DNA from: Bradyrhizobium acaciae
GTDB taxonomy: Bacteria > Pseudomonadota > Alphaproteobacteria > Rhizobiales > Xanthobacteraceae
DNA length: 64,000 nt
Assembly (NCBI RefSeq): GCF_020889785.1
Contig: NZ_JACMYK010000020.1
Coordinates: forward strand, 1-64,000
Reading direction: 5' to 3'
Both the position numbers and the translations under genes were made by a program. Of the stretch, positions 1-64,000 are shown piece after piece. Below the pieces are notes generated by a model. That model saw nothing but the letters and a program-made list of their open reading frames with translations. It was not told where the DNA came from and ran no database searches. Position 1 is the first letter of the stretch, and the number at the start of each line of letters is the position of its first letter.

Positions 1-275
1 GTTGGCACGGCGGCGGCTGGCATGGTGGAGGCTGGCGCGGCGGCTACTATCGGCGCGGCTGGGGCTGGGGATATCCGTTCGCTGCCGCGGCGGTCGGCTT
101 CGGGCTAGGTTACGGCGCCTATGATTACTATGACGGCTATTACGGCAATCCATACTACGCCGGCTACGGCTACGACGATGGCTATGGCTATGGTGACGGC
201 GGCTGCTACGTCGTGCGGCGTCGCATGCTGACACCGTATGGCTGGCAAATCCGGCCAGTGCAGGTTTGCAACTGA
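1..275 (+). CDS. C-terminal part of a Gly/Tyr/Trp-rich small protein (5' end outside window)
   Basis: The frame is open from the window edge (codon phase begins at base 3) and stops with TGA at 273-275. The visible residues are dominated by Gly, Tyr, Trp and His, in patterns such as WHGGGW and GYYG. A short Ala/Gly hydrophobic stretch (FAAAAVGFGLGYGAY) follows, and the end is basic with a Cys. Short exported or membrane-associated glycine-rich proteins of Bradyrhizobium look like this, but low complexity prevents assignment to a family. A GC-rich hairpin follows the stop. The function is unknown. Confidence 0.6.
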   Translation, partial: WHGGGWHGGGWRGGYYRRGWGWGYPFAAAAVGFGLGYGAYDYYDGYYGNPYYAGYGYDDGYGYGDGGCYVVRRRMLTPYGWQIRPVQVCN

Positions 276-340
276 GCCATCCCTTGAAGCATGGCAGGTC
301 CATTCGATCGCCATGCTGATGGTCTTGGAATGAATGGCGC

Positions 341-366
341 GGCCTCGGTGTCTTGACGCCGAGGCC
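341..366 (+). terminator. GC-rich hairpin after the Gly/Tyr-rich gene
   Basis: Ten-base arms (341-350 and 357-366, core GGCCTCGG/CCGAGGCC) enclose a 6-base loop, TCTTGA. There is no clear T run, so this may be a weak terminator or a 3' stabilising stem. It lies 66 bases after the TGA. Confidence 0.4.
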
Positions 367-477
367 GTCGCGCATTGGTACGCTGCTTGCAACGCCTTGC
401 AGCAGTCGGTGCGTGAGCGCGTCGCGAAAACACAAGGGCCGGCTGCGATTGGAGCCTGGCCTCAGAGGATCCGAAAG

Positions 478-627
478 ATGCTGACCATTCCTGATCTGAC
501 CTTGTTGTTCATGGTGGTTGTTTCGAGTCTTGCCATTGCGTTGGTCTACGCGCTCCACCAGCTCGAGCCGAAGCTTGCGCGGTTGCGGCTGAGAACCGAT
601 CGCTTCCAGCGCGATCGCACCAAGTAG
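478..627 (+). CDS. Predicted 49-aa single-pass membrane protein
   Basis: The ATG at 478 follows an AGAGGA/GAAAG purine stretch and the frame stops at 625-627. The product has one hydrophobic segment (about residues 6-25, LTLLFMVVVSSLAIALVYAL) and then a basic, Arg-rich cytoplasmic tail (LRLRTDRFQRDRTK). The same frame is open upstream to an ATG at 334, but that extension overlaps the preceding hairpin and lacks a ribosome-binding site. No family is recognised. Small hydrophobic proteins of this shape are common in alphaproteobacteria. Its reality rests on the ribosome-binding site and composition alone. Confidence 0.45.
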   Translation: MLTIPDLTLLFMVVVSSLAIALVYALHQLEPKLARLRLRTDRFQRDRTK

Positions 628-1060
628 GCTGTCAACGCCGCTGGTTGCGGCTTCGGCCGCGGCGATTTTTGCGCGTGCGGAGCTGCAAGCTGAAACCGAT
701 TTGCGGACCGCACGTGCGCGAGGGCCGCTCCCGATGTGCGGAGCCCGGCTTTCCTTTTGGGTAGTCTCGGGGACCCTCGCTGCAGGGCCAAAAAAACAAG
801 GCCGTCGACGTAGTATACCGTCAACGACCTTGCCAGCCCCGGATATTGAAATCGGCTCACGCCATCCGGTCATTTAAGGATGACTCGGATTCGAGGGCCG
901 ATATGTGAACCAGTTCACAAAGTCCGGATTAATTCACGGTAACGGGCACTTATGCGAGGCTGCCGCGGCAGGCCTGGCGCCCGGAAAGCTCCACCTTGGA
1001 CCCTGATCTTGTTCGGGATTTGGCGCATTTTGATGGCCGGGCGCCTGGCACCCTCGGTCG
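628..1060. other. Intergenic stretch, one minus-strand terminator
   Basis: I see no convincing gene in these 433 bases. The visible structure is the hairpin at 788-831. The rest is GC-rich, and its overlapping open frames have no start signals or recognisable protein features. Bases 880-950 are less GC-rich. Confidence 0.5.
788..831 (-). terminator. Rho-independent terminator on the minus strand
   Basis: Thirteen-base arms (798-810 and 819-831) enclose the loop TAGTATAC. Two C-A mismatches on the plus strand become G-U pairs in minus-strand RNA. On that strand the stem is followed by one G and then a run of seven T (A7 at 790-796). The orientation suits the minus-strand gene that ends at 1061, although about 230 bases separate them. 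Confidence 0.6.
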
Positions 1061-1552
1061 TCAGCCGCGCGACCTGTGGCGCTTCCGGTTGGCGCTGCGG
1101 GTGGCCTTCGAGCGTTTGCGCGGCTCGGTCTCGGCGGCCGGCTCATTGGCCTGCGCGCTTGCCAGTGACTGGCGCAGACCCTCGACCTGTTCGGTCAGCG
1201 CAGCGACCTGGTCGGAGAGCCTCCTGGCGTCGGCCTGCTGCAGGGCGAACTGCTTGCGCATGGTCAGCAGCTGGTCTTGCACCTCCTGCAACTGGTCGAT
1301 GGATTCCTGCTGGGTCGCCTCCATGCCCTTGGTCTTTTCCACCAAGGCCTCGGAGACCTGCGCGGTCCGCGCCTGCAGTTGACGGGCGGCGATCATCCGG
1401 TCGGTCTCGGGCACGTTGCCGCTGAAGGCGCGCCACAGCGCGATCGAGCCGATCCCGAACAGCACGAGCACCAGCGCCACGGCGCCGATCGCGATCGGCT
1501 GCACGCCAATCAGGCTGCTGGTTTGTGAATTCCGGGGGGCAAGTTCGACCAT
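1061..1552 (-). CDS. Membrane-anchored coiled-coil protein, function unknown
   Basis: The product is about 163 residues. A short N-terminal cytoplasmic part is followed by one transmembrane segment (IAIGAVALVLVLFGIGSIAL, about residues 18-37), then a long heptad-like region rich in Gln, Glu and Leu (about 55-135). The tail is strongly basic (RKRSKATRSANRKRHRSRG). This layout suggests an inner-membrane protein with a coiled coil for oligomerisation and a basic end that could bind nucleic acid or phospholipid. I chose the ATG at 1552; the frame also opens at a GTG at 1600. No catalytic motif is visible and no family is named. A terminator on the same strand lies downstream. Confidence 0.65.
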   Translation of the reverse strand: MVELAPRNSQTSSLIGVQPIAIGAVALVLVLFGIGSIALWRAFSGNVPETDRMIAARQLQARTAQVSEALVEKTKGMEATQQESIDQLQEVQDQLLTMRKQFALQQADARRLSDQVAALTEQVEGLRQSLASAQANEPAAETEPRKRSKATRSANRKRHRSRG

Positions 1553-1709
1553 GCGACCAGAACCGGACGTCAATTGAAAGGTTCGGAATACCACAACCAC
1601 CGCGCGGGCAAAACCCCCGGAGATTCAAGCAGGTGGCGCGGGGAGTGCAAAACTCGCCGCAAATTCCGAGGCTTCTGTCCCAAAACGGGACTGTTCGACG
1701 CGAGCGGGT

Positions 1710-2252
1710 TCAGCGCGTCGGCGCGATCAGGCCAACCCTCATGTCCTTCGCCAGATAGACACAGGCGCCATCGGCAAGCACACGGCCGTTGGCGATACCC
1801 AGCACCAGCCGGCCGCGCCTGACCTGGCGCATGTCGACCTCATAGCGCACCAACCTCACGTCCGGCGTGATGTGTCCCCTGAACTTGACCTCGCCGACCC
1901 CGAGCGCCCGGCCTTTGCCCGGCGAGCCCGACCAGCCCAGCCAGAAGCCGATGATCTGCCACATGGCGTCGAGCCCGAGGCAGCCGGGCATCACGGGGTC
2001 GCCGGCAAAGTGACAGGCGAAGAACCAATGATCAGGTGCAATGTCGAGTTCGCCGGCGACATGGCCCTTGCCGAAGGCGCCGCCCTCGGTGCTGATTTCG
2101 GTGATGCGATCCATCATCAGCATCGGTGGCGCCGGGAGTTGTGCATTAGCCGGGCCGAAATAGCCGCCCTCGCTCGATCGCAGCAGATCCGGCTTGGTGT
2201 AGGACGATTGCGGCGTGTGAAAATCGTGCGGGTTGAACAAGATGGCCACCAA
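1710..2252 (-). CDS. fabA: 3-hydroxydecanoyl-ACP dehydratase (FabA family)
   Basis: FabA dehydrates 3-hydroxyacyl-ACP, and true FabA also isomerises trans-2- to cis-3-decenoyl-ACP, the entry to anaerobic unsaturated fatty-acid synthesis. The product is 180 aa, close to the E. coli enzyme (about 172). It keeps the family blocks [32 protein letters not shown] and [13 protein letters not shown]. Catalytic His81 (CHF) and Asp95 (GLDA) are present. The start is a TTG (2252) or the adjacent GTG (2249). The gene is the second of a TetR-fabA operon with a 21-base gap, and no fabB or fabI partner is visible. It may therefore be a regulated second copy rather than the housekeeping one. FabA-type specificity rather than a FabZ-like role is inferred from the overall match. 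Confidence 0.9.
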
Positions 2253-2273
2253 CCTTGGGGTTATTGTTGAACG

Positions 2274-2900
2274 TTAGCGGCGGCTGCGCCGCGTTGGCTT
2301 TGACTTCACGGAGGCTTCGGCGGGCAGCCGCAACGCAGCGGCCATGAAGGCCCAGATGTCGTCGGTCAGATCGGCCGGATCCGGCCGCCGCGCGGCGGTC
2401 AGCGCACCGATCAGTGCCTGACGGATGCCGCCGATCATCAACGCGATGGTGAGGTGAGGGTCGATGTCCGTGCCGACGATCCCGTCGCGCTGCGCAGCCT
2501 CGAGCATCCGCGCTCCGGCCGCGAGTTGCCGGGCGGTGAAGGCGGTCTCGACATCCAGCACCTCGGCCGCGCGGCTCAGCGGTCCGATCACGAGTGGAGC
2601 AAACGGGTGCTGATAATGAAACGCGACATAGGCGCCGATCCGGGCCTTCTCCCGGCCGGCCCAGTCTGCCGTCGGCAATTTGGCGCCGCTGAAGGCTGCC
2701 TGATCGAGCAGTTCATAAAACCCCTCGACCACGGCGGCGATCAGGCCGGCTTTCGATCCGAAATGGTGATAGGCGAGCCCGACCGAGGCCTGCGCCCGTC
2801 TGGCGACGGCCTGCATCTCGATGTGTCCTTGGCCCTCGATCAGTTCGTCCTGGGCTGCGGCGAGCAGCCTTTCCCGCGTTGCCGGGCTGGAGACCGTCAT
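2274..2900 (-). CDS. TetR/AcrR family transcriptional regulator next to fabA
   Basis: The product is 208 aa. The N-terminal helix-turn-helix domain (about residues 8-55) shows the TetR pattern, including the recognition region RRAQASVGLAYHHFGSKAGLIAAVVEGFY. An all-helical ligand-binding domain and a basic tail follow. The gene lies 21 bases upstream of fabA on the same strand and is divergent from the gene at 2999. A perfect 18-bp palindrome (2916-2933) sits just upstream of its ATG. The arrangement suggests autorepression and control of fabA in response to a lipid-related ligand, by analogy with TetR regulators of fatty-acid genes such as FabR and DesT. The ligand is unknown. Confidence 0.85.
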   Translation of the reverse strand: MTVSSPATRERLLAAAQDELIEGQGHIEMQAVARRAQASVGLAYHHFGSKAGLIAAVVEGFYELLDQAAFSGAKLPTADWAGREKARIGAYVAFHYQHPFAPLVIGPLSRAAEVLDVETAFTARQLAAGARMLEAAQRDGIVGTDIDPHLTIALMIGGIRQALIGALTAARRPDPADLTDDIWAFMAAALRLPAEASVKSKPTRRSRR

Positions 2901-2915
2901 TGTCCATCCGTGAGC

Positions 2916-2933
2916 TGAATTGAATTCAATTCA
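2916..2933. promoter_or_regulatory. 18-bp perfect palindrome, candidate TetR operator
   Basis: TGAATTGAATTCAATTCA reads identically on both strands. It lies 16 bases upstream of the TetR-gene ATG and between divergent genes, in a short AT-rich island within GC-rich DNA. Position, symmetry and length fit a TetR-family operator that could control both directions. Confidence 0.7.
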
Positions 2934-2998
2934 ATAGGCCGAATGCTAGGATGTCAAGCGTGGCGGCACGAGCCGGGGATTGGACGGTAAGGCGGGGA

Positions 2999-3409
2999 AT
3001 GGCATTCGCGATCAAGACCGAGATCTCCGAACTCCGGGCGAAAGCGTTCGCCTTCACGGCGCAGAAGACCATGTATGGCGGCAAGCTGATCGCCGCCGGC
3101 GACATCGTGTTCGTATTCGCGAGCGAGAACGAGGGCGGCAAGGGCCTGATCGTCCGCGCGCTCGTCACCTCGGCCGAGGCGGTGCCGCGCAAGGTCGGCA
3201 TCGAAAGGCAAACGCCGCGCGTCAGCATCGTGATCAAGCGCACCGCGCTGGCGACGTGCCCGCTCGGGCGCGACCAACTCGAGCCTTTCAAGGATTGGGA
3301 CGACGGCCGGCCCGAGACCGAGCTCAACTTCAAGTTCTATCGCCAGGCCACCAACAAGATCGTCGGCATCACCGACGAGACGTCAGCCTTTCTTGAGCGC
3401 TTCTTCTAA
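2999..3409 (+). CDS. Conserved hypothetical protein, possibly EVE/PUA-like fold
   Basis: The product is 136 aa. I chose the ATG at 2999 because GGCGGGG precedes it; an in-frame ATG at 2951 would add 16 residues. The sequence begins FAIKTEISELRAKAFAFTAQKTMYGG, and then GDIVFVFASENEGGKGLIVRALVTSAEAV, which resembles the strand pattern of EVE/PUA-like domains (a ligand cleft built from GD-h-h-F-h motifs). A later FKFYRQATNKIVGIT block and a Phe-rich end follow. The resemblance is weak and by eye only. The gene is divergent from TetR-fabA and may share the palindromic operator. No membrane segment or signal peptide is visible. Confidence 0.6.
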   Translation: MAFAIKTEISELRAKAFAFTAQKTMYGGKLIAAGDIVFVFASENEGGKGLIVRALVTSAEAVPRKVGIERQTPRVSIVIKRTALATCPLGRDQLEPFKDWDDGRPETELNFKFYRQATNKIVGITDETSAFLERFF

Positions 3410-3722
3410 AGCGGTGGGCACGACTTGCGCATCGTCCAGCGGGTCCCAAGTCGAGCACCGCCTATCGACGCGGTTGACTGTTTGCGGTGAGGGTTAGCCG
3501 TCATCGGGGTGGTCTCGACGAGCGCTGCGCTGGTCTCTCCACCTGCGAACATCGGCAATCTTGACGTGCTCGTTTCGCAATTTGCCTAGTGAGCGTCGCG
3601 CTCGCCGGCCGGCCTCAATCGTTGCGCGGCGCGGCCGCAAACCGGCACGCACCGGAGCGCGTGTCTGGTCCCGTTGCGAATGTCTGGTTGCAGTGCTAGC
3701 TTTTTCTCCAAGGAGAGGCAGC
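3410..3722. other. Intergenic stretch without a recognisable gene
   Basis: These 313 bases end with the ribosome-binding site of the methyltransferase (AAGGAGAGG at 3710-3718). The methyltransferase frame is open backwards through much of the stretch, but that part has an Arg-rich composition typical of non-coding GC-rich sequence and no start signal. Nothing else is visible. Confidence 0.5.
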
Positions 3723-4607
3723 ATGCGAGACAACGAGCAGACGGCCGATCACTACACGAAGCAATGGTCGAGCGACCTGGGCTTCAAGTCGTTCGTTCAG
3801 CAGAATCCTGAAGCAGCGAAGGCGATGCCGAGCAGGCAATTGCCGTGGGCCGGACTGTTCAAGCGTATTCGCGAGCAGGCGTCGGAACGCAAGACAACGG
3901 TATATGATGCTGCTTGCGGATTTGGCGACATCCTCAACCAGCTCACGGCATCGCCGATCCCGGCCCATCTCGACTATGTCGGCGCCGATATTCACGGCGC
4001 GCTGGATACGATCGAGCGGCACGGGATTGCGACGCTGCTAAATCATGACATCACAGGTGAATTGCCGACAGGGCAGAAGTTCGATTTCATCATCTGCCGG
4101 GCCGCGATCCATCATACGCCAGATCCGCGCGCTACATACCAGACTTTGGTGCGGCAACTCGCGCCCGGTGGCACCATTGCAATCACCGCCTACGCAAAGA
4201 AGGCGCCAATGCGTGAAGCCGTCGACGACGCCTTGCGCGCCACGATCATTCCGATGTCAAACGACGAAGCGTTTGCCACGGCGAGCCAGTTGACGGCGCT
4301 TGGACGAGATCTGCAGCGCTCTCAGGGCCAAATCACGATCGAGAATGATTTGCCGTTTCTTGGCATCAAGGCCGGTGCCTATGACATCCAGACCTTCATC
4401 TACAACCACTTCATCAAGTGCTGGCACAATCCGGCGTTCTCGGAGCAGCATTGCGATCTCGTGAACTTTGACTGGTACCATCCGCCCTTCGCGTTCCGGT
4501 ACGAGCGGGATGAGTTACGCGCGTGGGCGGCAGCTTGCGAGCTCGAAATTGTCCGGGAGGCCTCGACCGAGGCGCAGCATTACATGGAATGCCGCTCGTC
4601 GCGCTAA
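3723..4607 (+). CDS. SAM-dependent methyltransferase, class I
   Basis: The product is 294 aa. AAGGAGAGG lies 4-13 bases upstream of the ATG at 3723 and fixes this start. Motif I (VYDAACGFGDIL, about residues 60-71) binds the SAM methionine, and an acidic residue at the end of the next strand (YVGADIH) fits the ribose contact. FDFIICRAAIHHTPDPRATYQTLVRQLAPGGTIAITAY matches motifs IV and post-IV of small-molecule methyltransferases. The C-terminal 100 residues, rich in Trp, Tyr and His, probably form the substrate cap. The substrate cannot be named. The gene stands alone, and a strong hairpin (4720-4749) separates it from the convergent next gene. Confidence 0.8.
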   Translation: MRDNEQTADHYTKQWSSDLGFKSFVQQNPEAAKAMPSRQLPWAGLFKRIREQASERKTTVYDAACGFGDILNQLTASPIPAHLDYVGADIHGALDTIERHGIATLLNHDITGELPTGQKFDFIICRAAIHHTPDPRATYQTLVRQLAPGGTIAITAYAKKAPMREAVDDALRATIIPMSNDEAFATASQLTALGRDLQRSQGQITIENDLPFLGIKAGAYDIQTFIYNHFIKCWHNPAFSEQHCDLVNFDWYHPPFAFRYERDELRAWAAACELEIVREASTEAQHYMECRSSR

Positions 4608-4719
4608 GGCGAACCCGAACAAACGCTGACGAACTCGCCGATCGATTGCGGCGAGCTTGCGTGGTGCCGCATCGGCGCTGCGGAGTTCGGCCAGGACTTC
4701 TCGTACCCCGCAAAAGGTT

Positions 4720-4749
4720 GCGGCCAGGCTTTGGGGGAAGCCTGGCCGC
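4720..4749. terminator. 12-bp perfect hairpin between convergent genes
   Basis: GCGGCCAGGCTT (4720-4731) pairs perfectly with AAGCCTGGCCGC (4738-4749) across a 6-base loop. It sits between the ends of the methyltransferase (+, 4607) and the transglutaminase-like gene (-, 4824), so it could stop transcription from both. No long T run follows on either strand. Confidence 0.5.
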
Positions 4750-4823
4750 GCGCGAACCGGTCTGGGACGGGGAGGGGTGGGGATGTGACCGGGTCGCGAA
4801 CTCGAAAATCCTTGGCTCTCTGC

Positions 4824-5438
4824 TCAGCGCGAGCTTGCGGTTGAAACTGCGGGGCGGTTGTCGCCGAGCGAGACCCACACATTGGGATCGCTCTGCGATT
4901 GCCGCTTGACGAAGCGGTAGCCGGTCTCCGTCCAGGCGACGATGCTCTCGTTCTGGTTATCGAGCACGAACTCACCCTTGTCGGTCTTCACCGTCAGCAC
5001 CGCGTGGCCTTCGCCCTTCTTGTCGCGGACCACGGTGATCAATAGCGCCTCGCGGGGCCAGCCGGCGTCCATCAGCATCTTGCGCTTCAGGAGCACGTAG
5101 TCCTCGCAGTCGCCGTAACCGTCCGAAGGCAACGACCATTTCTCGATCACGCCCCAATGATCCATGTCGGTCATCGGCTTGATGGATTCGTTGACCCACT
5201 TGTTGACCCGCACGAGGTCGCGCCAAGCGGTCTGCGACATAACGATGTCGCGTGGTTGTGTCTTGCCGCCGCGGCACTCGGCCGGATTGTCGGCGCAGAA
5301 CTCGACCCAGCCGATCGGCGAACGTGCGACGTCACCGAGGCTGGCGTAGACCACGTCGCCGGCCTTGGCCGACACGCACGTTGCAAAAAGGATGGCGGCA
5401 ACCGCCAAACCTTTCCCCTGTCCCCTGAAACCAAACAT
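4824..5438 (-). CDS. Exported transglutaminase-like cysteine peptidase (BTLCP family)
   Basis: The product is 204 aa. An N-terminal signal peptide (MFGFRGQGKGLAVAAILFATCVSAKAG) probably ends after AKA. The mature part has the bacterial transglutaminase-like triad: Cys111 in GYGDCEDY, His145 in GEGHAVL and Asp160 in FVLDN. This matches the predicted periplasmic BTLCP family (DUF920) often linked to type I secretion and adhesin processing (LapG is a relative). No LapD- or adhesin-like gene is adjacent here. The ATG at 5438 is preferred over a GTG at 5477 because the signal peptide then starts normally. The upstream region is AT-rich and holds the likely promoter. Confidence 0.85.
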   Translation of the reverse strand: MFGFRGQGKGLAVAAILFATCVSAKAGDVVYASLGDVARSPIGWVEFCADNPAECRGGKTQPRDIVMSQTAWRDLVRVNKWVNESIKPMTDMDHWGVIEKWSLPSDGYGDCEDYVLLKRKMLMDAGWPREALLITVVRDKKGEGHAVLTVKTDKGEFVLDNQNESIVAWTETGYRFVKRQSQSDPNVWVSLGDNRPAVSTASSR

Positions 5439-5699
5439 TGTGGCCCCCGTTCTTTTTGTTGGGACCACGTTTCGCACAAAGCTTTTGCGCCGCCGCTAAG
5501 TACGCGAAGTAGATTTGACGCGAATACTGGTAAAAGCTGCGGCTAATTCGATCTTTACTTGAATCGAATTCGCCTAAAAGTTGAAACAACTGCAATTGAT
5601 TCAAATTTTATGCATTAATACGGAGAACGCTGCGCCAGCGCGGTTTGTTGCGTCAAAAGCGCCGGCCGTTAACCGCCGATTTCACTACGCCAAACGCAC
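5439..5699. other. AT-rich intergenic region upstream of the BTLCP gene
   Basis: With the hairpin at 5700-5735 and the short gap to the next gene, the non-coding stretch is 332 bases. Bases 5540-5625 are clearly AT-richer than their surroundings and probably carry the minus-strand promoter of the BTLCP gene. I see no coding feature. Confidence 0.5.
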
Positions 5700-5735
5700 C
5701 GAAGGCGGCCACCGGTGTACCGGAGGCCGCCTTCG
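5700..5735 (-). terminator. Strong hairpin downstream of the PilZ gene
   Basis: CGAAGGCGGCC (5700-5710) pairs perfectly with GGCCGCCTTCG (5725-5735). A second small inverted repeat (CCGG...CCGG) lies inside the loop. It lies 35 bases beyond the PilZ stop on the minus strand and fits a transcription terminator, although the following T content is low. Confidence 0.6.
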
Positions 5736-5770
5736 CGGGCTGAAACCGGGGTCTTGAGCGGTTTTTCGCT

Positions 5771-6388
5771 TTACCTCGCGGTAACGCTCTCTTCGAGGGT
5801 TTCCGCTGATTGCTCGTGGACGAACTCGAGCGCGAAGCCTTCCTCGAGATTTCGCACCACGCGGGCCTGCACCCGGCCGAGCATCACGAGCGACTTCAGC
5901 GGCGGGCGGTTCTCCGCGGCAATTGCGGCTCCGGACAAGGAAAGGTCGATGATGCGGCAGGTCATCCGCGTGCCGTCTTCCTGGGTCAGCAGGGCGATCG
6001 GGTTGCGCGGCACGATACGGTCGTGGCGGCGATCCTCGGGCAGATTGAGGATGTCGCGATTGGCGAGCCAGGTGAGCTGGGCGGCGAGCTTGTCGCGCTT
6101 GCGCGCGGTGGCGCCGATCGTCATCGCAAAGCCGTTGTCGATGATCCGGGTGATGCGGCCCTCGACGCGGCCGATATGGTCGAGATAGGCGATCACGCGG
6201 TCGCCGACATTGCCGATGCCCGGCGCCAGCAGCGCGAGGCCGCCCGGCGACATGTTGATAATCTGGCAGGGAAATTCGCGCCGGTCGGGCAGCATGTAGC
6301 GGCCGAGCAGGTGCACCTTGACGCGCTGGAAGCGCCGCCGCTCCTCGGCTGCGGGGACGACGGTAGTTTTCTTCTGTGCAAACGACAT
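5771..6388 (-). CDS. Protein with two PilZ domains
   Basis: The product is about 205 aa. The first PilZ unit has ERRRFQRVKV (about residues 16-25) and NMSPGG (45-50). The second has RRHDRIVPR (120-128) and DLSLSG (148-153). These match the RxxxR and [D/N]xSxxG signatures that bind cyclic di-GMP, and both arginine clusters look intact. PilZ proteins change flagellar, exopolysaccharide or enzyme activity when c-di-GMP rises. No transmembrane segment is present, so it is probably cytoplasmic. I chose the ATG at 6388 (MSFAQKK); the frame also opens at 6406. A GGDEF-EAL protein is encoded at 44.6 kb, but no direct link is visible. Confidence 0.85.
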   Translation of the reverse strand: MSFAQKKTTVVPAAEERRRFQRVKVHLLGRYMLPDRREFPCQIINMSPGGLALLAPGIGNVGDRVIAYLDHIGRVEGRITRIIDNGFAMTIGATARKRDKLAAQLTWLANRDILNLPEDRRHDRIVPRNPIALLTQEDGTRMTCRIIDLSLSGAAIAAENRPPLKSLVMLGRVQARVVRNLEEGFALEFVHEQSAETLEESVTAR

Positions 6389-6456
6389 CACCACAAACCC
6401 GGCCACCGTCCATTCGGAGCCCCGACGACCCTAAGGCTGATAGGGTTAACGGGGCG

Positions 6457-8091
6457 TTACGGTTGAGATGGGGAACCCGCACACGGTGCAAGAGAAGTGC
6501 GCGGTGCTGCCGCGCGCAGCTTCTCAAGAGATTGCGGCCGCTTCGCGCGCCGCATCCGGTTCGCCGAACCACCGCGACATGGCCTGTGCAGCGTCCTCAA
6601 GCTGGGGGCGGCGTCGGCGGCCCAGGCGACGACGCCGTCGGGGCGCACGAGCACGGCGCTGAGGCCGAGCCGATCCCTGGCGTCGCTTGCGACATAGTCG
6701 ACCCGCCCACGCCAGCGATCGCCGAGCGCTTGCAGGGGCGAGCGCGGCTCAAAGTCGAGCAACAGGCCGCGCCCGTCTCTGAGCAGTTCGCCGAGCGTCA
6801 TCCCGCAGGCGAGCGCGAAGTCGGGCGCACTGCGGCCCGCCAGCGCATGGCGGCCGCCAAGATCGTAGCGGAGCGAAACGCCCCACACGCGCTCGGCAAA
6901 ATATGTCGCGCCGTCCGATGTCGCGATCAGATCGCGGATGATGGCTTCGAGCGCACGCGAACTCCGGCTCGGTCGCATCAGTGCGACCTGGGCGCGCGAC
7001 CAGTCGAGGATTTGCGCGCCCACCGGATACCGCTCGCTCATATAGCTGTCGAGCAAACCGGCCGGCGCGTCGCCGCGGATCGTGGCCGCGAGCTTCCAGC
7101 CGAGGTTCATCGCATCGCCGAGCCCGAGATTGAGCCCCTGGCCGCCGAGGGGAGAATGGATATGCGCGGCATCGCCCGCGAGCAGCACGCGACCGTTGCG
7201 GTAAGCCGTCGCCTGACAGGCGCGATCCGTCCAGGTGCTGGCGAGCTTGAGCGCCGTCAATGTGACGTCGGTGCCGGAGACGTGGCGCAATATCGCCTGC
7301 ACATGCTCGCGCGTGATGGGTTGGGTTCGGTGGAAAGCGCCGCCGTCGAATTCGACCATCGCGATCGTGCCGGGATGCGCGTACGTATACATGCCCGTCG
7401 GCGTGTAGTGGCGGCCCGGACGCAGCTTGTCCGGATCTGATATCTCGACCTCGACCGAATAGCCGGTGAACTCGGGATCGGTGCCGACGAAATCGAAGCC
7501 GCCGACCTTGCGCACCATGCTGCGGCCGCCGTCGCAACCGACCAGCCAGCGTCCGTGGAACGTGTGGCCGGCGGCGCCAACGGTCACACCGTCATCGGAC
7601 TGATCAAGCGCCTCGACGCCGAGGCCGCGCCTGGTCTCGACGCCCATAGCGGTTGCGCGCGCGGCCAAGGCGGATTCGAGTGACTCCATGTCGACCGCCA
7701 TGCTGGTGCCGGCCGGGCTCGGCAGGCGAAACGGCCATTTCGACGTATCGATATCGTCGTGAAAGAACTGGATGCCTGCGAAATGGCCGGCCGGGCGGCG
7801 CGGCTGTTGCATCCAATGCGCGCCATTCGATACGTTACTCGAGCCATCTTTCGCACGCTGCGGCGCCGCGATGTCGTCCAGCATCCCGCGACGATGGAGG
7901 GCTTCGATGGTGGGCGCCGAGAGACCGCGCATGCCGAACGGCAGCCGCTTCAACGGCGAATGCGGGTCCGCGGCCTGCTCCAGCACCAGGACCGAGAGTT
8001 TTGCGAGCCGCAGCTCACAGGCAAGCATCAAACCGACCGGGCCGGCACCGGCGATCACGACATCATAAGGGAGGGGGTGGTCGTTATGCAT
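6457..8091 (-). CDS. FAD-dependent aromatic monooxygenase, C-terminus frameshifted
   Basis: This is a flavoprotein hydroxylase of the PheA/TfdB/MhpA type, which uses NAD(P)H and O2 on an aromatic or polyketide-like ring. The Rossmann motif is GAGPVG (residues 15-20), the DG motif is GCDGGRS (185-191), and the second FAD motif is LLAGDAAHIHSPLGGQGLNLGLGDAMNLGWKLA (about 303-335). A thioredoxin-like C-terminal domain follows. AAGGAG precedes the ATG at 8091. After VRPDGVVAWAADAAP the frame turns into Arg-rich sequence and runs to 6457. One extra base in the G5 run at 6604-6608 would restore a family-like ending (QLEDAAQAMSRWFGEP) with a stop at 6524-6526. The substrate is unknown. Confidence 0.8.
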   Translation of the reverse strand: MHNDHPLPYDVVIAGAGPVGLMLACELRLAKLSVLVLEQAADPHSPLKRLPFGMRGLSAPTIEALHRRGMLDDIAAPQRAKDGSSNVSNGAHWMQQPRRPAGHFAGIQFFHDDIDTSKWPFRLPSPAGTSMAVDMESLESALAARATAMGVETRRGLGVEALDQSDDGVTVGAAGHTFHGRWLVGCDGGRSMVRKVGGFDFVGTDPEFTGYSVEVEISDPDKLRPGRHYTPTGMYTYAHPGTIAMVEFDGGAFHRTQPITREHVQAILRHVSGTDVTLTALKLASTWTDRACQATAYRNGRVLLAGDAAHIHSPLGGQGLNLGLGDAMNLGWKLAATIRGDAPAGLLDSYMSERYPVGAQILDWSRAQVALMRPSRSSRALEAIIRDLIATSDGATYFAERVWGVSLRYDLGGRHALAGRSAPDFALACGMTLGELLRDGRGLLLDFEPRSPLQALGDRWRGRVDYVASDARDRLGLSAVLVRPDGVVAWAADAAPSLRTLHRPCRGGSANRMRRAKRPQSLEKLRAAAPRTSLAPCAGSPSQP

Positions 8092-8228
8092 GAACTGCTC
8101 CTTTGTCGATGTTCGACCCGAGCGGTTCGTCGGGTTGAGAACCACACGGACGAACAATGGGCGCCTGGACGGCGTCCGGTGTTCGTCGTGGGGATCTCAC
8201 GCATCAAGCAGGAGACCAGAGCTTTCGT

Positions 8229-8279
8229 TTCGAAGGGACTTCGACTTCGAAAAGACTTCGCTTTCGAAAGGACTTGGGC
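8229..8279. repeat. Three tandem 17-bp units upstream of the monooxygenase
   Basis: Units 8229-8245, 8246-8262 and 8263-8279 all begin TTCGAA and share the pattern TTCGAARRGACTTSGVC. They occupy the 292-base gap between the monooxygenase start and the desaturase end. Each unit carries the palindrome TTCGAA, so the array could be a multi-site operator or simple slippage. Confidence 0.6.
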
Positions 8280-8383
8280 TTACCAAACCAAGTCTGCCTT
8301 TTCCGACGCTGGTCGTATAGCGGCGTGGCGCCTGGTCCGCAACGGCGATCCGGCATGCGGATGACGGCAACAATGCGCAGCTG

Positions 8384-9364
8384 CTATGCCCCGGCGACCG
8401 CATCGGCCTCGCGCAGGCCATCGACGCGGCGCGAACCCGGGCGCGGCCCAAGATTATCCGGCGTCTTGATGTCGCTCGCCAATCCGGTTGCCTCGAACGC
8501 CTTGATCAGCCACCAGCCGAGGTCGATCTGACCCGGCAGCAGCCCGAGCTTCGCGGAGCCGGGGTAGGCATGATGATTGTTGTGCCAGCTCTCGCCCATG
8601 CTGATCAGCCCGGCGATGCCGACATTTTAGCCCTGGGCCGCGACGCCTTCGATGACCCAGGTCTGTCCGCCCTTGCGATGCGAGTAATGACCGATCAGCC
8701 AGTGACCGGTGACGCAGACGGCGACCCGGACGCAGATGCCCCAGACCAGCCAGCTCCACGAGCCGATTGCAAAGAACAGCATCGCCCAGGGCAATTGCTG
8801 CCACATCCAGGTTCGCTCGACGAAGGCATAGAAGCGGTCATCGGCAAGCCGGGGTTCGAGCCGGAACAGCGGCGGGTGCTTCAGCGCGAGCGTGCAGTGC
8901 AGTTGCCACCAGGCATCGCGCCAGAAGCCGGCAGCGTGGCGGGAGTAGGCATGGCACGCCGCCTGGCGTTGCGCCCAGTCGCGGAAATCATGCAGCCGCA
9001 CCATGCCGTAGGGACCGGCCATCCCGACCAGCGTGCCGAGATAGACGCAGAGCCGCTCGAGCCATAGCGGACAGTCGAAGCTCGCATGGATCAGGCGCCG
9101 GTGCATGCCGACCGAATGTCCGAAGCACAGCGTGATCGCGCTGGTCACGATGAACAGTGCGAACGCGCTCCACGAGAACAGCAGCGGCCCGAACATGATC
9201 GCGACCACGGTCATGCTGCCGAGCCATAGCGATTTCGCCGGCGCCCATTGCACACGTCCGTCCAGCGGGTCGGTGCTGTCGTCCGCGAAGATTCGTTCCG
9301 ACCCGGGCTGCAGCTTCATTCCAATACCTGACGGTGCCACCGCAGGGTGGGATGGAGCGACCAT
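8384..9364 (-). pseudogene. Membrane fatty-acid (acyl-CoA) desaturase, interrupted by an in-frame stop
   Basis: Acyl-lipid/acyl-CoA desaturases are di-iron membrane enzymes that insert a double bond. Box 1 (FGHSVGMHRRLIH, about residues 81-93) and box 2 (HDFRDWAQRQAACH, about 125-138) are visible, with hydrophobic segments between. TAA at 8627-8629 follows GVAAQG. The same frame then continues without a gap through NVGIAGLISMGESWHNNHHAYPGSAKLGLLPG to a natural stop at 8384, so box 3 (HNNHH) lies beyond the premature stop. A single base change from a Tyr codon would explain it. The truncated product (about 245 aa) lacks an essential iron ligand set and should be inactive. The ATG at 9364 follows GGCGGA. 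Confidence 0.85.
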
Positions 9365-9540
9365 TGCTGTCAATCCGCCGCGCTCGTCCGTCGTGCCGCA
9401 GCCGACATTGGCATCTCCGGCCACTTCACCCAACTTGCCGTGAATTGGTCAGCTCATGGTGCGGAGACGTTCGATCGTGCGACCAGAAATTCTGGCTTGC
9501 GCTTGTTGCTGTCATCTGCGTCTGCGCCAGCGCGGCGAGG

Positions 9541-10068
9541 TTATTCGGCTTCGCCGTCCGTTGCCGGTTCGACAGTCTCCGCCGGCGGTTCGACGGTCAC
9601 CGCTTTCAGCACCTTGCGTTTCGCCGCGCGGATCTCGAGCTGCAAAGGCGGCTGATAGGACCCGGCTGGCGGCTCGAACATGAAGGCGTGGTGCCCGTCG
9701 CCCTTGTTGAGCTTCAGAAGATCCTTGCGGAACTGATCGGCGACGACCTCGGCAACGTGATCGCCGTTGAAATAGATATCGATCGTCACCCGTTTGTCGG
9801 GGTGCTGGTCGTACAAGGCCCAGCCGGCGATTCTGTTCTCGTTGAAAACATCGACATGGCCGGTGACCTCGCCTGAGAGGCTCTCGATGCCGGCTTCGAT
9901 CACCTCGAGGTCGCTCCTGTAGATCGATCGCGTGACGTCAAAGCTGAAATTCGCCGTATCGACGCATTGGTCCAGCAGGCTCTGCCGATGCTCTTTCATT
10001 CGTTGCAGCGTGTCCAGTTCGCCCATCTTGACGTACATGCCAACGATGCCTTCGATACCTGGATTCAT
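9541..10068 (-). CDS. Conserved hypothetical protein with a GWA-type beta-rich domain
   Basis: The product is 175 aa. The first 70 residues look helical and acidic (LQRMKEHRQSLLDQCVDTANFSFDV). Residues about 68-140 form a beta-rich unit with GHVDVFNENRIAGWALYDQHPDKRVTIDIYFNGDHVAEVVADQFRKDLL and then GDGHHAFMFEPP. From memory, similar units accompany glycosyltransferases and polysaccharide proteins in alphaproteobacteria; I cannot verify this here. The C-terminus is Glu/Pro-rich. GGGG lies about 12 bases before the ATG at 10068. There is no signal peptide or membrane segment. The function is unknown, and a surface-polysaccharide link is a guess. Confidence 0.65.
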   Translation of the reverse strand: MNPGIEGIVGMYVKMGELDTLQRMKEHRQSLLDQCVDTANFSFDVTRSIYRSDLEVIEAGIESLSGEVTGHVDVFNENRIAGWALYDQHPDKRVTIDIYFNGDHVAEVVADQFRKDLLKLNKGDGHHAFMFEPPAGSYQPPLQLEIRAAKRKVLKAVTVEPPAETVEPATDGEAE

Positions 10069-10296
10069 GGTGTCGTCCCCGCAATGCTACAAGCTTCTTC
10101 GCACTCAGTTGCATTCACAATCGATGGTTTCTTGCGATGCGCGAAAAAATACTCCGGTCGAGAGTTGAAGCGCCTCGTCCCGCCAAGGTCTGTCACGAAT
10201 CCCTTCATGACAGGCATTCATGACATCCCAATCGTCCTGACCTACAGTCGGTGCGGCCGTGCCCGGGCCAACGACAAGGACAGGGAGAGCGAACCG

Positions 10297-10598
10297 ATGG
10301 AGCAGATCCGCGTCTGCACCCATGATGGACCTGGAGCCAAGCCCGTAATCCGGACCGTGCCATGGCCGGAAGTCGGCAAAAACGCGGCCTTGATCAAGGT
10401 CGCTCCTGGGGCTTTACCGGCAACGACCTGCCGCTCGGTGTCGACATGCTCTACCGCACGCGCAACAAATACCCCTGGCTCGATATGCAGACGATCTATC
10501 CGTTCACCGAGGATGGCGTGGCGTGCGCGGTCGCCGACGCGATGGCGATGAAGACGGTGAAGTCGACCATCGTGCCGTGGCCGGAACTGGTCGGGTGA
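10297..10598 (+). pseudogene. Zinc-type alcohol dehydrogenase reduced to its two ends
   Basis: Bases 10297-10401 encode an ATG start after GGGAG and an N-terminus (MEQIRVCTHDG...TVPWPEVGKNAALIKV) like that of medium-chain zinc alcohol dehydrogenases, just before the catalytic Cys should appear. From about 10402, in a different frame, the sequence matches the family C-terminus (SWGFTGNDLPLGVDMLYRTR, then YPFTEDGV and KSTIVPWPELVG) and stops with TGA at 10596. The middle, roughly 300 residues carrying the zinc ligands, GHE motif and NAD fold, is missing. This is an internal deletion that also shifted frame. The 3' end contains one copy of the 19-bp direct repeat that recurs at 12659. Confidence 0.75.
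10559..10577 (+). repeat. 19-bp direct repeat, copy 1
   Basis: GAAGTCGACCATCGTGCCG lies within the 3' end of the alcohol dehydrogenase remnant, where it encodes part of KSTIVP. An identical copy is at 12659-12677. The pair brackets the cNMP-patatin gene. Confidence 0.75.
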
Positions 10599-10716
10599 GG
10601 CCGATAAACGGGCGCGCTGCAATTCCTGTTGCAGTGCTCCCAAGGAATAGCGGCCGGGTGCTGCCGATCATGCTCTGATATCGCTCGCCGGGGCGACGGC
10701 CGGGAGCTAACATCTG

Positions 10717-12639
10717 ATGATGCAGTCGAACCGTGTGCCGCCGAGTGCAACGTTTGCGGGGGGGACCGTGTCCGCGGACTTCCCGCTGTTCAGGACCCTC
10801 AGCGCGGAGCAGCGGCTGATCGCCTTTGGCGCAATGACCCGGCGCGACCTCGTGCGCGGCGAGCTGCTGGTCGAGCAGGGCGGCGCCTCGGACGCATTGT
10901 TCCTGGTGCTGCACGGCGCGCTCGCGGTGTACCGGACCGATCATTCCGAGCCGATTGCGGAGCTTCGGGCCGGCGAGCTGGTTGGCGAGATCGGCTTCTT
11001 CGCCAACATCCCGCGCACGGCCAATGTGATCGCGATCCGCGATACCAGCGTGCTGGTGCTGACACGTGCGGCCTATGCGAGGCTTGTCCAGGAAACGCCC
11101 GGCATCATCGACGCACTGCTGGCCGCGCTTGCACAGCGATTTGCGGTCCAGACTGCGCGCCTGTTGCCGGTCCGGGCGTCACCGAAGGCGCGGACCGTTG
11201 CGTTGGTCTCAGGCGGACGGGAGCCGGTGCCTGCGGCCTTTGAAGCGCGCCTGCGTCAGAGCCTTGCCGCGGCCGGTGCCGAGATCGTCGACCTCGCGCG
11301 CGTTCAAGCCAGGTTTCCCGGCCGCGGGCTCGACGCATCCGAAGTCGCCGACTGGCTCAACGGGATCGAGTACGACGCGCCGCTGGTGGCCTATTTCGGT
11401 GGTCACGAAGCCTCGGAATGGGCGCGGAAAACCATTCGCCAGGCCGACCTTGTCGTGTTCGCCTGCCGCGGCCATGCTCCCGCGCCCGACCTGACCGAGA
11501 TCGAAAGCTTCGCCTGCTCCGTGCATCCGGCGTCGGCGCGGCGCCTGGTTCGTGTTCACGACGTCAGGCGTCACGAGGTCAGCGGCACCGCGGCCTGGCT
11601 CGCGCGGCTTCCATGCTTCATGCATCATCATGTCGCGCTCGAGGACCAGATCGATATCGACAGCCTGGTGCGTTTCCTGTGCGGCCGCGCCGTCGGGTTT
11701 GTCGCCGGCGGCGGCGGCAGCCTCGGCACCGCGCATGTCGGGATCTACAAGGCGTTTTGTGAGCGCGGCGCGATGTTCGATATCTTCGTCGGCACCAGCG
11801 TCGGTTCGGCGATGGCGGCGGGCTTTGCCAAGAACTACGACGCCGAGCATCTCGAGCGCGGCACCCATGAGATCTTCGTCTCCAGCCGCAGCTTCCGCCG
11901 CCCGACCTGGCCGCGCTACGCGCTGCTGGACCACAAGGCCTTCGATGCGGCGCTGGCCGATCAATACGGCCTGCATTGCCGCATCGAGGATTGCTGGCGG
12001 CCGTTCGCGGCGGTCGCGACCAATCTGTCGACGCACAGTCTCGAATTGATCCGCACCGGTCTGCTGTGGCAGGCGGTGCGCGCATCGAGCGCCATCCCCG
12101 GCCTGCTGCCGCCGTTCTATACAAGGGATGGATCGATGCTGGTCGACGGATGCCTCGTCGACAACGTGCCGCTGGCGCAGATGCATCAGCTGAAGAGCGG
12201 GCCGAACCTGGTGGTCCATTTCGGTGAGCCGGCGACCGAGATGTTCGACGTCGACTATGCCGCGCTGCCCGGGCGGCTCGAGCTGCTGGCGTCGCTGCTG
12301 ACGCCGTTCCGGAGAAAATCGCTTCCGGCGGCTCCAAGTGCCGTCAATGTGTTGTGGCGTAGCCTCGTCGCGCATCAGCGCTACGATACGCTGCCGACCA
12401 CGCCGCTCGACATGGTGATGCGGCCGCCAACGCCCGACGGCATCGATGTGACGGATTTCGACCGCCATCAGGAGATTTTCGAATCCTCGTACCGCTGGGC
12501 CCAACAGATTATTGCGGCCTCGGAGGCGGTGCATAACCCGGCCCTTGCGGCGATCGTCGCGTCGGCCATGGCCGGGGACAAGAGCGCGGATCACGCGACA
12601 GTGACCGCGCCGGTTTCCCAACAGGCCCGTGTCGGCTGA
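10717..12639 (+). CDS. Cyclic-nucleotide-binding domain fused to a patatin-like phospholipase
   Basis: The product is 640 aa. Residues about 20-150 form a cNMP-binding beta-roll (LFRTLSAEQRLIAFGAM, then GELVGEIGFFANIPRTANVIA). The linker (about 160-320) resembles the Rossmann-like insert of bacterial neuropathy-target-esterase relatives. The patatin domain has the oxyanion loop GGGGSLG (331-337), nucleophile Ser361 in GTSVGS and the dyad Asp477 in VDGCLVDN. All catalytic residues are present. The likely reaction is lysophospholipid or phospholipid hydrolysis at the membrane, possibly tuned by a nucleotide. No transmembrane segment is evident. Identical 19-bp repeats lie 140 bases before and 20 bases after the gene, suggesting it was inserted between an alcohol dehydrogenase and an amidohydrolase. 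Confidence 0.85.
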   Translation: MMQSNRVPPSATFAGGTVSADFPLFRTLSAEQRLIAFGAMTRRDLVRGELLVEQGGASDALFLVLHGALAVYRTDHSEPIAELRAGELVGEIGFFANIPRTANVIAIRDTSVLVLTRAAYARLVQETPGIIDALLAALAQRFAVQTARLLPVRASPKARTVALVSGGREPVPAAFEARLRQSLAAAGAEIVDLARVQARFPGRGLDASEVADWLNGIEYDAPLVAYFGGHEASEWARKTIRQADLVVFACRGHAPAPDLTEIESFACSVHPASARRLVRVHDVRRHEVSGTAAWLARLPCFMHHHVALEDQIDIDSLVRFLCGRAVGFVAGGGGSLGTAHVGIYKAFCERGAMFDIFVGTSVGSAMAAGFAKNYDAEHLERGTHEIFVSSRSFRRPTWPRYALLDHKAFDAALADQYGLHCRIEDCWRPFAAVATNLSTHSLELIRTGLLWQAVRASSAIPGLLPPFYTRDGSMLVDGCLVDNVPLAQMHQLKSGPNLVVHFGEPATEMFDVDYAALPGRLELLASLLTPFRRKSLPAAPSAVNVLWRSLVAHQRYDTLPTTPLDMVMRPPTPDGIDVTDFDRHQEIFESSYRWAQQIIAASEAVHNPALAAIVASAMAGDKSADHATVTAPVSQQARVG

Positions 12640-12658
12640 ACGGCTTGCAGGCGGCGGC

Positions 12659-12677
12659 GAAGTCGACCATCGTGCCG
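12659..12677 (+). repeat. 19-bp direct repeat, copy 2
   Basis: This is identical to 10559-10577. It lies between the patatin stop and the amidohydrolase start, where it has no coding role in the chosen reading. Confidence 0.75.
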
Positions 12678-12698
12678 GACGGAAATCCGGAGAACACG

Positions 12699-13838
12699 AT
12701 GCCTTTCGATTTGATTCTGCGCGGCGGACGGGTGATCGACCCGTCGCAAAAGCTCGATGCGGTGACGGACGTCGCCTTTGCCGGCGGCAAGGTCGCAGCC
12801 GTCGGCCGAGAGCTGAAGGCCGATGCCGCGACCGACGTTCGCGACGTGTCGGGGCTGATCGTCTCGCCGGGGATCATCGACCTGCACACCCACGTCTATT
12901 GGGGTGGCACCTCGCTCGGCATCGACGCCGAGGAGTTTTGTCGCGCCTCCGGCGTCACCACCTCGGTCGATACCGGCAGCGCCGGCCCCGGCAACTTCGC
13001 CGGCTTTCGCAAGCATGTGATCGAGCCGAGCCAGGTCCGCATCCTCGCCTATCTGCACGTCTCGCATGCCGGCATCTTCGGCTTCTCGGATCGCGTGATG
13101 GTCGGCGAGAGCGAGGAGCTGCGGCTGATGAATCCGGTCGACGCCGCGCGCGTGGCCGACGAGAACCGCGACCTCATCGTCGGCATCAAGGTGCGGGTCG
13201 GCCTGTTCGCCTCGGGCACCTCTGGGCTGGTGCCGCTCGAGATTGCGCTGGAAGTTGCAGAGCAGGTCGGCATGCCGCTGATGGCGCATATCGACCATCC
13301 GCCGCCGAGCTATGAGGAGGTGCTGGCGCGCTTGCGGCCGGGCGACGTGCTGACCCATGCGTTCCGTCCGTTCCCCAATACGCCAGCGACCGCGCAGGGT
13401 ACGGTGAAGAAGGTCGTGCTGGAGGCGCGCGAGCGCGGCGTGCTGTTCGACATCGGCCACGGCAAGGGTTCGTTCGCCTTTAAGACCGCGCGCGCGATGC
13501 TCGCCAACGGCTTCTATCCCGACACCATCTCCTCCGACATCCATCAGCTCTGCATCGACGGCCCGGCCTTCGACCAGGTGACGACGATGTCGAAATTCCT
13601 CTGCATGGGGATGCCGCTGCCGGACGTGATCGCGGCGTCCACCGTCAATGCCGCGATGGCGTTGCGGCGGCCGGAGCTCGGCAGCCTCAAGCCCGGCAGC
13701 GTCGGCGACGCCACGCTGCTCTCGATCAAGGAAGGCCAGTTCGATTATGTCGACGTGGTCGGCGAACACCTGACCGGTGACCGCAAGATCGCGTCAGAAG
13801 GAGTCGTGATCGGCGGCCGCTGGTGGCACCCGAGATAG
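12699..13838 (+). CDS. Amidohydrolase/deacetylase-family metallohydrolase
   Basis: The product is 379 aa with a dihydroorotase-like TIM barrel. Metal ligands visible are His63 and His65 (IDLHTHVYWGG), a candidate carbamylated Lys164 (VGIKVRVG), His197 (MAHIDHPP), His220 (LTHAF) and Asp280 (SSDIHQ). The set is complete for a binuclear enzyme. The N-terminal LILRGGRVIDP and C-terminal VGDATLL pieces form the usual small beta domain. Relatives are annotated as amidohydrolase/deacetylase (EF_0837-like) with poorly known substrates. CGGAGAA upstream supports the ATG at 12699. A decayed fragment closely resembling residues 232-322 occurs at 17139-17405, so a second copy once existed nearby. Confidence 0.85.
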   Translation: MPFDLILRGGRVIDPSQKLDAVTDVAFAGGKVAAVGRELKADAATDVRDVSGLIVSPGIIDLHTHVYWGGTSLGIDAEEFCRASGVTTSVDTGSAGPGNFAGFRKHVIEPSQVRILAYLHVSHAGIFGFSDRVMVGESEELRLMNPVDAARVADENRDLIVGIKVRVGLFASGTSGLVPLEIALEVAEQVGMPLMAHIDHPPPSYEEVLARLRPGDVLTHAFRPFPNTPATAQGTVKKVVLEARERGVLFDIGHGKGSFAFKTARAMLANGFYPDTISSDIHQLCIDGPAFDQVTTMSKFLCMGMPLPDVIAASTVNAAMALRRPELGSLKPGSVGDATLLSIKEGQFDYVDVVGEHLTGDRKIASEGVVIGGRWWHPR

Positions 13839-14087
13839 GGCGTGCGCTCAAAGAGTCCGCTTCGGCTTCTTCCCCAAAAGCTGACTTCGTGGGTGTCTGA
13901 ATCGATGTCGGCTAAGGGCCATTACCAGACCAGCGCCTCAAGAGCCGCGCCGTCTTCAAACTGGCTAACAATTGGTGAAAGCGAAGTAAGAAGATATCAG
14001 TAGACGCTGATTAATCCTGCAACCTCTGTTTGTTATAGGACCGAAATGCTATGCGGTCAAAACCGCGACTGCTGGAAGTGGTTTAAC

Positions 14088-15332
14088 ATGAAAACAATCG
14101 CTGCATGGCTCAGCGCCATCATCTTCCTCGTGTTCTGCACGGGGCTCATACTGGTGCCGCGGGAATTCCGGGCTCTCGGCGGCTGGAGCTTCACGAAGTC
14201 GGTCGAGGTCACCACTCCCGGCCAGGATCGCGGCTACTATTACCGGTTCAAGGCCAGCTTCGCTTACAAGGGCGATCCGCTCGATTTAGATATCGTGGTT
14301 GGCTGCAATGTCAGGGTCACGACCTACAAGGATAGTGATCGGACCGTCGAGATCGACATCGCGCCGATGGTGTATGGCCTAAAAATGAAAGACGGCCGGG
14401 GCGTTGTGGTGCGTCCACCGGAAGCTTGCCAGGGAGAGACGACGGAAAACGGCAAAGTGCCCGCTACGCTGCTTCCGCTGGTTGTGACCTACGAAAATGC
14501 GGACGCGCCCTGGCTCGGTCTCGCCTATGTCTCGGAGGACGCCTACGCAAGCCCGATTTCCAAACTCAAATTCTTCGGCGCCACAGTTAGCAGAGCTACG
14601 CGCGAGGAATGGCAGGAATGGCGCCGCACCGAGGCGCCGAAGAATTTCATTACCTATGAGGTTCTGGGAATAAATAGAAAGAACATATGGGATCACGTGC
14701 ATTGGAGGCCGGGCTATCGGGCGATGCCTTCCAACTGCAAGGGCTTTTCTTGGGTCAAGCTGCCCGAGCCGGTGCGAGAAGCCATTCGTCCCTATTGGCC
14801 TGCGAGCAAGCCCAGGTATTGGCATCCAAATTCCGACGCGCAGCGCGCTTTCCGAACGGTGGGGGCGTTTGAAGGGTATCACGACAAAAATCTAAAAGCA
14901 GTGCTCTTTGACGGCCATCCGCTTTACTCATACTTCCACGCTGAGCCCAGCAAGCCGGAAGTGAAATTTTTATCAAAAGAAAGCGCGGTTGGTGCTCTCT
15001 ACCCCGCGAGGTCTGACGTCTCTTTCAATCGCCTTGATGATAGTGGCAATTTGTCGGTGGAGATCAAGGCGAAGTCGAGAAAGAGTTGGGCGGATGGCAA
15101 CACTGATCCGCAACTCAAAGGCTTCGCTTATTGCGATCTCGTGGACAATGTCGCCGATACGCCGTCCGCCGTTTCGTATACCCAACTCCTCGACAGTCGA
15201 GTCAATGGCGAGCCGATTAGTGAGGATGCACTGACCTGGCACGAATCACAGTTTAGCTTCGCTTTTGAGCGGGATGAGTACGTCTTCATCTTCCGGACTT
15301 ATCCGCTGGTGAGTGCCTTTGGAGGGTTGTGA
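14088..15332 (+). CDS. Hypothetical membrane-anchored protein
   Basis: The product is about 414 aa. The ATG at 14088 follows GGAAGTGG; an in-frame ATG at 14046 would add 14 residues. An uncleaved signal or anchor lies at residues 5-24 (AAWLSAIIFLVFCTGLILVP). The rest is soluble, rich in Trp, Tyr and Lys, with four Cys, and would face the periplasm. GC content and codon choice look lower than in neighbouring genes, which suggests a different origin. I recognise no family. It is preceded by a 249-base AT-richer gap that probably carries its own promoter. Confidence 0.65.
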   Translation: MKTIAAWLSAIIFLVFCTGLILVPREFRALGGWSFTKSVEVTTPGQDRGYYYRFKASFAYKGDPLDLDIVVGCNVRVTTYKDSDRTVEIDIAPMVYGLKMKDGRGVVVRPPEACQGETTENGKVPATLLPLVVTYENADAPWLGLAYVSEDAYASPISKLKFFGATVSRATREEWQEWRRTEAPKNFITYEVLGINRKNIWDHVHWRPGYRAMPSNCKGFSWVKLPEPVREAIRPYWPASKPRYWHPNSDAQRAFRTVGAFEGYHDKNLKAVLFDGHPLYSYFHAEPSKPEVKFLSKESAVGALYPARSDVSFNRLDDSGNLSVEIKAKSRKSWADGNTDPQLKGFAYCDLVDNVADTPSAVSYTQLLDSRVNGEPISEDALTWHESQFSFAFERDEYVFIFRTYPLVSAFGGL

Positions 15333-15472
15333 AGTTATCGACTTCGCGAGACATGTCCGCTTTGGGTCAAAAACCGACAAAGACGGCTGACCGCCGCGAC
15401 GTCCGCTAAGGGCCCAGAAACGGAAGTCGCAATCAAGTATTATGCCAGGCCGCAATCATCCAGAGAACGTAC

Positions 15473-16162
15473 ATGAAGACCATTGGCATACTGGGCGGAA
15501 TGTCTGCGGCTTCGACCCAAATTTACTACCGCGAGCTATGCACGATGACGCGGGAGCGGCTTGGCGGACTTCACTCTCCCGAGTTGCTGATCCGCTCTCT
15601 TGATTTTGCCCTGATCGAAACCCTCCAGATGAAGGGCGATTGGACGGCCGCTGGAGTTATTCTCAACGAGGGGGCCAGGGCGCTGGAGCGCGGAGGCGCA
15701 CAGGTCATTGTTTTGGCAACGAATACCATGCACAAGCTTGCGAATGAGATGATGGCGGGAGTTCATATCCCGTTTGTTCACATCGCTGACGCGACCGCAC
15801 ATGCAATCAAGACGAAGGGGCTTCGGACGCCTGGTTTGATGGCAACCTCCTTCACGATGGAGCAGTCGTTCTATACCGATAGATTGATTGCCGCCGGTCT
15901 TAGGCCCGTCATCCCAAATCCCGGCGACCGAGCGGAAATACACCGGATCATTTACGAGGAGCTCTGCAAGGACGTAACGACCGAACAGAGCAGAGCGGCC
16001 TATGTAGCAATCGCTGAGCGGCTTGCTGCGTCGGGGGCCGACAGCCTGATTTTGGGGTGCACCGAGGTAGGAATGCTGCTCAATGAAGGCAATGTCGAGG
16101 TGCCGGTTTTCGACACGACGCTGATACACTGCAAGGCGGTGTTGGACCACGCGCTTGAATGA
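15473..16162 (+). CDS. Aspartate/glutamate racemase family protein (YgeA-like), first catalytic Cys replaced
   Basis: The product is 229 aa, the normal length for YgeA-type amino-acid racemases, which invert the alpha-carbon with two cysteines acting from opposite faces. The family landmarks are present: MKTIGILGGMSAAST, LGGLHSPELLIRSLDF, FVHIADAT and FTMEQSFYTDRL. The second Cys196 in ILGCTEVG is intact. At the first site the sequence is VLATNTMHK (Ala82), where E. coli YgeA has VLCTNTMHK. A two-base racemase would then lack one base, so the protein may do one-sided chemistry or another reaction. The gene ends next to the SDR gene region and GC content is modest. Confidence 0.85.
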   Translation: MKTIGILGGMSAASTQIYYRELCTMTRERLGGLHSPELLIRSLDFALIETLQMKGDWTAAGVILNEGARALERGGAQVIVLATNTMHKLANEMMAGVHIPFVHIADATAHAIKTKGLRTPGLMATSFTMEQSFYTDRLIAAGLRPVIPNPGDRAEIHRIIYEELCKDVTTEQSRAAYVAIAERLAASGADSLILGCTEVGMLLNEGNVEVPVFDTTLIHCKAVLDHALE

Positions 16163-16287
16163 CCGATTCGGGGCCGGGAGCTGACATCCCGCACACTTCC
16201 CAATCGCTTGAAAGTGCGGTGATATGGCGTCTCGAGATGCTTGGCGTTTGCGGCCAAGGGTGCCTGCTTGCACGGGGGAGACTGCGC

Positions 16288-17136
16288 GTGAAGGAACTTG
16301 CTGGAAAGACCGCGTTCGTGACCGGTGCGGCGTCAGGTATTGGGTTGGGGATCGCGACCGCTTTTGCTCAGGCGGGGGTGAAGGTCATGCTTTGCGATAT
16401 TGAAGACGCGGCACTGTCCGCGGCGCTCGAACAACTGAGGCGGACCAATGTCGATGTCGATGGCGTGAAAGCGGACGTCTCACTCAAGGCCGAACTCGCG
16501 GCGGCGGCCGAAGCCACGACGGCCCGCTACGGCAAGGTGCATATCCTGGTCAACAACGCGGGCGTCGGCGGCGGGGGGCCTTATGGTACCTGGACCGACA
16601 CGTCGTGGGATTGGACCTTGGGCGTCAACCTGATGGCGACCATTTGGGGGATCGAGATTTTCGGGCCGTTGATCGAGCAGCATGGCGAGGGTGGACAGAT
16701 CGTCAATACGGCCTCGCTCGCTGGCCTCATTTCAGGGGGAAGCACGGCCTACAACGTTTCAAAGTATGGCGTTGTCGCGCTGTCCGAGGGACTGCGGGGT
16801 GAACTCGCGCCGCGCGGGATTGGCGTATCGGTGCTGTGTCCCGGGTTCATCCGCACTCAAATCATGGACTCGACGCGCAACCTCCCCAAGCGCTTCGAGG
16901 GTGAGACGCGCACCTTGCCGACGTCGGGCCCGCTTGCCGAGCGGATCGATCTGGTCCGCCAACGCATCTCCCAGGGCATCGATCCCATGTATGTCGGTGA
17001 ACTCGTCCGCGAGGGCGTCGAAAACGACTGGCCCTATATTTTCACCGACCTCGAATTCGAATCCGTGGTCGAAGCGCGCTTCGCCGCAATCAAGCAAGGC
17101 TTTGACCATATCCGCGGACGTGACCCGAAACGTTGA
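16288..17136 (+). CDS. Short-chain dehydrogenase/reductase
   Basis: The product is 282 aa. It has the classical SDR features: TGAASGIG (residues 12-19) for the nucleotide, NNAG (89-92), and catalytic Ser143 (NTASLAG), Tyr155 and Lys159 (YNVSK). CDIED at the end of strand 2 has an acidic residue that usually indicates NAD(H) preference. The start is a GTG at 16288 with GGGGGAG seven bases upstream. The frame is open back to 16159, but that part has no SDR homology. The substrate is unknown. It lies directly before the amidohydrolase-fragment remnant, so this block may have been rearranged from the 12.7-kb locus. Confidence 0.88.
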   Translation: MKELAGKTAFVTGAASGIGLGIATAFAQAGVKVMLCDIEDAALSAALEQLRRTNVDVDGVKADVSLKAELAAAAEATTARYGKVHILVNNAGVGGGGPYGTWTDTSWDWTLGVNLMATIWGIEIFGPLIEQHGEGGQIVNTASLAGLISGGSTAYNVSKYGVVALSEGLRGELAPRGIGVSVLCPGFIRTQIMDSTRNLPKRFEGETRTLPTSGPLAERIDLVRQRISQGIDPMYVGELVREGVENDWPYIFTDLEFESVVEARFAAIKQGFDHIRGRDPKR

Positions 17137-17138
17137 GC

Positions 17139-17405
17139 ACGCAGGGCAGGGTGAAGAAGGTGGTGCCAGAGGCGCGCGAGCGCGGCGTGCTGTTCGACAT
17201 CGGGCACGGCAAGGGCTCGTTCGCCTTCAAGACCGCGCGCGCGATGCTCGCCAACGGCTTCTCACCCGACACCATCTCCTCCGACATCACCAGCTCTGCA
17301 TCGACGACCCGGTGTTCGACCAGGTGACGACGATGTCGAAATTCATCTGCATGGGGTGTCGCCGCCGGACGTGATCGCGGCATTCCCCGTCAATGCCGCG
17401 ATGGG
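17139..17405 (+). pseudogene. Decayed fragment of an amidohydrolase paralogous to the gene at 12.7 kb
   Basis: This stretch aligns base by base with about 13393-13663 of the intact amidohydrolase, with roughly nine in ten bases identical by eye. It encodes VKKVVPEARERGVLFDIGHGK and FAFKTARAMLANGF. A one-base deletion destroys the Asp-Ile-His metal site after TISSD, and another follows CMG. Both ends of the gene are absent: it starts three bases after the SDR stop and fades after 17405. Confidence 0.8.
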
Positions 17406-17440
17406 CGAGGTCGAAATCGGTCCGAATGAACGCTGTCTGT

Positions 17441-17474
17441 GGGCCAGAAGCGATCGTTGACCGATTTCTGGCCC
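17441..17474. terminator. Hairpin between convergent genes
   Basis: GGGCCAGAA (17441-17449) pairs with TTCTGGCCC (17466-17474) just beyond the end of the minus-strand NTF2-like gene. It could terminate either strand. No T run is visible. Confidence 0.4.
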
Positions 17475-17487
17475 TTGGCGTATGAAT

Positions 17488-18081
17488 TTAAGGCGACTTA
17501 GTGGCTTTCGCCGCTGCCGATCGAATTGCGTTTTGATAGTCGCCGAGAAGTTTGGAATCTTCGATTGATCCGTGATGATGCATCTGCCGCCAGCGCCCAT
17601 CGATCAGTTGAAAGATGCGACTCGTGCGAATGTTTAGATTTTTTTCGACATCACCCTCACGATAGGTGCCGCGTTCACGCCCAACAGCCCAGAATACATC
17701 GCCCGCGCGGTGGATGGTGTAGTCCCAAAATACAACGTGAACATCAGCCGGACTCTTGAAGACTCCCTCATACATCGCGTGTGGCTGATCTGCTCCCCGT
17801 CGAATGCCTCCGAGAGGATTATCGATCGCAACCTCATCGGTATGAGCGAAGTTGTCGTCGATCATCTTCAGATCACGGGTATTGAAGGCGCGGTAGAACT
17901 GGGCCAATGCCTGTTCGGGCTGGCTCAGGTCTCCAAGATCTTCGTTACCCGTAATGGGTTCTTGTATCGGTTTTGTTTGAGCCTCGGCGACGGCTACGGA
18001 TATCGAAACTCCTCCCAAATGATTTGCCAAGCCGAATAGTGCCAAAGCGTGCAGGCCTTTGCGGAATAGCTTAGCCGACAT
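17488..18081 (-). CDS. Exported SnoaL/NTF2-like (DUF4440-type) protein
   Basis: The product is 197 aa with a signal peptide (about residues 1-34, ending near VAEAQT). The mature domain matches NTF2-like folds: ALAQFYRAFNTRDLKMIDDNFAH, DEVAIDNPLGG, and the closing strands TSRIFQLIDGRWRQMHHHGSI. Such proteins are small cone-shaped domains used as hydrolases, isomerases or binding modules, and the exact role is unknown. GGAGAGAG sits just before the ATG at 18081. The gene is AT-richer than the window average and stands alone. Confidence 0.8.
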   Translation of the reverse strand: MSAKLFRKGLHALALFGLANHLGGVSISVAVAEAQTKPIQEPITGNEDLGDLSQPEQALAQFYRAFNTRDLKMIDDNFAHTDEVAIDNPLGGIRRGADQPHAMYEGVFKSPADVHVVFWDYTIHRAGDVFWAVGRERGTYREGDVEKNLNIRTSRIFQLIDGRWRQMHHHGSIEDSKLLGDYQNAIRSAAAKATKSP

Positions 18082-18672
18082 GGCTCTCTCCTGTTCCAGT
18101 ATGGCTTTGCCTCTCTATCAACCTCCGGGCGGCGGCTCACAGGCGCATCGTGCGGATGGTCCATCAATTAGTACGATAGGTTCGCCTTAGCGTGCTGCGC
18201 CGTGATAGCGACTGCCGACGTGGCGCTCGCGCTTCCGAAATTGGTGATGAAATCACGCCACCTGGCCCCGCCATGGAAACCGCCGGAGGCGATAGCCAAA
18301 GCCTAGCACTTTTCGATCGTCTCGCTGGGAAAAAGGGCCTGATGCGCGATGTCTCAGTTGGGTCGAAAGCCGGCAATGACGACCGATGCTGGCAGTCGCC
18401 GCTTTCCCCAGAGGCGGACGTATGAGTCCCAATTGTCGGGCAAATCCTTTCGCGCCGCCACGCTGCGAATGATGCGCAATTGCGGCAACGCCATCGCGCA
18501 GATCAACGTCGCGCGAGTCGTTCGCCGGTTCATGCTGTCTTCAAAAAAAGATCGGCTGCGCGAATAATGTTCACGCCTTGTGCCCGCAAGGCCGCGCACC
18601 ATCTCCGCTCCGCAATTCTTGGGTGCAGGTTTGGGTTCCAAACCGCCCAGTTGCGAATTGTGGAGGTGGGCT
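18082..18672. other. 591-base intergenic stretch without a supported gene
   Basis: Short frames exist on both strands, but none has a good start signal or recognisable protein features. The stretch is mixed in GC content and ends with GGAGGTG, the ribosome-binding site of the SPFH gene. It may hold decayed sequence continuing the degraded block to the left. Confidence 0.5.
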
Positions 18673-20682
18673 ATGGACTTCCTCGGTTTTCTTAATGGTT
18701 CAGGTTTAACCCAGCCTGCCATTTGGATCGCAGCCGTGGTCGCATGTGTGATCCTGCTGCGGATATCGAACGTATTTCGCTACATTCCCAACAACCAGGT
18801 CGGCATCGTCGAGAAATTGTGGGCGGTGAAGGGCTCGATCGACGGCGGCTTCATCGCGCTCAACGGCGAAGCCGGCTATGAGCCTGAGGTGCTGCGCGGC
18901 GGCCTGCACGTGATGTTTCCCTTCATGTACCGGATCCACCGCTCGGATCTCGTGACCGTCGGCCAGGGCAAGATCGCCTATGTGTTCGCGCGCGACGGTG
19001 TGCCGCTCGAGCCGTCGCAAGTGCTCGGCGCCAACGACACCGAAGACAAGTCGGACTTCCAGGACGCGCGCCGCTTCCTGCTCGGCGGCGGCCAGAAGGG
19101 GCCGCAGCGCAAGATCCTGCGCGAGGGTACCTATGCGATCAACACCACGCAGTTCGCCGTCATCACCGACGAGCGCGTCTATGGTCATGCGCTGAGCGAG
19201 CGGGAACGCGGCGTGCTGGAGAGCATGCAGCTCACGATCACCGAGCGCTGGGGCTTTGCGCCGGTCGTGCTGGCGGCCGATCACGACCTGGTCGGCATCG
19301 TCACCGTGCATGACGGCCCGTCGCTGCCTCCGGGCGAGATCATCGCGCCCGAAGTCGGCATCGAGCTGCGGGACGCTGCGACGTTTCACAACAATTTCCA
19401 GGAGCCCGAGAAATTCCTGAAGGGTGGCGGCTATCGCGGCCGCCAGCTCCAGGTCATCGTCGAAGGCACCTGGTACATCAACCGGCTGTTCGCGACCGTC
19501 GAGGCGGCGCCGAAGACGGTGATCCCGGTCGGTAGTGTCGGCGTCGTGATCTTCTACACCGGCCCGCGCACCGACGACGTCTCGGGCGAGCAGTATCGCC
19601 ATGGCGAGCTGGTGCTCAACGGCAGCCGCGGCGTCTGGAAGGACCCGCTGTTGCCGGGCAAGTACGCCTTCAACACATATGCCGGCAAGATCGAGATCAT
19701 CCCGACCGTCAACTTTATCCTGAAATGGATGCGCGGCGAGGTCGGCGCGATGAAGCTCGACGAGAACCTTTCGGAGATCTCGCTGATCACCAAGGACGCG
19801 TTCGAGCCGACGCTGCCACTCTCGGTGGTGATGCATATCGACTACAAGAAGGCGCCGATGATCATCCAGCGCTTCGGCGACGTGAAGAAGCTGGTCGAGC
19901 AGACGCTCGACCCGATGGTCAGCGCGTTCTTCAAGAACATCGCGCAGAAGATGACGCTGATCGAGTTGCTGCAGAACCGCGCCGCGATCCAGGAGGAAGC
20001 TGCACACGACATGAAGGCGAGGTTCGAGAGCTATTCGCTCGACCTTCAGGAGGTCTTGATCGGTACGCCCCGGGCGGCCCCCGGCGACCACACCATCGAG
20101 AACATCCTGATCCAGCTCCGCTCGCGCCAGATCGCGCGCGAGCAGATCGAGACCTATCAGGAGCAGGAGAAGGCCGCGGTGCAGGAGCGCGCGCTGAACG
20201 AAGCCAAGGCGACGGCGGCGGCGCAGACGGCACTGACGCAATCGCTGATCCAGGTCAGGGTCAACGAGAACGAGGGCGCGGCGGCGTTCGCCCGCGCCCA
20301 GAAGGATGCCGAAACGAGGAAGGTGACGGCGGCCGCGGTCGGCGAGCAGTCGCGGCTCGAAGGCCAGGGCGAGGCCGACCGGGTGCTTGCGGTCGGCGCC
20401 GCCAACGCGCAGGCGACCAAGCTGTCGGTCGATGCCTATGGCGGGCCCGAGTACCGGCTTGCCGAGCAGAATTTTGCAAAATTCGCCGACGCCCTGACGC
20501 GGATCAATCAGCCCTTGGTGCCGCAATTCCTGATGTCGGGCGGACCGAGCCAGGAAGGCAACAGCGCCGGCCTGATCCCGACCGCGATGCTGAGCTCGAT
20601 GTTCGGACAGATGATGCCCGGCGCATTGGAGAAGCTGAAGGACGAGGCGCCGAAAGCCGCGCGCCGGACCAACGGCCAGTGA
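18673..20682 (+). CDS. Large SPFH/Band-7 domain membrane protein (flotillin-like)
   Basis: The product is 669 aa. GGAGGTG lies five bases before the ATG at 18673, so this start is preferred over the frame opening at 18580. A transmembrane segment (about residues 15-32, PAIWIAAVVACVILLRIS) is followed by an extended SPFH region, in which PNNQVGIVEKLW and later VGSVGVVIFYTG look like two related beta units. A long Glu/Ala/Gln-rich coiled coil follows (about 490-600: QIAREQIETYQEQEKAAVQERA), then a region resembling the flotillin C-terminus. Such proteins oligomerise into membrane microdomain scaffolds. The length and doubled SPFH-like units set it apart from the compact HflK/C type. It is monocistronic. 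Confidence 0.85.
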   Translation: MDFLGFLNGSGLTQPAIWIAAVVACVILLRISNVFRYIPNNQVGIVEKLWAVKGSIDGGFIALNGEAGYEPEVLRGGLHVMFPFMYRIHRSDLVTVGQGKIAYVFARDGVPLEPSQVLGANDTEDKSDFQDARRFLLGGGQKGPQRKILREGTYAINTTQFAVITDERVYGHALSERERGVLESMQLTITERWGFAPVVLAADHDLVGIVTVHDGPSLPPGEIIAPEVGIELRDAATFHNNFQEPEKFLKGGGYRGRQLQVIVEGTWYINRLFATVEAAPKTVIPVGSVGVVIFYTGPRTDDVSGEQYRHGELVLNGSRGVWKDPLLPGKYAFNTYAGKIEIIPTVNFILKWMRGEVGAMKLDENLSEISLITKDAFEPTLPLSVVMHIDYKKAPMIIQRFGDVKKLVEQTLDPMVSAFFKNIAQKMTLIELLQNRAAIQEEAAHDMKARFESYSLDLQEVLIGTPRAAPGDHTIENILIQLRSRQIAREQIETYQEQEKAAVQERALNEAKATAAAQTALTQSLIQVRVNENEGAAAFARAQKDAETRKVTAAAVGEQSRLEGQGEADRVLAVGAANAQATKLSVDAYGGPEYRLAEQNFAKFADALTRINQPLVPQFLMSGGPSQEGNSAGLIPTAMLSSMFGQMMPGALEKLKDEAPKAARRTNGQ

Positions 20683-20716
20683 TGCGGCGACGATACGATG
20701 AAGTCTCCCACAAATT

Positions 20717-20804
20717 CGTCATGCCCGGGCTTGTCCCGGGCATCCACGTCTTGGTTTCAGCGTCAAGTAAGACGTAGATGGCCGGGACAAGCCCGGCCAT
20801 GACG
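20717..20804. repeat. Inverted pair of palindromic repeats (REP-like), type A
   Basis: A 36-base unit (20717-20752, core GCCCGGGCTTGTCCCGGGC) is followed by its near-exact inverse (20769-20804). Each unit is itself palindromic, so the pair could fold as two hairpins or one long stem. The rest of the 329-base gap (20683-21011) holds nothing else I can support. Placement after the SPFH stop also makes it a candidate 3' structure. Confidence 0.75.
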
Positions 20805-21011
20805 GTGCTGACAAGTCTGCTCACGCCATATGCGATAGTCTTGATGCGATGGTCTTGATGCGGTGGTCCTGCGGGCGCAGGGCGTGTGCACGATTTCGGA
20901 ATATTGGAAATGTATCCCTGAGTTGCCCGACGTGTCAAGTTGCCTTGTCGAACGCCGGCAGAAGCGGGCTCCTTTGCATGGGGTTGTTTTCGATATTTTG
21001 GCCGCGCGCAG

Positions 21012-22622
21012 CTATTCCGTCTTGTCGACGTTCCAGAACACCGGCGGCGCCGGGCCGTCCAATATGCCGGTCAATGATTTGCGCCACGCGCTCGGCAGAC
21101 GGAACTGGCCGAGCGGGATATAGATCACCTGCTCATAGGCTTCCTTTTGGATCTCCACCGCGAGCTGCTTCTGCGCCTCGGGGGTGGTGGAGCGCGCGTA
21201 GGCGTCGCGCATCTGCTCGATCTTGGCGTTCTCCGGCCAGCCGAACCAGGCGCGCTTGCCGTTCGCAGCGATCTGGTTGTTGACGATCGGATTCATCGTC
21301 TCGGTGGCACCCGTGAAAGTGAAGAACAGGTTCCAGCCGCCTTCCTTCGGCGGCTTCTGGCTGGCGCGTCGGCTGACCACGGTCTGCCAGTCCGTCACCT
21401 GCGCGTCCACGGTGAAGCCTGCCGCGCGCAACAGCTGCGCCGCCACGGTCGGCGGCCCCTTCAGGGTCTGCACGTCGCCGGGGATCATGATCACGACCGG
21501 CGTGCCGTCATAGCCCGAGGCCGCCAGCGCCTTCTTCGCCTCGGCCATGCCGTTGCCCTTGATCAGCGTCTCCGCGCCGACGTCGCTGGCGAGGGGGGTG
21601 TCGCAGGCGAAATAGGCGCCGCAGATCTCGTAATATTTGGCATTGCCGACGGTTGCGTCGAGCACGTCCTTCTGGTTCATCGCCAGGAACGCGGCGCGGC
21701 GGATCTTGGGGTTGTCAAACGGCGGGTGCAGGAAATTCATCCGGCCTTCGATCTGGAAGCCGAACTTGTTCAGCACACCCACGGTGAGATCGGAGTTCGC
21801 CTCCAGCACGGGCACCAGATCGATCGACGGTTGTTCGAGGAAATCGATGTCGCCGGATTGCAGCGCGTTGATCGCGGTCTGCGCATCGGGCATCGTGATC
21901 CATTCGACGCGATCGACCTTGGCGACCTTGCCGCCCGACAGCCAATCCGGCTTTTCCTTGCGCGGCAGATAGTCGGCGTTGCGCTCATAGACCGCCTTGA
22001 CGCCCGGCTGGAATTCAGCGGCAATGAACTTGAATGGGCCGCAGCCGATCTGTTCAGGGATCTGCTTGCCCGGCGGCGTCTCCGCGAGCCGCTTCGGCAA
22101 CATGAAGGCGACATAGGAGGAGGGCTTTGCGATGCTCTCCAGCACCAGACCATACGGCTCCTTCAGCTTGAGCACGATGGTCCCGGGTCCGGCTGGCTCG
22201 AGCGTCGCCGTGAAGTCCATCAGCTTCTGCCCCGTACCGTCATTGGTGGCCCAGCGCTTCAGCGAAGCGATGCAGTCTTCCGCGGTGACCGGCGCACCGT
22301 CGTGCCATTTCAGGCCGTCGCGCAGCGTGAAGGTGTAGGTGAGCTTGTCGTCAGAGACGGTCCAGTCCGCCATCTGCGGCCGGACCTTGAAGCCTGAATC
22401 GATGCCGAGCAGGGTATCGTAGACCATGTAGCCGTGGTCGCGGGTGATGTAGGCGGTGGTGAAACCGGGATCGATGATGCGCAGGTCCGAATGCATCACC
22501 GCCGTGATGGTCTTGCCCTTGGCGGCGGCGAAGGCGCGCGAGGTGAGGATGGCCGGGGCCGCAATGGCCGGAGGCACGCTGGCCGCGAGCTTGAGGAGCA
22601 TTCTGCGCGAAACATCGACCAT
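21012..22622 (-). CDS. ABC transporter solute-binding protein, family 5 (peptide/opine type), Tat-exported
   Basis: The product is 536 aa. The N-terminus MVDVSRRMLLKLAAS is a twin-arginine (Tat) signal followed by a hydrophobic stretch and AFAAA cleavage region, so the mature protein is periplasmic. The SBP family-5 signature appears in the order VYDTLLGIDSGFKVRPQMADWTVSDDKLTYTFTLRDGLKWHDGAPVTAEDCIASLKRW. Then come IGCGPFKF and ALQSGDIDFLEQ. These bind peptides, opines or other oligomers for an ABC importer. No permease or ATPase gene is adjacent, so it is an orphan. GGGGGACGG precedes the ATG at 22622. It is divergent from the hydroxylase operon, which suggests but does not prove a shared substrate. 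Confidence 0.88.
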   Translation of the reverse strand: MVDVSRRMLLKLAASVPPAIAAPAILTSRAFAAAKGKTITAVMHSDLRIIDPGFTTAYITRDHGYMVYDTLLGIDSGFKVRPQMADWTVSDDKLTYTFTLRDGLKWHDGAPVTAEDCIASLKRWATNDGTGQKLMDFTATLEPAGPGTIVLKLKEPYGLVLESIAKPSSYVAFMLPKRLAETPPGKQIPEQIGCGPFKFIAAEFQPGVKAVYERNADYLPRKEKPDWLSGGKVAKVDRVEWITMPDAQTAINALQSGDIDFLEQPSIDLVPVLEANSDLTVGVLNKFGFQIEGRMNFLHPPFDNPKIRRAAFLAMNQKDVLDATVGNAKYYEICGAYFACDTPLASDVGAETLIKGNGMAEAKKALAASGYDGTPVVIMIPGDVQTLKGPPTVAAQLLRAAGFTVDAQVTDWQTVVSRRASQKPPKEGGWNLFFTFTGATETMNPIVNNQIAANGKRAWFGWPENAKIEQMRDAYARSTTPEAQKQLAVEIQKEAYEQVIYIPLGQFRLPSAWRKSLTGILDGPAPPVFWNVDKTE

Positions 22623-22960
22623 TCGCCGTCCCCCGATTTGTCGTTGCGCCCGGCACGCGTGCCGCAGCGGCCGGCATGCTTCACGAATTCGTTGTTGAAA
22701 GCAAGCAAGGGCCATGCCGCCGGTCTGGCGCCAGGTTTCCCGGATTGGTCGGGTGAACGTTCGATGACCGGCGCGCGCCGCGTCGGCACCGCACAAGTCC
22801 GCATCCTGCATAGGAGCCTGCGCTTCCTGCCGCACCTCGCAGGCTGTTCGGAGCTCGCCCTGCCGTGTAGGCTTGTGGTCTGCCGGCCAGCAATAAGGCC
22901 ATGCCCCCCAAGGGAACAAGCAGCGCGAACACGCAGCCGAGGGAGATCAAAAGAACCGTC
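22623..22960. other. Divergent intergenic region between solute-binding protein and hydroxylase operon
   Basis: These 338 bases must hold both promoters. Frames of both flanking genes are open into it but show no domain homology there. I do not see a clear palindromic operator. Confidence 0.5.
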
Positions 22961-23830
22961 ATGACCGATATCCGATACGTGGCACCGCGCACGCTTGATG
23001 AAGCGATTGGCGCATTCGCTGCCGCCGGAAGTGCCGCCCGCATTATGGCAGGGGGCACCGATTTGTTGGTGCAAATGCGCTCCGGCCTGGTGCGGCCGGG
23101 ATTGATCGTCGACATCAAGAACATCGGCGAGATGACCGAGATCACCGAGACCGCCGATGGCGGTTTCCGCGTTGGCGCTGCCGTCTCCGGCATGGAGCTC
23201 GCCGAGCACGCGCGCTTCGGCAAGGTGTGGCCCGGCGTGCTCGAGGCCGTGAACCTGATCGGCTCCAAGCAGGTGCAGGGCCGGGCGTCTGCCGGCGGTA
23301 ATCTCTGCAACGGCTCGCCGGCCGGCGACAGCGTACCGGCGATGATCGCCGCCGGTGCCGTCGTCACCGTGCAAGGGCCGAACGGCCGCCGCGAGATGAA
23401 AGTCGAGGATGTGCCGGCCGGACCCGGCCGCACCAACCTCAAGCCGGGCGAGATCCTCGTCAGCTTCACCTTGCCGCCGCGGCCCAAGGGCTCGGGTGAC
23501 GCTTACCTGCGGATGATCCCGCGCACCGAGATGGACATCGCGGTGGTCGGCGTCGGCGTCAGCCTGACCTTGAAGGACGGCGTCTGCATCGCCGCCCGCG
23601 TCGGCCTCGGCGCGGTGGCGCCGACCGCGCTTTTGGTCGCGCCGGCGGCGCAGGCGCTTGTCGGCTCGAAGCTCGACGATGCGGCGCTGGAAGCCGCCGC
23701 GGCCGCATGCCGCGCCGCCTGCCGTCCGATCGACGACAAGCGCGGCACCATCGCTTACCGGACAAAAACCGCCGGCGTGCTGCTCAAGCGCACCGCCGCG
23801 ATCGCCGCCCAGCGCGCGGGAGGACACTAG
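22961..23830 (+). CDS. Molybdenum hydroxylase FAD-binding (medium, CoxM-like) subunit
   Basis: The product is 289 aa. It is the flavin subunit of a xanthine-oxidase-family enzyme, passing electrons from the 2Fe-2S clusters to the final acceptor. FAD-binding motifs are AGGTDLLVQMR (residues 30-40) and GRASAGGNLCNGSPAGDS (about 108-124), and the C-terminal CO_deh_flav_C domain follows PRTEMDIAVVGVG. It is the first gene of a three-gene operon in the order M-S-L, with four bases before the small-subunit ATG. The start ATG at 22961 gives the usual MTDIRYVAPRTLDEA N-terminus. The ribosome-binding purines are somewhat distant. Confidence 0.9.
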   Translation: MTDIRYVAPRTLDEAIGAFAAAGSAARIMAGGTDLLVQMRSGLVRPGLIVDIKNIGEMTEITETADGGFRVGAAVSGMELAEHARFGKVWPGVLEAVNLIGSKQVQGRASAGGNLCNGSPAGDSVPAMIAAGAVVTVQGPNGRREMKVEDVPAGPGRTNLKPGEILVSFTLPPRPKGSGDAYLRMIPRTEMDIAVVGVGVSLTLKDGVCIAARVGLGAVAPTALLVAPAAQALVGSKLDDAALEAAAAACRAACRPIDDKRGTIAYRTKTAGVLLKRTAAIAAQRAGGH

Positions 23831-23834
23831 CACC

Positions 23835-24317
23835 ATGCCGAAACTGCACGTCACCACCTCAGTCAACGGCGAGCCGGTCGAATTCCTGTGCGAGCCGTAT
23901 GAGACCATGCTCGATGCCTTGCGCGGGCAGTTGGGGCTCACTGGCTCCAAGGAGGGCTGCGCCTCCGGCGATTGCGGCGCCTGCTCGATCACGCTCGACG
24001 GCCGTCTGGTCTGCTCCTGCCTGATGCTCGCGGCCGAGGCCGAGGGCCACGAGATCCGGACCATCGAGGGCATGGCCAGGGGCGAGAAGCTGCATCCGTT
24101 GCAGCAGAAGTTCCTCGAGCACGCCGCGCTCCAGTGCGGCATCTGCACCTCGGGCATGCTGGTGGCGTCCGAGGCGCTGCTCGCCAAGAATTCCAATCCG
24201 ACCGAAGAGGAAGTCCGCTTCTGGCTCGCCGGCAATCTGTGCCGGTGCACCGGTTACGACAAGATCGTCCGTGCGGTGATGGAGACCGCGGCCGAAATGC
24301 GGGAGACTGCACGATGA
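23835..24317 (+). CDS. Molybdenum hydroxylase 2Fe-2S (small, CoxS-like) subunit
   Basis: The product is 160 aa. The plant-type ferredoxin cluster uses Cys42, Cys47, Cys50 and Cys60 or Cys62 (GCASGDCGAC, then CSC). The second cluster uses Cys101, Cys104, Cys136 and Cys138 (QCGICTSGM and NLCRCTGY). All expected ligands are present. The GGGAGGA at the end of coxM serves as ribosome-binding site for the ATG at 23835. Its TGA overlaps the ATG of the large subunit (ATGA), indicating coupled translation. Confidence 0.92.
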   Translation: MPKLHVTTSVNGEPVEFLCEPYETMLDALRGQLGLTGSKEGCASGDCGACSITLDGRLVCSCLMLAAEAEGHEIRTIEGMARGEKLHPLQQKFLEHAALQCGICTSGMLVASEALLAKNSNPTEEEVRFWLAGNLCRCTGYDKIVRAVMETAAEMRETAR

Positions 24318-26572
24318 ACGTCGTCAACAACAAATGGATCGGCCAGCGCACCATCCGGCCCGATGGCGTCGACAAGGTGACCGGCCGCGCGGCGTTTGCC
24401 GCCGACACCACCATGCCCGGCATGATCTGGGGCAAGGTGCTGCGCAGCCCGCATCCGCACGCCCGCATCAAATCGATCAACACCGCGAAGGCCGAGGCAC
24501 TGCCCGGCGTCAAGGCGGTGGTCACTTCGTGCGACATCGTCGATTTCAGAATCGAGAATGGCGCCGTGATGCTCGGCATCCAGGACATGCGCTGGATGTG
24601 CCGCAACGTGATGGCGCGCGACAAGGCGCTGTTCCCCGGCCACCCCGTCGCCGCCGTCGCCGCGACCACGGAGGCGATTGCCGCGGAAGCCTGCAAGCTG
24701 ATCGAGGTGGACTACGAGGTGCTGCCCTGGGCGATCGAGATCGACGATGCGCTCAAGCCTGACGCGCCGATCCTGCACGAGTTCAACAAATTCGACGGCA
24801 AGCCCTCGAACATCATGGGCCGCATCGAGTCCAAGAAGGGCGACATCGCGCAGGGCTTCAAGGACGCCGAGCTGGTGATCGAGCGCTCCTTCACCACGCG
24901 CCCGGTGCACCAGGGCTATATCGAGCCGCACGCCTGTTTGATCTCGGTTGCCGCCGACGGCAAGACCACGATCTGGTCGTCGAGCCAGGGCCAGTTCATG
25001 GTGCGCGCGATGACCTCGATGCTGACAGGCATCCCGCAGAGCGACATCCGCGCCATCCCCGCCGAGATCGGCGGCGGCTTCGGCGGCAAGACCATCGTCT
25101 ATCTCGAGCCGCTTGCGACCCTGCTCGCGAAGAAGTCCGGCCGCCCGGTGAAGATGGTGATGACCCGCGAGGAGGTGATGCGCGCCACCGGTCCGACCTC
25201 CGGCTCGAAGAGCACGGTGAAGATCGGCGCCAAGAAGGACGGCACCATCGTCGCGGCCCATGGCAGCTTCTATCTGCAGGCCGGCGCCTTCCCGGGTTCG
25301 CCGATCCGCGGCGCGGTCGGGTGCAGCTTCGCGCCCTACGACATTCCGCATGTGCTGTCGGAGGGGTTCGACGTCTGCTCGAACCGCTCCAAGGTCGCGG
25401 CCTATCGCGCGCCCGGCGCGCCGATCGGCGCCTATGCGGTGGAATGCGTGCTCGACGAGCTTGCCGAAGCACTCAAGATCGATCCGCTGGCGCTGCGATT
25501 GAAGAACGCGGCCAAGGAAGGCACCAAGGCCGCGCACGGCCCGGTATTCCCGCGCATCGGCTATATCGAGACGCTGGAGGCCGCGAAGAGCCACCCGCAT
25601 CATGCCGCGCCGCTCGGCAAATACCAGGGCAGGGGCGTCGCCTCCGGCTTCTGGTTCAACGCCGGCGGTGAATCCTCAGCCCAAGTCAACATCACCGAGG
25701 ACGGTAACGTCGTCGTCACGACGGGGCATCCCGATATCGGCGGCTCGCGCGCCGGCATCGCCAACATCTGCGCCGAACTGCTCGGCATCGACTACAAGCG
25801 CGTCTCGGTCATCATCGGCGATACCCAGACCGTCGGCTTCTCCAACCTCACCGGCGGCAGCCGCGTGCTGTTCGCCTCCTCGATGGTGGTGACGCAGGCG
25901 GCCGACAAGGTGATCGCGACCTTGCGCGAGCGCGCGGCAAAAATCTGGGAGATCGATCCGGAAGCCGTGAAGTGGGAGAACGGCGCCGCGCATCCGGTCA
26001 GCCCGAATGCCGGCCAGTTCGAGCCGCTGACGCTCGCGGACCTCGCCGAGAAGGCGCCGTCGCAGGGCGGCCCGATCGGCGCCAGCGTGCAGCTCAACAC
26101 GCAAGGAGCGGAAGGCGGCTTCGGCACGCATATCTGCGACGTCGAGGTCGATGTCGATCTCGGCATCGTCAGGGTGATCCGCTACACCGCCGTGCAGGAT
26201 GTCGGCCGCGCCGTGCATCCGAGTTATGTCGAGGGTCAGCTGCAGGGCGGCGTCGCGCAGGGCATCGGCTGGGCGCTGAACGAGGAGTACATCTACAACA
26301 AGGACGGCAAGGTCGATAATCCGGGCTTCCTCGACTATCGCATGCCGGTTTGTTCTGATCTGCCGATGCTCGATTGCGCCCTCGTCGAGGTGCCGAACCC
26401 GAAGCATCCGCAGGGCGTCAAGGGCGTCGGCGAGGTGCCGCTGGTGCCTGTCATGGCTGCGGTCGCCAACGCCGTTCACAACGCACTCGGCAAACGCTTC
26501 TACAGCCTGCCGATGTCGCCGCCGAAAGTCTCGGCGGCGCTGGATGCGCCGACGCAGCAGGCCGCGGAGTAG
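24314..26572 (+). CDS. Molybdenum hydroxylase large (Mo-cofactor) subunit, not a genuine CO dehydrogenase
   Basis: The product is 752 aa. Visible family motifs are the cofactor-binding GGGFGGKT (residues 253-260), AYRAPGAP (363-370) and the catalytic glutamate Glu707 in KGVGEVPL. The subunit carries the molybdopterin dinucleotide and hydroxylates the substrate with water as oxygen source. Form I CO dehydrogenase has AYRCSFR with an essential Cys, and form II has AYRGAGR. This protein has AYRAPGA, closer to xanthine dehydrogenase and aldehyde or N-heterocycle hydroxylases. I therefore infer an aldehyde- or heteroaromatic-oxidising enzyme of unknown substrate. No CoxD/E/F/G maturation genes are present. 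The start overlaps the coxS stop. Confidence 0.9.
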   Translation: MNVVNNKWIGQRTIRPDGVDKVTGRAAFAADTTMPGMIWGKVLRSPHPHARIKSINTAKAEALPGVKAVVTSCDIVDFRIENGAVMLGIQDMRWMCRNVMARDKALFPGHPVAAVAATTEAIAAEACKLIEVDYEVLPWAIEIDDALKPDAPILHEFNKFDGKPSNIMGRIESKKGDIAQGFKDAELVIERSFTTRPVHQGYIEPHACLISVAADGKTTIWSSSQGQFMVRAMTSMLTGIPQSDIRAIPAEIGGGFGGKTIVYLEPLATLLAKKSGRPVKMVMTREEVMRATGPTSGSKSTVKIGAKKDGTIVAAHGSFYLQAGAFPGSPIRGAVGCSFAPYDIPHVLSEGFDVCSNRSKVAAYRAPGAPIGAYAVECVLDELAEALKIDPLALRLKNAAKEGTKAAHGPVFPRIGYIETLEAAKSHPHHAAPLGKYQGRGVASGFWFNAGGESSAQVNITEDGNVVVTTGHPDIGGSRAGIANICAELLGIDYKRVSVIIGDTQTVGFSNLTGGSRVLFASSMVVTQAADKVIATLRERAAKIWEIDPEAVKWENGAAHPVSPNAGQFEPLTLADLAEKAPSQGGPIGASVQLNTQGAEGGFGTHICDVEVDVDLGIVRVIRYTAVQDVGRAVHPSYVEGQLQGGVAQGIGWALNEEYIYNKDGKVDNPGFLDYRMPVCSDLPMLDCALVEVPNPKHPQGVKGVGEVPLVPVMAAVANAVHNALGKRFYSLPMSPPKVSAALDAPTQQAAE

Positions 26573-26576
26573 GGAG

Positions 26577-26612
26577 CGTAGGGCGGGTTAGGCTTCGCTA
26601 ACCCGCCCTACG
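26577..26612. terminator. 15-bp perfect hairpin after the hydroxylase operon
   Basis: CGTAGGGCGGGTTAG (26577-26591) pairs perfectly with CTAACCCGCCCTACG (26598-26612) around the loop GCTTCG, four bases after the large-subunit stop. The sequence is also a REP-like type that recurs in shortened form at 31341-31369. It probably ends the operon or protects its mRNA. Confidence 0.7.
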
Positions 26613-26701
26613 ATTCCAGTCCGAACGACGGTCATTGACGTTTCCGGCCCTGCCCCGGCAAGATCGATCGGATGCATCAGGCTCACCGTGAACGGATGAG
26701 A

Positions 26702-27634
26702 ATGACCAACCCCGACGAGCTGTCCGCCTACATGATCTTCAGCCGGAGCGATTGGGCGGCGCTGCGCGCCAGCACGTCGCTGACGCTGTCGGACGCCGAT
26801 CTCGCGGTGCTTCGCGGTCTGAACGGGCCGATCACATCAGCCGAAGTCAGCGACGTCTACCTGCCGCTGACGCGCTTGTTGAACCTGCATTTCTCGGCGG
26901 CGCGCAATCTGATGCAGGTCAAGGGGGAGTTTCTCGGCCGGCCGGCGCGCCGCTCGCCCTACATCATCGCGTTGGCGGGCAGCGTCGGCGTCGGCAAGAG
27001 CACCTTTGCTCGCGTGCTCTGTGCGCTTTTGGCCGGCTGGGCCGATCACCCGCGGGTCGAGCTGGTGACGACCGACGGCTTCCTGCATTCGAACGTCGTC
27101 CTCGAAGAGCGCGGCCTGATGCGGCGCAAGGGCTTTCCCGAGAGCTACGATCTGCCGCGGATGCTGCGGTTTCTGGCGGCGGCAAAGGCGGGTGAACGCG
27201 AGCTCGAGCTGCCCGTCTACTCGCACCTGATCGGCGACATCGTGCCCTCGGAACGTCAGATCATTCAGCGGCCGGATATCCTGGTGTTCGAAGGCCTCAA
27301 TGTGCTGCTGGCACGCGGCACGGCGCCGGTGGTGGTCTCGGACTTCTTCGACTTCTCGATATATCTCGATGCCGATGAGGCCGACATCCAGTCCTGGTAT
27401 GTCGAGCGCTTCCTCAGGCTACAGCCGACCGCGTTCCGGAACCCCGCTTCATACTTCCACCATTACAGGGACCTGCCGCCGAGCGACGCGCGCGAGGTCG
27501 CGGAACGGCTGTGGCGCGAGCATCACCGCGCCAATCTCAGGGAGAACATCCTGCCGACGCGGACGCGGGCCGATGTCGTGCTGCGCAAGCGCGCCGACCA
27601 TTCGATCGGCGAGGTCTGGTTGCGGGAGACCTAG
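26702..27634 (+). CDS. coaA: Pantothenate kinase, type I
   Basis: CoaA phosphorylates pantothenate, the first and usually feedback-controlled step of coenzyme A synthesis, in the cytoplasm. The product is about 310 aa, the normal type I length. The P-loop is GSVGVGKST (residues 93-101), followed by VELVTTDGFLHSN, RKGFPESYD, PVYSHLIGDIVP and DILVFEGLNVL, all conserved CoaA blocks. I chose the ATG at 26702; ATGs at 26672 and 26696 are alternatives. In many rhizobia coaA follows hisF/hisE, but here it stands alone between the hydroxylase operon and a hydrolase. Confidence 0.95.
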   Translation: MTNPDELSAYMIFSRSDWAALRASTSLTLSDADLAVLRGLNGPITSAEVSDVYLPLTRLLNLHFSAARNLMQVKGEFLGRPARRSPYIIALAGSVGVGKSTFARVLCALLAGWADHPRVELVTTDGFLHSNVVLEERGLMRRKGFPESYDLPRMLRFLAAAKAGERELELPVYSHLIGDIVPSERQIIQRPDILVFEGLNVLLARGTAPVVVSDFFDFSIYLDADEADIQSWYVERFLRLQPTAFRNPASYFHHYRDLPPSDAREVAERLWREHHRANLRENILPTRTRADVVLRKRADHSIGEVWLRET

Positions 27635-27808
27635 CTGCGCAGCAGCGGACGCTCACGCTGACCCGCTGGATGTCTTGGTCGGTTTCGGCTCCCCAACTTC
27701 GCGCCAGGGTAATTGCACGCGTGCATGGCGTGCCTCCGCGCGCGGAATAGGAACGCCAACTCGCAATAATCGTTTCGCAACGACCGTCACCAATGTGGTT
27801 CAATCACC

Positions 27809-28789
27809 ATGGCGATCAACCGAAGATTACTGGCTGCTGTCATCGCTATAGCGACGCTCGCGGCTTCCGTGCATGCCCAAGCGTCGGAGCAGGCTCCTTC
27901 CGGGCCGCCCGCCGGCCTTCCGACGGACTTCGACACCCAGTTCACCCATCGCTACGCAGAGGCCAACGGAGTTCGGCTGCATTACGTCGTTGGAGGTCCC
28001 GTGGATGGGCCGGTGATTGTACTGCTGCACGGTTGGCCGCAGACGTGGTACACGTGGCGCAACGTCATGCCGAAGCTCGCGTCCGCGGGATACCGTGTCG
28101 TGGCTGTCGACTATCGCGGCGCCGGTCAGTCCGAAAAAACCGCCTCCGGCTACGACAAGGCCGCCATGGCGGCCGACATCCGTGCGCTCGTTCAGTCGCT
28201 TGGTGTATCCAACGTCAATCTGGTCGGTCGCGACATCGGCGTCATGATTGCCTACGCCTATGCGGCGCAGTGGCCGGATGGGGTAAAAACACTCACCATG
28301 CTCGACGTGCCGATCCCGGCGACACCTGCATGGAACGAGGCCAAGCACAAGCCCGATCCGGACATCTGGCATTTCGGCTTCTTCCAACGGCCCGACGTCC
28401 CGGAACTGCTGATAGCCGGGCACGAGTTCGCTTTCATCCGCGATTTCATTCACGTCCGCGAATATCGCCCGATCCTCGACGACGACATTCGCGTTTACGC
28501 CGACGCCTATGCGGCAGCCGGCGGCCTGCGCGCCGGCTTCGAGCTGTATCGCGCATTCCCGCAAGACGAGCAGCGGTTCGCGGAGTTCGAGAAGACCAAG
28601 CTGCCGATGCCGGTGCTGGCATTGGCAGGCGACAAGAGCAACGGCACGGTCGAGCTGACGATGGCGCAGCGTCTCGCAAGCGATGTCTCAGGCGGCACCG
28701 CGCCGGAGACCGGGCATTGGCTGCCGGACGAAAATCCAGTCTTCCTGTCCGCGCAGCTCGTCAGTTTCCTGCGCGCGCACGATCGATGA
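27809..28789 (+). CDS. Exported alpha/beta hydrolase, epoxide hydrolase-like
   Basis: The product is 326 aa with a signal peptide (residues 1-26, MAINRRLLAAVIAIATLAASVHAQA). The oxyanion motif is HGWPQTWYTWR (74-84). The nucleophile position is aspartate (Asp142 in LVGRDIG), as in epoxide hydrolases and haloacetate dehalogenases, with His303 in ETGHWLPDE as base. A cap domain lies between. Periplasmic location with an Asp nucleophile fits detoxification of epoxides or halogenated acids, but the substrate is unknown. The ATG at 27809 has no strong Shine-Dalgarno. Confidence 0.85.
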   Translation: MAINRRLLAAVIAIATLAASVHAQASEQAPSGPPAGLPTDFDTQFTHRYAEANGVRLHYVVGGPVDGPVIVLLHGWPQTWYTWRNVMPKLASAGYRVVAVDYRGAGQSEKTASGYDKAAMAADIRALVQSLGVSNVNLVGRDIGVMIAYAYAAQWPDGVKTLTMLDVPIPATPAWNEAKHKPDPDIWHFGFFQRPDVPELLIAGHEFAFIRDFIHVREYRPILDDDIRVYADAYAAAGGLRAGFELYRAFPQDEQRFAEFEKTKLPMPVLALAGDKSNGTVELTMAQRLASDVSGGTAPETGHWLPDENPVFLSAQLVSFLRAHDR

Positions 28790-28901
28790 GGTTCGGCGGC
28801 AGGGCAGGCCGGTTAGCCGAAGGCGCAATCCGCTATCTTCCGCGGATCAAGCAGCAGCCGCGGCGGGTTAGCTTCCCTTGACCGCCTCACGTTTTCCGCC
28901 G

Positions 28902-29846
28902 TTACCGTAGCTCTTTCCCCAGCTGCGCAAACACCGTCTCGCAGGTCATCAGGTCGAGATGCCCGCCGCCGGCATTTTTGAAGAAGGTGATGTCGCTATC
29001 CGACAGCCGGCCGGCGACCTTGCCGCTCGCGAGATCGTAGTGGTCGCCGAGCACGTCGCTCTCGCGGATCGCGCCGCTGGCGATCGGCGCCAGGATGTCG
29101 CCGACGCCGTCGAAGGCGGATTCGCGGCGGTCGACGAAGATGCGCGAACGCCGCGCCGCCTCGTCGTCGGACTCGCGGGTGTCGGGGGTGAACCCGCCGA
29201 CCAGGTCGAGATGGGTGCCGGGCCGCAAATTGGCGCCCTTGACCAGCGGCTCGCGCGAGCGGGTGCAGGTGGTGATGATGTCGGCCTCGGCTGTCGCGGC
29301 GTCGAGATCGGTGACGGCCTCAGTGGCGATGCCGTCGCTTTCCAAGAGCGTGGCGAGCTCCTGCGCGCGCTCGACCGTCCGGTTCCAGACCCGCACCCGC
29401 TTCAGCGATGGCCGTACCGTGCGGTGGCCGCGCACCAGCCAGCGTGCCATCTCGCCGGCGCCGACCACCAGCAGCGTCTCGGCATCCGGCCGTGCCAGGT
29501 ATTTTGCGCCGAGCGCGGAGTCCGCGGCGGTCTTCCAATGGGTGATCTCGGCGGCGTCCATCACCGCCAGCGGCCGCCCGTCATTGCCGTCGAACAGCAC
29601 GCAGACCGCCTGCACCGCCGGCAGCTTGCCGTCCGTAAGGTTGCCCGGAAAGCTCGTGTACAGCTTGGTCATCATGAAGCGGCCGGCATCGACCGCGCTG
29701 CGCGTCACGAGTTGCTGGCCCCTGTCGTCGCCGAGATAGCCGTCGCGCACGGCGATCTTGGGCCGCCGGTGCGCGGTCTCGATCGCCTCGATCAGGATCG
29801 GAAAGGTCAGGACGCGGTTGACCTCGTTGTCGTCGACAAAATGCAC
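28902..29846 (-). CDS. Ornithine cyclodeaminase / mu-crystallin family protein
   Basis: The product is 314 aa. It starts with MHFVDDNEVNRVLTFPILIEAIE and has the NAD-binding motif LLVVGAGEMARWLVRGH (about residues 125-141). Lys61 in MMTKLYTSFPGN and TAADSALGAKYLA match substrate-site blocks of the family. Members include ornithine cyclodeaminase, ketimine reductases and alanine dehydrogenases, and the sequence alone does not choose among them. The start is GTG at 29846 with GGGAGAG seven bases upstream. No partner gene is adjacent. Confidence 0.85.
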   Translation of the reverse strand: MHFVDDNEVNRVLTFPILIEAIETAHRRPKIAVRDGYLGDDRGQQLVTRSAVDAGRFMMTKLYTSFPGNLTDGKLPAVQAVCVLFDGNDGRPLAVMDAAEITHWKTAADSALGAKYLARPDAETLLVVGAGEMARWLVRGHRTVRPSLKRVRVWNRTVERAQELATLLESDGIATEAVTDLDAATAEADIITTCTRSREPLVKGANLRPGTHLDLVGGFTPDTRESDDEAARRSRIFVDRRESAFDGVGDILAPIASGAIRESDVLGDHYDLASGKVAGRLSDSDITFFKNAGGGHLDLMTCETVFAQLGKELR

Positions 29847-29992
29847 GTGGTTCTCTCCCAGGGCACGCGCGGCGCGCCAAAAAGCCGGTCCGGACTGGAT
29901 AGCGCGTGGGGAGGGCTAGTCAACCGGACATGCGCCGCTGCGCTGCACTTGCTATCCTGCCCGCCTGATTCTCTCGCAGGTCTTCGCAAGCC

Positions 29993-30733
29993 GTGGTCGC
30001 ATTCGTCGTCGCCCTCCTGATCTTCATGCTATTGAGCGGCGCCGCGCTGGCGACCATGGCGATCCATGTCCGGTTCGCCGACCATCAGCGCAGCGACGAG
30101 ACCAATACCTCGGTACGCCTGGTCGCGACGCTGTTCTTCACCATGCCGTCGCTGCTGCTCGGCCTGATGATGAACAACTCGGCCAACACCTATGTGGCGG
30201 TCGACCGCAATTTGCATGTCTTCGCCACCGACCTCATCCTGCTCGATCGCAGCCTGCGGCCGCTCGGTCCCAGCGCCGACGAGCCGCGCAGGCGGCTGCT
30301 CGCCTATGTCGAGCAGGTGCTGAAGGATGTTCCGATCTCACGGGCGAACGAGGTGTCCGAACATCTGCTCGACGAGGTCGGCACCAGCCTCCGCGAGCTG
30401 CGGTTCGACGACGAGCAGAAGGTCGCGCTGTGGAACGACGCAAGGTCGGTCTATCGCCAGGCGGTGCAGCAGCGCTGGACCTTCGTCGAGCAGTACGACG
30501 GTTCGTTCCCGTCACCGCTGATCTGCATCCTGGTCGGGTGGCTGACGCTGATGTTCGCGACCCTGGGCTTTCGCGCGCCGCGCAACGCAGTCGTGATCTC
30601 GACCTATGTCGCCGCGGCGGCGCTGGTCTCCGCCGCGATCTATCTGATCCTCGAAATGAGCACGCCGTTCTCCGGCCCGATCCAGATCTCCGACCGCCCG
30701 CTGGTGCGGGTGGTCGAGGAGATCAGGCGGTAG
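29993..30733 (+). CDS. DUF4239 membrane protein (bestrophin-like)
   Basis: The product is 246 aa. It has four predicted membrane segments in pairs, about residues 3-24, 43-62, 178-197 and 203-223. A cytoplasmic or periplasmic helical region rich in Arg and Glu lies between the pairs. The end EMSTPFSGPIQISDRPL matches the conserved DUF4239 signature (D/E-x-x-x-PFxGxI). The family is described as bestrophin-like and function is unproven. The start is a GTG at 29993 with CGCAGG about 14 bases upstream. Confidence 0.8.
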   Translation: MVAFVVALLIFMLLSGAALATMAIHVRFADHQRSDETNTSVRLVATLFFTMPSLLLGLMMNNSANTYVAVDRNLHVFATDLILLDRSLRPLGPSADEPRRRLLAYVEQVLKDVPISRANEVSEHLLDEVGTSLRELRFDDEQKVALWNDARSVYRQAVQQRWTFVEQYDGSFPSPLICILVGWLTLMFATLGFRAPRNAVVISTYVAAAALVSAAIYLILEMSTPFSGPIQISDRPLVRVVEEIRR

Positions 30734-30734
30734 A

Positions 30735-30776
30735 GCGTTTTCGAGCGAAGTGGACGCCGGTTCGCGGGGAGGAAGA
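30735..30776. repeat. Fragment of a dispersed intergenic element
   Basis: The sequence beginning AGAGCGTTTTCGAGCGAAGTGG, just after the DUF4239 stop, resembles a short element I recall as common in Bradyrhizobium intergenic DNA. Its usual complementary right half is weak here. The identification is from memory only. Confidence 0.3.
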
Positions 30777-30926
30777 AGCCTTGGTTGCGGTATCGGCACG
30801 CGCCTCCGGCTTTATTCCCCTCGCATTAATCGATGTTCCGGAAATTCTTTCCGCTTCTCCACGGGAATAGCGGGCGGCTTCGCGCGTCCTACGCATGCAA
30901 GCCGTTTGCATTCGAAAGGAGACGTC

Positions 30927-31313
30927 ATGAAGACATCGATCTCGTTCGCGCTCGCCACCGCCGTATCGTTTGCGTTCGCATCAACAGCATTTGCGGCGCC
31001 GCCGACCAAGACCGGCACGACGGCGAAGGGCTCCGTCCTCACCGACACCAAGGGGATGACGCTCTACACCTTTGACAAGGACGTCGACGGCAAGTCGGCC
31101 TGCAACGGCCCGTGTGCGACGAACTGGCCGGTGCTGAAGGCGGAGGCCAGCGACAAGGCCGAAGGCGGCTACACCATCATCTCCCGTGACGACGGCTCGA
31201 AGCAGTGGGCCTACAAGGGCAAGCCGCTCTATACTTTCGCCAAGGACCAGAAGGCCGGCGACATCACCGGGGACGGCTTCCTTAACGGCGCCTGGCACCT
31301 CGCGCAGCCCTGA
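30927..31313 (+). CDS. Exported COG4315-type repeat protein
   Basis: The product is 128 aa with a signal peptide (MKTSISFALATAVSFAFASTAFA, residues 1-23). The mature part has two copies of the short COG4315 repeat: SVLTDTKGMTLYTFDKD and WAYKGKPLYTFAKD, with CNGPCATNWPVL between. It is a secreted small beta-rich protein of unknown function, often annotated as a putative lipoprotein, but no lipobox Cys follows this signal. AAAGGAGA precedes the ATG at 30927. A GC-rich hairpin lies 27 bases after the stop. Confidence 0.85.
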   Translation: MKTSISFALATAVSFAFASTAFAAPPTKTGTTAKGSVLTDTKGMTLYTFDKDVDGKSACNGPCATNWPVLKAEASDKAEGGYTIISRDDGSKQWAYKGKPLYTFAKDQKAGDITGDGFLNGAWHLAQP

Positions 31314-31340
31314 GGCGACGTCAAAAGGGTTCGCTCTGTC

Positions 31341-31369
31341 GGGCGGGTCAGCACTGACGCAACCCGCCC
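31341..31369. terminator. Hairpin between convergent genes, related to 26577-26612
   Basis: GGGCGGGT (31341-31348) pairs with ACCCGCCC (31362-31369). The arms are the same GGGCGGGT/ACCCGCCC core as the repeat after the hydroxylase operon. It lies between the COG4315 gene (+) and the Gly-tail gene (-). Confidence 0.5.
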
Positions 31370-31379
31370 TGAGGCCGCG

Positions 31380-31715
31380 CTAGCGACCGCCGCCGCCCCC
31401 TCCGCCACCACCACCACCTCCGCCTGCGTTCAACAGGCCTTGATTGTAGCGCGGATCGGACTGTTTCATGTAGGCCGGTGAGATGTCGCGGTTGCGCGCA
31501 CGGCCCGGATCGGCCTGCGGGACGGGCTGCCCGCACCCTTCCGTGAACAGGAACAAGCTGCAGGGCGGAACGATACGCGGCTGAAATGCATGGGCCGCGG
31601 TGGTCGTCAGCGCCGTCGTGGCGACAGTCGTGGCCAGCACCGCGGTTGCCGCGAACGTGGTGGTGCTCGCGACGGTGAACAATGTTGCTGACGAAAATCT
31701 CGATCGCATCGACAT
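31380..31715 (-). CDS. Small exported protein with a 13-glycine C-terminal run
   Basis: The product is about 111 aa. The ATG at 31715 opens an N-terminal export signal (MSMRSRFSSATLFTVASTTTFAATAVLATTVATTALTTTAAHA, cleavage near AHA). The mature part is short, with two Cys (PPCSLFLFTEGCGQPV), and ends in thirteen consecutive Gly and one Arg. The Gly codons vary (GGT, GGC, GGG, GGA), so the run is selected or old rather than a fresh slippage product. The function is unknown. It lies 197 bases after the HdeD gene on the same strand. Confidence 0.65.
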   Translation of the reverse strand: MSMRSRFSSATLFTVASTTTFAATAVLATTVATTALTTTAAHAFQPRIVPPCSLFLFTEGCGQPVPQADPGRARNRDISPAYMKQSDPRYNQGLLNAGGGGGGGGGGGGGR

Positions 31716-31912
31716 TGGAAATTCCATCCTTCGGTTCGGCGATACCGGAATGGCCCGCTCGCCGATTGGACGGGGCCGGATGGAAGTGGGTTCGACAGGG
31801 AAATCGCGATTTGGCGATGGGGACACGACAACGTGAAGGCGCGACGGCTCGCGCCCTTTTTTGCCGCGCCGGGCGTTGGGCCGCGCCGGCCGGTCCGACT
31901 GCGGCTTGCGAA

Positions 31913-32494
31913 CTACACCTTGCGTTTCAGCGCCATGCCCATGCTGATCCAGCTCACCCCGGCGCAGATCAGATCGACGCTGAGGAAGATGCCGAGCACG
32001 TAAAGGCTGGATACCGGCCAGTGCGCCAGGATCATGGCGCCCAGCACAAGCGTGATCAGGCCTGATATCGCGACCACTCCCCACGGCGCTTCCGAGGTCA
32101 TGCCGAAGGCGAGGAAAATGCGGACGATGCCGGAGACCACGAGGGCGATGCCGAGGAACAGCGTCAGCGTCGCCGCGGCGAGCAGGGGGTTCTCGAAGGT
32201 AATGAAGCCCGCGACGACATAGAGTGCGCCGAGCAGCAGCCAGAACAGGAACTTGCCCCACGATTTGAACTGGAAGGCGTTCACGATCTCGGCGGCGCCC
32301 GCGACGATCATCATGGCGCCGACGAACAGCACGCTGACGACGGTGGCGAACAGCACGCTGCCGAAGGCGAGCACGCCGGCGATCAGGTAGATCACGCCCA
32401 GGGCGACGATCCAGCCCCATTTGGAGCGAAGGCTGGTAAGCCCGGATCCGAGGCTGTGAGGCGGTGTGGCGGGTGAGCTGGACGTTGTTGACAT
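31913..32494 (-). CDS. HdeD-family membrane protein (DUF308)
   Basis: The product is about 193 aa. It has six hydrophobic segments in pairs, starting with WGWIVALGVIYLIAGVLAFGS, then VVSVLFVGAMMIVAGAAEIVNAF and LFWLLLGALYVVAGFITFENP. Three DUF308 repeats of this kind define the HdeD family, linked in E. coli to acid resistance at high cell density; the role here is inferred only from family. GGGAGCGATACG precedes the ATG at 32494. A longer frame to 32533 adds a non-homologous extension. Confidence 0.85.
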   Translation of the reverse strand: MSTTSSSPATPPHSLGSGLTSLRSKWGWIVALGVIYLIAGVLAFGSVLFATVVSVLFVGAMMIVAGAAEIVNAFQFKSWGKFLFWLLLGALYVVAGFITFENPLLAAATLTLFLGIALVVSGIVRIFLAFGMTSEAPWGVVAISGLITLVLGAMILAHWPVSSLYVLGIFLSVDLICAGVSWISMGMALKRKV

Positions 32495-32732
32495 CGTATC
32501 GCTCCCGAATACTGGACCAAACCATGCTACCATAGGTCAAGGCGCGGACAAGGCGGCTTCTTGGTTGGCATCAAATGCATGGTGGCACCCAAGCCGCCGC
32601 AACACGTTGATTCAAATCAATCGGTGTGTTGCCGCGCAGCATTCGTTCGACGACAGCCGGTTTGCATCAGACGAAGACTGCCCGGATTGACCCGCAAATT
32701 GTCCGGATCGCGCATCCACAGAGGAGGTCGAC

Positions 32733-32954
32733 ATGCCTGCCACCCACGACAAGGATCACGTCTACAAGATCCTCGAACTGGTCGGATCATCGGACAAGAG
32801 CATCGAGGCGGCGATCGAGAACGCGGTCAGCCGCGCGTCGAAGACGATCCGGGAAATGAAATGGTTCGAGGTGGTGCAGACCCGTGGCCATATCGACGGC
32901 GGCAAGGTCGCGCATTACCAGGTGACGCTGCGGGTCGGCTTCACGCTGGAGTAG
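32733..32954 (+). CDS. Dodecin, flavin-storage protein
   Basis: The product is 73 aa, typical of dodecins, which assemble as hollow dodecamers that bind riboflavin or FMN and limit light-driven damage. The family pattern is [61 protein letters not shown]. Trp44, the flavin-stacking residue, is present in MKWFEV. GAGGAGG precedes the ATG at 32733. The gene is monocistronic and is followed by a long inverted repeat. Confidence 0.93.
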
Positions 32955-32995
32955 GGCGCGCGACGCCGAGCCGAAGCCGGGTCGTCTCTCCCCCT

Positions 32996-33098
32996 CGTCA
33001 TTCCGGGGCGTGCGAAGCACGAGCCCGGAATCCATAGGGCCACACAAATCGTGGTGAAATGGATTCCGGGCTCGTGCTTCGTGAGCCCCGGAATGACG
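32996..33098. repeat. Long inverted repeat (REP-like), type B
   Basis: Forty-base arms (32996-33035 and 33059-33098), differing only at a few central bases, enclose a 23-base loop. Each arm carries CATTCCGGGG and a self-complementary CGAAGCACGAGCCCGGAAT-like core. It lies between the dodecin gene (+) and the GNAT gene (-) and could act as a bidirectional terminator. Confidence 0.8.
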
Positions 33099-33117
33099 GG
33101 GGCAGGGCCGCCCAGCC

Positions 33118-33678
33118 TCACCGCCGCGACAGCGGCGCGGGCGGGGGCGGGGTGGTGGCGCCGGCGGCGAGCGAGCGCTGCACCATCACGGTATCGGACC
33201 AGTGGCCGTAGCGGTAGGCGACACCCGGCAAATGGCCGACGCGGGTGAAGCCGAAGCGGTCGTGCAGCGCAAGCGATGCGGAATTATCGCTGTCGATGTA
33301 GCCGATCATCTGGCGGAAGCCGGTTGCCGCGCAAGTATGGACCAGCTCCTGCAGCAGCCGGCCGCCGACGCCCTTGCCGGTGAAGCGGTGGTGAACATAG
33401 ATCGAATGCTTCACCGTGTAGCGATAGGCCGGGCGCTTGCGGAACTGGACGACATAGGCGTAGCCGACCACCTCGCCGTCGCACACCGCGACCAGATGGG
33501 GCAGGCGGGTGCTGCGCAGGTTCTTGCGGCGGTCGCGCAGATCATCGGGCTCAGGCGTGCCGCTGTCGTCGACGCTCTCCTCGATGCCGTGGCGGATGTG
33601 GTGGCGGTAGATCGACAGCATCGCATCGACGTCGCTGTCGCGCGAAGGACGAACGGTGATCTTGTGATCATTCTCCAT
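33118..33678 (-). CDS. GNAT-family N-acetyltransferase
   Basis: The product is 186 aa. The acetyl-CoA site is visible as VHHRFTGKGVGGRLLQEL (motif A, Q/RxxGxG/A), with the preceding strand KHSIYVHH and the later IDSDNSASLALHDRFGFTRVG. The pattern, including YRYTVKHSIYVHHRFTGKGVG, resembles phosphinothricin/methionine-sulfoximine acetyltransferases. The actual substrate may be an amine or amino acid. It follows the decarboxylase gene with an 18-base gap on the same strand, so an operon is likely. Acetylation of a polyamine product is one possible link. The tail is Pro/Ala-rich. Confidence 0.85.
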   Translation of the reverse strand: MENDHKITVRPSRDSDVDAMLSIYRHHIRHGIEESVDDSGTPEPDDLRDRRKNLRSTRLPHLVAVCDGEVVGYAYVVQFRKRPAYRYTVKHSIYVHHRFTGKGVGGRLLQELVHTCAATGFRQMIGYIDSDNSASLALHDRFGFTRVGHLPGVAYRYGHWSDTVMVQRSLAAGATTPPPPAPLSRR

Positions 33679-33696
33679 TGTGTTGCGTCCGTTCGC

Positions 33697-36054
33697 CTAT
33701 TCGGACACGACATAGGTGTAGAAGCGGATGCGGCCGGCGTCGTCGATCTCCTTGTAGATGCCCTGGACCTCGACCTCGAAGCCGGGGAACGCATTGAAGC
33801 TCGCCTCGAACATCTTGAGATAATCGATCATCGGCTTGCTGCGTTCCGACAGCCGTTCGCCGGGCACGATGGTCGCGATGCCGGGCGGATAGACCACGAA
33901 CGGCGTCGCGGCGATGCGACCGTAGATCTGGTCGATCGGCAGATAGTCGACGTCGTTGCGGATCAGATATTGCGCCGCCTGCCGCGGTGACATCGCGATC
34001 TCAGGCAGATGCTCGGGCAGGAATTGCTTGGCCTGCAGCGTGCTGACGCCGCCGTCGCGGAAGAAGCGGTGCATGTCCCCGCAGAGGTCGCGCAGCCGCA
34101 CCCCGGTGTAGCGTTGCGGGCGGCGGCGGAAGAATTCGGGGATGACGTCCTCGACCAGCGCGTTGTCGTCGTGCAGCTTCTTGAAGGCGACGAGCCCGGA
34201 CACCAGCGTGCCGGCCTTGCTGGCCTCGACGCCCGGCGTCAGCAGGAAGAGCAGGGAGTTGAGGTCGTTCTTCTCGGCGACGATCTGGTTCTCGCGCAGA
34301 TATTGCGCCACCACGGGCGCGGGGATGCCGTGATCGGCATAGGCGCCGGTGGCGTGATCGAAACCCGGCGTCAGCAGAGTGAGCTTGTTCGGGTCGGTCA
34401 TGGCGAAGCCTTCCGTCAACTCGGGGAAGCCATGCCAGGTCTGGCCCGGACTGAGCTGCCAGTAGGACGGATTGGTCGCGAGCTGATCGGTCGAGATCGT
34501 CTCCCAGGCGACATTGTGCACGCCGCCTTCGCGGGCGACGTCCGGAATCATCACGCGGTCCGGCACGAACGGCTCGAAAAACCAGCGCCGCTCCGCGCGC
34601 ATCTCCTTCTCCTCGAACTCGCGTTTGACGGCGCGGATCTTCTTGCGCAGCTCGATGCCGAGCCGGATCGTGTCGTCCCACAAGACTTCGCCGGAGCGGC
34701 CCTTCATCATCTGCGCGCCGACGTCGAGCGAGGCGAAGATCGGGTAGAACGGCGAGGTCGAGGCGTGCTGCATGAAGCTTTCGTTGAAGCGGCGGTGCTC
34801 GACCCGGCGCTTCTGGCCCTTGATGTGGCGGTCGCGGATGTGGATCTGCGAGGCCTGCGAGAAGCTCGCGAGCTGCTTGTGGGTCGATTGCGTGGCGATG
34901 ATGCCGGGCGCCTCGGGGCCGAGATTGGCGAGCCCCATCGCGAACCGGCCGGCATAGATCGGGTGGAACTTCATGAAGCCGGCCCAGGCCTCGTCGAACA
35001 GGATGTAGTCGCAGAGATGGCCGATCCGCTTCAGGATCATCTCGGCGGAGTGGATGGTGCCGTCATAGGTGCACTGCTCGACCACGGCGACGCGGAACGG
35101 GCGCTCCTTCTTCCAGGCGTTCTCGTCCCTGACCAGCGGGTGCTTGCGGATGTGGTCGCGCAGCGTGCCCTCGTCGAGCAGGTCCCAGCGCATCGGGCCG
35201 ATCAGGCCCCAGGCGTTGCGCACCGTCGGCACATAGACCGGGATGCCGCCGCCGATCAGCAGCGCGCCGTGATGGGCCGCCTTGTGGTTGTTGCGGTCGA
35301 ACAGCACGAGGTCGCCGTCGGTGACCAGCGAGCCGAGCGCGACCTTGTTGGAGGTCGAGGTGCCGTTGAGCACGAAATAGGTCTTCTCGGCGCCGAAAAT
35401 CTTTGCCGCTTCCTTCTGCGCCCGGAGCGCCGGCCCCTCATGGGTGAGGAGGTCACCGAGGTCGAGCACGGAATTGTCGAGGTCGTCGCGGAACACGGCT
35501 TCGCCGAGATGCTCGACGAACACCCGGCCGATCGGGCTGCGGCTGTAGAACACGCCGCCATTGTGACCCGGACAGGTCCAGAGCTGGTTGCCTTCCTCGG
35601 CATAGTCGACCAGCGCGCCGAAGAACGGCGTCTTCAGGTTCTCGGCATATTGCTTCAGCCTGGAGATCAGGTTCTTGGCGATGAAGGACGGGGTTTCCTC
35701 GGACAGGAACACGTAGCCGTCGATGAAATCCAGCACCTCGACCGGCAGGTCCTCGAACCGCTTGCGCCGGATCAGCAGGAGGATCGGGAAGTCCAGCCCC
35801 CGCCGGCGCATCAGGTTGATCAGCGCCGCGGTCTTGCCCTCAAGACCCTTCTTGCCCCAGTCGACCACCATGCAGCCGATCGCAGCATCCGTCTGCACCG
35901 CGATCTCGGCATCTTCCAGCTTGCGGGCGCGGACCACCTCGAAGCCGGAACGCTCGATTTCGGCGATGATCTGGTTGAATCGGATGCCTTCGAGGTCGTC
36001 GGCCTCGAAAACCGGCGCGGCGAACAGGAAGTTGAAGCGTTTGAAATAGTCCAT
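33697..36054 (-). CDS. Orn/Lys/Arg decarboxylase, fold-type I PLP enzyme
   Basis: The product is 785 aa, matching large basic amino-acid decarboxylases with an N-terminal receiver-like wing domain (about residues 1-130, DYFKRFNFLFAAPVFEADDLEGIRFNQII). The PLP lysine is Lys393 in ATQSTHKQLASFSQ. The cofactor aspartate lies in YILFDEAWAGF, and the substrate block is NGTSTSNKVAL. It would convert arginine, lysine or ornithine to agmatine, cadaverine or putrescine; choosing among them from sequence alone is unsafe. GGGGAC precedes the ATG at 36054. The GNAT gene follows 18 bases downstream. No antiporter gene is adjacent, which argues against a simple acid-resistance couple. Confidence 0.92.
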   Translation of the reverse strand: MDYFKRFNFLFAAPVFEADDLEGIRFNQIIAEIERSGFEVVRARKLEDAEIAVQTDAAIGCMVVDWGKKGLEGKTAALINLMRRRGLDFPILLLIRRKRFEDLPVEVLDFIDGYVFLSEETPSFIAKNLISRLKQYAENLKTPFFGALVDYAEEGNQLWTCPGHNGGVFYSRSPIGRVFVEHLGEAVFRDDLDNSVLDLGDLLTHEGPALRAQKEAAKIFGAEKTYFVLNGTSTSNKVALGSLVTDGDLVLFDRNNHKAAHHGALLIGGGIPVYVPTVRNAWGLIGPMRWDLLDEGTLRDHIRKHPLVRDENAWKKERPFRVAVVEQCTYDGTIHSAEMILKRIGHLCDYILFDEAWAGFMKFHPIYAGRFAMGLANLGPEAPGIIATQSTHKQLASFSQASQIHIRDRHIKGQKRRVEHRRFNESFMQHASTSPFYPIFASLDVGAQMMKGRSGEVLWDDTIRLGIELRKKIRAVKREFEEKEMRAERRWFFEPFVPDRVMIPDVAREGGVHNVAWETISTDQLATNPSYWQLSPGQTWHGFPELTEGFAMTDPNKLTLLTPGFDHATGAYADHGIPAPVVAQYLRENQIVAEKNDLNSLLFLLTPGVEASKAGTLVSGLVAFKKLHDDNALVEDVIPEFFRRRPQRYTGVRLRDLCGDMHRFFRDGGVSTLQAKQFLPEHLPEIAMSPRQAAQYLIRNDVDYLPIDQIYGRIAATPFVVYPPGIATIVPGERLSERSKPMIDYLKMFEASFNAFPGFEVEVQGIYKEIDDAGRIRFYTYVVSE

Positions 36055-36308
36055 GCGTGTCCCCGAACTGGTCCGGCGCTGACGTGTCGGCACAATTCAT
36101 GACAAACAGATGACAATGGGGAGCGCAACGCATCGAATTGGCTTTTTGGAGCCTCGGCCCTCACGGCGCGGCCTCTGCGAACATCCAGATCGAACCGGGG
36201 GCAGGCGACAAGCGCGGCCCAAAGGCGTAGCCCGGACGAGCGACAACGACATCCGGGCCCGGCCTCTCCCCCGCATATCGCTTTCGCTCATGCAGACTGC
36301 AAGCTCGC

Positions 36309-36923
36309 TCAGTACACCAGGCTCGTACCCGGCGGCTTCTCCAGCGCCGCCGCCAGCGAACGATACTCCTCGCAGTCGGTCCCGCAGATCGCGGCGATCC
36401 GGCTCAGGTGATACTGCGCGGCATCGCGGTTGCCCTGTTCGATCTGCCACAGGCCGTAATAGTTCCAGGTCAGGACATGGTTCGGATCAGCCTTCAGCGC
36501 GCGCTCGTACCAGACCTGCGACTGCTTGTAGTCGCCGAGCTTGCGGTAGGAGTAGCCGATTAGATTGGCGACGTTCGGATGATCGTCGTTGCCGAGCGCA
36601 TGCAGCTGCTCGATCGCGGCGGCGTAGTCGTTATGCTCGTAGATCGTCGAATAGGCCGCGCGATAGCCGTCGCGGAACGCGGGATCCTCGAAGCTGGACT
36701 GCTTGACCGGCTTCTTCACCCTGTGCGTGGTCTTTCTGTCCTTCTGCTGGGGATAGGCCGGCGCGGGGGTGCTATAGCTCGACCCATAGAGTTCTCCGCC
36801 GCCTGCTCCTCCGCCGCCACCACCGCCTCCGCCGGCGGCGAGGGCGGCCTGCTGTGGGGACAGGATGATCGGCGCTGTCAGAACTGCCGCAAGCATTGCG
36901 AGCTTCATCGATGACTTGATCAT
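36309..36923 (-). CDS. Exported TPR-repeat protein with poly-Gly linker
   Basis: The product is about 204 aa. A signal peptide (residues 1-30, ending QQAALAA) leads into a run of nine Gly, then Ala and three Gly, then a Pro/Tyr and basic linker. Two to three tetratricopeptide repeats follow (DGYRAAYSTIYEHNDYAAAIEQLHAL, NVANLIGYSYRKLGDYKQSQVWYERALKADPNH, WNYYGLWQIEQGNRDAAQYHLSRI). It probably mediates protein contacts in the periplasm. GGGAGGTGCGC directly precedes the ATG at 36923. The gene is monocistronic. Confidence 0.85.
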   Translation of the reverse strand: MIKSSMKLAMLAAVLTAPIILSPQQAALAAGGGGGGGGGAGGGELYGSSYSTPAPAYPQQKDRKTTHRVKKPVKQSSFEDPAFRDGYRAAYSTIYEHNDYAAAIEQLHALGNDDHPNVANLIGYSYRKLGDYKQSQVWYERALKADPNHVLTWNYYGLWQIEQGNRDAAQYHLSRIAAICGTDCEEYRSLAAALEKPPGTSLVY

Positions 36924-37171
36924 GCGCACCTCCCGAGTAGACATGGACAGTCGTTAGTCTGAAGCACTAACTCCCGGTCGCGGGAGACATTCCGCGCGTT
37001 CTGAAAAATTGTTGCCGATGCGGCAATCGCACTGTCGCTTCCGGACCCCGGGCTTGCGCGTGTGCGCCGTTTTGTTCCTGCTATCGAACGATGGAGCCGA
37101 AACTAACATCGATGTTAGAATTGCAAGCATATCTTCAGTGTGTGTCTGGCGCGCAGCGACAAGGACAAGCG

Positions 37172-37558
37172 ATGGTGAAAACGGATCTCGCCCAGATCTA
37201 CCGGAACTACGTCACCTGTCTGAACCGGCAGGACTGGCCGCAGCTTGGCCAATTCGTCGGCGACGACGTGTCCCACAACGGCCGGCGGCTCGGGCTGTCA
37301 GGCTATCGTGCGATGCTGGAGCAGGATTTCCGCGACATCCCCGACCTTCGCTTTGACATCGTGCTGTTGATTGCGGATGCGTCACGTGTCGCGAGCCGGC
37401 TGGCGTTCGACTGTTCGCCGGAGGGAAGATTCCTCGGCCTCGATGTCGATGGCAGGCGCGTCTCGTTTACCGAGAACGTGTTCTATGAATTCCGTGACGG
37501 CAAGATCGTGGAGGTCTGGTCAGTGATCGATAAGTTGGCGATCGAGGCGCAACTGTAA
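37172..37558 (+). CDS. SnoaL-like (NTF2-fold) protein, ester-cyclase type
   Basis: The product is 128 aa. It has the SnoaL/ester-cyclase pattern: YRNYVTCLNRQDWPQLGQFVGDDVSHNGRRLGLSGYRAMLEQDFRDIPDLRFDI and ending FYEFRDGKIVEVWSVIDKLAIEAQL. The role is unknown; family members include small isomerases and binding proteins. AAGGACAAGCG precedes the ATG at 37172; an in-frame ATG at 37091 is less likely. The protein has no signal peptide and is probably cytoplasmic. Confidence 0.85.
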   Translation: MVKTDLAQIYRNYVTCLNRQDWPQLGQFVGDDVSHNGRRLGLSGYRAMLEQDFRDIPDLRFDIVLLIADASRVASRLAFDCSPEGRFLGLDVDGRRVSFTENVFYEFRDGKIVEVWSVIDKLAIEAQL

Positions 37559-37576
37559 GCGACGACTCGCGCGGCG

Positions 37577-39309
37577 CTATTTCTGCTCCAGGTGCCAGGC
37601 GCCGTCCCAATCCGCCGCCGGCGGATTCTGCCTGAAGCTCGTGACGCGCGCTTTCATGGCGATCGACGGGCCGTCGCCCGGCGCCGCAGCCAGCGCCGCG
37701 GCGAAGGCTTGCTCGGCGTCGTCCCAGCGCTGCGCACGATAGGCGGCGAGACCGTCGGCATAATGCTGCCGCAACTCGGCCTGCGCCGGCGTCAATTCGT
37801 CCTTCTTGCCGATGATCTCGAACACCGCGACCGGCTGGGTCTGGCCGACGACGACGAGGCGGTCGACCTCGCGCAGTTCGATGGACGCGGCGCAGGCGCT
37901 CGCGGTGGCCTCCGAGATCAGGCTGCGGCTGCCGTAGAACTTGTTGGCGCCTTCAAGCCGCGAGGCGAGGTTCACGGTATCGCCGAGCACGGTGTAGCTC
38001 ATCATGAATTCGGAGCCGATGCTGCCGACCAGCGCCTCGCCGGTGGCGATCCCGATCCTGATGTCGCAGTCGGCCGGGATCGCGCGCACGCCGAGCAGCT
38101 CGGGCAGATCCTTGCGCAGCTGGTTGACCTGTCCGATCATGTCGATGGCGGCAAGCGCCGCCAGATGGGTCTGCTCGGCCTCCTCGACGAAGGGGGCCCC
38201 CAATAGGCCATGATGGCGTCGCCGATGTATTTGTCTATGATGCCGCGATGCGCATGGACCGGCGCGGACATGGTCGACAGATAGAGGTTCATGATCTTGA
38301 CGAGGCCGCGCGGCGTCACGCCTTCGCTCAGGCTGGTGAAGCCCTTCATGTCGCAGAACATCACCGTCATGATCCGGCGCTGTCCTTCGGTGGCTGCGAC
38401 CGCCGGCTGCTCGAGCAGTCCCTCGGCGATCCGCGGATTGATGTAGCGGCCGAACGTCTCGCGGATGCGCTGGTTGTGGCGCAGCGTCTCGATCATGCGG
38501 TTGAAGGCGGCGGAGAGTTGACCGATCTCGTCCTGGGTCGTGATGGCGATGGCGCCGTCGAGGCGGCCCGCCTCGACCTCGCGGGTGCTCTCCAGCAGCC
38601 GCATCACCGGGCGGGTGATGCCGCTGCCGACCAGCATTGCGAACACGAAGCCGAGGATCGCGGCAATCGCGGTCACGACGCCGGAGATGATGATCGCCCG
38701 TTGCTGGGCACCCATCACCTTCGCCGCGGCCGAGGCGACCTGGGCCAGCATGTCGCCACGGATGCCCTCGACCTTGTTGCTGAAGTCGTCGCGCAGGGCG
38801 TCGGCGCGGAGCGTGGTCGCTTTCGCGGCCGCGAACTCCTGGGCATCGAGTTGCTCGAGCAGCGTCTTGTTCTCTGCGTTCAGGCGCATCAAGAGGTCGT
38901 TGACGGCATTGTCGATGCGGTCATCGAGGCGTCCGAGCGCTGCATTGTCTGACGGCGTCGAGGGATCGGCGATGATCGCATCGATCAGCACGCGCGCGGC
39001 ATCGGCCTCGCGCTTGATCGTCGGCTCGATCTCGTCGAAGGTCTTGCGCGCCGCCGCGTAGCCGCCGTCTTCGTTCGGCGCCTGCATCTTGGCCATCATC
39101 ATCCGGCGCATCGCCAAGGACCGCTCCAGCGAGCGGATGTTGACGCGGGCGAGATGGCCGTAGGCGGGGATGTAGCGATTGGTGAGCTCGTCCAGGAGAT
39201 GGCCGACCTGGCCGGCCATCACCATGGACAGCAGCGAGGTGATCACCGCGAGGACGATCAGTCCTGCGGCAATGCCGACGATCTTCTGCCTGATCGAATT
39301 CCGAAACAT
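37577..39309 (-). pseudogene. HAMP-adenylate/guanylate cyclase, split by a one-base frameshift
   Basis: The intact gene would encode about 577 aa. The order is transmembrane segment 1 (about residues 11-32), a helical periplasmic sensor resembling a four-helix bundle (about 35-195), transmembrane segment 2 (AIIISGVVTAIAAILGFVFAML), a HAMP linker, and a class III cyclase domain starting RRIMTVMFCDMKGFTSLS. The first frame carries the catalytic Asp blocks up to GDAIMAYWG. The rest (APFVEEAEQTHLAAL, RIGIATGEALVGSIGS, YTVLGDTVNLASRLEGAN) lies in another frame from about 38200 down to 37577. The junction is a G5C5 run (38192-38201), where one extra C on the plus strand restores continuity. As read, the catalytic domain is cut and cAMP production should fail. 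Confidence 0.85.
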
Positions 39310-39436
39310 GCCGAGCCCCGCCGCAGCTGCAATGAGCGGGTCACCCCCGCTGTGGCGGCGCACCAGCTAATAGAGTTCCGCGGCCCGCGGTGCAAGCGAC
39401 CGGCTCCTGCCATCCCGTGGCAAGATGGCGGGGCGG

Positions 39437-39991
39437 CTAGCGGATGCCCTCGTAGACCATCAGGCCGCGCGCGATCGCGAGCTTGCGCAGGGTCCGCGGG
39501 ACGAGCCGTTCCTGGGGATGCAGATAACGCCACGAGGTCAGCACGAGGTCGTGCAGCCTGGTGACGTCGTCCTCGAACGGGGCGAGCAGGCCGGTGAGGC
39601 TCGCCGGCATATGGACGCGGGCGGTGAAGGGCAGCAGCAGCAATTCAAGGTGCGCCTTGGAGCCGGTTTCGGTCGTGGCGGTGACGCCGGCGATGGCCGG
39701 CACGGTCTCTTCGACGACGCAGGTGATGATGTCTTCGATTTCGCCACGGCTTTCGCCGGTGAACAGGGCCGAGAAGCTGCGGTTCTTGAGGTCGCAGCCG
39801 AGCAGGGCGGAGGTCCGGGTGCCGGCGACGCGGAAGGGAAAGCGGGTCTCGCCGTCATAGGACAGCACGAAGATGTCGGACAGCAACTCGCGCACCGCGG
39901 AGGGCTCGAACTCACTCCGGTCAGGTGCACGTGCGGCGCCGCGCTTCGCATTCCAATAGGCGAAGAAGTCGCGGCTGGAGCTGTGTTTCAT
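39437..39991 (-). CDS. PAS_5-domain protein (PF07310 type)
   Basis: The product is 184 aa. The family pattern is clear: FFAYWNAKRGAARAPDRSEFEP, LLSDIFVLSYDGETRFPFRVAGTRTSALLGCDLKNRSFSALF, and a C-terminal WRYLHPQERLVPRTLRKLAIARGLMVYEGIR. PAS_5 proteins are single-domain sensors, common and unexplained in rhizobia. No output domain is attached. It lies about 130 bases upstream of the cyclase gene on the same strand, so both could belong to one signalling unit, although a gap with GC-rich sequence separates them. Confidence 0.85.
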   Translation of the reverse strand: MKHSSSRDFFAYWNAKRGAARAPDRSEFEPSAVRELLSDIFVLSYDGETRFPFRVAGTRTSALLGCDLKNRSFSALFTGESRGEIEDIITCVVEETVPAIAGVTATTETGSKAHLELLLLPFTARVHMPASLTGLLAPFEDDVTRLHDLVLTSWRYLHPQERLVPRTLRKLAIARGLMVYEGIR

Positions 39992-40159
39992 CTAAAGAAC
40001 CTTGCCCGGCGCCGGTCTCGGCGGGACACTTCTGTCCCGGTTTTGCTCAGGCGCCTTCCCTTCTCTGTTGTGCAGGGAAGGCTGTGCAGCGTCCATGCCG
40101 TGGCCGCGGTTTGGGCAGCTTATCGGCAGCTTTGTGTTGTTAACGTAAATTTAACTATG

Positions 40160-40363
40160 TCCTTGGCGCCGGTGCGAGGTCCGAATAGGGTCCACGCGTT
40201 CCCGTTCGCCGGCTGCCCCAAGCACCGGCGTGGTTGATACACAGGTGGCGTCAAACAGTTTGGTCATCGTGCGGGGAGGGGTGGGGATGGTCTCCCGATC
40301 CCTCTGGGGCACGACAAGACCAGCCGATCAGGGAGGGCGTTCTCAGCGCCCTCCCTTTCCTTT
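40160..40363 (+). ncRNA. Candidate structured small RNA ending at a strong terminator
   Basis: The 488-base gap 39992-40479 has no good reading frame but holds a plausible transcription unit. A promoter-like sequence TTGTTAACGTAAATTTAACTATG (about 40137-40159) is the AT-richest spot. After it, CGCCGGTGC (40167-40175) pairs with GCACCGGCG (40222-40230), and TCGTGC/GCACGA with GAGGG/CCCTC form a second interrupted stem (about 40266-40318). A classic terminator follows at 40330-40363. No family (6S, tmRNA, SRP RNA) was recognised. Alternatively the terminator belongs to a longer leader of the rhomboid gene. Confidence 0.4.
40330..40363 (+). terminator. Rho-independent terminator upstream of the rhomboid gene
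   Basis: AGGGAGGGCG (40330-40339) pairs perfectly with CGCCCTCCCT (40347-40356) around the loop TTCTCAG. A T-rich tail, TTCCTTTCTG, follows on the plus strand. No plus-strand protein gene ends nearby, which is the main reason to suspect a small RNA. Confidence 0.75.
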
Positions 40364-40479
40364 CTGTCGATCCCGGCGCCGCGCGACGCCGGCTGTCCGA
40401 TTTCGGGATTGTGCACTTGCACAGCGGTGCGAAAGCCGCCTATCTCTGATTCACAGCCGTATTCGAGGTCGCCGACCCC

Positions 40480-41277
40480 TTGGACTCCCATCCCGAATCC
40501 CCGCTCGCGCCGCCGCCGGAGGCGCCACGCGAGCCGATCCTGACCTTGCCGCCGGCGCTCACCGCCTACGTCGTGCTGATCGCGGTGATCCATCTGCGGG
40601 TGCTGCTGCCACCGGAGATGGAGAACTGGACCATCGATGTCTTCGGCTTCATCCCGAAGCGCTACGATTCGACGCTGCTCGACATCACCTTTCCGGGCGG
40701 GGAGGGTGCCAAGGTCTGGACCTTCGTCACCTATTCGCTGCTGCACGCCAACCTCACCCATATCGGCTTCAACGTGCTGTGGCTGTTGCCGTTCGGCAGC
40801 GCACTGGCACGCCGCTTCGGCGCGGTGCGCTTCTTTGTCTTCATGGCGGTGACGGCGGCCGCCGGCGCGCTCGCACATCTGTTGACCCATGAGCACGCGA
40901 TCGCGCCGATGATCGGCGCGTCGGCTTCGGTGTCGGGAACGATGGCGGCGGCGATCCGCTTCGCCTTCGTGAAGGGCAGCTTCCTGTCGTTCAACCGGGG
41001 CGACGCCGAGGCGGCCGCCAAGGTGCCTGCGCTGTCGCTGTGGCGGGCGCTGCGCAACGGACGGGTGCTCGGCTTCCTGGCGATCTGGTTCGGCGTCAAT
41101 ATCCTGTTCGGCGCCACGTCGCTGTCGCTCGGCGGTGAGGACACGGTTGTCGCCTGGCAGGCTCATATCGGCGGCTTCCTCGCCGGGTTGCTGCTGTTCT
41201 CGTTGTTCGACCCGATCGCGCGCACGCGGGACGATGCTGCAGATGCGTCATCGGTCGATCAGTCGGGGCGCGTCTGA
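40480..41277 (+). CDS. Rhomboid-family intramembrane serine protease
   Basis: The product is 265 aa with six predicted membrane helices. Helix 2 has HANLTHIGFN (His89, His94), the active serine lies in GASASVSG (Ser148), and the partner histidine is His229 in AWQAHIGGFLAG. The usual serine motif is GASG, and here the residue after Ser is Ala, which is tolerated in some members. The N-terminal 25 residues are Pro-rich and cytoplasmic. The start is a TTG at 40480 with GAGG rather far upstream. Substrates are unknown. Confidence 0.85.
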   Translation: MDSHPESPLAPPPEAPREPILTLPPALTAYVVLIAVIHLRVLLPPEMENWTIDVFGFIPKRYDSTLLDITFPGGEGAKVWTFVTYSLLHANLTHIGFNVLWLLPFGSALARRFGAVRFFVFMAVTAAAGALAHLLTHEHAIAPMIGASASVSGTMAAAIRFAFVKGSFLSFNRGDAEAAAKVPALSLWRALRNGRVLGFLAIWFGVNILFGATSLSLGGEDTVVAWQAHIGGFLAGLLLFSLFDPIARTRDDAADASSVDQSGRV

Positions 41278-41469
41278 TCGCCGCTTGCGGCTCGGTTCGA
41301 ATTCCTCCATCATCTTTGCGACGCAGAAACAAAGCGGGCCGACAAAATCGAGCCCAGCTACTGACCGCGCCCCGGAACCGACATCGGCGCGGAACTGTTG
41401 ATTGAAGACTCTGGCGAACAGGCTCGGCTCCGCTCAAGCGGGGCACGAACGGATTCAGGGAGGCCGACA

Positions 41470-41898
41470 ATGACGGTACGTTCCATTCTCGATGCAAAGG
41501 GCCATCAGGTCATGAGCGTCGCGCCCGACGCGAAGCTCTCGGCCGCGGTCAAGCTGCTCGGCGAACGCAAGATCGGCGCGGTGCTGGTGATGGAGCAGGG
41601 CCGCATGGAGGGCATCCTGTCGGAGCGCGACATTGTGCGCGTGCTCAGCGAACGCGGCGCGGGCGCACTGGACGAACCGGTCAGCGCGGTCATGACCAAG
41701 AAAGTCGTGAGCTGTCGCGAGACCGATACGGTCAGCGGCATCATGGAGATGATGACCACGGGAAAATTCCGCCACCTTCCTGTCGTCGAGGACGGCAAGG
41801 TGGTCGGGCTGATCTCGATCGGCGACATCGTCAAGCGCCGCGTGCAGGAATATGAGCGCGAGCAGGAAGCGCTGCGCGACTACATCAAGACCGCCTGA
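41470..41898 (+). CDS. Tandem CBS-domain protein
   Basis: The product is 142 aa. The two CBS units run from about residue 7 to 62 (MSVAPDAKLSAAVKLLGERKIGAVLVMEQGRMEGILSERDIVRVL) and 72 to 130 (MTKKVVSCRETDTVSGIMEMMTTGKFRHLPVVEDGKVVGLISIGDIVK). CBS pairs bind adenosine nucleotides and act as energy or redox sensors for a partner protein, which is not identified here. AGGGAGG precedes the ATG at 41470. The four-base gap to the convergent patatin gene leaves no room for separate terminators. Confidence 0.92.
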   Translation: MTVRSILDAKGHQVMSVAPDAKLSAAVKLLGERKIGAVLVMEQGRMEGILSERDIVRVLSERGAGALDEPVSAVMTKKVVSCRETDTVSGIMEMMTTGKFRHLPVVEDGKVVGLISIGDIVKRRVQEYEREQEALRDYIKTA

Positions 41899-41901
41899 GC
41901 G

Positions 41902-42948
41902 TTATTTCCCCGTGGTGCCTGCGCCGGTCGACGGCGGCGCCAGGACCTCGATCGCTTCCTCGATCGCGCCGATGGCGCGTTCGGCCGCGCGGATGCCGTG
42001 TGCGATCAGGTCGTCGGCGCGGTGGAAGTCGAACCAGCCGATCTGACCGACCCGCGGCGAGATCAGCATGTCAGGCGGATCGCCGGCGAGGCGTGCGCGG
42101 GTGATGCGGTCCTGCATGATGTTGAAGGCGTCGACCATGACGCTGGAGATTCCGGGCCGGCTGGCGCTGCCGAAAAACTCCCGCTTCACGGTGCGTTCGG
42201 CGGAGAAGAAGCGGCCGAACCGGCGCTTCGGCGGCTCCGGCTCGATCTCCGCCTCGGCGGTCACCGCGACCGTCACCTCTGGCGCGGCCGACGGCCCGTG
42301 ATTGTAGATCGTGGTCGAGTGCGCGAATACGTCGCTGGAGAGGTTCGCCGCAATGACGATCTCGGCGCCGAGCGCGCGCGCGGCCGAAACCGGCACCGGG
42401 TTGACCAGCGCACCGTCGACCAGCCAGCGGTCGCCGATCAGCACCGGCGCAAAAATGCCGGGCAGGGCGTAGGAGGCGCGCATGGCGTCGACCACGCGAC
42501 CCTGGGTCAGCCAGATCTCGTGCCCGGTGCGGACTTCGGTTGCGACGCTGGCGAACTTGACGGAGAGGTCCTCGATCATGACCTGGCCCAGCGCCGCCTC
42601 GATCTCGGCGGCCAGCTTGGCGCCGCCGATCAGGCCGGAGCCGTTGAGGCGGATGTCGAGGTAGCCGAGCACGCTGCGCGGCTGCAGGCTGCGGGCCCAC
42701 TGTTCCAGCTTGTCGATATGGCCGGCCGCATAGGCGCCGCCGACCACGGACCCGATCGAGGTGCCGACCACGACATTGGGGACGATGCCGTGGGCGAGCA
42801 GGGTCTTGATGATGCCGATATGGGCAAAGCCGCGCGCCGCGCCGCCGCCGAGCGCAAGCCCGATCACCGGCCGGCGAACCGGTCCAAGTCCTACCTTGTC
42901 GGGGCCGTCGGAGCTCTTGTGGCCTCGGCCCATCCAGCTATCCAACAC
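41902..42948 (-). CDS. Patatin-like phospholipase (RssA type)
   Basis: The product is 348 aa. The oxyanion loop is GGGAARG (residues 34-40), the nucleophile Ser64 in GTSIGS and the dyad Asp178 in LVDGALVNP; all are present. The N-terminus is short and without signal peptide, and an Arg/Pro-rich linker (about 245-260) separates the catalytic core from a C-terminal segment, ISPRVGQIGWFDFHRADDLIAHG, typical of this subgroup. It should hydrolyse phospholipids at the cytoplasmic face. The start is GTG at 42948 with AGGAGA upstream. It is the second patatin in the window and lacks the cNMP domain of the first. Confidence 0.9.
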   Translation of the reverse strand: MLDSWMGRGHKSSDGPDKVGLGPVRRPVIGLALGGGAARGFAHIGIIKTLLAHGIVPNVVVGTSIGSVVGGAYAAGHIDKLEQWARSLQPRSVLGYLDIRLNGSGLIGGAKLAAEIEAALGQVMIEDLSVKFASVATEVRTGHEIWLTQGRVVDAMRASYALPGIFAPVLIGDRWLVDGALVNPVPVSAARALGAEIVIAANLSSDVFAHSTTIYNHGPSAAPEVTVAVTAEAEIEPEPPKRRFGRFFSAERTVKREFFGSASRPGISSVMVDAFNIMQDRITRARLAGDPPDMLISPRVGQIGWFDFHRADDLIAHGIRAAERAIGAIEEAIEVLAPPSTGAGTTGK

Positions 42949-43210
42949 GACAAATCTCCTGCCAGCGCGAGACTAGGCCGCGCGGCATGGCGGCGCCAGC
43001 GTCGTCCGTCTTCATGGTTATTCCGAGCAGGCATGATTCATGCCCGGCTGGACCGCCCTAGGCAGGGAATGTGACTGGACCGCGACGATATGGCTAACAT
43101 CGGCTTGATCGACCGGTTCCAAAGAGGGGGACGGCGCCGTCCGGATTGTGACAAAGCCTTGGACGCCCCTTGCACGAAGGCTTGAATTCGCCGCGTTTTC
43201 GTTGAAAAGC

Positions 43211-44287
43211 ATGGGGATGACTTCGAGGGGCAACGGCATCGGCGGATGCGGGCGGGGCATGCGGCTCCTTCCGCTAGTGGCGCTTGCGGCATTTTTGCTC
43301 GCGATGGTCCCGGGTTCCGTGTCGGCGCAGTTTTTCAGCGACCGGCCGCCGCCGATCCCGCCTGCTTCGGTGCCGGATGTACCGTCCGGCCCGGCCCTCA
43401 ATCTGGCGCCGCCGTCCGGGGCCGGTTCCGGGCCTGTTCTGCCCGGTCCGCTGACCCAACCGACCATCGTCCAGCCATCCATTGCGACCGTGCCTCCGGT
43501 GACGCCGCCGGCCGGCTCCCCGACCGCCGGGCAGGCGGTGCTGTCGCTGACGGCGCGCTACGGCAAGGACCTGCCGGTCATCAATGCCGGGCTGGTGTGG
43601 CGGGTGTTCGCCGACAAGCCGGACGACAACGGCACCTACAAGCTGGTCCGCGAGGAGCGCGGGGCGACGCCGAACGTCGTGCTGCCGCCCGGCAATTACG
43701 TCGTCCATGTCGCGCTCGGCCTCGTCAGCGCGGTGCGTGCCGTCAGCCTGAAGTCGGAGACCGACCGCGAGTCGTTCGTGCTGCCGGCCGGCGGCCTGCG
43801 GATCGAAGGCCGGGTCGGCTCCAGCAAGATCCCGGCCAACCAGATCTCGTTCGCGATCTACAAGGGCAGCCAGTTCGACGGCTCGGACCGCGGCCCGCTG
43901 GTGCCCAACGTCTCCGCCGGCGATGTCGCGCTGCTGCCCGAGGGTACCTACTACATCGTCTCCAACTATGGTGACGCCAACTCGGTGGTGCGCTCCGACA
44001 TTCGCGTCGCGGCAGGCAAGCTGACCGACGTCACCGTCACGCATCGCGCGGCCGTGATCACGCTGAAGCTGGTCAGCGAGAAGGGCGGCGAGGCGCTCGC
44101 CAACACCGCATGGTCGGTGATTACGCCGGGCGGCGACGTGATCAAGGAATCGATCGGCGCGTTCCCGCGCGTCGTGCTCTCGGAAGGCGAGTATCGTGCA
44201 ATCGCCAAGAACGAGGGCAAGGTGTTCGAGCGTCCCTTCAACGTCGTCAACGGCGTCGATGGCGAAGTCGAAGTCGTGGCGCGCTGA
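43211..44287 (+). CDS. Exported protein with Pro-rich linker and beta-rich repeats, function unknown
   Basis: The product is about 358 aa. A signal peptide (MRLLPLVALAAFLLAMVPGSVSAQ, starting at 43259) lies a few residues inside the chosen ATG at 43211; the true start could be any of several Met codons from 43148 on. The mature part begins with a Pro-rich linker (about 70 residues). Several strand-rich units follow with a repeated pattern of the type hVLPPGNYVVHVALG / LLPEGTYYIVSNYGD / VVLSEGEYRAIAKNEG, resembling carboxypeptidase-regulatory or DUF-type beta folds. No catalytic residues are evident. It is probably periplasmic or outer-envelope. Confidence 0.75.
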   Translation: MGMTSRGNGIGGCGRGMRLLPLVALAAFLLAMVPGSVSAQFFSDRPPPIPPASVPDVPSGPALNLAPPSGAGSGPVLPGPLTQPTIVQPSIATVPPVTPPAGSPTAGQAVLSLTARYGKDLPVINAGLVWRVFADKPDDNGTYKLVREERGATPNVVLPPGNYVVHVALGLVSAVRAVSLKSETDRESFVLPAGGLRIEGRVGSSKIPANQISFAIYKGSQFDGSDRGPLVPNVSAGDVALLPEGTYYIVSNYGDANSVVRSDIRVAAGKLTDVTVTHRAAVITLKLVSEKGGEALANTAWSVITPGGDVIKESIGAFPRVVLSEGEYRAIAKNEGKVFERPFNVVNGVDGEVEVVAR

Positions 44288-44494
44288 CGCCCGACCGCGC
44301 TGCATTTCATGCAACCGTCATAGTTTCTAACGCGAACTAACCATCGCGCGAATTTGAGCTGTCATAATCGCTGGCGGCGACGCGCAGCATCGCTATTTTT
44401 ACATGGCGTTAAGCCGCGGCATGACTTGGATGCCACGGGGACCACGGCGCGATGGGTTCACGTTGAGGCGTCATCGCGCTTTGGCTTTTTGTTT

Positions 44495-44544
44495 GAGCAT
44501 GATCCTTTCGGAAAACCGCTTCGCACATTTTCCGGATCATGCTC
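44495..44544. repeat. 50-bp inverted repeat (dispersed Bradyrhizobium-type element), type C
   Basis: GAGCATGATCC...GGATCATGCTC, with a central GGAAAACCGC-type core, forms a long imperfect stem between the exported protein and the GGDEF-EAL gene. I recall very similar elements as abundant in Bradyrhizobium intergenic DNA; the number of copies cannot be checked here. Confidence 0.7.
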
Positions 44545-44570
44545 TGGCGTTTGCGTGAACGGGGCGTGCC

Positions 44571-47054
44571 ATGGTCATGGCCAACAAGAAATCAGCTAAG
44601 ACATCGGCCAAGTTCAATTCCGAGATGTTCGCGGACGTTCCGGTTCTGCAACGCAAGTGGCAGGCCGCGGTTCGTCCCGGCGAGAAGCTGCCGCACTATG
44701 AAGACGTGATGCTCGGCAGTCTCGGCCGGCTCGCCGATCATATCGTGCTGCTGCGGAACGTCGACGGCGTGCTCAGCGTCTCGCACACCGGCCGCTATGT
44801 CCAGACCTGGCTGAACGACGAGCGCTGGGACATTCCGCTCAGCGCGCTGCCGCCGGACTGCGCCACCGCGCTGACCGAAGCCGCCGCAAACGCGCGCGAG
44901 AACTGTCGGCCCTATCTCGCATCGGCACATTGCGTGCGCGACGGCCTGGTGCGGACCTTCGACGTGCTGGCGCTGCCGACGCGGTCGCGCTGGGGCGGCA
45001 TCCTGGTCGGCGTCTACGTCAACGAGCGCAATGCGCAGTACAATCTGCTCGATACGATTTTCTCGGCCACCGACGAGGGCGTGCTGTCGCTCGCCGCGAT
45101 CCGCGATGCGCGGGGCGAGCCGGCCGATTTCCAGGTCGTGCATCTCAACCAGGGTGCTGCAAAGCTCTTGATGCGGCCCGCAACCGAATTGCTGTGGCGC
45201 CGGCTCAGCGCCGGCGGCAATCCGCTTGCCGCGCCGGCGGTGATGGACCGCCTGCTCGGATTCGTTGGAAGCGGTCCGGGCGGCCAGTTCGAGATCGACA
45301 GCGGCGATCGCTGCCTGCGGCTCGGCGTCACGGCGTTCGGCGACATGCTGTCGCTGACCGTCTCCGACGTCACGGCGCTGAAGCAGCGCGAGGTGTCGTT
45401 CCGCCTGCTGTTCGAGAACAACCCGATGCCGATGTGGGTGTTCGACGCCGGCACGATGGAATTCCTCAGCGTCAACGACGCCGCCGTTCAGCACTATGGC
45501 TACAGCCGGGAGAGATTTCTCGGCATGACGCTGCGCGAGATCTGGCCGGTTGACGAGTGGAGCATGCACAGTGCAGCCTTGCGCGACATCGGCGACGTCT
45601 ATCAATCGAGCCGCGACTGGCGGCACGTCAAGGCCGATGGCACCGAGATCCATGTGCTGACCTTCGGACGCAAGGTGGCGTTCGAGGGCCGTGACGGCTA
45701 TCTGGTCGCGGTGGTCGACATCACCGAGCGTCGCGCCGCCGAAGCGCGGATCGCCCACATGGCGCACCATGATGGCCTCACCAACCTGCCGAACCGCGAC
45801 TTCTATCAGCAGCGCCTGAGCGAGGCGCTGGAGCGGGGCCGAAACGGCAACAAGCGCGTCGCGGTGATGTGCATCGACCTCGACCTGTTCAAGAACGTCA
45901 ACGACTCGTTCGGGCATCCGATGGGCGACCGGCTGCTCAAGCTGGTGGCGGAGCGGTTGCGCGAGGTGGTCCGTGACGACAACGTGGCGGCCCGCCTAGG
46001 CGGTGACGAGTTTGCGATCGTGCTTGCCGCCGACGTTTCGCCGAAGGAGGCGAGCGCTTTTGCCGAACGGCTGATCGATGCGCTGAGCGCGCCCTACAAC
46101 ATCGACGGGCTCGAAGTCGTGGTCGGCGCCAGCGTCGGGATTGCGCTGTCGCCGGGTGACGGCACGTCGTCGGAAGAATTGATGCGCAACGCTGACATGG
46201 CGCTGTACCGCGCCAAGTCCGACGGCGGCGGCGTGCATCATTTCTTCGAACCGGAGATGGATCAGCAGGCGCAGAAGCGCCGCGACATGGAGCGCGATCT
46301 GCGCGCGGCCTTCAGCAACGGCGAGTTCGAGCTGCACTACCAGCCGCTGATCGATATCGCCGCCGACCGCATCTCGGGCTTCGAGTCGCTGCTGCGCTGG
46401 CGGCATCCGCAGAAGGGCATGGTGTCGCCCGCGGAGTTCATCCCGGTCGCCGAGGACATCGGCCTGATCGTCGCGCTCGGCGAATGGGTGCTGCGCGAGG
46501 CCTGCGCCGAGGCGATGAAGTGGCCGGCCGACGTCAAGGTCGCCGTCAATCTTTCACCGGTCCAGTTCCGCAGCCGCAATCTGGTTCAGGCCGTGATCTC
46601 GGCGCTGGCGCATTCGGGCCTGCCAGCGCGCCGGCTCGAGCTCGAGATCACCGAATCGGTGTTTCTCGCGGAGACCGAGGCCAATCTCGCCATCCTGCAT
46701 CAGCTGCGCGAGCTCGGCGTCAGCATCTCGATGGACGATTTCGGCACCGGCTATTCCAGCCTGAGCTATCTGCGCAGCTTTCCGTTCGACAAGATCAAGA
46801 TCGACCGCTCCTTCGTGAAGGATCTGGCGCGGCGCTCGGACTGTGTCGCGATCGTGCGTGCGATCTCCGGCCTCGGCCGCAGCCTCAAGATCACCACGAC
46901 CGCGGAAGGCGTCGAGACGACGGATCAGCTCGACTGGCTGCGCGCCGAAGGCTGCAACGAGGTGCAGGGATTCCTGTTCAGCGCTGCGAGGCCGGGGCAC
47001 GAGATCGCAGCCTTGCTGAGCGGCTTTGCGGAGCGCGCGTCGAAGGCGGCTTGA
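44571..47054 (+). CDS. PAS-GGDEF-EAL cyclic-di-GMP signalling protein
   Basis: The product is 827 aa and has no transmembrane segment. Two PAS-like units precede the catalytic parts, the second clearest (LFENNPMPMWVFDAGTMEFLSVNDAAVQHYGYSRERFLGM, about residues 280-320). The GGDEF motif is intact (residues 477-481, RLGGDEFA), predicting diguanylate cyclase activity. The EAL position reads ESL (605-607, GFESLLRWRHPQKG), with DDFGTGYSSLSYL (722 on) and KIDRSFVKDL intact, so phosphodiesterase activity is likely retained. ESL replaces EAL, a known natural variant. It probably sets c-di-GMP in response to a PAS ligand, and the double PilZ protein near 6 kb is a possible reader. Confidence 0.93.
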   Translation: MVMANKKSAKTSAKFNSEMFADVPVLQRKWQAAVRPGEKLPHYEDVMLGSLGRLADHIVLLRNVDGVLSVSHTGRYVQTWLNDERWDIPLSALPPDCATALTEAAANARENCRPYLASAHCVRDGLVRTFDVLALPTRSRWGGILVGVYVNERNAQYNLLDTIFSATDEGVLSLAAIRDARGEPADFQVVHLNQGAAKLLMRPATELLWRRLSAGGNPLAAPAVMDRLLGFVGSGPGGQFEIDSGDRCLRLGVTAFGDMLSLTVSDVTALKQREVSFRLLFENNPMPMWVFDAGTMEFLSVNDAAVQHYGYSRERFLGMTLREIWPVDEWSMHSAALRDIGDVYQSSRDWRHVKADGTEIHVLTFGRKVAFEGRDGYLVAVVDITERRAAEARIAHMAHHDGLTNLPNRDFYQQRLSEALERGRNGNKRVAVMCIDLDLFKNVNDSFGHPMGDRLLKLVAERLREVVRDDNVAARLGGDEFAIVLAADVSPKEASAFAERLIDALSAPYNIDGLEVVVGASVGIALSPGDGTSSEELMRNADMALYRAKSDGGGVHHFFEPEMDQQAQKRRDMERDLRAAFSNGEFELHYQPLIDIAADRISGFESLLRWRHPQKGMVSPAEFIPVAEDIGLIVALGEWVLREACAEAMKWPADVKVAVNLSPVQFRSRNLVQAVISALAHSGLPARRLELEITESVFLAETEANLAILHQLRELGVSISMDDFGTGYSSLSYLRSFPFDKIKIDRSFVKDLARRSDCVAIVRAISGLGRSLKITTTAEGVETTDQLDWLRAEGCNEVQGFLFSAARPGHEIAALLSGFAERASKAA

Positions 47055-47200
47055 GCTTTTATCCGGAATGACCACGGTTCCCGTAGCTCGGGTGAGCGAA
47101 GCGCCACCCGGGAGGAGCGTCCAGCATATCGCGGAGCCTGTCGTCGGGCGCGCGTTCGCGCGAGCCGTTGGCTCATGCGGGCTACGAGGCGGTGCCTCGT

Positions 47201-47764
47201 CTAGAACCGCGTCACGATATCCGACAGCGACGGGCGCGGCCGGTCCTCGCTCGGCTTGGTCGGCGTGCCGATGTGGATCAGGCCTGCGAGCTTTTCGTCC
47301 GGCTTCAGGCCGAGACCGTCGAGCACGTCGCGGTCGAAGGCAAACCAGCCGGTCAGCCAGCAGGCGCCGTAGCCGAGGGCTGCGGCGGCGGTGACGATGT
47401 TCATCGCGCTCGCGCCCGCCGACAATTCCTGCTCCCACGGCGGCACCTTCGGGTGCGGCTTGGTGAAGGAGACCACGCCGATCACCAGCGGCGCATCGGT
47501 CAGGCGCTTCTTCTCGACCTCGATGTCGGAGACGGGCGCGCCGGGATTCTTGCGGGCGAAGACCTTTGCGATCACGTCACCGGCGCGCGCGCGGGCATCG
47601 CCCTCGAACACGATGAAGCGCCAAGGTGCCAGCTTGCCGTGGTCGGGCACGCGCGCACCGATCGTCAAAATGGTCTCGAGCTCGGCCGCGGACGGCCCGG
47701 GGCCGGTCATCTCGCGCGGTTTCAGCGAACGGCGTGTCTTCAGGAGTTCAATGGCATCGGGCAC
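47201..47764 (-). CDS. Nitroreductase-family oxidoreductase (YdjA-like)
   Basis: The product is about 187 aa. The FMN-binding pattern is PDAIELLKTRRSLKPREMTGPGPSAAELETILTIGARVPDHGKLAPWRFIVF, then SAGASAMNIVTAAAALGYGACWLTGW and LIHIGTPTKPSEDRPRPSL. This compact architecture matches the YdjA-like subgroup. Reactions in the family include NAD(P)H-dependent reduction of nitro or quinone substrates, and the substrate is unknown. The start is the GTG at 47764 with AAGGAC upstream; a TTG at 47797 is possible. It lies just downstream of thrS on the same strand. Confidence 0.88.
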   Translation of the reverse strand: MPDAIELLKTRRSLKPREMTGPGPSAAELETILTIGARVPDHGKLAPWRFIVFEGDARARAGDVIAKVFARKNPGAPVSDIEVEKKRLTDAPLVIGVVSFTKPHPKVPPWEQELSAGASAMNIVTAAAALGYGACWLTGWFAFDRDVLDGLGLKPDEKLAGLIHIGTPTKPSEDRPRPSLSDIVTRF

Positions 47765-47848
47765 GGAAATGTCCTTCAAGGGGAGTCGTGCCCCCAAGAT
47801 GGGGGCACGACGGAGCCAGCGAAAGCCAGTTTAGACCGATTGTGAAGA

Positions 47849-49897
47849 TCACGCGGCGGATCGCGCCCGCTTCACGTCCGGCGGCGTTGCTTCATCGACC
47901 AGCGCGGCAATCGCCTCATCGGTCGGCATCACGACCTGGCGCTCGCTGCCGAGGCGGCGGACCGAGACCGAATGGGTTTCGGCTTCCTTCTTGCCGACGA
48001 CGAGCAGGGCCGGGATCTTGGCCAGCGAGTGCTCGCGGACCTTGTAGTTGATCTTCTCATTGCGCAGGTCGATCTCGACCCGCAGCCCGGCGCGGCGCGC
48101 CGCCGCCGCCACCACCTTGGCGTACTCGTCGCCTTCGGAGGTGATGGTCGTGACCACGAGCTGCGTCGGCGCCAGCCAGAGCGGGAAGTTGCCGGCATAA
48201 TGCTCGATCAGGATGCCGATGAAGCGCTCCATCGAGCCGCAGATCGCGCGGTGCACCATGACCGGTGCCTTCTTCGAGCCGTCGTGATCGATGTAGAACG
48301 CGCCGAACCGCTCCGGCAGGTTGAAGTCGACCTGGGTCGTGCCGCATTGCCAGTCGCGGCCGATGGCGTCGCGCAGCACATATTCGAACTTCGGCCCGTA
48401 GAACGCGCCTTCGCCCGGATTGATCTCGGTGCGGATCCGGTTGCTGCCCTTGGCCTTGATCTCCGACAGCACGGTCGCCATCACGCGCTCGGCGTGATCC
48501 CACATCTCGTCGGTGCCGACCCGCTTCTCGGGCCGCGTCGAGAGCTTGACAGTGAGCTCGCCATCGAAGCCGAAATCGGCGTAGGTCGACAGGATCAGCT
48601 CGTTGATCTTGAGGCACTCATCGGCGAGCTGCTCTTCGGTACAGAACACGTGGGCGTCGTCCTGGGTGAAGCCGCGCACCCGCATCAGGCCGTGCATCGC
48701 GCCCGACGGCTCGTAGCGATGCACGACGCCGAACTCGGCGAGCCGCAAGGGCAGGTCGCGGTAGCTCTTCAGCCCGTGCTTGAAGATCTGGACATGGCCC
48801 GGGCAGTTCATCGGCTTCAGCGCGAACCAGCGCTTGTCCTCGGCCTCGTCGCCGGCCGACTGCGCCGCGAACATGTTCTCGCGATACCAGTCCCAATGGC
48901 CCGAGGTCTCCCACAGCACCTTGTCGAGGATCTGCGGGGCATTGACCTCGTTGTAGTCGCCGAGCAGCCGGCGCCGCATATAGGCGATCAGCTGCTGGAA
49001 GATGGTCCAGCCCTTCGGGTGCCAGAACACCACGCCGGGGCCTTCCTCCTGGAAGTGGAACAGGTCGAGCTCGCGGCCGAGCTTGCGGTGGTCGCGCTTC
49101 TCGGCTTCCTCGATCTGCTTGAGGTAGGCGTCGAGGTCTTCCTGCTTCGCGAATGCCGTGCCGTAGATGCGGGTCAGCATCGGATTGTTGGAATCGCCGC
49201 GCCAATAGGCGCCGGCAACCTTCATCAGCTTGAATGCGTTGCCGATCTTGCCGGTCGAGGTCATGTGCGGACCGCGGCACAGATCGAACCAGTCGCCCTG
49301 GAAATAGATCTTGATCGGCTCGTTGCCGGGAATGGCGTCGACCAGCTCGACCTTGAAGGCCTCGCCCTTGTCGCGGAACACCTGCTTGGTCTTCTCGCGA
49401 TCCCAGACTTCCTTGGTGAACGGCTTGTCGCGCGCGACGATCTCGCGCATCCGCTTCTCGATCGCGGCAAAATCTTCCGGGGTGAACGGCTCGTTGCGGA
49501 AGAAGTCGTAGTAGAAGCCGTTCTCGATCACCGGGCCGATCGTGACCTGGGTGCCCGGCCACAGCGACTGCACGGCTTCGGCGAGCACATGCGCGGCATC
49601 GTGCCGGATCAGTTCCAGCGCGCGCGGGTCGTCGCGGCCGACCAGCTCGATCCTGGCGTCGGCTTCAATGGGATCATTGAGGTCGGCAAGCGTGCCATCG
49701 AGCGCCATCGCGACGGTGCGCTTGGCGAGGGAGGGCGAAATGCCTTTGGCGATGTCGAGACCGGTGGTGCCTCTCGGGAATTCACGCCTCGCTCCATCAG
49801 GGAAGGTGAGGGCGATCTTGTCCACGGGTTCTGCGGGTTTGAGGTTGGAGAGGCTGTACTGGAATCCGGATTCGGATTTGGGTGGCGTGTCTGCCAT
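47849..49897 (-). CDS. thrS: Threonyl-tRNA synthetase
   Basis: ThrRS charges tRNA-Thr with threonine and edits mischarged Ser. The product is 682 aa, close to the usual 640-680. It has the N-terminal TGS domain (about residues 25-85), the editing domain with [18 protein letters not shown] (about 97-114), and the class II catalytic core with [26 protein letters not shown] and the zinc Cys365 in MNCPGHV. The C-terminal anticodon-binding domain has [12 protein letters not shown]. The ATG at 49897 is followed by [13 protein letters not shown] 210-base region upstream carries the promoter, and I see no T-box or other leader structure in it. Confidence 0.97.
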
Positions 49898-50107
49898 GAT
49901 GTCTCCTGTAGCTCACTCCTGCGAACGAGCGCAGGTAAGCGGAAAGCAGCGGTATAGCAGGGGATTTGACGCCTGCAATCCGGCAATATCAAGAAAATGG
50001 CCCTCCTGCGGCAGGGAATTGAGGCAAGCTCGCCGCACCTGACGGCACCGAACGTTGCGACGCTGCCGATCATCGTCTAACGTCGAACGTCCCACCTTCC
50101 CGACATC

Positions 50108-51427
50108 GTGCGATCCACCAAATTCATGCTTTCCCGTGTCCTGTTTTTCGTGGCGCTGCTTCTGATCCCCGGCGTCTTGCGCGCGGAAGAAACACCGGTC
50201 GAGAAGGTCGGATTTGCGAAACGGCTGACGATCTACCTCGCCAAGGGACCGGCGAATGCCTGCGGCGCCGGTTGCGATCGCTGGATTGCGATCGAAGGCG
50301 AGATCGATCGGGATGCGGCGGCGCGGATTCGCAGCTTCCTGCTTGCCATAAAGGACACGCAGCTTCCGATCTACCTTCACTCGCCCGGCGGAAACGTCGA
50401 GCAGTCCTATGCGATTGCGCGGTTTCTGCGTGCGCGCAAGGCGGTTGCCCGGGTCGGCCGCACCAACGTGCCGGCCTGTTCCACCGGCACGCAGGTCGAC
50501 GCCGCCTGCCTCAAGATCAAGGCTGCGAAGAGGGAGGTCGAGGCCGAACTCACCACCCGAAATGCGATGTGCGTTTCGGCCTGCGCCTATCTGTTCCTGG
50601 GCGCGACCACCCGCGAGGTGGCACCCGATTCGGTGCTCGGGGTGCACAATTCCAAGCTGATGTTCGTGGTCCATGGGCATCCTCCGGCCCAGGCTGTCGC
50701 GGACTTCAGGCGGCGCGAGATGGTGAGCGCCGATCGCGACCGCAACCTGTTCCTGGCGGCGATGGGGATCAGCCATGAGCTCAGCGAACTGATCCGGACT
50801 GTGAAGTTCGAGAGCCTGCACGTGCTGACGCGGCCGGAACTCTATCGCTTCGGAATCGATACGCGGCCGTTGCCGGAAACCCTGTGGGCGGTGGAGAAGG
50901 AAACGCGGCCCTATGTGCGCAAGATCGCGCAGGAGAAAAAGGGCGACGGCAGTTCGTTCCGCATGATGGAGTGGCGCCTGTTCTGCGAGAACAGGGATCG
51001 CGGGCGGCTGATGTTCGTGCGCGAATTCGATGAAGGCGTCGCCGGCAAGAGCACGGTGGTGATGATGGCCGGCGCCACCAAGACCATCGCGTTCGGCAGA
51101 TCGCCGGCGCGGTTCGGCAAATACGAGGTCTGGAGCGACCCGGTGAGCTCGGACAGCGTGCAGGCGATGCTGGCGGTCCCGCATCTACAGGTCGGCGAGA
51201 GCACGCTGTCGTCCGATGCCAGATCCGACGTCAGGTCCGATGCAAAGTCCGACCTGAAGCCCGGCTATGCAACATTCGACATCGACACGACCGGGCTGGA
51301 TCGGGGATGGACGCAGCTTCTGGCATCGTGTCCGGCGGCGACGGCAGGTCCGAAGCCCGCGGCTCCGATTCCGCCTGTCGTTTCGCCGAGCGTCGACGCG
51401 GCGCCGACGGCATCGCGGGCGCCGTGA
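50108..51427 (+). CDS. Exported ClpP-fold protein (COG3904-like), copy 1
   Basis: The product is 439 aa. A signal peptide covers residues 1-26 (MLSRVLFFVALLLIPGVLRA region). The core is a crotonase/ClpP-like fold: GEIDRDAAARIRSFLLAIKDTQLPIYLHSPGGNVEQSYAIARFLR (glycines 94-95), then NAMCVSACAYLFLGATTREVAPDSVLGVHN, with candidate nucleophile Ser157 and His180. The Ser lies in a C-x-S-x-C motif (Cys155, Cys159). A C-terminal extension has four short SD[A/V/L][R/K] repeats near residues 370-385 and an Ala/Pro-rich end. It would act in the periplasm; substrate and partner are unknown. A similar protein is encoded at 53554. GTG 50108 or ATG 50126 may be the start. Confidence 0.8.
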   Translation: MRSTKFMLSRVLFFVALLLIPGVLRAEETPVEKVGFAKRLTIYLAKGPANACGAGCDRWIAIEGEIDRDAAARIRSFLLAIKDTQLPIYLHSPGGNVEQSYAIARFLRARKAVARVGRTNVPACSTGTQVDAACLKIKAAKREVEAELTTRNAMCVSACAYLFLGATTREVAPDSVLGVHNSKLMFVVHGHPPAQAVADFRRREMVSADRDRNLFLAAMGISHELSELIRTVKFESLHVLTRPELYRFGIDTRPLPETLWAVEKETRPYVRKIAQEKKGDGSSFRMMEWRLFCENRDRGRLMFVREFDEGVAGKSTVVMMAGATKTIAFGRSPARFGKYEVWSDPVSSDSVQAMLAVPHLQVGESTLSSDARSDVRSDAKSDLKPGYATFDIDTTGLDRGWTQLLASCPAATAGPKPAAPIPPVVSPSVDAAPTASRAP

Positions 51428-51457
51428 GCGCAAGAGGCGCCAAACGATCAAGTGCCA

Positions 51458-51471
51458 TGCATTTAGATGCA
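51458..51471. promoter_or_regulatory. Inverted repeat upstream of the MFS gene, candidate operator
   Basis: TGCATTTAGATGCA is an inverted repeat with a four-base spacer (TGCAT-TTAG-ATGCA), and TTGCAT follows two bases later. It lies 36 bases before the GTG of the MFS gene in an AT-richer spot. The shape resembles sites bound by MarR-type regulators; no regulator gene is adjacent. Confidence 0.4.
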
Positions 51472-51506
51472 GTTGCATTGATCTCGGAGTCTGCTAACAC
51501 CGCGGC

Positions 51507-52667
51507 GTGAAACGCTTCGCTCCTACCGCATTGATGCTCGGCAACATCGTCACCGGCTGCTCGGTGCTGGCGCCGGCCGGCATGCTGGCGGAATTGTCTG
51601 ATGGCCTCGGCGTCACGATCCACACTGCGGGTCTCCTGATCACCTTCGGCGCGATCGTGCTGTGCGTGGGCTCGCCGGTGACGGCCTGGCTGACCAGCCG
51701 GTTCGAACGGCGCGCCTTGCTGACGGCGACGCTGCTGGTGCTGACGCTGACCAACGCAGCATCGGCTTTCGCGCCGGACTACGACAGTCTGCTGGCCATC
51801 CGCCTCGTGATGCTCGCGGTCGGCGTGCTCTACACACCGCAGGCGGCCGGCACCGCGGCGCTGATCGTGCCGGTGGAGAAGCGCGGCAGCACGATCGCCT
51901 ACATCTTCCTCGGCTGGTCGCTCGCCGCCGCGATCGGGCTGCCGTTGATCACCTTCATCGCAAGCCGTTACGGTTTTCGCGTGACCTATGGCGCGATCGC
52001 GCTGACCGGGCTCGTGAGCTCACTGCTGCTGTGGTGGCGGCTGCCCGGCGGGTTGCATGGCGTGCCGGTCGATTTGAGGACGTGGGCCGATCTCGGCCGT
52101 AATCCAACCGTCATCCTGCTGCTGTCGATCACGACGTTGCAGATGTCGGGTCAGTTCGTGGTGTTCACCTTCATGGGGCCGCTGCTCGCCAAGCTGACCG
52201 GCGCCAATGCCGACGCCGTCGGGATCGTGTTCGCGCTCTACGGCATTTTCGGCTTCGTCGGTATCGCGATCGCAACCCGCATCGTGGATTCCTGGGGCGC
52301 CTGGAAGACGTCGGTCCTGTTCACCGTGCTGCTGCTCGCGGGCGTGGCCGGCTGGGCGCTGAGCGCGGGCGCCTATGCATTGATGGCCGCCTCCGTTGCG
52401 GTGTGGGGCCTGGGCTTCGCCTCGACCAATTCGATGCAGCAGGTGCGTTTGGTCGGTGCGGCTCCGGCGCTCGCGTCGGCGTCGGTCTCGCTCAACACCT
52501 CGGTGCTGTATATCGGCCAGGCCATCGGCTCGGCGATCGGCGGATTGCTGTTCGCGCGCGAATGGCTGCATAGCGCGGGCTACGTGGCGACGGCCTTCGT
52601 CGCGGCGGCCCTGGTGGTCGTGGTCATCACGCGGCCGCGCCGGGTGCGCACTGCTCCAGCCGAGTAG
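51507..52667 (+). CDS. MFS transporter, DHA1/drug-efflux-like
   Basis: The product is 386 aa with twelve predicted membrane helices. The conserved loop 2-3 motif appears as GSPVTAWLTSRFERRALL, and helix 5 region GWSLAAAIGLPLITFIASRYGFR fits the antiporter motif C area of DHA1 exporters such as AraJ. It should pump small compounds out using the proton gradient; the substrate is unknown. The start is GTG at 51507. An inverted repeat upstream suggests local regulation. Confidence 0.9.
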   Translation: MKRFAPTALMLGNIVTGCSVLAPAGMLAELSDGLGVTIHTAGLLITFGAIVLCVGSPVTAWLTSRFERRALLTATLLVLTLTNAASAFAPDYDSLLAIRLVMLAVGVLYTPQAAGTAALIVPVEKRGSTIAYIFLGWSLAAAIGLPLITFIASRYGFRVTYGAIALTGLVSSLLLWWRLPGGLHGVPVDLRTWADLGRNPTVILLLSITTLQMSGQFVVFTFMGPLLAKLTGANADAVGIVFALYGIFGFVGIAIATRIVDSWGAWKTSVLFTVLLLAGVAGWALSAGAYALMAASVAVWGLGFASTNSMQQVRLVGAAPALASASVSLNTSVLYIGQAIGSAIGGLLFAREWLHSAGYVATAFVAAALVVVVITRPRRVRTAPAE

Positions 52668-52676
52668 GTATGTGCC

Positions 52677-52844
52677 TCACCACTTGACGCTCTGGCTCGG
52701 CACGATGAACGCCGTCGTGCTCGGCTTGTTGGAATTGTGGGTGAAGTAGCCGTAGGCGGCAATGATCACGACGAGCAGGGCAAGCACGGCCAACAAATCG
52801 ATCTGCCGGGGGTCGTGACCGTTGTGGCTGATTTTCCAGCGCAT
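52677..52844 (-). CDS. Small (55-aa) single-pass membrane protein
   Basis: GGGGAGGAAACAACA directly precedes the ATG at 52844, one of the strongest ribosome-binding sites in the window. The product, MRWKISHNGHDPRQIDLLAVLALLVVIIAAYGYFTHNSNKPSTTAFIVPSQSVKW, has one membrane helix (about residues 17-34) and a Ser/Thr-rich periplasmic tail. I do not recognise a family. It is 115 bases downstream of yidD on the same strand and convergent with the MFS gene. Confidence 0.7.
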   Translation of the reverse strand: MRWKISHNGHDPRQIDLLAVLALLVVIIAAYGYFTHNSNKPSTTAFIVPSQSVKW

Positions 52845-52959
52845 TGTTGTTTCCTCCCCGAGGGGATCCCGAGCGGGCAACGAAACAATGCAGAAAGCAT
52901 CGCCACAGTTCCGCCGAACCAGCAATGCGCGCTGCGCCTGGAAGCGCCGCAGCAATTGA

Positions 52960-53313
52960 TCAGACGTCGTTGACGCCGCGCCAGCGGCCGTAGCGCCATG
53001 GCAGGTACCACTGCGCGCCCGGCGGCTCGACCGCCGGCACGTTGTCGATCCCCGACGTGCCCCAGGGCTGGCAGCGCAGCAGCCGCGCCAGCGTCATCCA
53101 GCCGCCGGCCCAAAGCCCGAAGCGCTCGATCGCCTCGTCGCCATAGACCGAGCAGGTCGGCAGGTGCCGGCAGTTATAGCCCACCAGCGGTGACAGCGTG
53201 TGCCGGTAGATCCAGATCAGGGCGCGGCCGAAGTTGCGCGGCAATCGACGCGCAGCGGTGGCACAGTCCATGCATCGCGGATGGTCTGATGTTGAATGAT
53301 CTGTCGACGGCAT
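52960..53313 (-). CDS. yidD: Membrane protein insertion efficiency factor YidD
   Basis: YidD helps the YidC insertase at the inner membrane. The product is about 117 aa, longer than the E. coli protein (85) by an N-terminal extension. The family core is intact: LIWIYRHTLSPLVGYNCRHLPTCSVYGDEAIERFGLWAGGWMTLARLLRCQPWG, with the characteristic Cys in YNCRHLPTCS. Starts at 53313 (ATG), 53319 (TTG) and 53271 (ATG) are all possible, and the last would give a more typical length. Its neighbourhood with an Fe-S scaffold gene, folE and hisI, interrupted by a ClpP-fold gene, is common in alphaproteobacteria from memory. Confidence 0.92.
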   Translation of the reverse strand: MPSTDHSTSDHPRCMDCATAARRLPRNFGRALIWIYRHTLSPLVGYNCRHLPTCSVYGDEAIERFGLWAGGWMTLARLLRCQPWGTSGIDNVPAVEPPGAQWYLPWRYGRWRGVNDV

Positions 53314-53553
53314 ACGCAAGTATGTACGTAGTCTTGCGGGGGTTCCAAGCCAAGGAACTGTTCAATTGCAGATATTTACGCCACAGTTCGCAACTATTGC
53401 ACAGCGGAAATGGCGCTGCAGCAAGGGTCCTATGGACGGTCCAGGTCAGCAGGGCTACCGTTCCCGTTACGCGCCGATGACAGAATCGTGGCGCGTTGCC
53501 ATGGGGCCATTGCCACCGCTCGCATCACCAAGAGCTTGGGGGAAGGAACCAAA

Positions 53554-54471
53554 TTGAGGCTCGTCAAGTCGTTCTCGTTGCGCAGTTGGGTGCTCACCGG
53601 CGCCGTTGCCGTTTGCTTCGCAGTTTCCGGCACGGTCACCACGGCGGGCAGTTCCGCACGGGCGAGCTCGACCCTCGAAGAGCGCAAGCTGCCGATGAAG
53701 TTCAGCTGGATCGCTTGCCAGCCGAATTGCCGGGGCTGGGTGTCGGCGGTCGGCATCATCACGGCTGACAGCCCCAAGGAATTCGACGAGTTTGCGCGCA
53801 GCCGCCCGCTCAACGGCGCCACCATCGTGCTCGACTCCAGCGGCGGCTCGGTCAACGACGCGATCGCGCTCGGCCGCCGCTTCCGCGGTCTCGGCGCGCT
53901 GACCACGGTTGGCATCAGCGTCGCCAATCAGGCCGCGACCGGTGATCGCGCCAGCGTGCTGCCGGATGCCTATTGCGAGTCGATGTGCGTGTTCCTGCTG
54001 CTGTCGGGCAAGACGCGCTACGTGCCGCCGGCCGCCCACGTCCGCGTGCATCAGATATGGATGGGCGACCGCGCCGACGACGCCAAGGCCGCGAGCTACA
54101 CCGCGCAGGATCTGATGATCGTCGAGCGCGATATCGGCCGTCTCGCCAAGTACACCTTCGACATGGGCGGGGCAGGTGAGCTTTTGTCGCTCGCACTCAG
54201 CGTGCCGCCGTGGGAAGATCTGCACGAATTGTCCGCGGCCGAATTGCGGCTGACCAATCTCGTCACCACGGATGCGGTCGCCGATGTGCTGCCGCGGCAG
54301 GACAATGCAACTCCCGTTGCCGAAGCGAAGCCGAAGAACACCGATCGCTTCGTGAGCAGCGCGATGAAGGGTGAGGCGCCACCGCAGGCCGCGAAGGCGA
54401 CCAAGACCGCCGAGGCCGAGGTGCCGACCGGCGGCACCGCAGCGCCGGCGCCGGTCCAGCCGTCCCAGTAG
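53554..54471 (+). CDS. Exported ClpP-fold protein (COG3904-like), copy 2
   Basis: The product is 305 aa. GGAAGGAACC precedes the TTG at 53554, giving a signal peptide MRLVKSFSLRSWVLTGAVAVCFAVSGTVTTAGSSARA. The fold core shows ATIVLDSSGGSVNDAIALGRRFRGLGALTTVGISVANQ, then DAYCESMCVFLLLSGKTRYVPPAAHVRVHQI. The candidate nucleophile Ser143 again lies in C-x-S-x-C (Cys141, Cys145), and His166 is the likely base. A second part (about 190-235) is helical, and the C-terminus is Ala/Pro-rich. It resembles the protein at 50108 in fold and motif but not in overall sequence. The two are separated by four unrelated genes. Periplasmic proteolysis or a scaffolding role is inferred. Confidence 0.8.
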   Translation: MRLVKSFSLRSWVLTGAVAVCFAVSGTVTTAGSSARASSTLEERKLPMKFSWIACQPNCRGWVSAVGIITADSPKEFDEFARSRPLNGATIVLDSSGGSVNDAIALGRRFRGLGALTTVGISVANQAATGDRASVLPDAYCESMCVFLLLSGKTRYVPPAAHVRVHQIWMGDRADDAKAASYTAQDLMIVERDIGRLAKYTFDMGGAGELLSLALSVPPWEDLHELSAAELRLTNLVTTDAVADVLPRQDNATPVAEAKPKNTDRFVSSAMKGEAPPQAAKATKTAEAEVPTGGTAAPAPVQPSQ

Positions 54472-54492
54472 GGTCTTCGCCGGCGGTAAGGC

Positions 54493-54939
54493 TTACGCCG
54501 GCTGCTTGGCCTTGGCCTCGATCTGGCCGATCGCATCGACCACGGCATCGAAGGTCAGAAGCGTCGAGGCATGACGGGCCTTGTAGTCGCGCACCGGCTC
54601 GAGCAGCGCGATGTCGGCCCATTTGCCGCCCTGCGGCGGCTGGCCGTTTTCCTTCAGCATCTTGCGGACGGTCTCGCGCAAGTCGCGCAGCTCGTCCGCG
54701 GTCGAGCCCACCACATGGCTCGCCATGATCGAGGAGGAGGCCTGACCGAGCGCGCAGGCCTTCACGTCATGGGCGAAGTCGGTCACGACAGGGCCGTCCA
54801 TCTTGAGGTCGACCTTGACGGTCGAACCGCACAATTTGGAGTGGGCGGTGGCGCTGGCGTCCGGCTCGGCCAGCCGTCCGAGGCGCGGAATATTGCCGGC
54901 CAACTCGATGATCCGCTTGTTGTAAATGTCGTTCAGCAT
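54493..54939 (-). CDS. Iron-sulfur cluster assembly scaffold, IscU/SufU-like
   Basis: The product is 148 aa. The U-type fold shows Cys37 (KLCGST), Cys62 ([19 protein letters not shown]) and, at the third ligand position, His123 ([10 protein letters not shown]) where IscU has Cys. CGS replaces the usual CGD around the first Cys. A cluster-assembly or zinc-binding role is plausible, but two altered positions mean classical IscU scaffold chemistry cannot be assumed. It is divergent from folE, and a regulatory region of 239 bases separates them. Its location beside yidD and folE matches a conserved alphaproteobacterial neighbourhood. Confidence 0.88.
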
Positions 54940-55178
54940 GGGGACAGATGCCTGGTTCCGGCGGCGCCGGGCGCTCTTGGCGGCTGGGTTTCACCGTCCT
55001 ATATATGGACGGCAGCGCCGGAAACATAGCCCGGCCATGCGGCCACCGCGGACCACATTCGCCGTTGTGGTGCTACAAGATGGGGACTCAGGCGCCCGGC
55101 GGTTCGACAATCCGCCCCGTCTGCCCGGTGACACATCCGGCCCGAGGGCAATGCCAGGGCCGGTCGAACGGAGACGAC

Positions 55179-55859
55179 ATGGACGCTTTGATCAAGCCGA
55201 TTCGCCCCAACAAGCCAGCCGACGCCAAGGCCAGCGAGCTCGACCCCTCAGAATTCATGGCGGCCGCCGTCCGTGCTGACCAGCCGCGCCCGTCGCGAGC
55301 GGAAGCCGAGGACGCCGTGAAGACGCTGCTCGCCTATATCGGCGAGAACACCTTCCGCGAAGGTCTGCTCGACACGCCGCGCCGCGTCGTCGAGGCCTAT
55401 GACGAGCTCTATCAGGGCTATCATCAGTGCCCGGCCGAAGTGCTGAACCGCACCTTCGGCGAGACCGCCGGCTACGACGACTTCGTCCTGGTCCGCGACA
55501 TCGAATTCACCTCGCAGTGCGAGCATCACATGATGCCGTTCTACGGCAAGGCGCATATCGCCTATACACCGGTGGAGCGCGTCGTCGGCCTCTCCAAGCT
55601 GGCGCGGCTGACCGATATCTTCGCCCGCCGCCTGCAAACCCAGGAGCATCTCACCGCGCAGATCGCAGCCGCGATCGACGAGGTGCTGAAGCCCCGCGGC
55701 GTTGCGATACTGATCGAGGCGGAGCATACCTGCATGTCGGTGCGCGGCGTCGCCAAGCATGGTGCATCGACCTTCACCAGCCGCTTCACCGGCATGTTCC
55801 GCGACAATCCGGCGGAGCAGCAGCGCTTCCTGTCCCTGGTGCGAGGACCGAACCGGTAA
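55179..55859 (+). CDS. folE: GTP cyclohydrolase I
   Basis: FolE converts GTP to dihydroneopterin triphosphate, first step of tetrahydrofolate synthesis. The product is 226 aa. The zinc ligands are Cys114 and His117 ([13 protein letters not shown]) and Cys185 ([10 protein letters not shown]); the active-site blocks [16 protein letters not shown] and EEH-type regions are present. GGAGACGAC precedes the ATG at 55179, which is preferred over the frame opening at 54948. hisI follows with a 28-base gap that contains a hairpin. Confidence 0.96.
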
Positions 55860-55883
55860 CCTCGCATTTTTCCAAGCGAGGTT
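55858..55883 (+). promoter_or_regulatory. Hairpin spanning the folE stop and the hisI ribosome-binding site
   Basis: AACCTCGC (55858-55865) pairs with GCGAGGTT (55876-55883) around a 10-base loop and is followed by TTT. The right arm contains the AAGCGAGG-type Shine-Dalgarno of hisI (GTG at 55888). It could attenuate transcription between the two genes or hide the hisI ribosome-binding site when folE translation ends. Confidence 0.5.
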
Positions 55884-55887
55884 TTCC

Positions 55888-56316
55888 GTGTCCGCATCGA
55901 CTCACGATCACGACCGCGAAGAGGGGCTGGCCTTCCAGCCCAAATTCGACGCGACAGGTCTCGTGACCTGCGTCGCGACCGATGCCGCGACCGGCGATGT
56001 GCTGATGGTTGCGCACATGAACGACGAAGCCCTGCGCAAGACGATCGCGACCGGCGAAGGCTGGTACTTCAGCCGCTCGCGCAATGCGTTGTGGCGCAAG
56101 GGCGAGAGCTCGGGCCAGACCCAGCGCGTGGTCGAGATCCGGATGGATTGCGATCAGGACGCGGTGTGGATCAAGGTCGAGCAGATCGGCGCTGCCTGCC
56201 ACACGGGACGGCGATCCTGCTTCTATCGCGCCGTGAAGGGCGAGGGCGGCGACATCAGCCTGTCATTCGTCGATGCCGAGCGACTGTTCGATCCGGCGCA
56301 GGTCTATCGCAAATAG
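55888..56316 (+). CDS. hisI: Phosphoribosyl-AMP cyclohydrolase
   Basis: HisI opens the purine ring of PR-AMP in histidine synthesis. The product is 142 aa and is monofunctional (no HisE pyrophosphohydrolase domain). Motifs are [44 protein letters not shown], then [29 protein letters not shown] with the metal ligands CDQD and the two Cys. The start is GTG at 55888. It is probably cotranscribed with folE, subject to the hairpin between them. The last 26 bases of the gene recur at 56770-56795. Confidence 0.95.
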
Positions 56317-56318
56317 CG
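56293..56318 (+). repeat. 26-bp direct repeat, copy 1 (end of hisI)
   Basis: The block from CCGGCGCAGG to AAATAGCG covers the hisI stop and recurs identically at 56770-56795. Six more bases to the left match with one difference. The two copies flank the small AT-richer gene at 56449. Confidence 0.85.
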
Positions 56319-56453
56319 CTTCAGCCCTTCGAGGGGTGGTCCGTCCGGCTCGGGTAACAGCTCCGCTGGTGCCATCGCAACCGGCAGCACACGGTCGGCA
56401 GCGATCGCGATGTCGTAGAGATGCCGATGCCTCTGCGGCAGCGTATCGCTAGT
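56304..56453 (-). pseudogene. Possible C-terminal remnant of a gene once convergent with hisI
   Basis: A minus-strand frame encodes PQRHRHLYDIAIAADRVLPVAMAPAELLPEPDGPPLEG and ends KRYLR with a TAG overlapping the hisI tail. It looks coding but has no start, because the small gene at 56449-56670 takes over immediately upstream. I could not identify the family. This may be the end of a gene whose body was replaced during the insertion suggested by the flanking 26-bp repeats. Confidence 0.35.
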
Positions 56454-56670
56454 GCATATACATCCAAAAAAATTGCTCAGCCGCCTTGTCCATGTCGCCC
56501 GACATCACAAGCCTGGAATTCTTGGTGACTTCCTGCACCATGGCGCATGCCTGCCGAAACTCACCCGATGCCCACAAATCCTTAAAGACCTTCAGTTCGA
56601 CAGGATGGTCGCGGAGGAATATCTCCACTTGATGCTGATATTCACTTTTCACTTCTTCCAGGGTCTTCAT
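56449..56670 (-). CDS. Hypothetical 73-aa protein, AT-richer than its neighbours
   Basis: The product MKTLEEVKSEYQHQVEIFLRD...WMYMH is helical and charged (Glu, Lys, Gln) with hydrophobic residues spaced as in amphipathic helices. It has no signal peptide or membrane segment. GC content is well below the surrounding genes. It lies between two copies of a 26-bp repeat from the end of hisI, so it may be a recent arrival. The Shine-Dalgarno is weak. I do not recognise a family. Confidence 0.55.
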   Translation of the reverse strand: MKTLEEVKSEYQHQVEIFLRDHPVELKVFKDLWASGEFRQACAMVQEVTKNSRLVMSGDMDKAAEQFFWMYMH

Positions 56671-56769
56671 GTCGATCGTGGACTACGTTGCGCTAAGCAC
56701 GAATAAACGCCGTGCTACCAGCTACAAGGCTAAGCGGTGAGGGGCGGTGACGGCAACGTCTGTTTCGAC

Positions 56770-56795
56770 CCGGCGCAGGTCTATCGCAAATAGCG
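56770..56795 (+). repeat. 26-bp direct repeat, copy 2
   Basis: This is identical to 56293-56318. To its left, a short stretch (about 56739-56769) also resembles the hisI tail but with several differences, as expected for an older partial duplication. Confidence 0.85.
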
Positions 56796-56830
56796 GCTCT
56801 GGTCGGCTTCCCGCCCGCGGCGCTGATCTT

Positions 56831-56861
56831 AACCTGCCGTTAACCATAATTACGGCAGGTT
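56831..56861. promoter_or_regulatory. 10-bp perfect inverted repeat upstream of the transglycosylase gene
   Basis: AACCTGCCGT (56831-56840) pairs with ACGGCAGGTT (56852-56861) around TAACCATAATT. It lies 49 bases before the ATG at 56910 and overlaps the AT-richest point, so an operator or a promoter-proximal hairpin is possible. The loop is AT-only except for CC. Confidence 0.45.
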
Positions 56862-56909
56862 GACAGGACATGGGTGCCGATTGCCGGCGCTCGGCAAGGC
56901 ACCCGATCA

Positions 56910-57914
56910 ATGGCGGTCGACCTCTTCAACACGACGGCTTCGGCAGGTGTCGATCCGTCGCGCCTGAAGGTCGCCGGCTCGATCAAGCAGGCGGCCGCGA
57001 CCACCGGCACGAGCTTCGAATATCTGCTCACGACCGCGAAGATGGAATCCAATTTCAATCCGCGGGCCGGCGCCACCACCTCGTCGGCGCATGGACTCTA
57101 TCAGTTCATCGACCAGACCTGGCTCGGCACCGTCAAGGAGGCCGGAAGCCAGCTCGGCTACGGCCAGTATGCCGACGCCATCACCAAGAATTCCGACGGC
57201 AGCTATTCGGTCAGCGATCCCTCCGCGCGCAACGCGGTCATGAAGCTGCGCGACGATCCGGATGCGGCGTCGTCGATGGCGGCGGTGCTGACGCAATCCA
57301 ACAGCTTCAGGCTCACCGGCACGCTCGGCCGTCGCCCGACCGATGCCGAGCTCTATATGGCGCATTTCATGGGCGTCGGGGGCGCCGGCAAGCTGATCTC
57401 GAGCGCCGAGGACAGCCCAAGCGCCAACGCCGCCACGATGTTTCCGAAGGCGGCTGCCGCGAACCAGTCGATCTTCTACGACAAGTCGGGCAGCGCGCGC
57501 AGCGTCAGCCAGGTCTATTCGGTATTGACGACACGCTACGCCGCGGCGGCGAATTCGAAGGACACGCGCACCGCCTTTGCGGCGGCGGGCGGCGACACCA
57601 TGTCGCCTTATGCGATCGCAAGCACTACGCCGACACAAGCGGTGGCCATTGACACCGCGTCCTATCTGTCGACCTTCCCGAATGCCGGCGCGGCCTCATC
57701 AGTCGGTGCCACTTCGGCTGTCGCATCGGCGCAGCCGGCGCCGGCGTTCCGCTCGCTCTACCAGGGCGGCGATCGTCCGCAGCCGATCTCGCCGGCGGTG
57801 CAGGAGCTGTGGGGCAATTCCTCCGCGCTGACCACGGCGGCCACGCCGAAGGTCCGCGCGCCCGGGCGGCTTGATCTGTTCAGCGATCCGAACGGCACCT
57901 ACAGCAACGGCTAG
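56910..57914 (+). CDS. Lytic transglycosylase-domain protein
   Basis: The product is about 334 aa. The SLT domain spans residues about 25-110: VAGSIKQAAATTGTSFEYLLTTAKMESNFNPRAGATTSSAHGLYQFIDQTWLG, with catalytic Glu46 in MESNFNP and the AHGLYQF block. This cuts peptidoglycan glycan strands without hydrolysis. No cleavable signal peptide is visible, so it may use the flagellar or another non-Sec route, as FlgJ- or rod-associated lytic enzymes do. The long C-terminal part is Ser/Ala/Thr-rich. The ATG at 56910 is preferred; a GTG at 56874 is possible. It neighbours DUF2336 and a receiver-Hpt pair, which supports a motility or pole-related role. Confidence 0.85.
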   Translation: MAVDLFNTTASAGVDPSRLKVAGSIKQAAATTGTSFEYLLTTAKMESNFNPRAGATTSSAHGLYQFIDQTWLGTVKEAGSQLGYGQYADAITKNSDGSYSVSDPSARNAVMKLRDDPDAASSMAAVLTQSNSFRLTGTLGRRPTDAELYMAHFMGVGGAGKLISSAEDSPSANAATMFPKAAAANQSIFYDKSGSARSVSQVYSVLTTRYAAAANSKDTRTAFAAAGGDTMSPYAIASTTPTQAVAIDTASYLSTFPNAGAASSVGATSAVASAQPAPAFRSLYQGGDRPQPISPAVQELWGNSSALTTAATPKVRAPGRLDLFSDPNGTYSNG

Positions 57915-58076
57915 CGCTGCCTTCTGCGCGCGCGAAGTCCCGCGCCATTGCCGTCTTAACGAAACGTCAATAATCCCAAACGTTTATGGTGAACCCTTTG
58001 TTAAGCGTCATGGTTTATTTTTCCTTGTAGTGGCGTCGTATGTCGATGCCGTCTCGTTGCGTAAGCCGGCAGGACC

Positions 58077-59258
58077 ATGATCGTTCGGCAGTTCATTAGT
58101 TGGATTAGGACCGCTCCAGCAGGCGAGCGGGCAGAGGCGACACGGGCGTTGGCCCGGGCCTGGCTCATTTCAGATCTCACCGAGGACGATCGCATCGCGG
58201 CCGAAGGCGCGCTGCTGATGCTGCTCGACGACCCGTCGCCGCTGGTACGTCAGGCGATGGCCGAGGTGTTTGCACACAGCGCGGAGGCGCCGGCCGCGAT
58301 CATGCAGGCGCTGTCGGCCGACCAGCCGGCGATCGCGCTGCCGGTGCTGGAACATTCACCGCTCTTGATCGATGCCGATCTCGTCGACATCGTCGCGACC
58401 GGCTCCGACGAGATGCAGTGCGCGATCGCGCGCCGCGTCAATCTGCCGGCCTCCGTTGCCGCTGCGATTGCCGAGGTCGGCTCCGCGGCTGCCGCGCTCG
58501 AGGTGATCGAGAATCCATATGCCGGCCTTGCGCCGTTCTCCTGGGATCGCATCGTCGAGCGTCACGGCCATCTCGCTGCGATCCGCGAATCGATGCTGGC
58601 GCTCGAAGACCTGCCGTCCGCGACGCGGCTGGCGCTGGTCGCAAAGCTCTCCGACACGCTGGCGCAATTCGTCGTCGCGCGAAACTGGCTCGGCGCCGAC
58701 CGCGCCGACCGGATCGCCGGCGAGGCGAAAGAGCGCTCGACGGTGAACATCGCCGCGCGCGCCTTTGGCGACGACATGCAGAACCTGATCACGCATCTGC
58801 GCGCCACCGGACAACTGACCGCCGGGCTGATCCTGCGCGCGCTGCTGTCGGGCAATCTCGATTTGTTCGGGGCGGCGCTCGCCGAACTGTCCGGGCTGCC
58901 CTATGGCCGCGTCTCCGCGCTGCTGAACGACCGCGGCGGCAACGGCCTGCAGGCGCTGCTGCGTCGCGCCGGCTTGCCGGAATCCACCTATGCCGCGTTC
59001 CGCGTCGCGCTCGAGGCCAGCCACGAGGTCGGCTATGTCGACAGCGGCGACGGTGCGGCGCGGCTGCATCGCCGCATGGTCGAGCGCGTGCTGACCCATT
59101 GCGAGACCGATCAGTCGGCCGCCGAGCCGCTCTTGATCCTGCTGCGCCGCTTTGCGACCGAGTCAGCCCGCGAGGATGCGCGGATGTTCTGCGAGGAGCT
59201 CGCCGCGGAAGACGCGATCTCGGTGCTGCCTTACGACGACGATCTCATCGCGGCCTGA
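58077..59258 (+). CDS. DUF2336 protein
   Basis: The product is 393 aa and is almost entirely helical, as in the DUF2336 family of alphaproteobacteria. Typical segments are LTEDDRIAAEGALLMLLDDPSPLVRQAMAEVFAHSAEAPAAIMQALSADQP (a HEAT-like start), LVDIVATGSDEMQCAIARRVNLPASVAAAIAEVGSAAAALEVIEN, and RALLSGNLDLFGAALAELSGLPYGRVSALL. No catalytic motif is visible; a scaffold or adaptor role is likely. AGGA lies three bases before the ATG at 58077. It is transcribed opposite to the Hpt-receiver pair that follows. Confidence 0.85.
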   Translation: MIVRQFISWIRTAPAGERAEATRALARAWLISDLTEDDRIAAEGALLMLLDDPSPLVRQAMAEVFAHSAEAPAAIMQALSADQPAIALPVLEHSPLLIDADLVDIVATGSDEMQCAIARRVNLPASVAAAIAEVGSAAAALEVIENPYAGLAPFSWDRIVERHGHLAAIRESMLALEDLPSATRLALVAKLSDTLAQFVVARNWLGADRADRIAGEAKERSTVNIAARAFGDDMQNLITHLRATGQLTAGLILRALLSGNLDLFGAALAELSGLPYGRVSALLNDRGGNGLQALLRRAGLPESTYAAFRVALEASHEVGYVDSGDGAARLHRRMVERVLTHCETDQSAAEPLLILLRRFATESAREDARMFCEELAAEDAISVLPYDDDLIAA

Positions 59259-59326
59259 GAAGGCCGCGTTTCCTGCGATCAATGGATGCTTGAGAGGCTG
59301 CCGCAACGCGGCGACCGACCCCGCCG

Positions 59327-59905
59327 CTATTCGGCAGGGGCGATGCTCGGCGCGAGAATCGCCTCGAGATGCTCGGGGCGATCGCGGTTGGCGTGGGTCA
59401 GGAATTCATCGGCGATGCCGCGGAGTTGCTTGCTCAGCACGCCGGCCACGACTGCGGTATCGAGCTTGGTGCGGTTGCGCACGATCGCCTGCACGGCGTT
59501 GATGTGATGTGCAATCAACTGTTGCGGCACCGCGCCGAGGTCAGGCGCGTGCTCGATGATGCGGCACAGGCTCTCCGCTGCCGCGGCCGCCGAGGGATAA
59601 CCGAATGTTGCGGCATCGCCCTTGATGTCGTGCGCCGCCCGGAACAGCTCCTCGCGCGTCTTGTCGTTGAAGCCCTCGCGCATCACCGCGGCGTGCGCGG
59701 CGGAGAGGCGGTCGGCCTCGATCGTCATCCACTCCTTGAACTCGCCGGACAGCCCGGCGAGCGCCTTTTCGGCGCGGCCGACGGGATCGTCGAGATCGCT
59801 CTCGGGGACCCGCAGCAGCATCTTGCGCAGCGGGTTCGGCTGCGTGATCACGTGGTGGGTGCCGAAACTCTTGACTTCGATCGTCCCAGGTTTGTCTTTC
59901 GCCAT
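59327..59905 (-). CDS. Histidine phosphotransfer (Hpt) domain protein
   Basis: The product is 192 aa. The phosphorylatable residue is His92 in FRAAHDIKGDAATFGYPSAAAAAESLCRIIEHAP, the HxxKG signature of Hpt helices. The N-terminal 60 residues and C-terminal 70 residues form extra helices. It follows the response regulator gene by nine bases on the same strand, so the two are cotranscribed and probably exchange phosphate. No sensor kinase is encoded nearby, so this is a relay fragment serving a kinase elsewhere. Confidence 0.9.
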   Translation of the reverse strand: MAKDKPGTIEVKSFGTHHVITQPNPLRKMLLRVPESDLDDPVGRAEKALAGLSGEFKEWMTIEADRLSAAHAAVMREGFNDKTREELFRAAHDIKGDAATFGYPSAAAAAESLCRIIEHAPDLGAVPQQLIAHHINAVQAIVRNRTKLDTAVVAGVLSKQLRGIADEFLTHANRDRPEHLEAILAPSIAPAE

Positions 59906-59914
59906 GGCGGTGTC

Positions 59915-60460
59915 CTAGATGGTCGAGCGCGCCTTTTCGAGCAGCGACGGCTGTTGCAGCACCTCGACCTCGCCGCTGCCGCGGCGCTCGGGACCGATAT
60001 AGGTGTTGGTGGTGTTGCGGCGGCGGTCGGGGCCGAAATAGGTCTTGGTCTTGATGAACGGGCGCGGATTGGCGACCACGTTCATGATCCGCTGGTAGAG
60101 GCCCTTGGCCGAGATCGGCTTGGCCAGGAATTCGGTGACGCCGGCATCGCGTGCGACGGTGACGCGGCGCTTCTCGGAATGGCCGGTCAGCATGATGATC
60201 GGCGCGTAGGGATTGCCCTTGGATTCCGGCTGCCGGATCATCTGCGCGAGCTCGAGCCCGTCGAAGATCGGCATCGACCAGTCGGTGATGACGATATCGG
60301 GCACGTAATGGGTATACATCTCGAGCGCGGTGGCGCCGTCCTCGGACTCATACACCTCGCGCGCGCCGAACGAATGCAGCAGCGTCCGCAGGATGCGGCG
60401 CATGTGCGGATTGTCGTCGCAAATCAAAAATCGCAGCTTGTTGAAGTCGATGCGATACAT
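59915..60460 (-). CDS. Single-domain response regulator with basic C-terminal tail
   Basis: The product is 181 aa. The receiver has Asp15 and Asp16, phospho-acceptor Asp60 (VITDWSMP), Thr92 (IMLTGHS) and Lys114 (FLAKPISA). After the receiver (about residue 130) comes a 50-residue tail with DRRRNTTNTYIGPERRGSGEVEV; the two Arg-rich motifs Y-F/I-GPDRRR and YIGPERRG recur in this family in Rhizobiales. No DNA-binding domain is present. GGGACCGGACC precedes the ATG at 60460. Cotranscribed with the Hpt gene, it probably acts by protein contact, for example on motility or cell-cycle targets. Confidence 0.9.
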   Translation of the reverse strand: MYRIDFNKLRFLICDDNPHMRRILRTLLHSFGAREVYESEDGATALEMYTHYVPDIVITDWSMPIFDGLELAQMIRQPESKGNPYAPIIMLTGHSEKRRVTVARDAGVTEFLAKPISAKGLYQRIMNVVANPRPFIKTKTYFGPDRRRNTTNTYIGPERRGSGEVEVLQQPSLLEKARSTI

Positions 60461-60574
60461 GGTCCGGTCCCGAACGGGCATACCGGGCCAATGCGGTATT
60501 ACCCAGCGTTAACCATATCCTGCCCGGGGTTAATGATTGGTTGCCGGGCAGGGGCCCGGCGAGGCCGCCCGCCG

Positions 60575-61354
60575 TCAGTAGCCGAACTGCTCGCGCAGGA
60601 TGCGCTCTTCCAGCGAGTGACCGGGGTCGAACAGCATCCGCATCGCTATCGTCTTGTCGGACAGCACCTCGACCCGGCGGACGTCGCGGACCTCGTCATG
60701 GTCGGCGACCGCGGCGACCGGGCGCTTGTCGCCCTCGATCACCTCGATCACCACGAAGGCTGAATTCGGCAACAGCGCGCCGCGCCAGCGCCGCGGCCGG
60801 AACGCGCTGATCGGAGTCAGCGCCAGCAGCGCCGCGTTGATCGGCAGGATCGGCCCCTGGGCGGAGAGATTGTAGGCGGTCGATCCGGCCGGCGTCGCCA
60901 CCAGGATGCCGTCGGCCATCAGTTCGGGCATCCGCTCATGCTCGTCGATCAGGATCCGCAGTTTGGCGACCTGGTAGGTCTGCCGGAACAGCGCGACCTC
61001 GTTGATGGCGTGATGCAGATGCACGGCGCCGTGGATGTCGGTCGCGCGCATCAGCAGCGGATTGATCAGCGATTCCCGCGACGCGGCGAGCCGCGTGCGC
61101 AGATCATGCGTCGAGTATTCGTTCATCAGGAAGCCGACGGTGCCGCGGTGCATGCCGTAGATCGGCTTGCCGCTGCGCATGTTGGCGTGCAGCGTTTGCA
61201 GCATCAGCCCGTCGCCGCCGAGCGCAACCACGACGTCGGCATCGGCGGCCGAATGGTTGCCGTACATCGCGGTCAGCTGCTCGAGCGCCGCCTGCGCTTC
61301 CGCGCTCGGACTGGCGACGAAGGCGATCTTGTCATATCGCTTGGGGCTAGCCAT
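60575..61354 (-). CDS. nadK: NAD kinase
   Basis: NadK makes NADP from NAD and ATP. The product is 259 aa, short like other alphaproteobacterial NAD kinases. The catalytic GGDGL motif is at residues 46-50 (Asp48), followed by [19 protein letters not shown], the substrate block [10 protein letters not shown] and the second motif [23 protein letters not shown]. All are intact. It is downstream of no gene on its strand and convergent with nothing close; the divergent S10 peptidase gene starts 163 bases away. Confidence 0.95.
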
Positions 61355-61516
61355 CGCTCACGAACTCTTTTGGCCCGGATTACGCCGCGCTCGTCTATAC
61401 ATCCCGGGCGGCCTTGTCGAGATGGTCCGGGAACGGACCGCATGCCTTGCGGGTGCCGCCAAGCTACCGCAGTTTGCGGCGAGATTGCTTAAAGGCGGGC
61501 CCAGGGAGTGCAGGGT

Positions 61517-63091
61517 ATGGCTAACAGTTTTGCGACAGGGCTCGCCGCGGCGTTGCTGGTAGCCTGCCTCGCAACCGCGGCGCGGGCCGATGACGAGACC
61601 CCGCAACCATCGCCGTCGCCGAGCGCGCAGGCCCCGAGCGGCCAGAAGGGGCGGGCAGGGCGCAGCGAGAGCGGCTCCGGCGCCAACGCTGCAGCCAACG
61701 CGTCGGCCGCCGAACAGCATCGCCTGCCGCCGGATTCGACGACCAAGCAATCGGTCGCGCTGCCGGGCCGCACGCTGAACTTCAGCGCCACCGCAGGCTC
61801 GATCCGCGTGTTCGACGACAAGGGCGAGCCGCTCGCCGACATCGCCTACACCTCCTACCAGCTCGACGGCGCCGAGAAGGCGAACCGTCCGGTGACGTTC
61901 CTGTTCAATGGCGGGCCTGGCTCCGCATCGGCCTGGCTGCAATTCGGCAATGTGGGGCCGTGGCGGCTGCCGTTCGATGGCGACGGCGCGGTGTCCTCGG
62001 CCTCGCCCGAGCTGCAACCCAACGCCGACACCTGGCTCGATTTCACCGATCTCGTCTTCATCGATCCGGTCGGCACCGGCTACAGCCGTTTCGTCACCAC
62101 GTCGGAGGATGCGCGCAAGCGCTTCTTCAGCGTCGACGGCGACGCCAATTCGGTCGCGCTGGTAATCCGCCGCTGGCTGGAGAAATACGACCGGCTGACC
62201 TCGCCGAAATATGTCACCGGCGAAAGCTACGGCGGCATTCGCGGACCCAAGGTGGTGCGCAATCTGCAAATGCAGCAGGGCGTCGGCGTGCGCGGCCTGA
62301 TCCTGATCTCGCCGGTGCTGGATTTCCGCGACTATACCGGCACCAGCATCCTGCAATATGTCGCAAGCCTGCCGACCATGACGGCGGTGGCGCGGCAGGC
62401 CAGGGGGCCGGTGACGCGCGACGATCTCGCCGACGTCGAGAACTACGCGCGCGGGGATTTCCTGCTCGATCTCGTCAAGGGGCAAGCGGATACCGAGGCC
62501 ACGACGCGGCTCGCCGACAAGGTCGCGAGCCTGACCGGCATCGATCAGGCGGTGAGCAGACGGCTCGCCGGTCGGTTCGACATCGGCGAATTCCGCCGCG
62601 AGTTCGATCGCAAGAACGGCAAGGTGACCGGTCGCTACGATGCCTCGGTCGAAGGCTTCGATCCCTATCCGGATTCGAGCTACTTCCGCTTCAACGATCC
62701 GTCAGGCGATCCCCTGATGGCGCCGCTGACCAGTGCCGCGGTCGACCTCACCACGCGCAGACTGAACTGGCGGCCGGACGGCTCCTATCATCTGCTCAGC
62801 GAAAGCGTGAACAAGGCCTGGGAGTTCGGTCACGGCATCAGCCCGCCGGAGTCGGTGACGCAGCTGCGCCAGATGCTGGCGCTCGATCCGAAGCTGAAGC
62901 TCTTGATCGGCCACGGCATGTTCGACCTCGCGACGCCATACTTTGCCTCGAAGATCATCCTCGACCAGCTACCGGCCTTCGCGGGTCCGAGCCGCACCAG
63001 GCTCGCGGTCTATCCCGGCGGCCACATGTTCTACTCCCGCGACGGCTCCCGCCAGGCGTTCCGCAAGGAGGTCGAGGCGCTGGTGAAGTGA
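61517..63091 (+). CDS. Exported serine carboxypeptidase, S10 family
   Basis: The product is about 524 aa. A signal peptide (residues 1-24, MANSFATGLAAALLVACLATAARA) is followed by a Ser/Pro/Gln-rich linker of about 50 residues. The alpha/beta-hydrolase core has the oxyanion block FLFNGGPGSASAWLQ, nucleophile Ser237 in VTGESYGGIRG, Asp470 in GHGMFDLATPYF and His503 in PGGHMFYSRDG, a complete triad for C-terminal exopeptidase activity at acidic pH. S10 enzymes are less usual in bacteria than in fungi and plants. GGGAGTGCAGGGT precedes the ATG at 61517. Confidence 0.92.
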   Translation: MANSFATGLAAALLVACLATAARADDETPQPSPSPSAQAPSGQKGRAGRSESGSGANAAANASAAEQHRLPPDSTTKQSVALPGRTLNFSATAGSIRVFDDKGEPLADIAYTSYQLDGAEKANRPVTFLFNGGPGSASAWLQFGNVGPWRLPFDGDGAVSSASPELQPNADTWLDFTDLVFIDPVGTGYSRFVTTSEDARKRFFSVDGDANSVALVIRRWLEKYDRLTSPKYVTGESYGGIRGPKVVRNLQMQQGVGVRGLILISPVLDFRDYTGTSILQYVASLPTMTAVARQARGPVTRDDLADVENYARGDFLLDLVKGQADTEATTRLADKVASLTGIDQAVSRRLAGRFDIGEFRREFDRKNGKVTGRYDASVEGFDPYPDSSYFRFNDPSGDPLMAPLTSAAVDLTTRRLNWRPDGSYHLLSESVNKAWEFGHGISPPESVTQLRQMLALDPKLKLLIGHGMFDLATPYFASKIILDQLPAFAGPSRTRLAVYPGGHMFYSRDGSRQAFRKEVEALVK

Positions 63092-63135
63092 GGGGGCGGG
63101 TTGCGTGGCTTGCGTCGCGTGCCGCAAATGTTGTG

Positions 63136-63275
63136 GTCGTCCTGGCCTAGTGCGCAATTGCGCACGGGAGCCAGGACCCATAACCACCGAATTCGATTGG
63201 GAATGAGGTCGTAGCCCCAGCATCGCGCAGCAATTGCCGTTTGGGGTAATGGGTCCTGGCTTTCGCCAGGACGAC
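63136..63275. repeat. Composite palindromic repeat (REP-like), type D
   Basis: GTCGTCCTGGC (63136-63146) and its inverse GCCAGGACGAC (63265-63275) bracket a nested set. It includes the 16-bp palindrome GTGCGCAATTGCGCAC (63150-63165) and a second small stem, GTCCTGGC-TTTC-GCCAGGAC (63254-63273). The whole element fills the gap between the S10 gene (+) and the LysR gene (-), and may terminate both. Confidence 0.75.
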
Positions 63276-63315
63276 AGCGAGTTTGCTGAGGCATCAAGAG
63301 CCATTCAGGACGTGA

Positions 63316-64000
63316 TCAGCCATACGTCTCCACGATGAAGTCGATCAGGGCCCGCAGCTTCGGCGTCATCTTGCGGTTTTTCGGCCACAGGATCTGGCGC
63401 GCGCGGGCTTGCGTCGTGTAGTTCGGCAGCAGGACCTGCAGCCGGCCCGCGGCGATATCGTCGGCCAGCAGCTCGTCCCGCATCAGCACGATGCCGGCGC
63501 CGGCCAGCGCCGCATAGCGGATGCCGAACGCATTGTTGATCGTCAACCGACTCCCGACGTCGACATGGACTTCGCCTTCCGGTCCGAAGAAAGTCCATCT
63601 CCGCGGATCCGACCATCCGGGATAGCGCAGGCATTCATGGTGGACGAGATCTCCCGGATGAAGCGGCGTGCCGCGTTCGGCGAGATAGCGCGGCGCGGCG
63701 CAAACCACACCGGTGTAGGGTGACAGCGAACGCGACATCATCGTGGAGTCGGTCAGCGTGCCGACCCGGATCGCGGCGTCGAGGCCGTCCTCGAGCAGGT
63801 CGACCATCCTGTCGCTGAGGATGAGGTCGACCGAGACTTCCGGATATCGTTTCATGAAGCGGACCAGCGCGGGCGCCAGGCTGTACGATCCGAAGGCAAC
63901 CGAGGTCGCGACGCGCAGCTTGCCGCGCGGCGCGCTCAAGGCTTCCTCGACCAGCGCATCGCCGGCCTCCGCCTCTACCAGCAGGTGCTTGCAGTGATCG
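63316..64000 (-). CDS. LysR-family transcriptional regulator (N-terminal part outside window)
   Basis: The minus-strand frame is open to the right edge, so the DNA-binding helix-turn-helix lies beyond 64000. The visible 228 residues start with a linker helix (HLLVEAEAGDALVEEALS) and then the effector-binding domain: PRGKLRVATSVAFGSYSLAPALVRFMKRYPEVSVDLILSDRMVDLLEDGLDAAIRVGTLTDSTMMSRSLS, followed by GVVCAAPRYLAERGTPLHPGDLVHHECL. This matches the common DNA-binding LysR group that governs a divergent target gene. The target is outside the window. The effector is unknown. Confidence 0.92.
   Translation of the reverse strand, partial: DHCKHLLVEAEAGDALVEEALSAPRGKLRVATSVAFGSYSLAPALVRFMKRYPEVSVDLILSDRMVDLLEDGLDAAIRVGTLTDSTMMSRSLSPYTGVVCAAPRYLAERGTPLHPGDLVHHECLRYPGWSDPRRWTFFGPEGEVHVDVGSRLTINNAFGIRYAALAGAGIVLMRDELLADDIAAGRLQVLLPNYTTQARARQILWPKNRKMTPKLRALIDFIVETYG

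Follow-up and report, generated by a model that had tools for sequence, protein, structure and literature searches.

A conserved small RNA of Bradyrhizobium and its predicted pairing with a 3'UTR loop of a Peptidase_C93 gene

Between a PAS_5 gene and a rhomboid gene of Bradyrhizobium acaciae lies a strong terminator at which no protein gene ends. Does it end a small RNA (sRNA) and, if so, with what could this RNA pair? We addressed these questions in a window of 64,000 nucleotides (the whole stretch of DNA that was analysed, to which all positions refer) and in related genomes. The original prediction had placed a structured RNA of about 200 nt at 40130–40363. The feature proved to be real, but its bounds were moved to about 40198–40362, which gives an RNA of about 165 nt with an inferred start. 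The locus is composed as follows.

39437–39991, minus strand: PAS_5 gene, conserved divergent neighbour (in 19 of the 20 stretches fetched around sRNA hits)
40139–40155, plus strand: TTAA-N7-TTAAC box of CtrA-type consensus, ending 7 nt upstream of the -35
40163–40168, plus strand: -35-like hexamer TTGGCG, at the same place in 30 loci, mostly as TTGGCG or TTTGCG
40186–40191, plus strand: -10-like hexamer TAGGGT, with a spacer of 17 nt here and of 16–18 nt in the 30 loci
40198–40362, plus strand: predicted small RNA, about 165 nt long with its start placed from the -10, used for the covariance model
40207–40230, plus strand: hairpin 1 (helix 1), with the loop CUCC in many relatives and CCCC here
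40238–40258, plus strand: conserved unpaired segment with the core ACAGG..GGC...AAACA (sequences read by eye)
40260–40323, plus strand: hairpin 2 (helices 2–5), including the TCGTGC/GCACGA stem
40272–40288, plus strand: G-rich motif CGGGGAGGGGTGGGGAT on the 5' side of hairpin 2, complement of the loop at 4768–4784 (minus)
40330–40362, plus strand: intrinsic terminator, helix 6 of the sRNA alignment
40480–41277, plus strand: rhomboid gene, conserved downstream neighbour (in 18 of the 20 fetched stretches)

The start near 40198, and with it the size of about 165 nt, was placed on the basis of the promoter layout (box, -35 and -10). At the other end the terminator, which had been given as 40330–40363 and as free of a protein gene, was recovered as a 12-pair stem (40330–40356) followed by TTCCTTTCTG, and the open reading frames that span it in the ORF list of the window are mechanical ones only. 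As far as sequence signals go, the locus thus carries a conserved promoter and an intrinsic terminator of its own, as is required of an independently transcribed bacterial sRNA. Conservation, covariation and the fixed plan of the promoter strongly support the central proposal that a structured small RNA is encoded here, with a predicted promoter and terminator for itself. A protein-coding region was rejected. The spacing of two conserved landmarks is 19, 20, 21 and 22 nt in 1, 20, 3 and 5 loci, respectively (29 of the 30 loci measured), and because this spacing breaks the frame the locus was judged to be non-coding.

The 20 stretches fetched around sRNA hits comprise 17 from other genera of the family, two from Bradyrhizobium and one from the genome G496. 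The PAS_5 neighbour protein resembles MopJ weakly, scoring 42.7 bits where the cut-off is 200. The sequence between the box and PAS_5 (40020–40110) contains CGGGACA..TGTCCCG, which resembles a palindrome, and GCAGCGTCCATGCCG. Read by eye, both recur in many relatives; this region is probably the control region of PAS_5. In the window the RNA has the same orientation as the rhomboid gene and lies about 120 nt upstream of it, as would a 5' leader or attenuator of that gene. We give this interpretation the least credence of all. The RNA ends in a strong conserved terminator, repeat-like insertions of varying length separate the terminator from the gene in several relatives (by eye), and one locus (L082) keeps the RNA with no rhomboid match in the 3 kb downstream.

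From which promoter could the RNA be transcribed? An AT-rich promoter-like site had been noted near 40140. It does lie near a promoter but is itself the TTAA-N7-TTAAC box, not the -35/-10. Across the 30 same-genus loci the -10-like hexamer has the consensus TANNNT, and the box, with one mismatch allowed, is present in all 30, always 7 nt before the chosen -35. The two hexamers were picked as the best match to the consensus, so that this promoter survey was not blind. In the other genera a box was found in 74 of 76 loci, the exceptions being L118 and L129. Taking the best match per locus, both TTAA half-sites are perfect in 62 of these 74 loci, 10 have one mismatch, one has two and one has three, and the gap is 7 nt in 64.

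The CtrA consensus is TTAA-N7-TTAA, and in most CtrA promoters of Caulobacter it is described as overlapping the -35 (PMC11264516). The sequence found near the sRNA promoter is the one known from CtrA-activated genes, but its position differs from the Caulobacter type, as it lies upstream of the -35 without overlapping it. A ctrA gene is present in all eight genomes examined, and in all eight the 700 nt upstream of ctrA are without TTAA-N7-TTAA. In the window the sole other TTAA-N7-TTAA is situated at 56829–56843. Judged by these sequence features, the sRNA promoter is probably of the sigma-70 type and activated through the box. The activator acting there would plausibly be CtrA.

Three hairpins are found in the 30 aligned same-genus RNAs and are backed by compensatory changes. 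Standard pairs make up 97.6% of the 1,086 cells of the alignment. Changes on both sides occur in 14 of 37 pairs as against 8.8 in shuffles, and none of 500 shuffles reached the observed number; the covariation score was also reached by none of 500. For the count of additional pair types, 19 of the 500 shuffles did so. When the partner was slid by 1–3 columns the pairing fell to 44–57%, a control that is favoured by the structure having been derived from the same sequences. The alignment contains 179 G-U cells and 12 A-C cells, and this large excess of G-U in the helices favours the plus strand. Compared with dinucleotide shuffles, folding gave a z of -3.03 for 40130–40363 and of -3.35 for the re-bounded RNA. 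Single folds of two relatives gave -4.12 (L010) and -2.20 (L027), and both, folded alone, partly differ from the common structure.

Two long-range stems had been proposed for this RNA, together with a comparison of compensatory base changes in relatives. This comparison, which supports the three hairpins, upheld one stem and not the other. TCGTGC (40267)/GCACGA (40309) is real and is part of the conserved helix 3 with compensatory changes, whereas CGCCGGTGC (40167)/GCACCGGCG (40222) is not conserved and was rejected, a perfect stem of at least 7 bp being present there in this locus and one other of the 30. The left arm of the rejected stem, 40167–40175, lies inside the -35/spacer region of the promoter. 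Three genomes of the genus g49 have a longer RNA region. In L121 about 100 nt are added ahead of hairpin 1, after the predicted start; in L115 and L157 the extra sequence lies between hairpin 1 and the ACAGG segment.

Does the RNA belong to a known family? Its size and interrupted stem had suggested a 6S-type RNA, and a covariance search with the Rfam 6S models had been recommended. At the gathering threshold Rfam gave no match in the window, in agreement with the earlier statement that no family could be matched, and at E<=10 it gave six weak matches around the sRNA, none of them to 6S. The genome's own 6S RNA is located on another contig (G000:C202:7198-7358, 85 bits). Like the sRNA, 6S RNA (RF00013) is highly structured and measures about 160 nt, but it consists of one long, interrupted hairpin with a central open-promoter-like bubble. 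The sRNA instead has three separate hairpins. Together with the lack of a 6S match and the 6S RNA found elsewhere, this led to the rejection of a 6S identity.

From Bradyrhizobium japonicum/diazoefficiens the sRNAs BjsR1-10 and BjrC68, BjrC80, BjrC174 and BjrC1505 are known (PMC5082802, PMC4842269). They are likewise small RNAs of this genus, and RpoD promoters are described for some of them. In the genome G634, which we took as USDA 110, the sRNA would start near 6,114,482 (minus), and this is none of the positions given for BjsR1-10 in Table 1 of PMC5082802. BjrC68 is described as Rfam family RF02353 (PMC5471319), and BjrC80 (PMC9549626) and BjrC1505 (PMC6337395) are reported from Rfam-based scans; Rfam matches to these three were not obtained at the sRNA. 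The sRNA may be the same as the published BjrC174. By Rfam it is a new family that is not 6S, and it is of a known kind, namely a base-pairing sRNA, perhaps one half of a sponge pair.

By blastn the region was found in 36 of 60 genomes, i.e. the window's own and 35 others of the genus, and in none of the 24 genomes of other families; 40000–40480 had no match in a plasmid collection. The covariance model built from the 30 sequences matches 261 of 265 Bradyrhizobium genomes, among them all 251 assemblies with a completeness of 90% or more and a contamination of 5% or less, and the four genomes without a match are 70–88% complete. Its presence in every well-assembled genome of the genus that was examined, with no Rfam match, makes this family worth attention. 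In the family sample the model matches 103 of 296 genomes, which represent 10 of 47 genera (the window's genus and nine others), and in the order sample it hits 11 of 297 genomes, 10 of them inside the family. The hit outside the family (G496, E 7e-4) was taken as false, having neither neighbour gene in the 6.2 kb fetched and no box in the displayed sequence. One locus (L068, G098:C23:41000-49200) contains the sRNA twice. The copies are separated by about 2 kb and each carries the G-rich motif; no box is seen within the 90 nt displayed upstream of the second copy.

With what could the RNA pair? Across the 30 same-genus sRNAs the G-rich motif in hairpin 2 is the longest nearly invariant stretch. 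The conserved sequence CGGGGAGGGGUGGGGAU is complementary, without a mismatch, to a portion of a 24-nt hairpin loop in the 3'UTR of a Peptidase_C93 gene of the same window, where the following features were assigned.

4707–4800, minus strand: 3'UTR element, a C-rich-loop hairpin followed by a terminator-like hairpin (model R2)
4763–4786, minus strand: 24-nt loop ACAUCCCCACCCCUCCCCGUCCCA, proposed partner of the G-rich motif of the sRNA
4824–5477, minus strand: Peptidase_C93 gene (BTLCP, weakly LapG-like), whose 3'UTR holds the partner loop

Four genomes were searched for the 17-mer. It occurs without mismatch exactly twice, in the sRNA and in the 3'UTR element, in three of them (G000, G634 and G084); G237 has it once without mismatch (element) and once with one mismatch (sRNA). 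All remaining hits have two mismatches. The two genes lie on opposite strands, 2.6 to 61 kb apart in the genomes with coordinates that were compared, and on different contigs in some assemblies.

At least 12 consecutive complementary bases were found in 76 of 101 genome pairs, whereas sRNAs shuffled with their doublets kept reach this length in 0.15% of 2,020 comparisons. The successful pairs are 25 of 29 in Bradyrhizobium, 2 of 2 in g30, 2 of 2 in g41, 1 of 3 in g44, 25 of 25 in g49, 13 of 17 in g50, 0 of 14 in g52, 6 of 7 in g64, 1 of 1 in g67 and 1 of 1 in g69. The hits in G264 and G280 of g50 are possibly misplaced model hits and were counted as failures; G324, G222, G130, G293 and G278 were left out of the pairing, and G078 stands outside the table of 101 pairs. 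The two RNAs thus show the conserved complementarity by which a sponge pair would be recognized in sequence, and this complementarity is lost in g52.

In several lineages both partners have changed together. The sRNA sequence GGGAAGGGG faces the loop sequence CCCCUUCCC in G279, GGGGGAC faces GUCCCCC in G187, G217 and G231, and GGGGAUGC faces GCAUCCCC in G271. In eight genomes of g49 and g64 the matched change is GUAU/AUAC, with GGGGAUAC in the sRNA and GUAUCCCC in the loop. Uncompensated changes were seen in G035, G202 and G006, and just past the core 12 Bradyrhizobium genomes carry AC in the sRNA opposite a loop that would require GU. When partners were re-dealt among the genomes, the first base past the core matched in 22.0 pairs compared with 26 observed (637 of 5,000), which is not above chance, and the two bases past the core matched in 13.5 compared with 20 of 58 pairs (37 of 5,000). 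Among the 85 pairs with a run of 8 or more bases, the mean duplex energy is -43.8 for own pairs and -42.8 for re-dealt ones (0 of 5,000). All these pairing statistics are uncorrected for the relatedness of the genomes.

A G-rich stretch of this type could also be a protein-binding site or form an RNA G-quadruplex instead of serving as a pairing site. We regard this as very unlikely, and the quadruplex reading is weak. Four runs of at least three G are possible in 27 of the 30 sequences if loops of up to 25 nt are admitted, but with loops of 1–7 nt only 9 of 30 qualify, and both the exact complement and the matched changes are left unexplained.

An exact 14-mer scan agrees in outline with the pairing table. 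Among 27 Bradyrhizobium genomes 15 have two sites, nine have more than two and three have one. In g27, which has no sRNA model hit, 16 of 20 genomes have one site, two have two and two have none. Ten of the 16 listed g52 genomes contain one site and six contain two (G147, G199, G214, G273, G281 and G289); among the matches listed, the extra site could be located in G147.

The genus g52 bears on whether the pairing is all that the RNA does. In 14 of 14 genomes the G-rich motif is lost and the loop is kept, and the promoter, hairpin and segment sequences of the sRNA are retained. That the rest of the RNA persists after loss of the motif argues for other functions as well, and since the CUCC loop and ACAGG..GGC..AAACA survive this loss the sRNA very likely has further targets. 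One may go further and regard the RNA as an ordinary trans-acting sRNA that targets mRNAs at their ribosome-binding sites, using the hairpin 1 loop CUCC together with ACAGG..AAACA. The G-rich motif would then be secondary, and its match to the 3'UTR a side activity that is minor or confined to some lineages. This alternative is rather unlikely, yet it deserves consideration. Besides the retention in g52, it draws on CTCC plus A/C, which 68 of the 74 loci from other genera contain within 142 nt downstream of the promoter (a raw count). It is opposed by the G-rich motif being the longest nearly invariant stretch, with its complement in a conserved loop of the same genomes, and by the window copy, which carries CCCC and not CUCC.

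For the pair in the window a 17-bp duplex of -39.8 kcal/mol and a gain of -15.3 kcal/mol on co-folding were calculated. The cost of opening is 22.3 in the sRNA motif and 0 in the loop. As 38 other sRNAs with the exact 14-nt core have a median opening cost of 11.7 and a maximum of 18.6, the sRNA of the window is harder to open than all of them.

What, then, is the partner? A Peptidase_C93 homolog is present in 30 of 30 chosen genomes (in G294 as a partial frame only), and in all 30 the element is situated shortly 3' of its stop codon. On the mRNA strand the hairpin with the 24-nt C-rich loop is followed by a GC-rich hairpin, and at least four T follow the latter in 26 of 30 genomes (counted from the alignment). 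We read the GC-rich hairpin as a terminator; a scan of 4500–5000 listed neither a promoter-like nor a terminator-like site. In the alignment of the element 99.8% of 660 cells are paired and 7 of 22 pairs show changes on both sides. The wobbles, read on the mRNA strand, are 14 G-U and 0 A-C and therefore fit this (minus) strand.

The second copy of the motif might alternatively belong to a paralogous G-rich RNA on the plus strand at about 4700–4800, both RNAs binding a common target. The two copies do have the same orientation and share one contig in four of four genomes. Nevertheless, this is highly improbable in view of the wobbles, the T runs on the mRNA strand and the lack of a promoter-like site at 4500–5000, and the sister sRNA was dropped because of the position just after the Peptidase_C93 stop codon in 30 of 30 genomes and the wobble evidence.

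The element appears to constitute a conserved RNA element in its own right. Model R2 matches 217 of 296 genomes and 40 of 47 genera of the family. In the order sample it matches 65 of 297 genomes, and 55 of these belong to other families, with mostly weak matches (E 2e-8 to 9e-4). The five best hits outside the family adjoin a Peptidase_C93 homolog of 45–53% identity. Rfam gave no match to the element at gathering and only unrelated weak matches at E<=10. With matches in 40 of 47 genera, as against 10 for the sRNA, the element is by far the more widely distributed of the two and must therefore have a function that does not depend on the sRNA.

Taken together, we rather favour a trans-acting sRNA with its own promoter whose G-rich strand pairs with the loop of the Peptidase_C93 3'UTR. 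The sRNA of about 165 nt would be made from its sigma-70-type promoter, activated through the box and plausibly by CtrA, and its CGGGGAGGGGUGGGGAU strand in hairpin 2 would pair with the open C-rich loop of the 3'UTR hairpin of the LapG-like protease gene. The sequences themselves show the conservation, the structure, the strand, the promoter layout and the conserved complementarity; transcription of both RNAs, their encounter and its outcome are inferred. Two outcomes can be envisaged. First, the stability or expression of the protease mRNA could be changed; second, the sRNA and a 3'UTR-derived RNA with an anti-Shine-Dalgarno-like C-rich loop could sequester each other. The evidence is equally compatible with the protease 3'UTR as target and as sponge partner. 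If the pairing works in the cell, a CtrA-type promoter box would be linked to the message of a LapG-like protease. Having a concrete conserved partner makes the function of the sRNA open to testing by paired mutations.

An sRNA sponge is already known from this bacterial class, namely CrfA of Caulobacter, which is described together with the SisA-D (alphaR8) sRNAs (PMC12559287). CrfA and SisA-D resemble the present pair in that two complementary alphaproteobacterial RNAs are involved, one masking the pairing site of the other. The difference is that CrfA, as described there, pairs with free-standing sRNAs, whereas the proposed partner here is a hairpin that belongs to the mRNA of a protease, in its 3'UTR. 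Hairpin loops with anti-Shine-Dalgarno motifs are described for the rhizobial alphar14/cuckoo RNAs such as NfeR1 (PMC10746234). The loop of the 3'UTR element (CCCCUCCCC) and the CUCC loop of the sRNA are of this type, but the ultraconserved CCUCCUCCC loops of the alphar14/cuckoo RNAs are absent from the alignments of both the sRNA and the element, and neither matches an Rfam family of this type at gathering or at E<=10. CcnA of Caulobacter, like the sRNA, is a CtrA-linked small RNA of the Alphaproteobacteria, the link here being based on the box. It is described as exposing CCCC and pairing with GGGG in the ctrA and gcrA leaders (PMC8959179). A CcnA-like reading was rejected for its opposite polarity, since the present sRNA carries the G-rich strand.

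A more far-reaching proposal is that of a cell-cycle RNA pair, in which a CtrA-driven G-rich sRNA of Bradyrhizobium and its relatives captures an older, order-wide RNA with a C-rich anti-Shine-Dalgarno loop, set free from the 3'UTR of the LapG-like protease gene. We consider this unlikely. If it were true, CtrA activity would be coupled either to adhesion at the cell surface or to a large number of mRNAs simultaneously, and the 3'UTR element would represent a novel family of RNAs in the order.

The Peptidase_C93 protein itself resembles LapG weakly (NF045674 at 35.8 bits, cut-off 320), and its structure match is PDB 4u65, a 'putative cystine protease' (E 1.9e-6). Directly upstream and on the same strand, at 5771–6406 (minus), lies a PilZ-domain gene, and through it the locus may be linked with cyclic di-GMP. 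With a weakly LapG-like protein and an adjoining PilZ gene as its basis, a link of Peptidase_C93 to adhesion is a guess.
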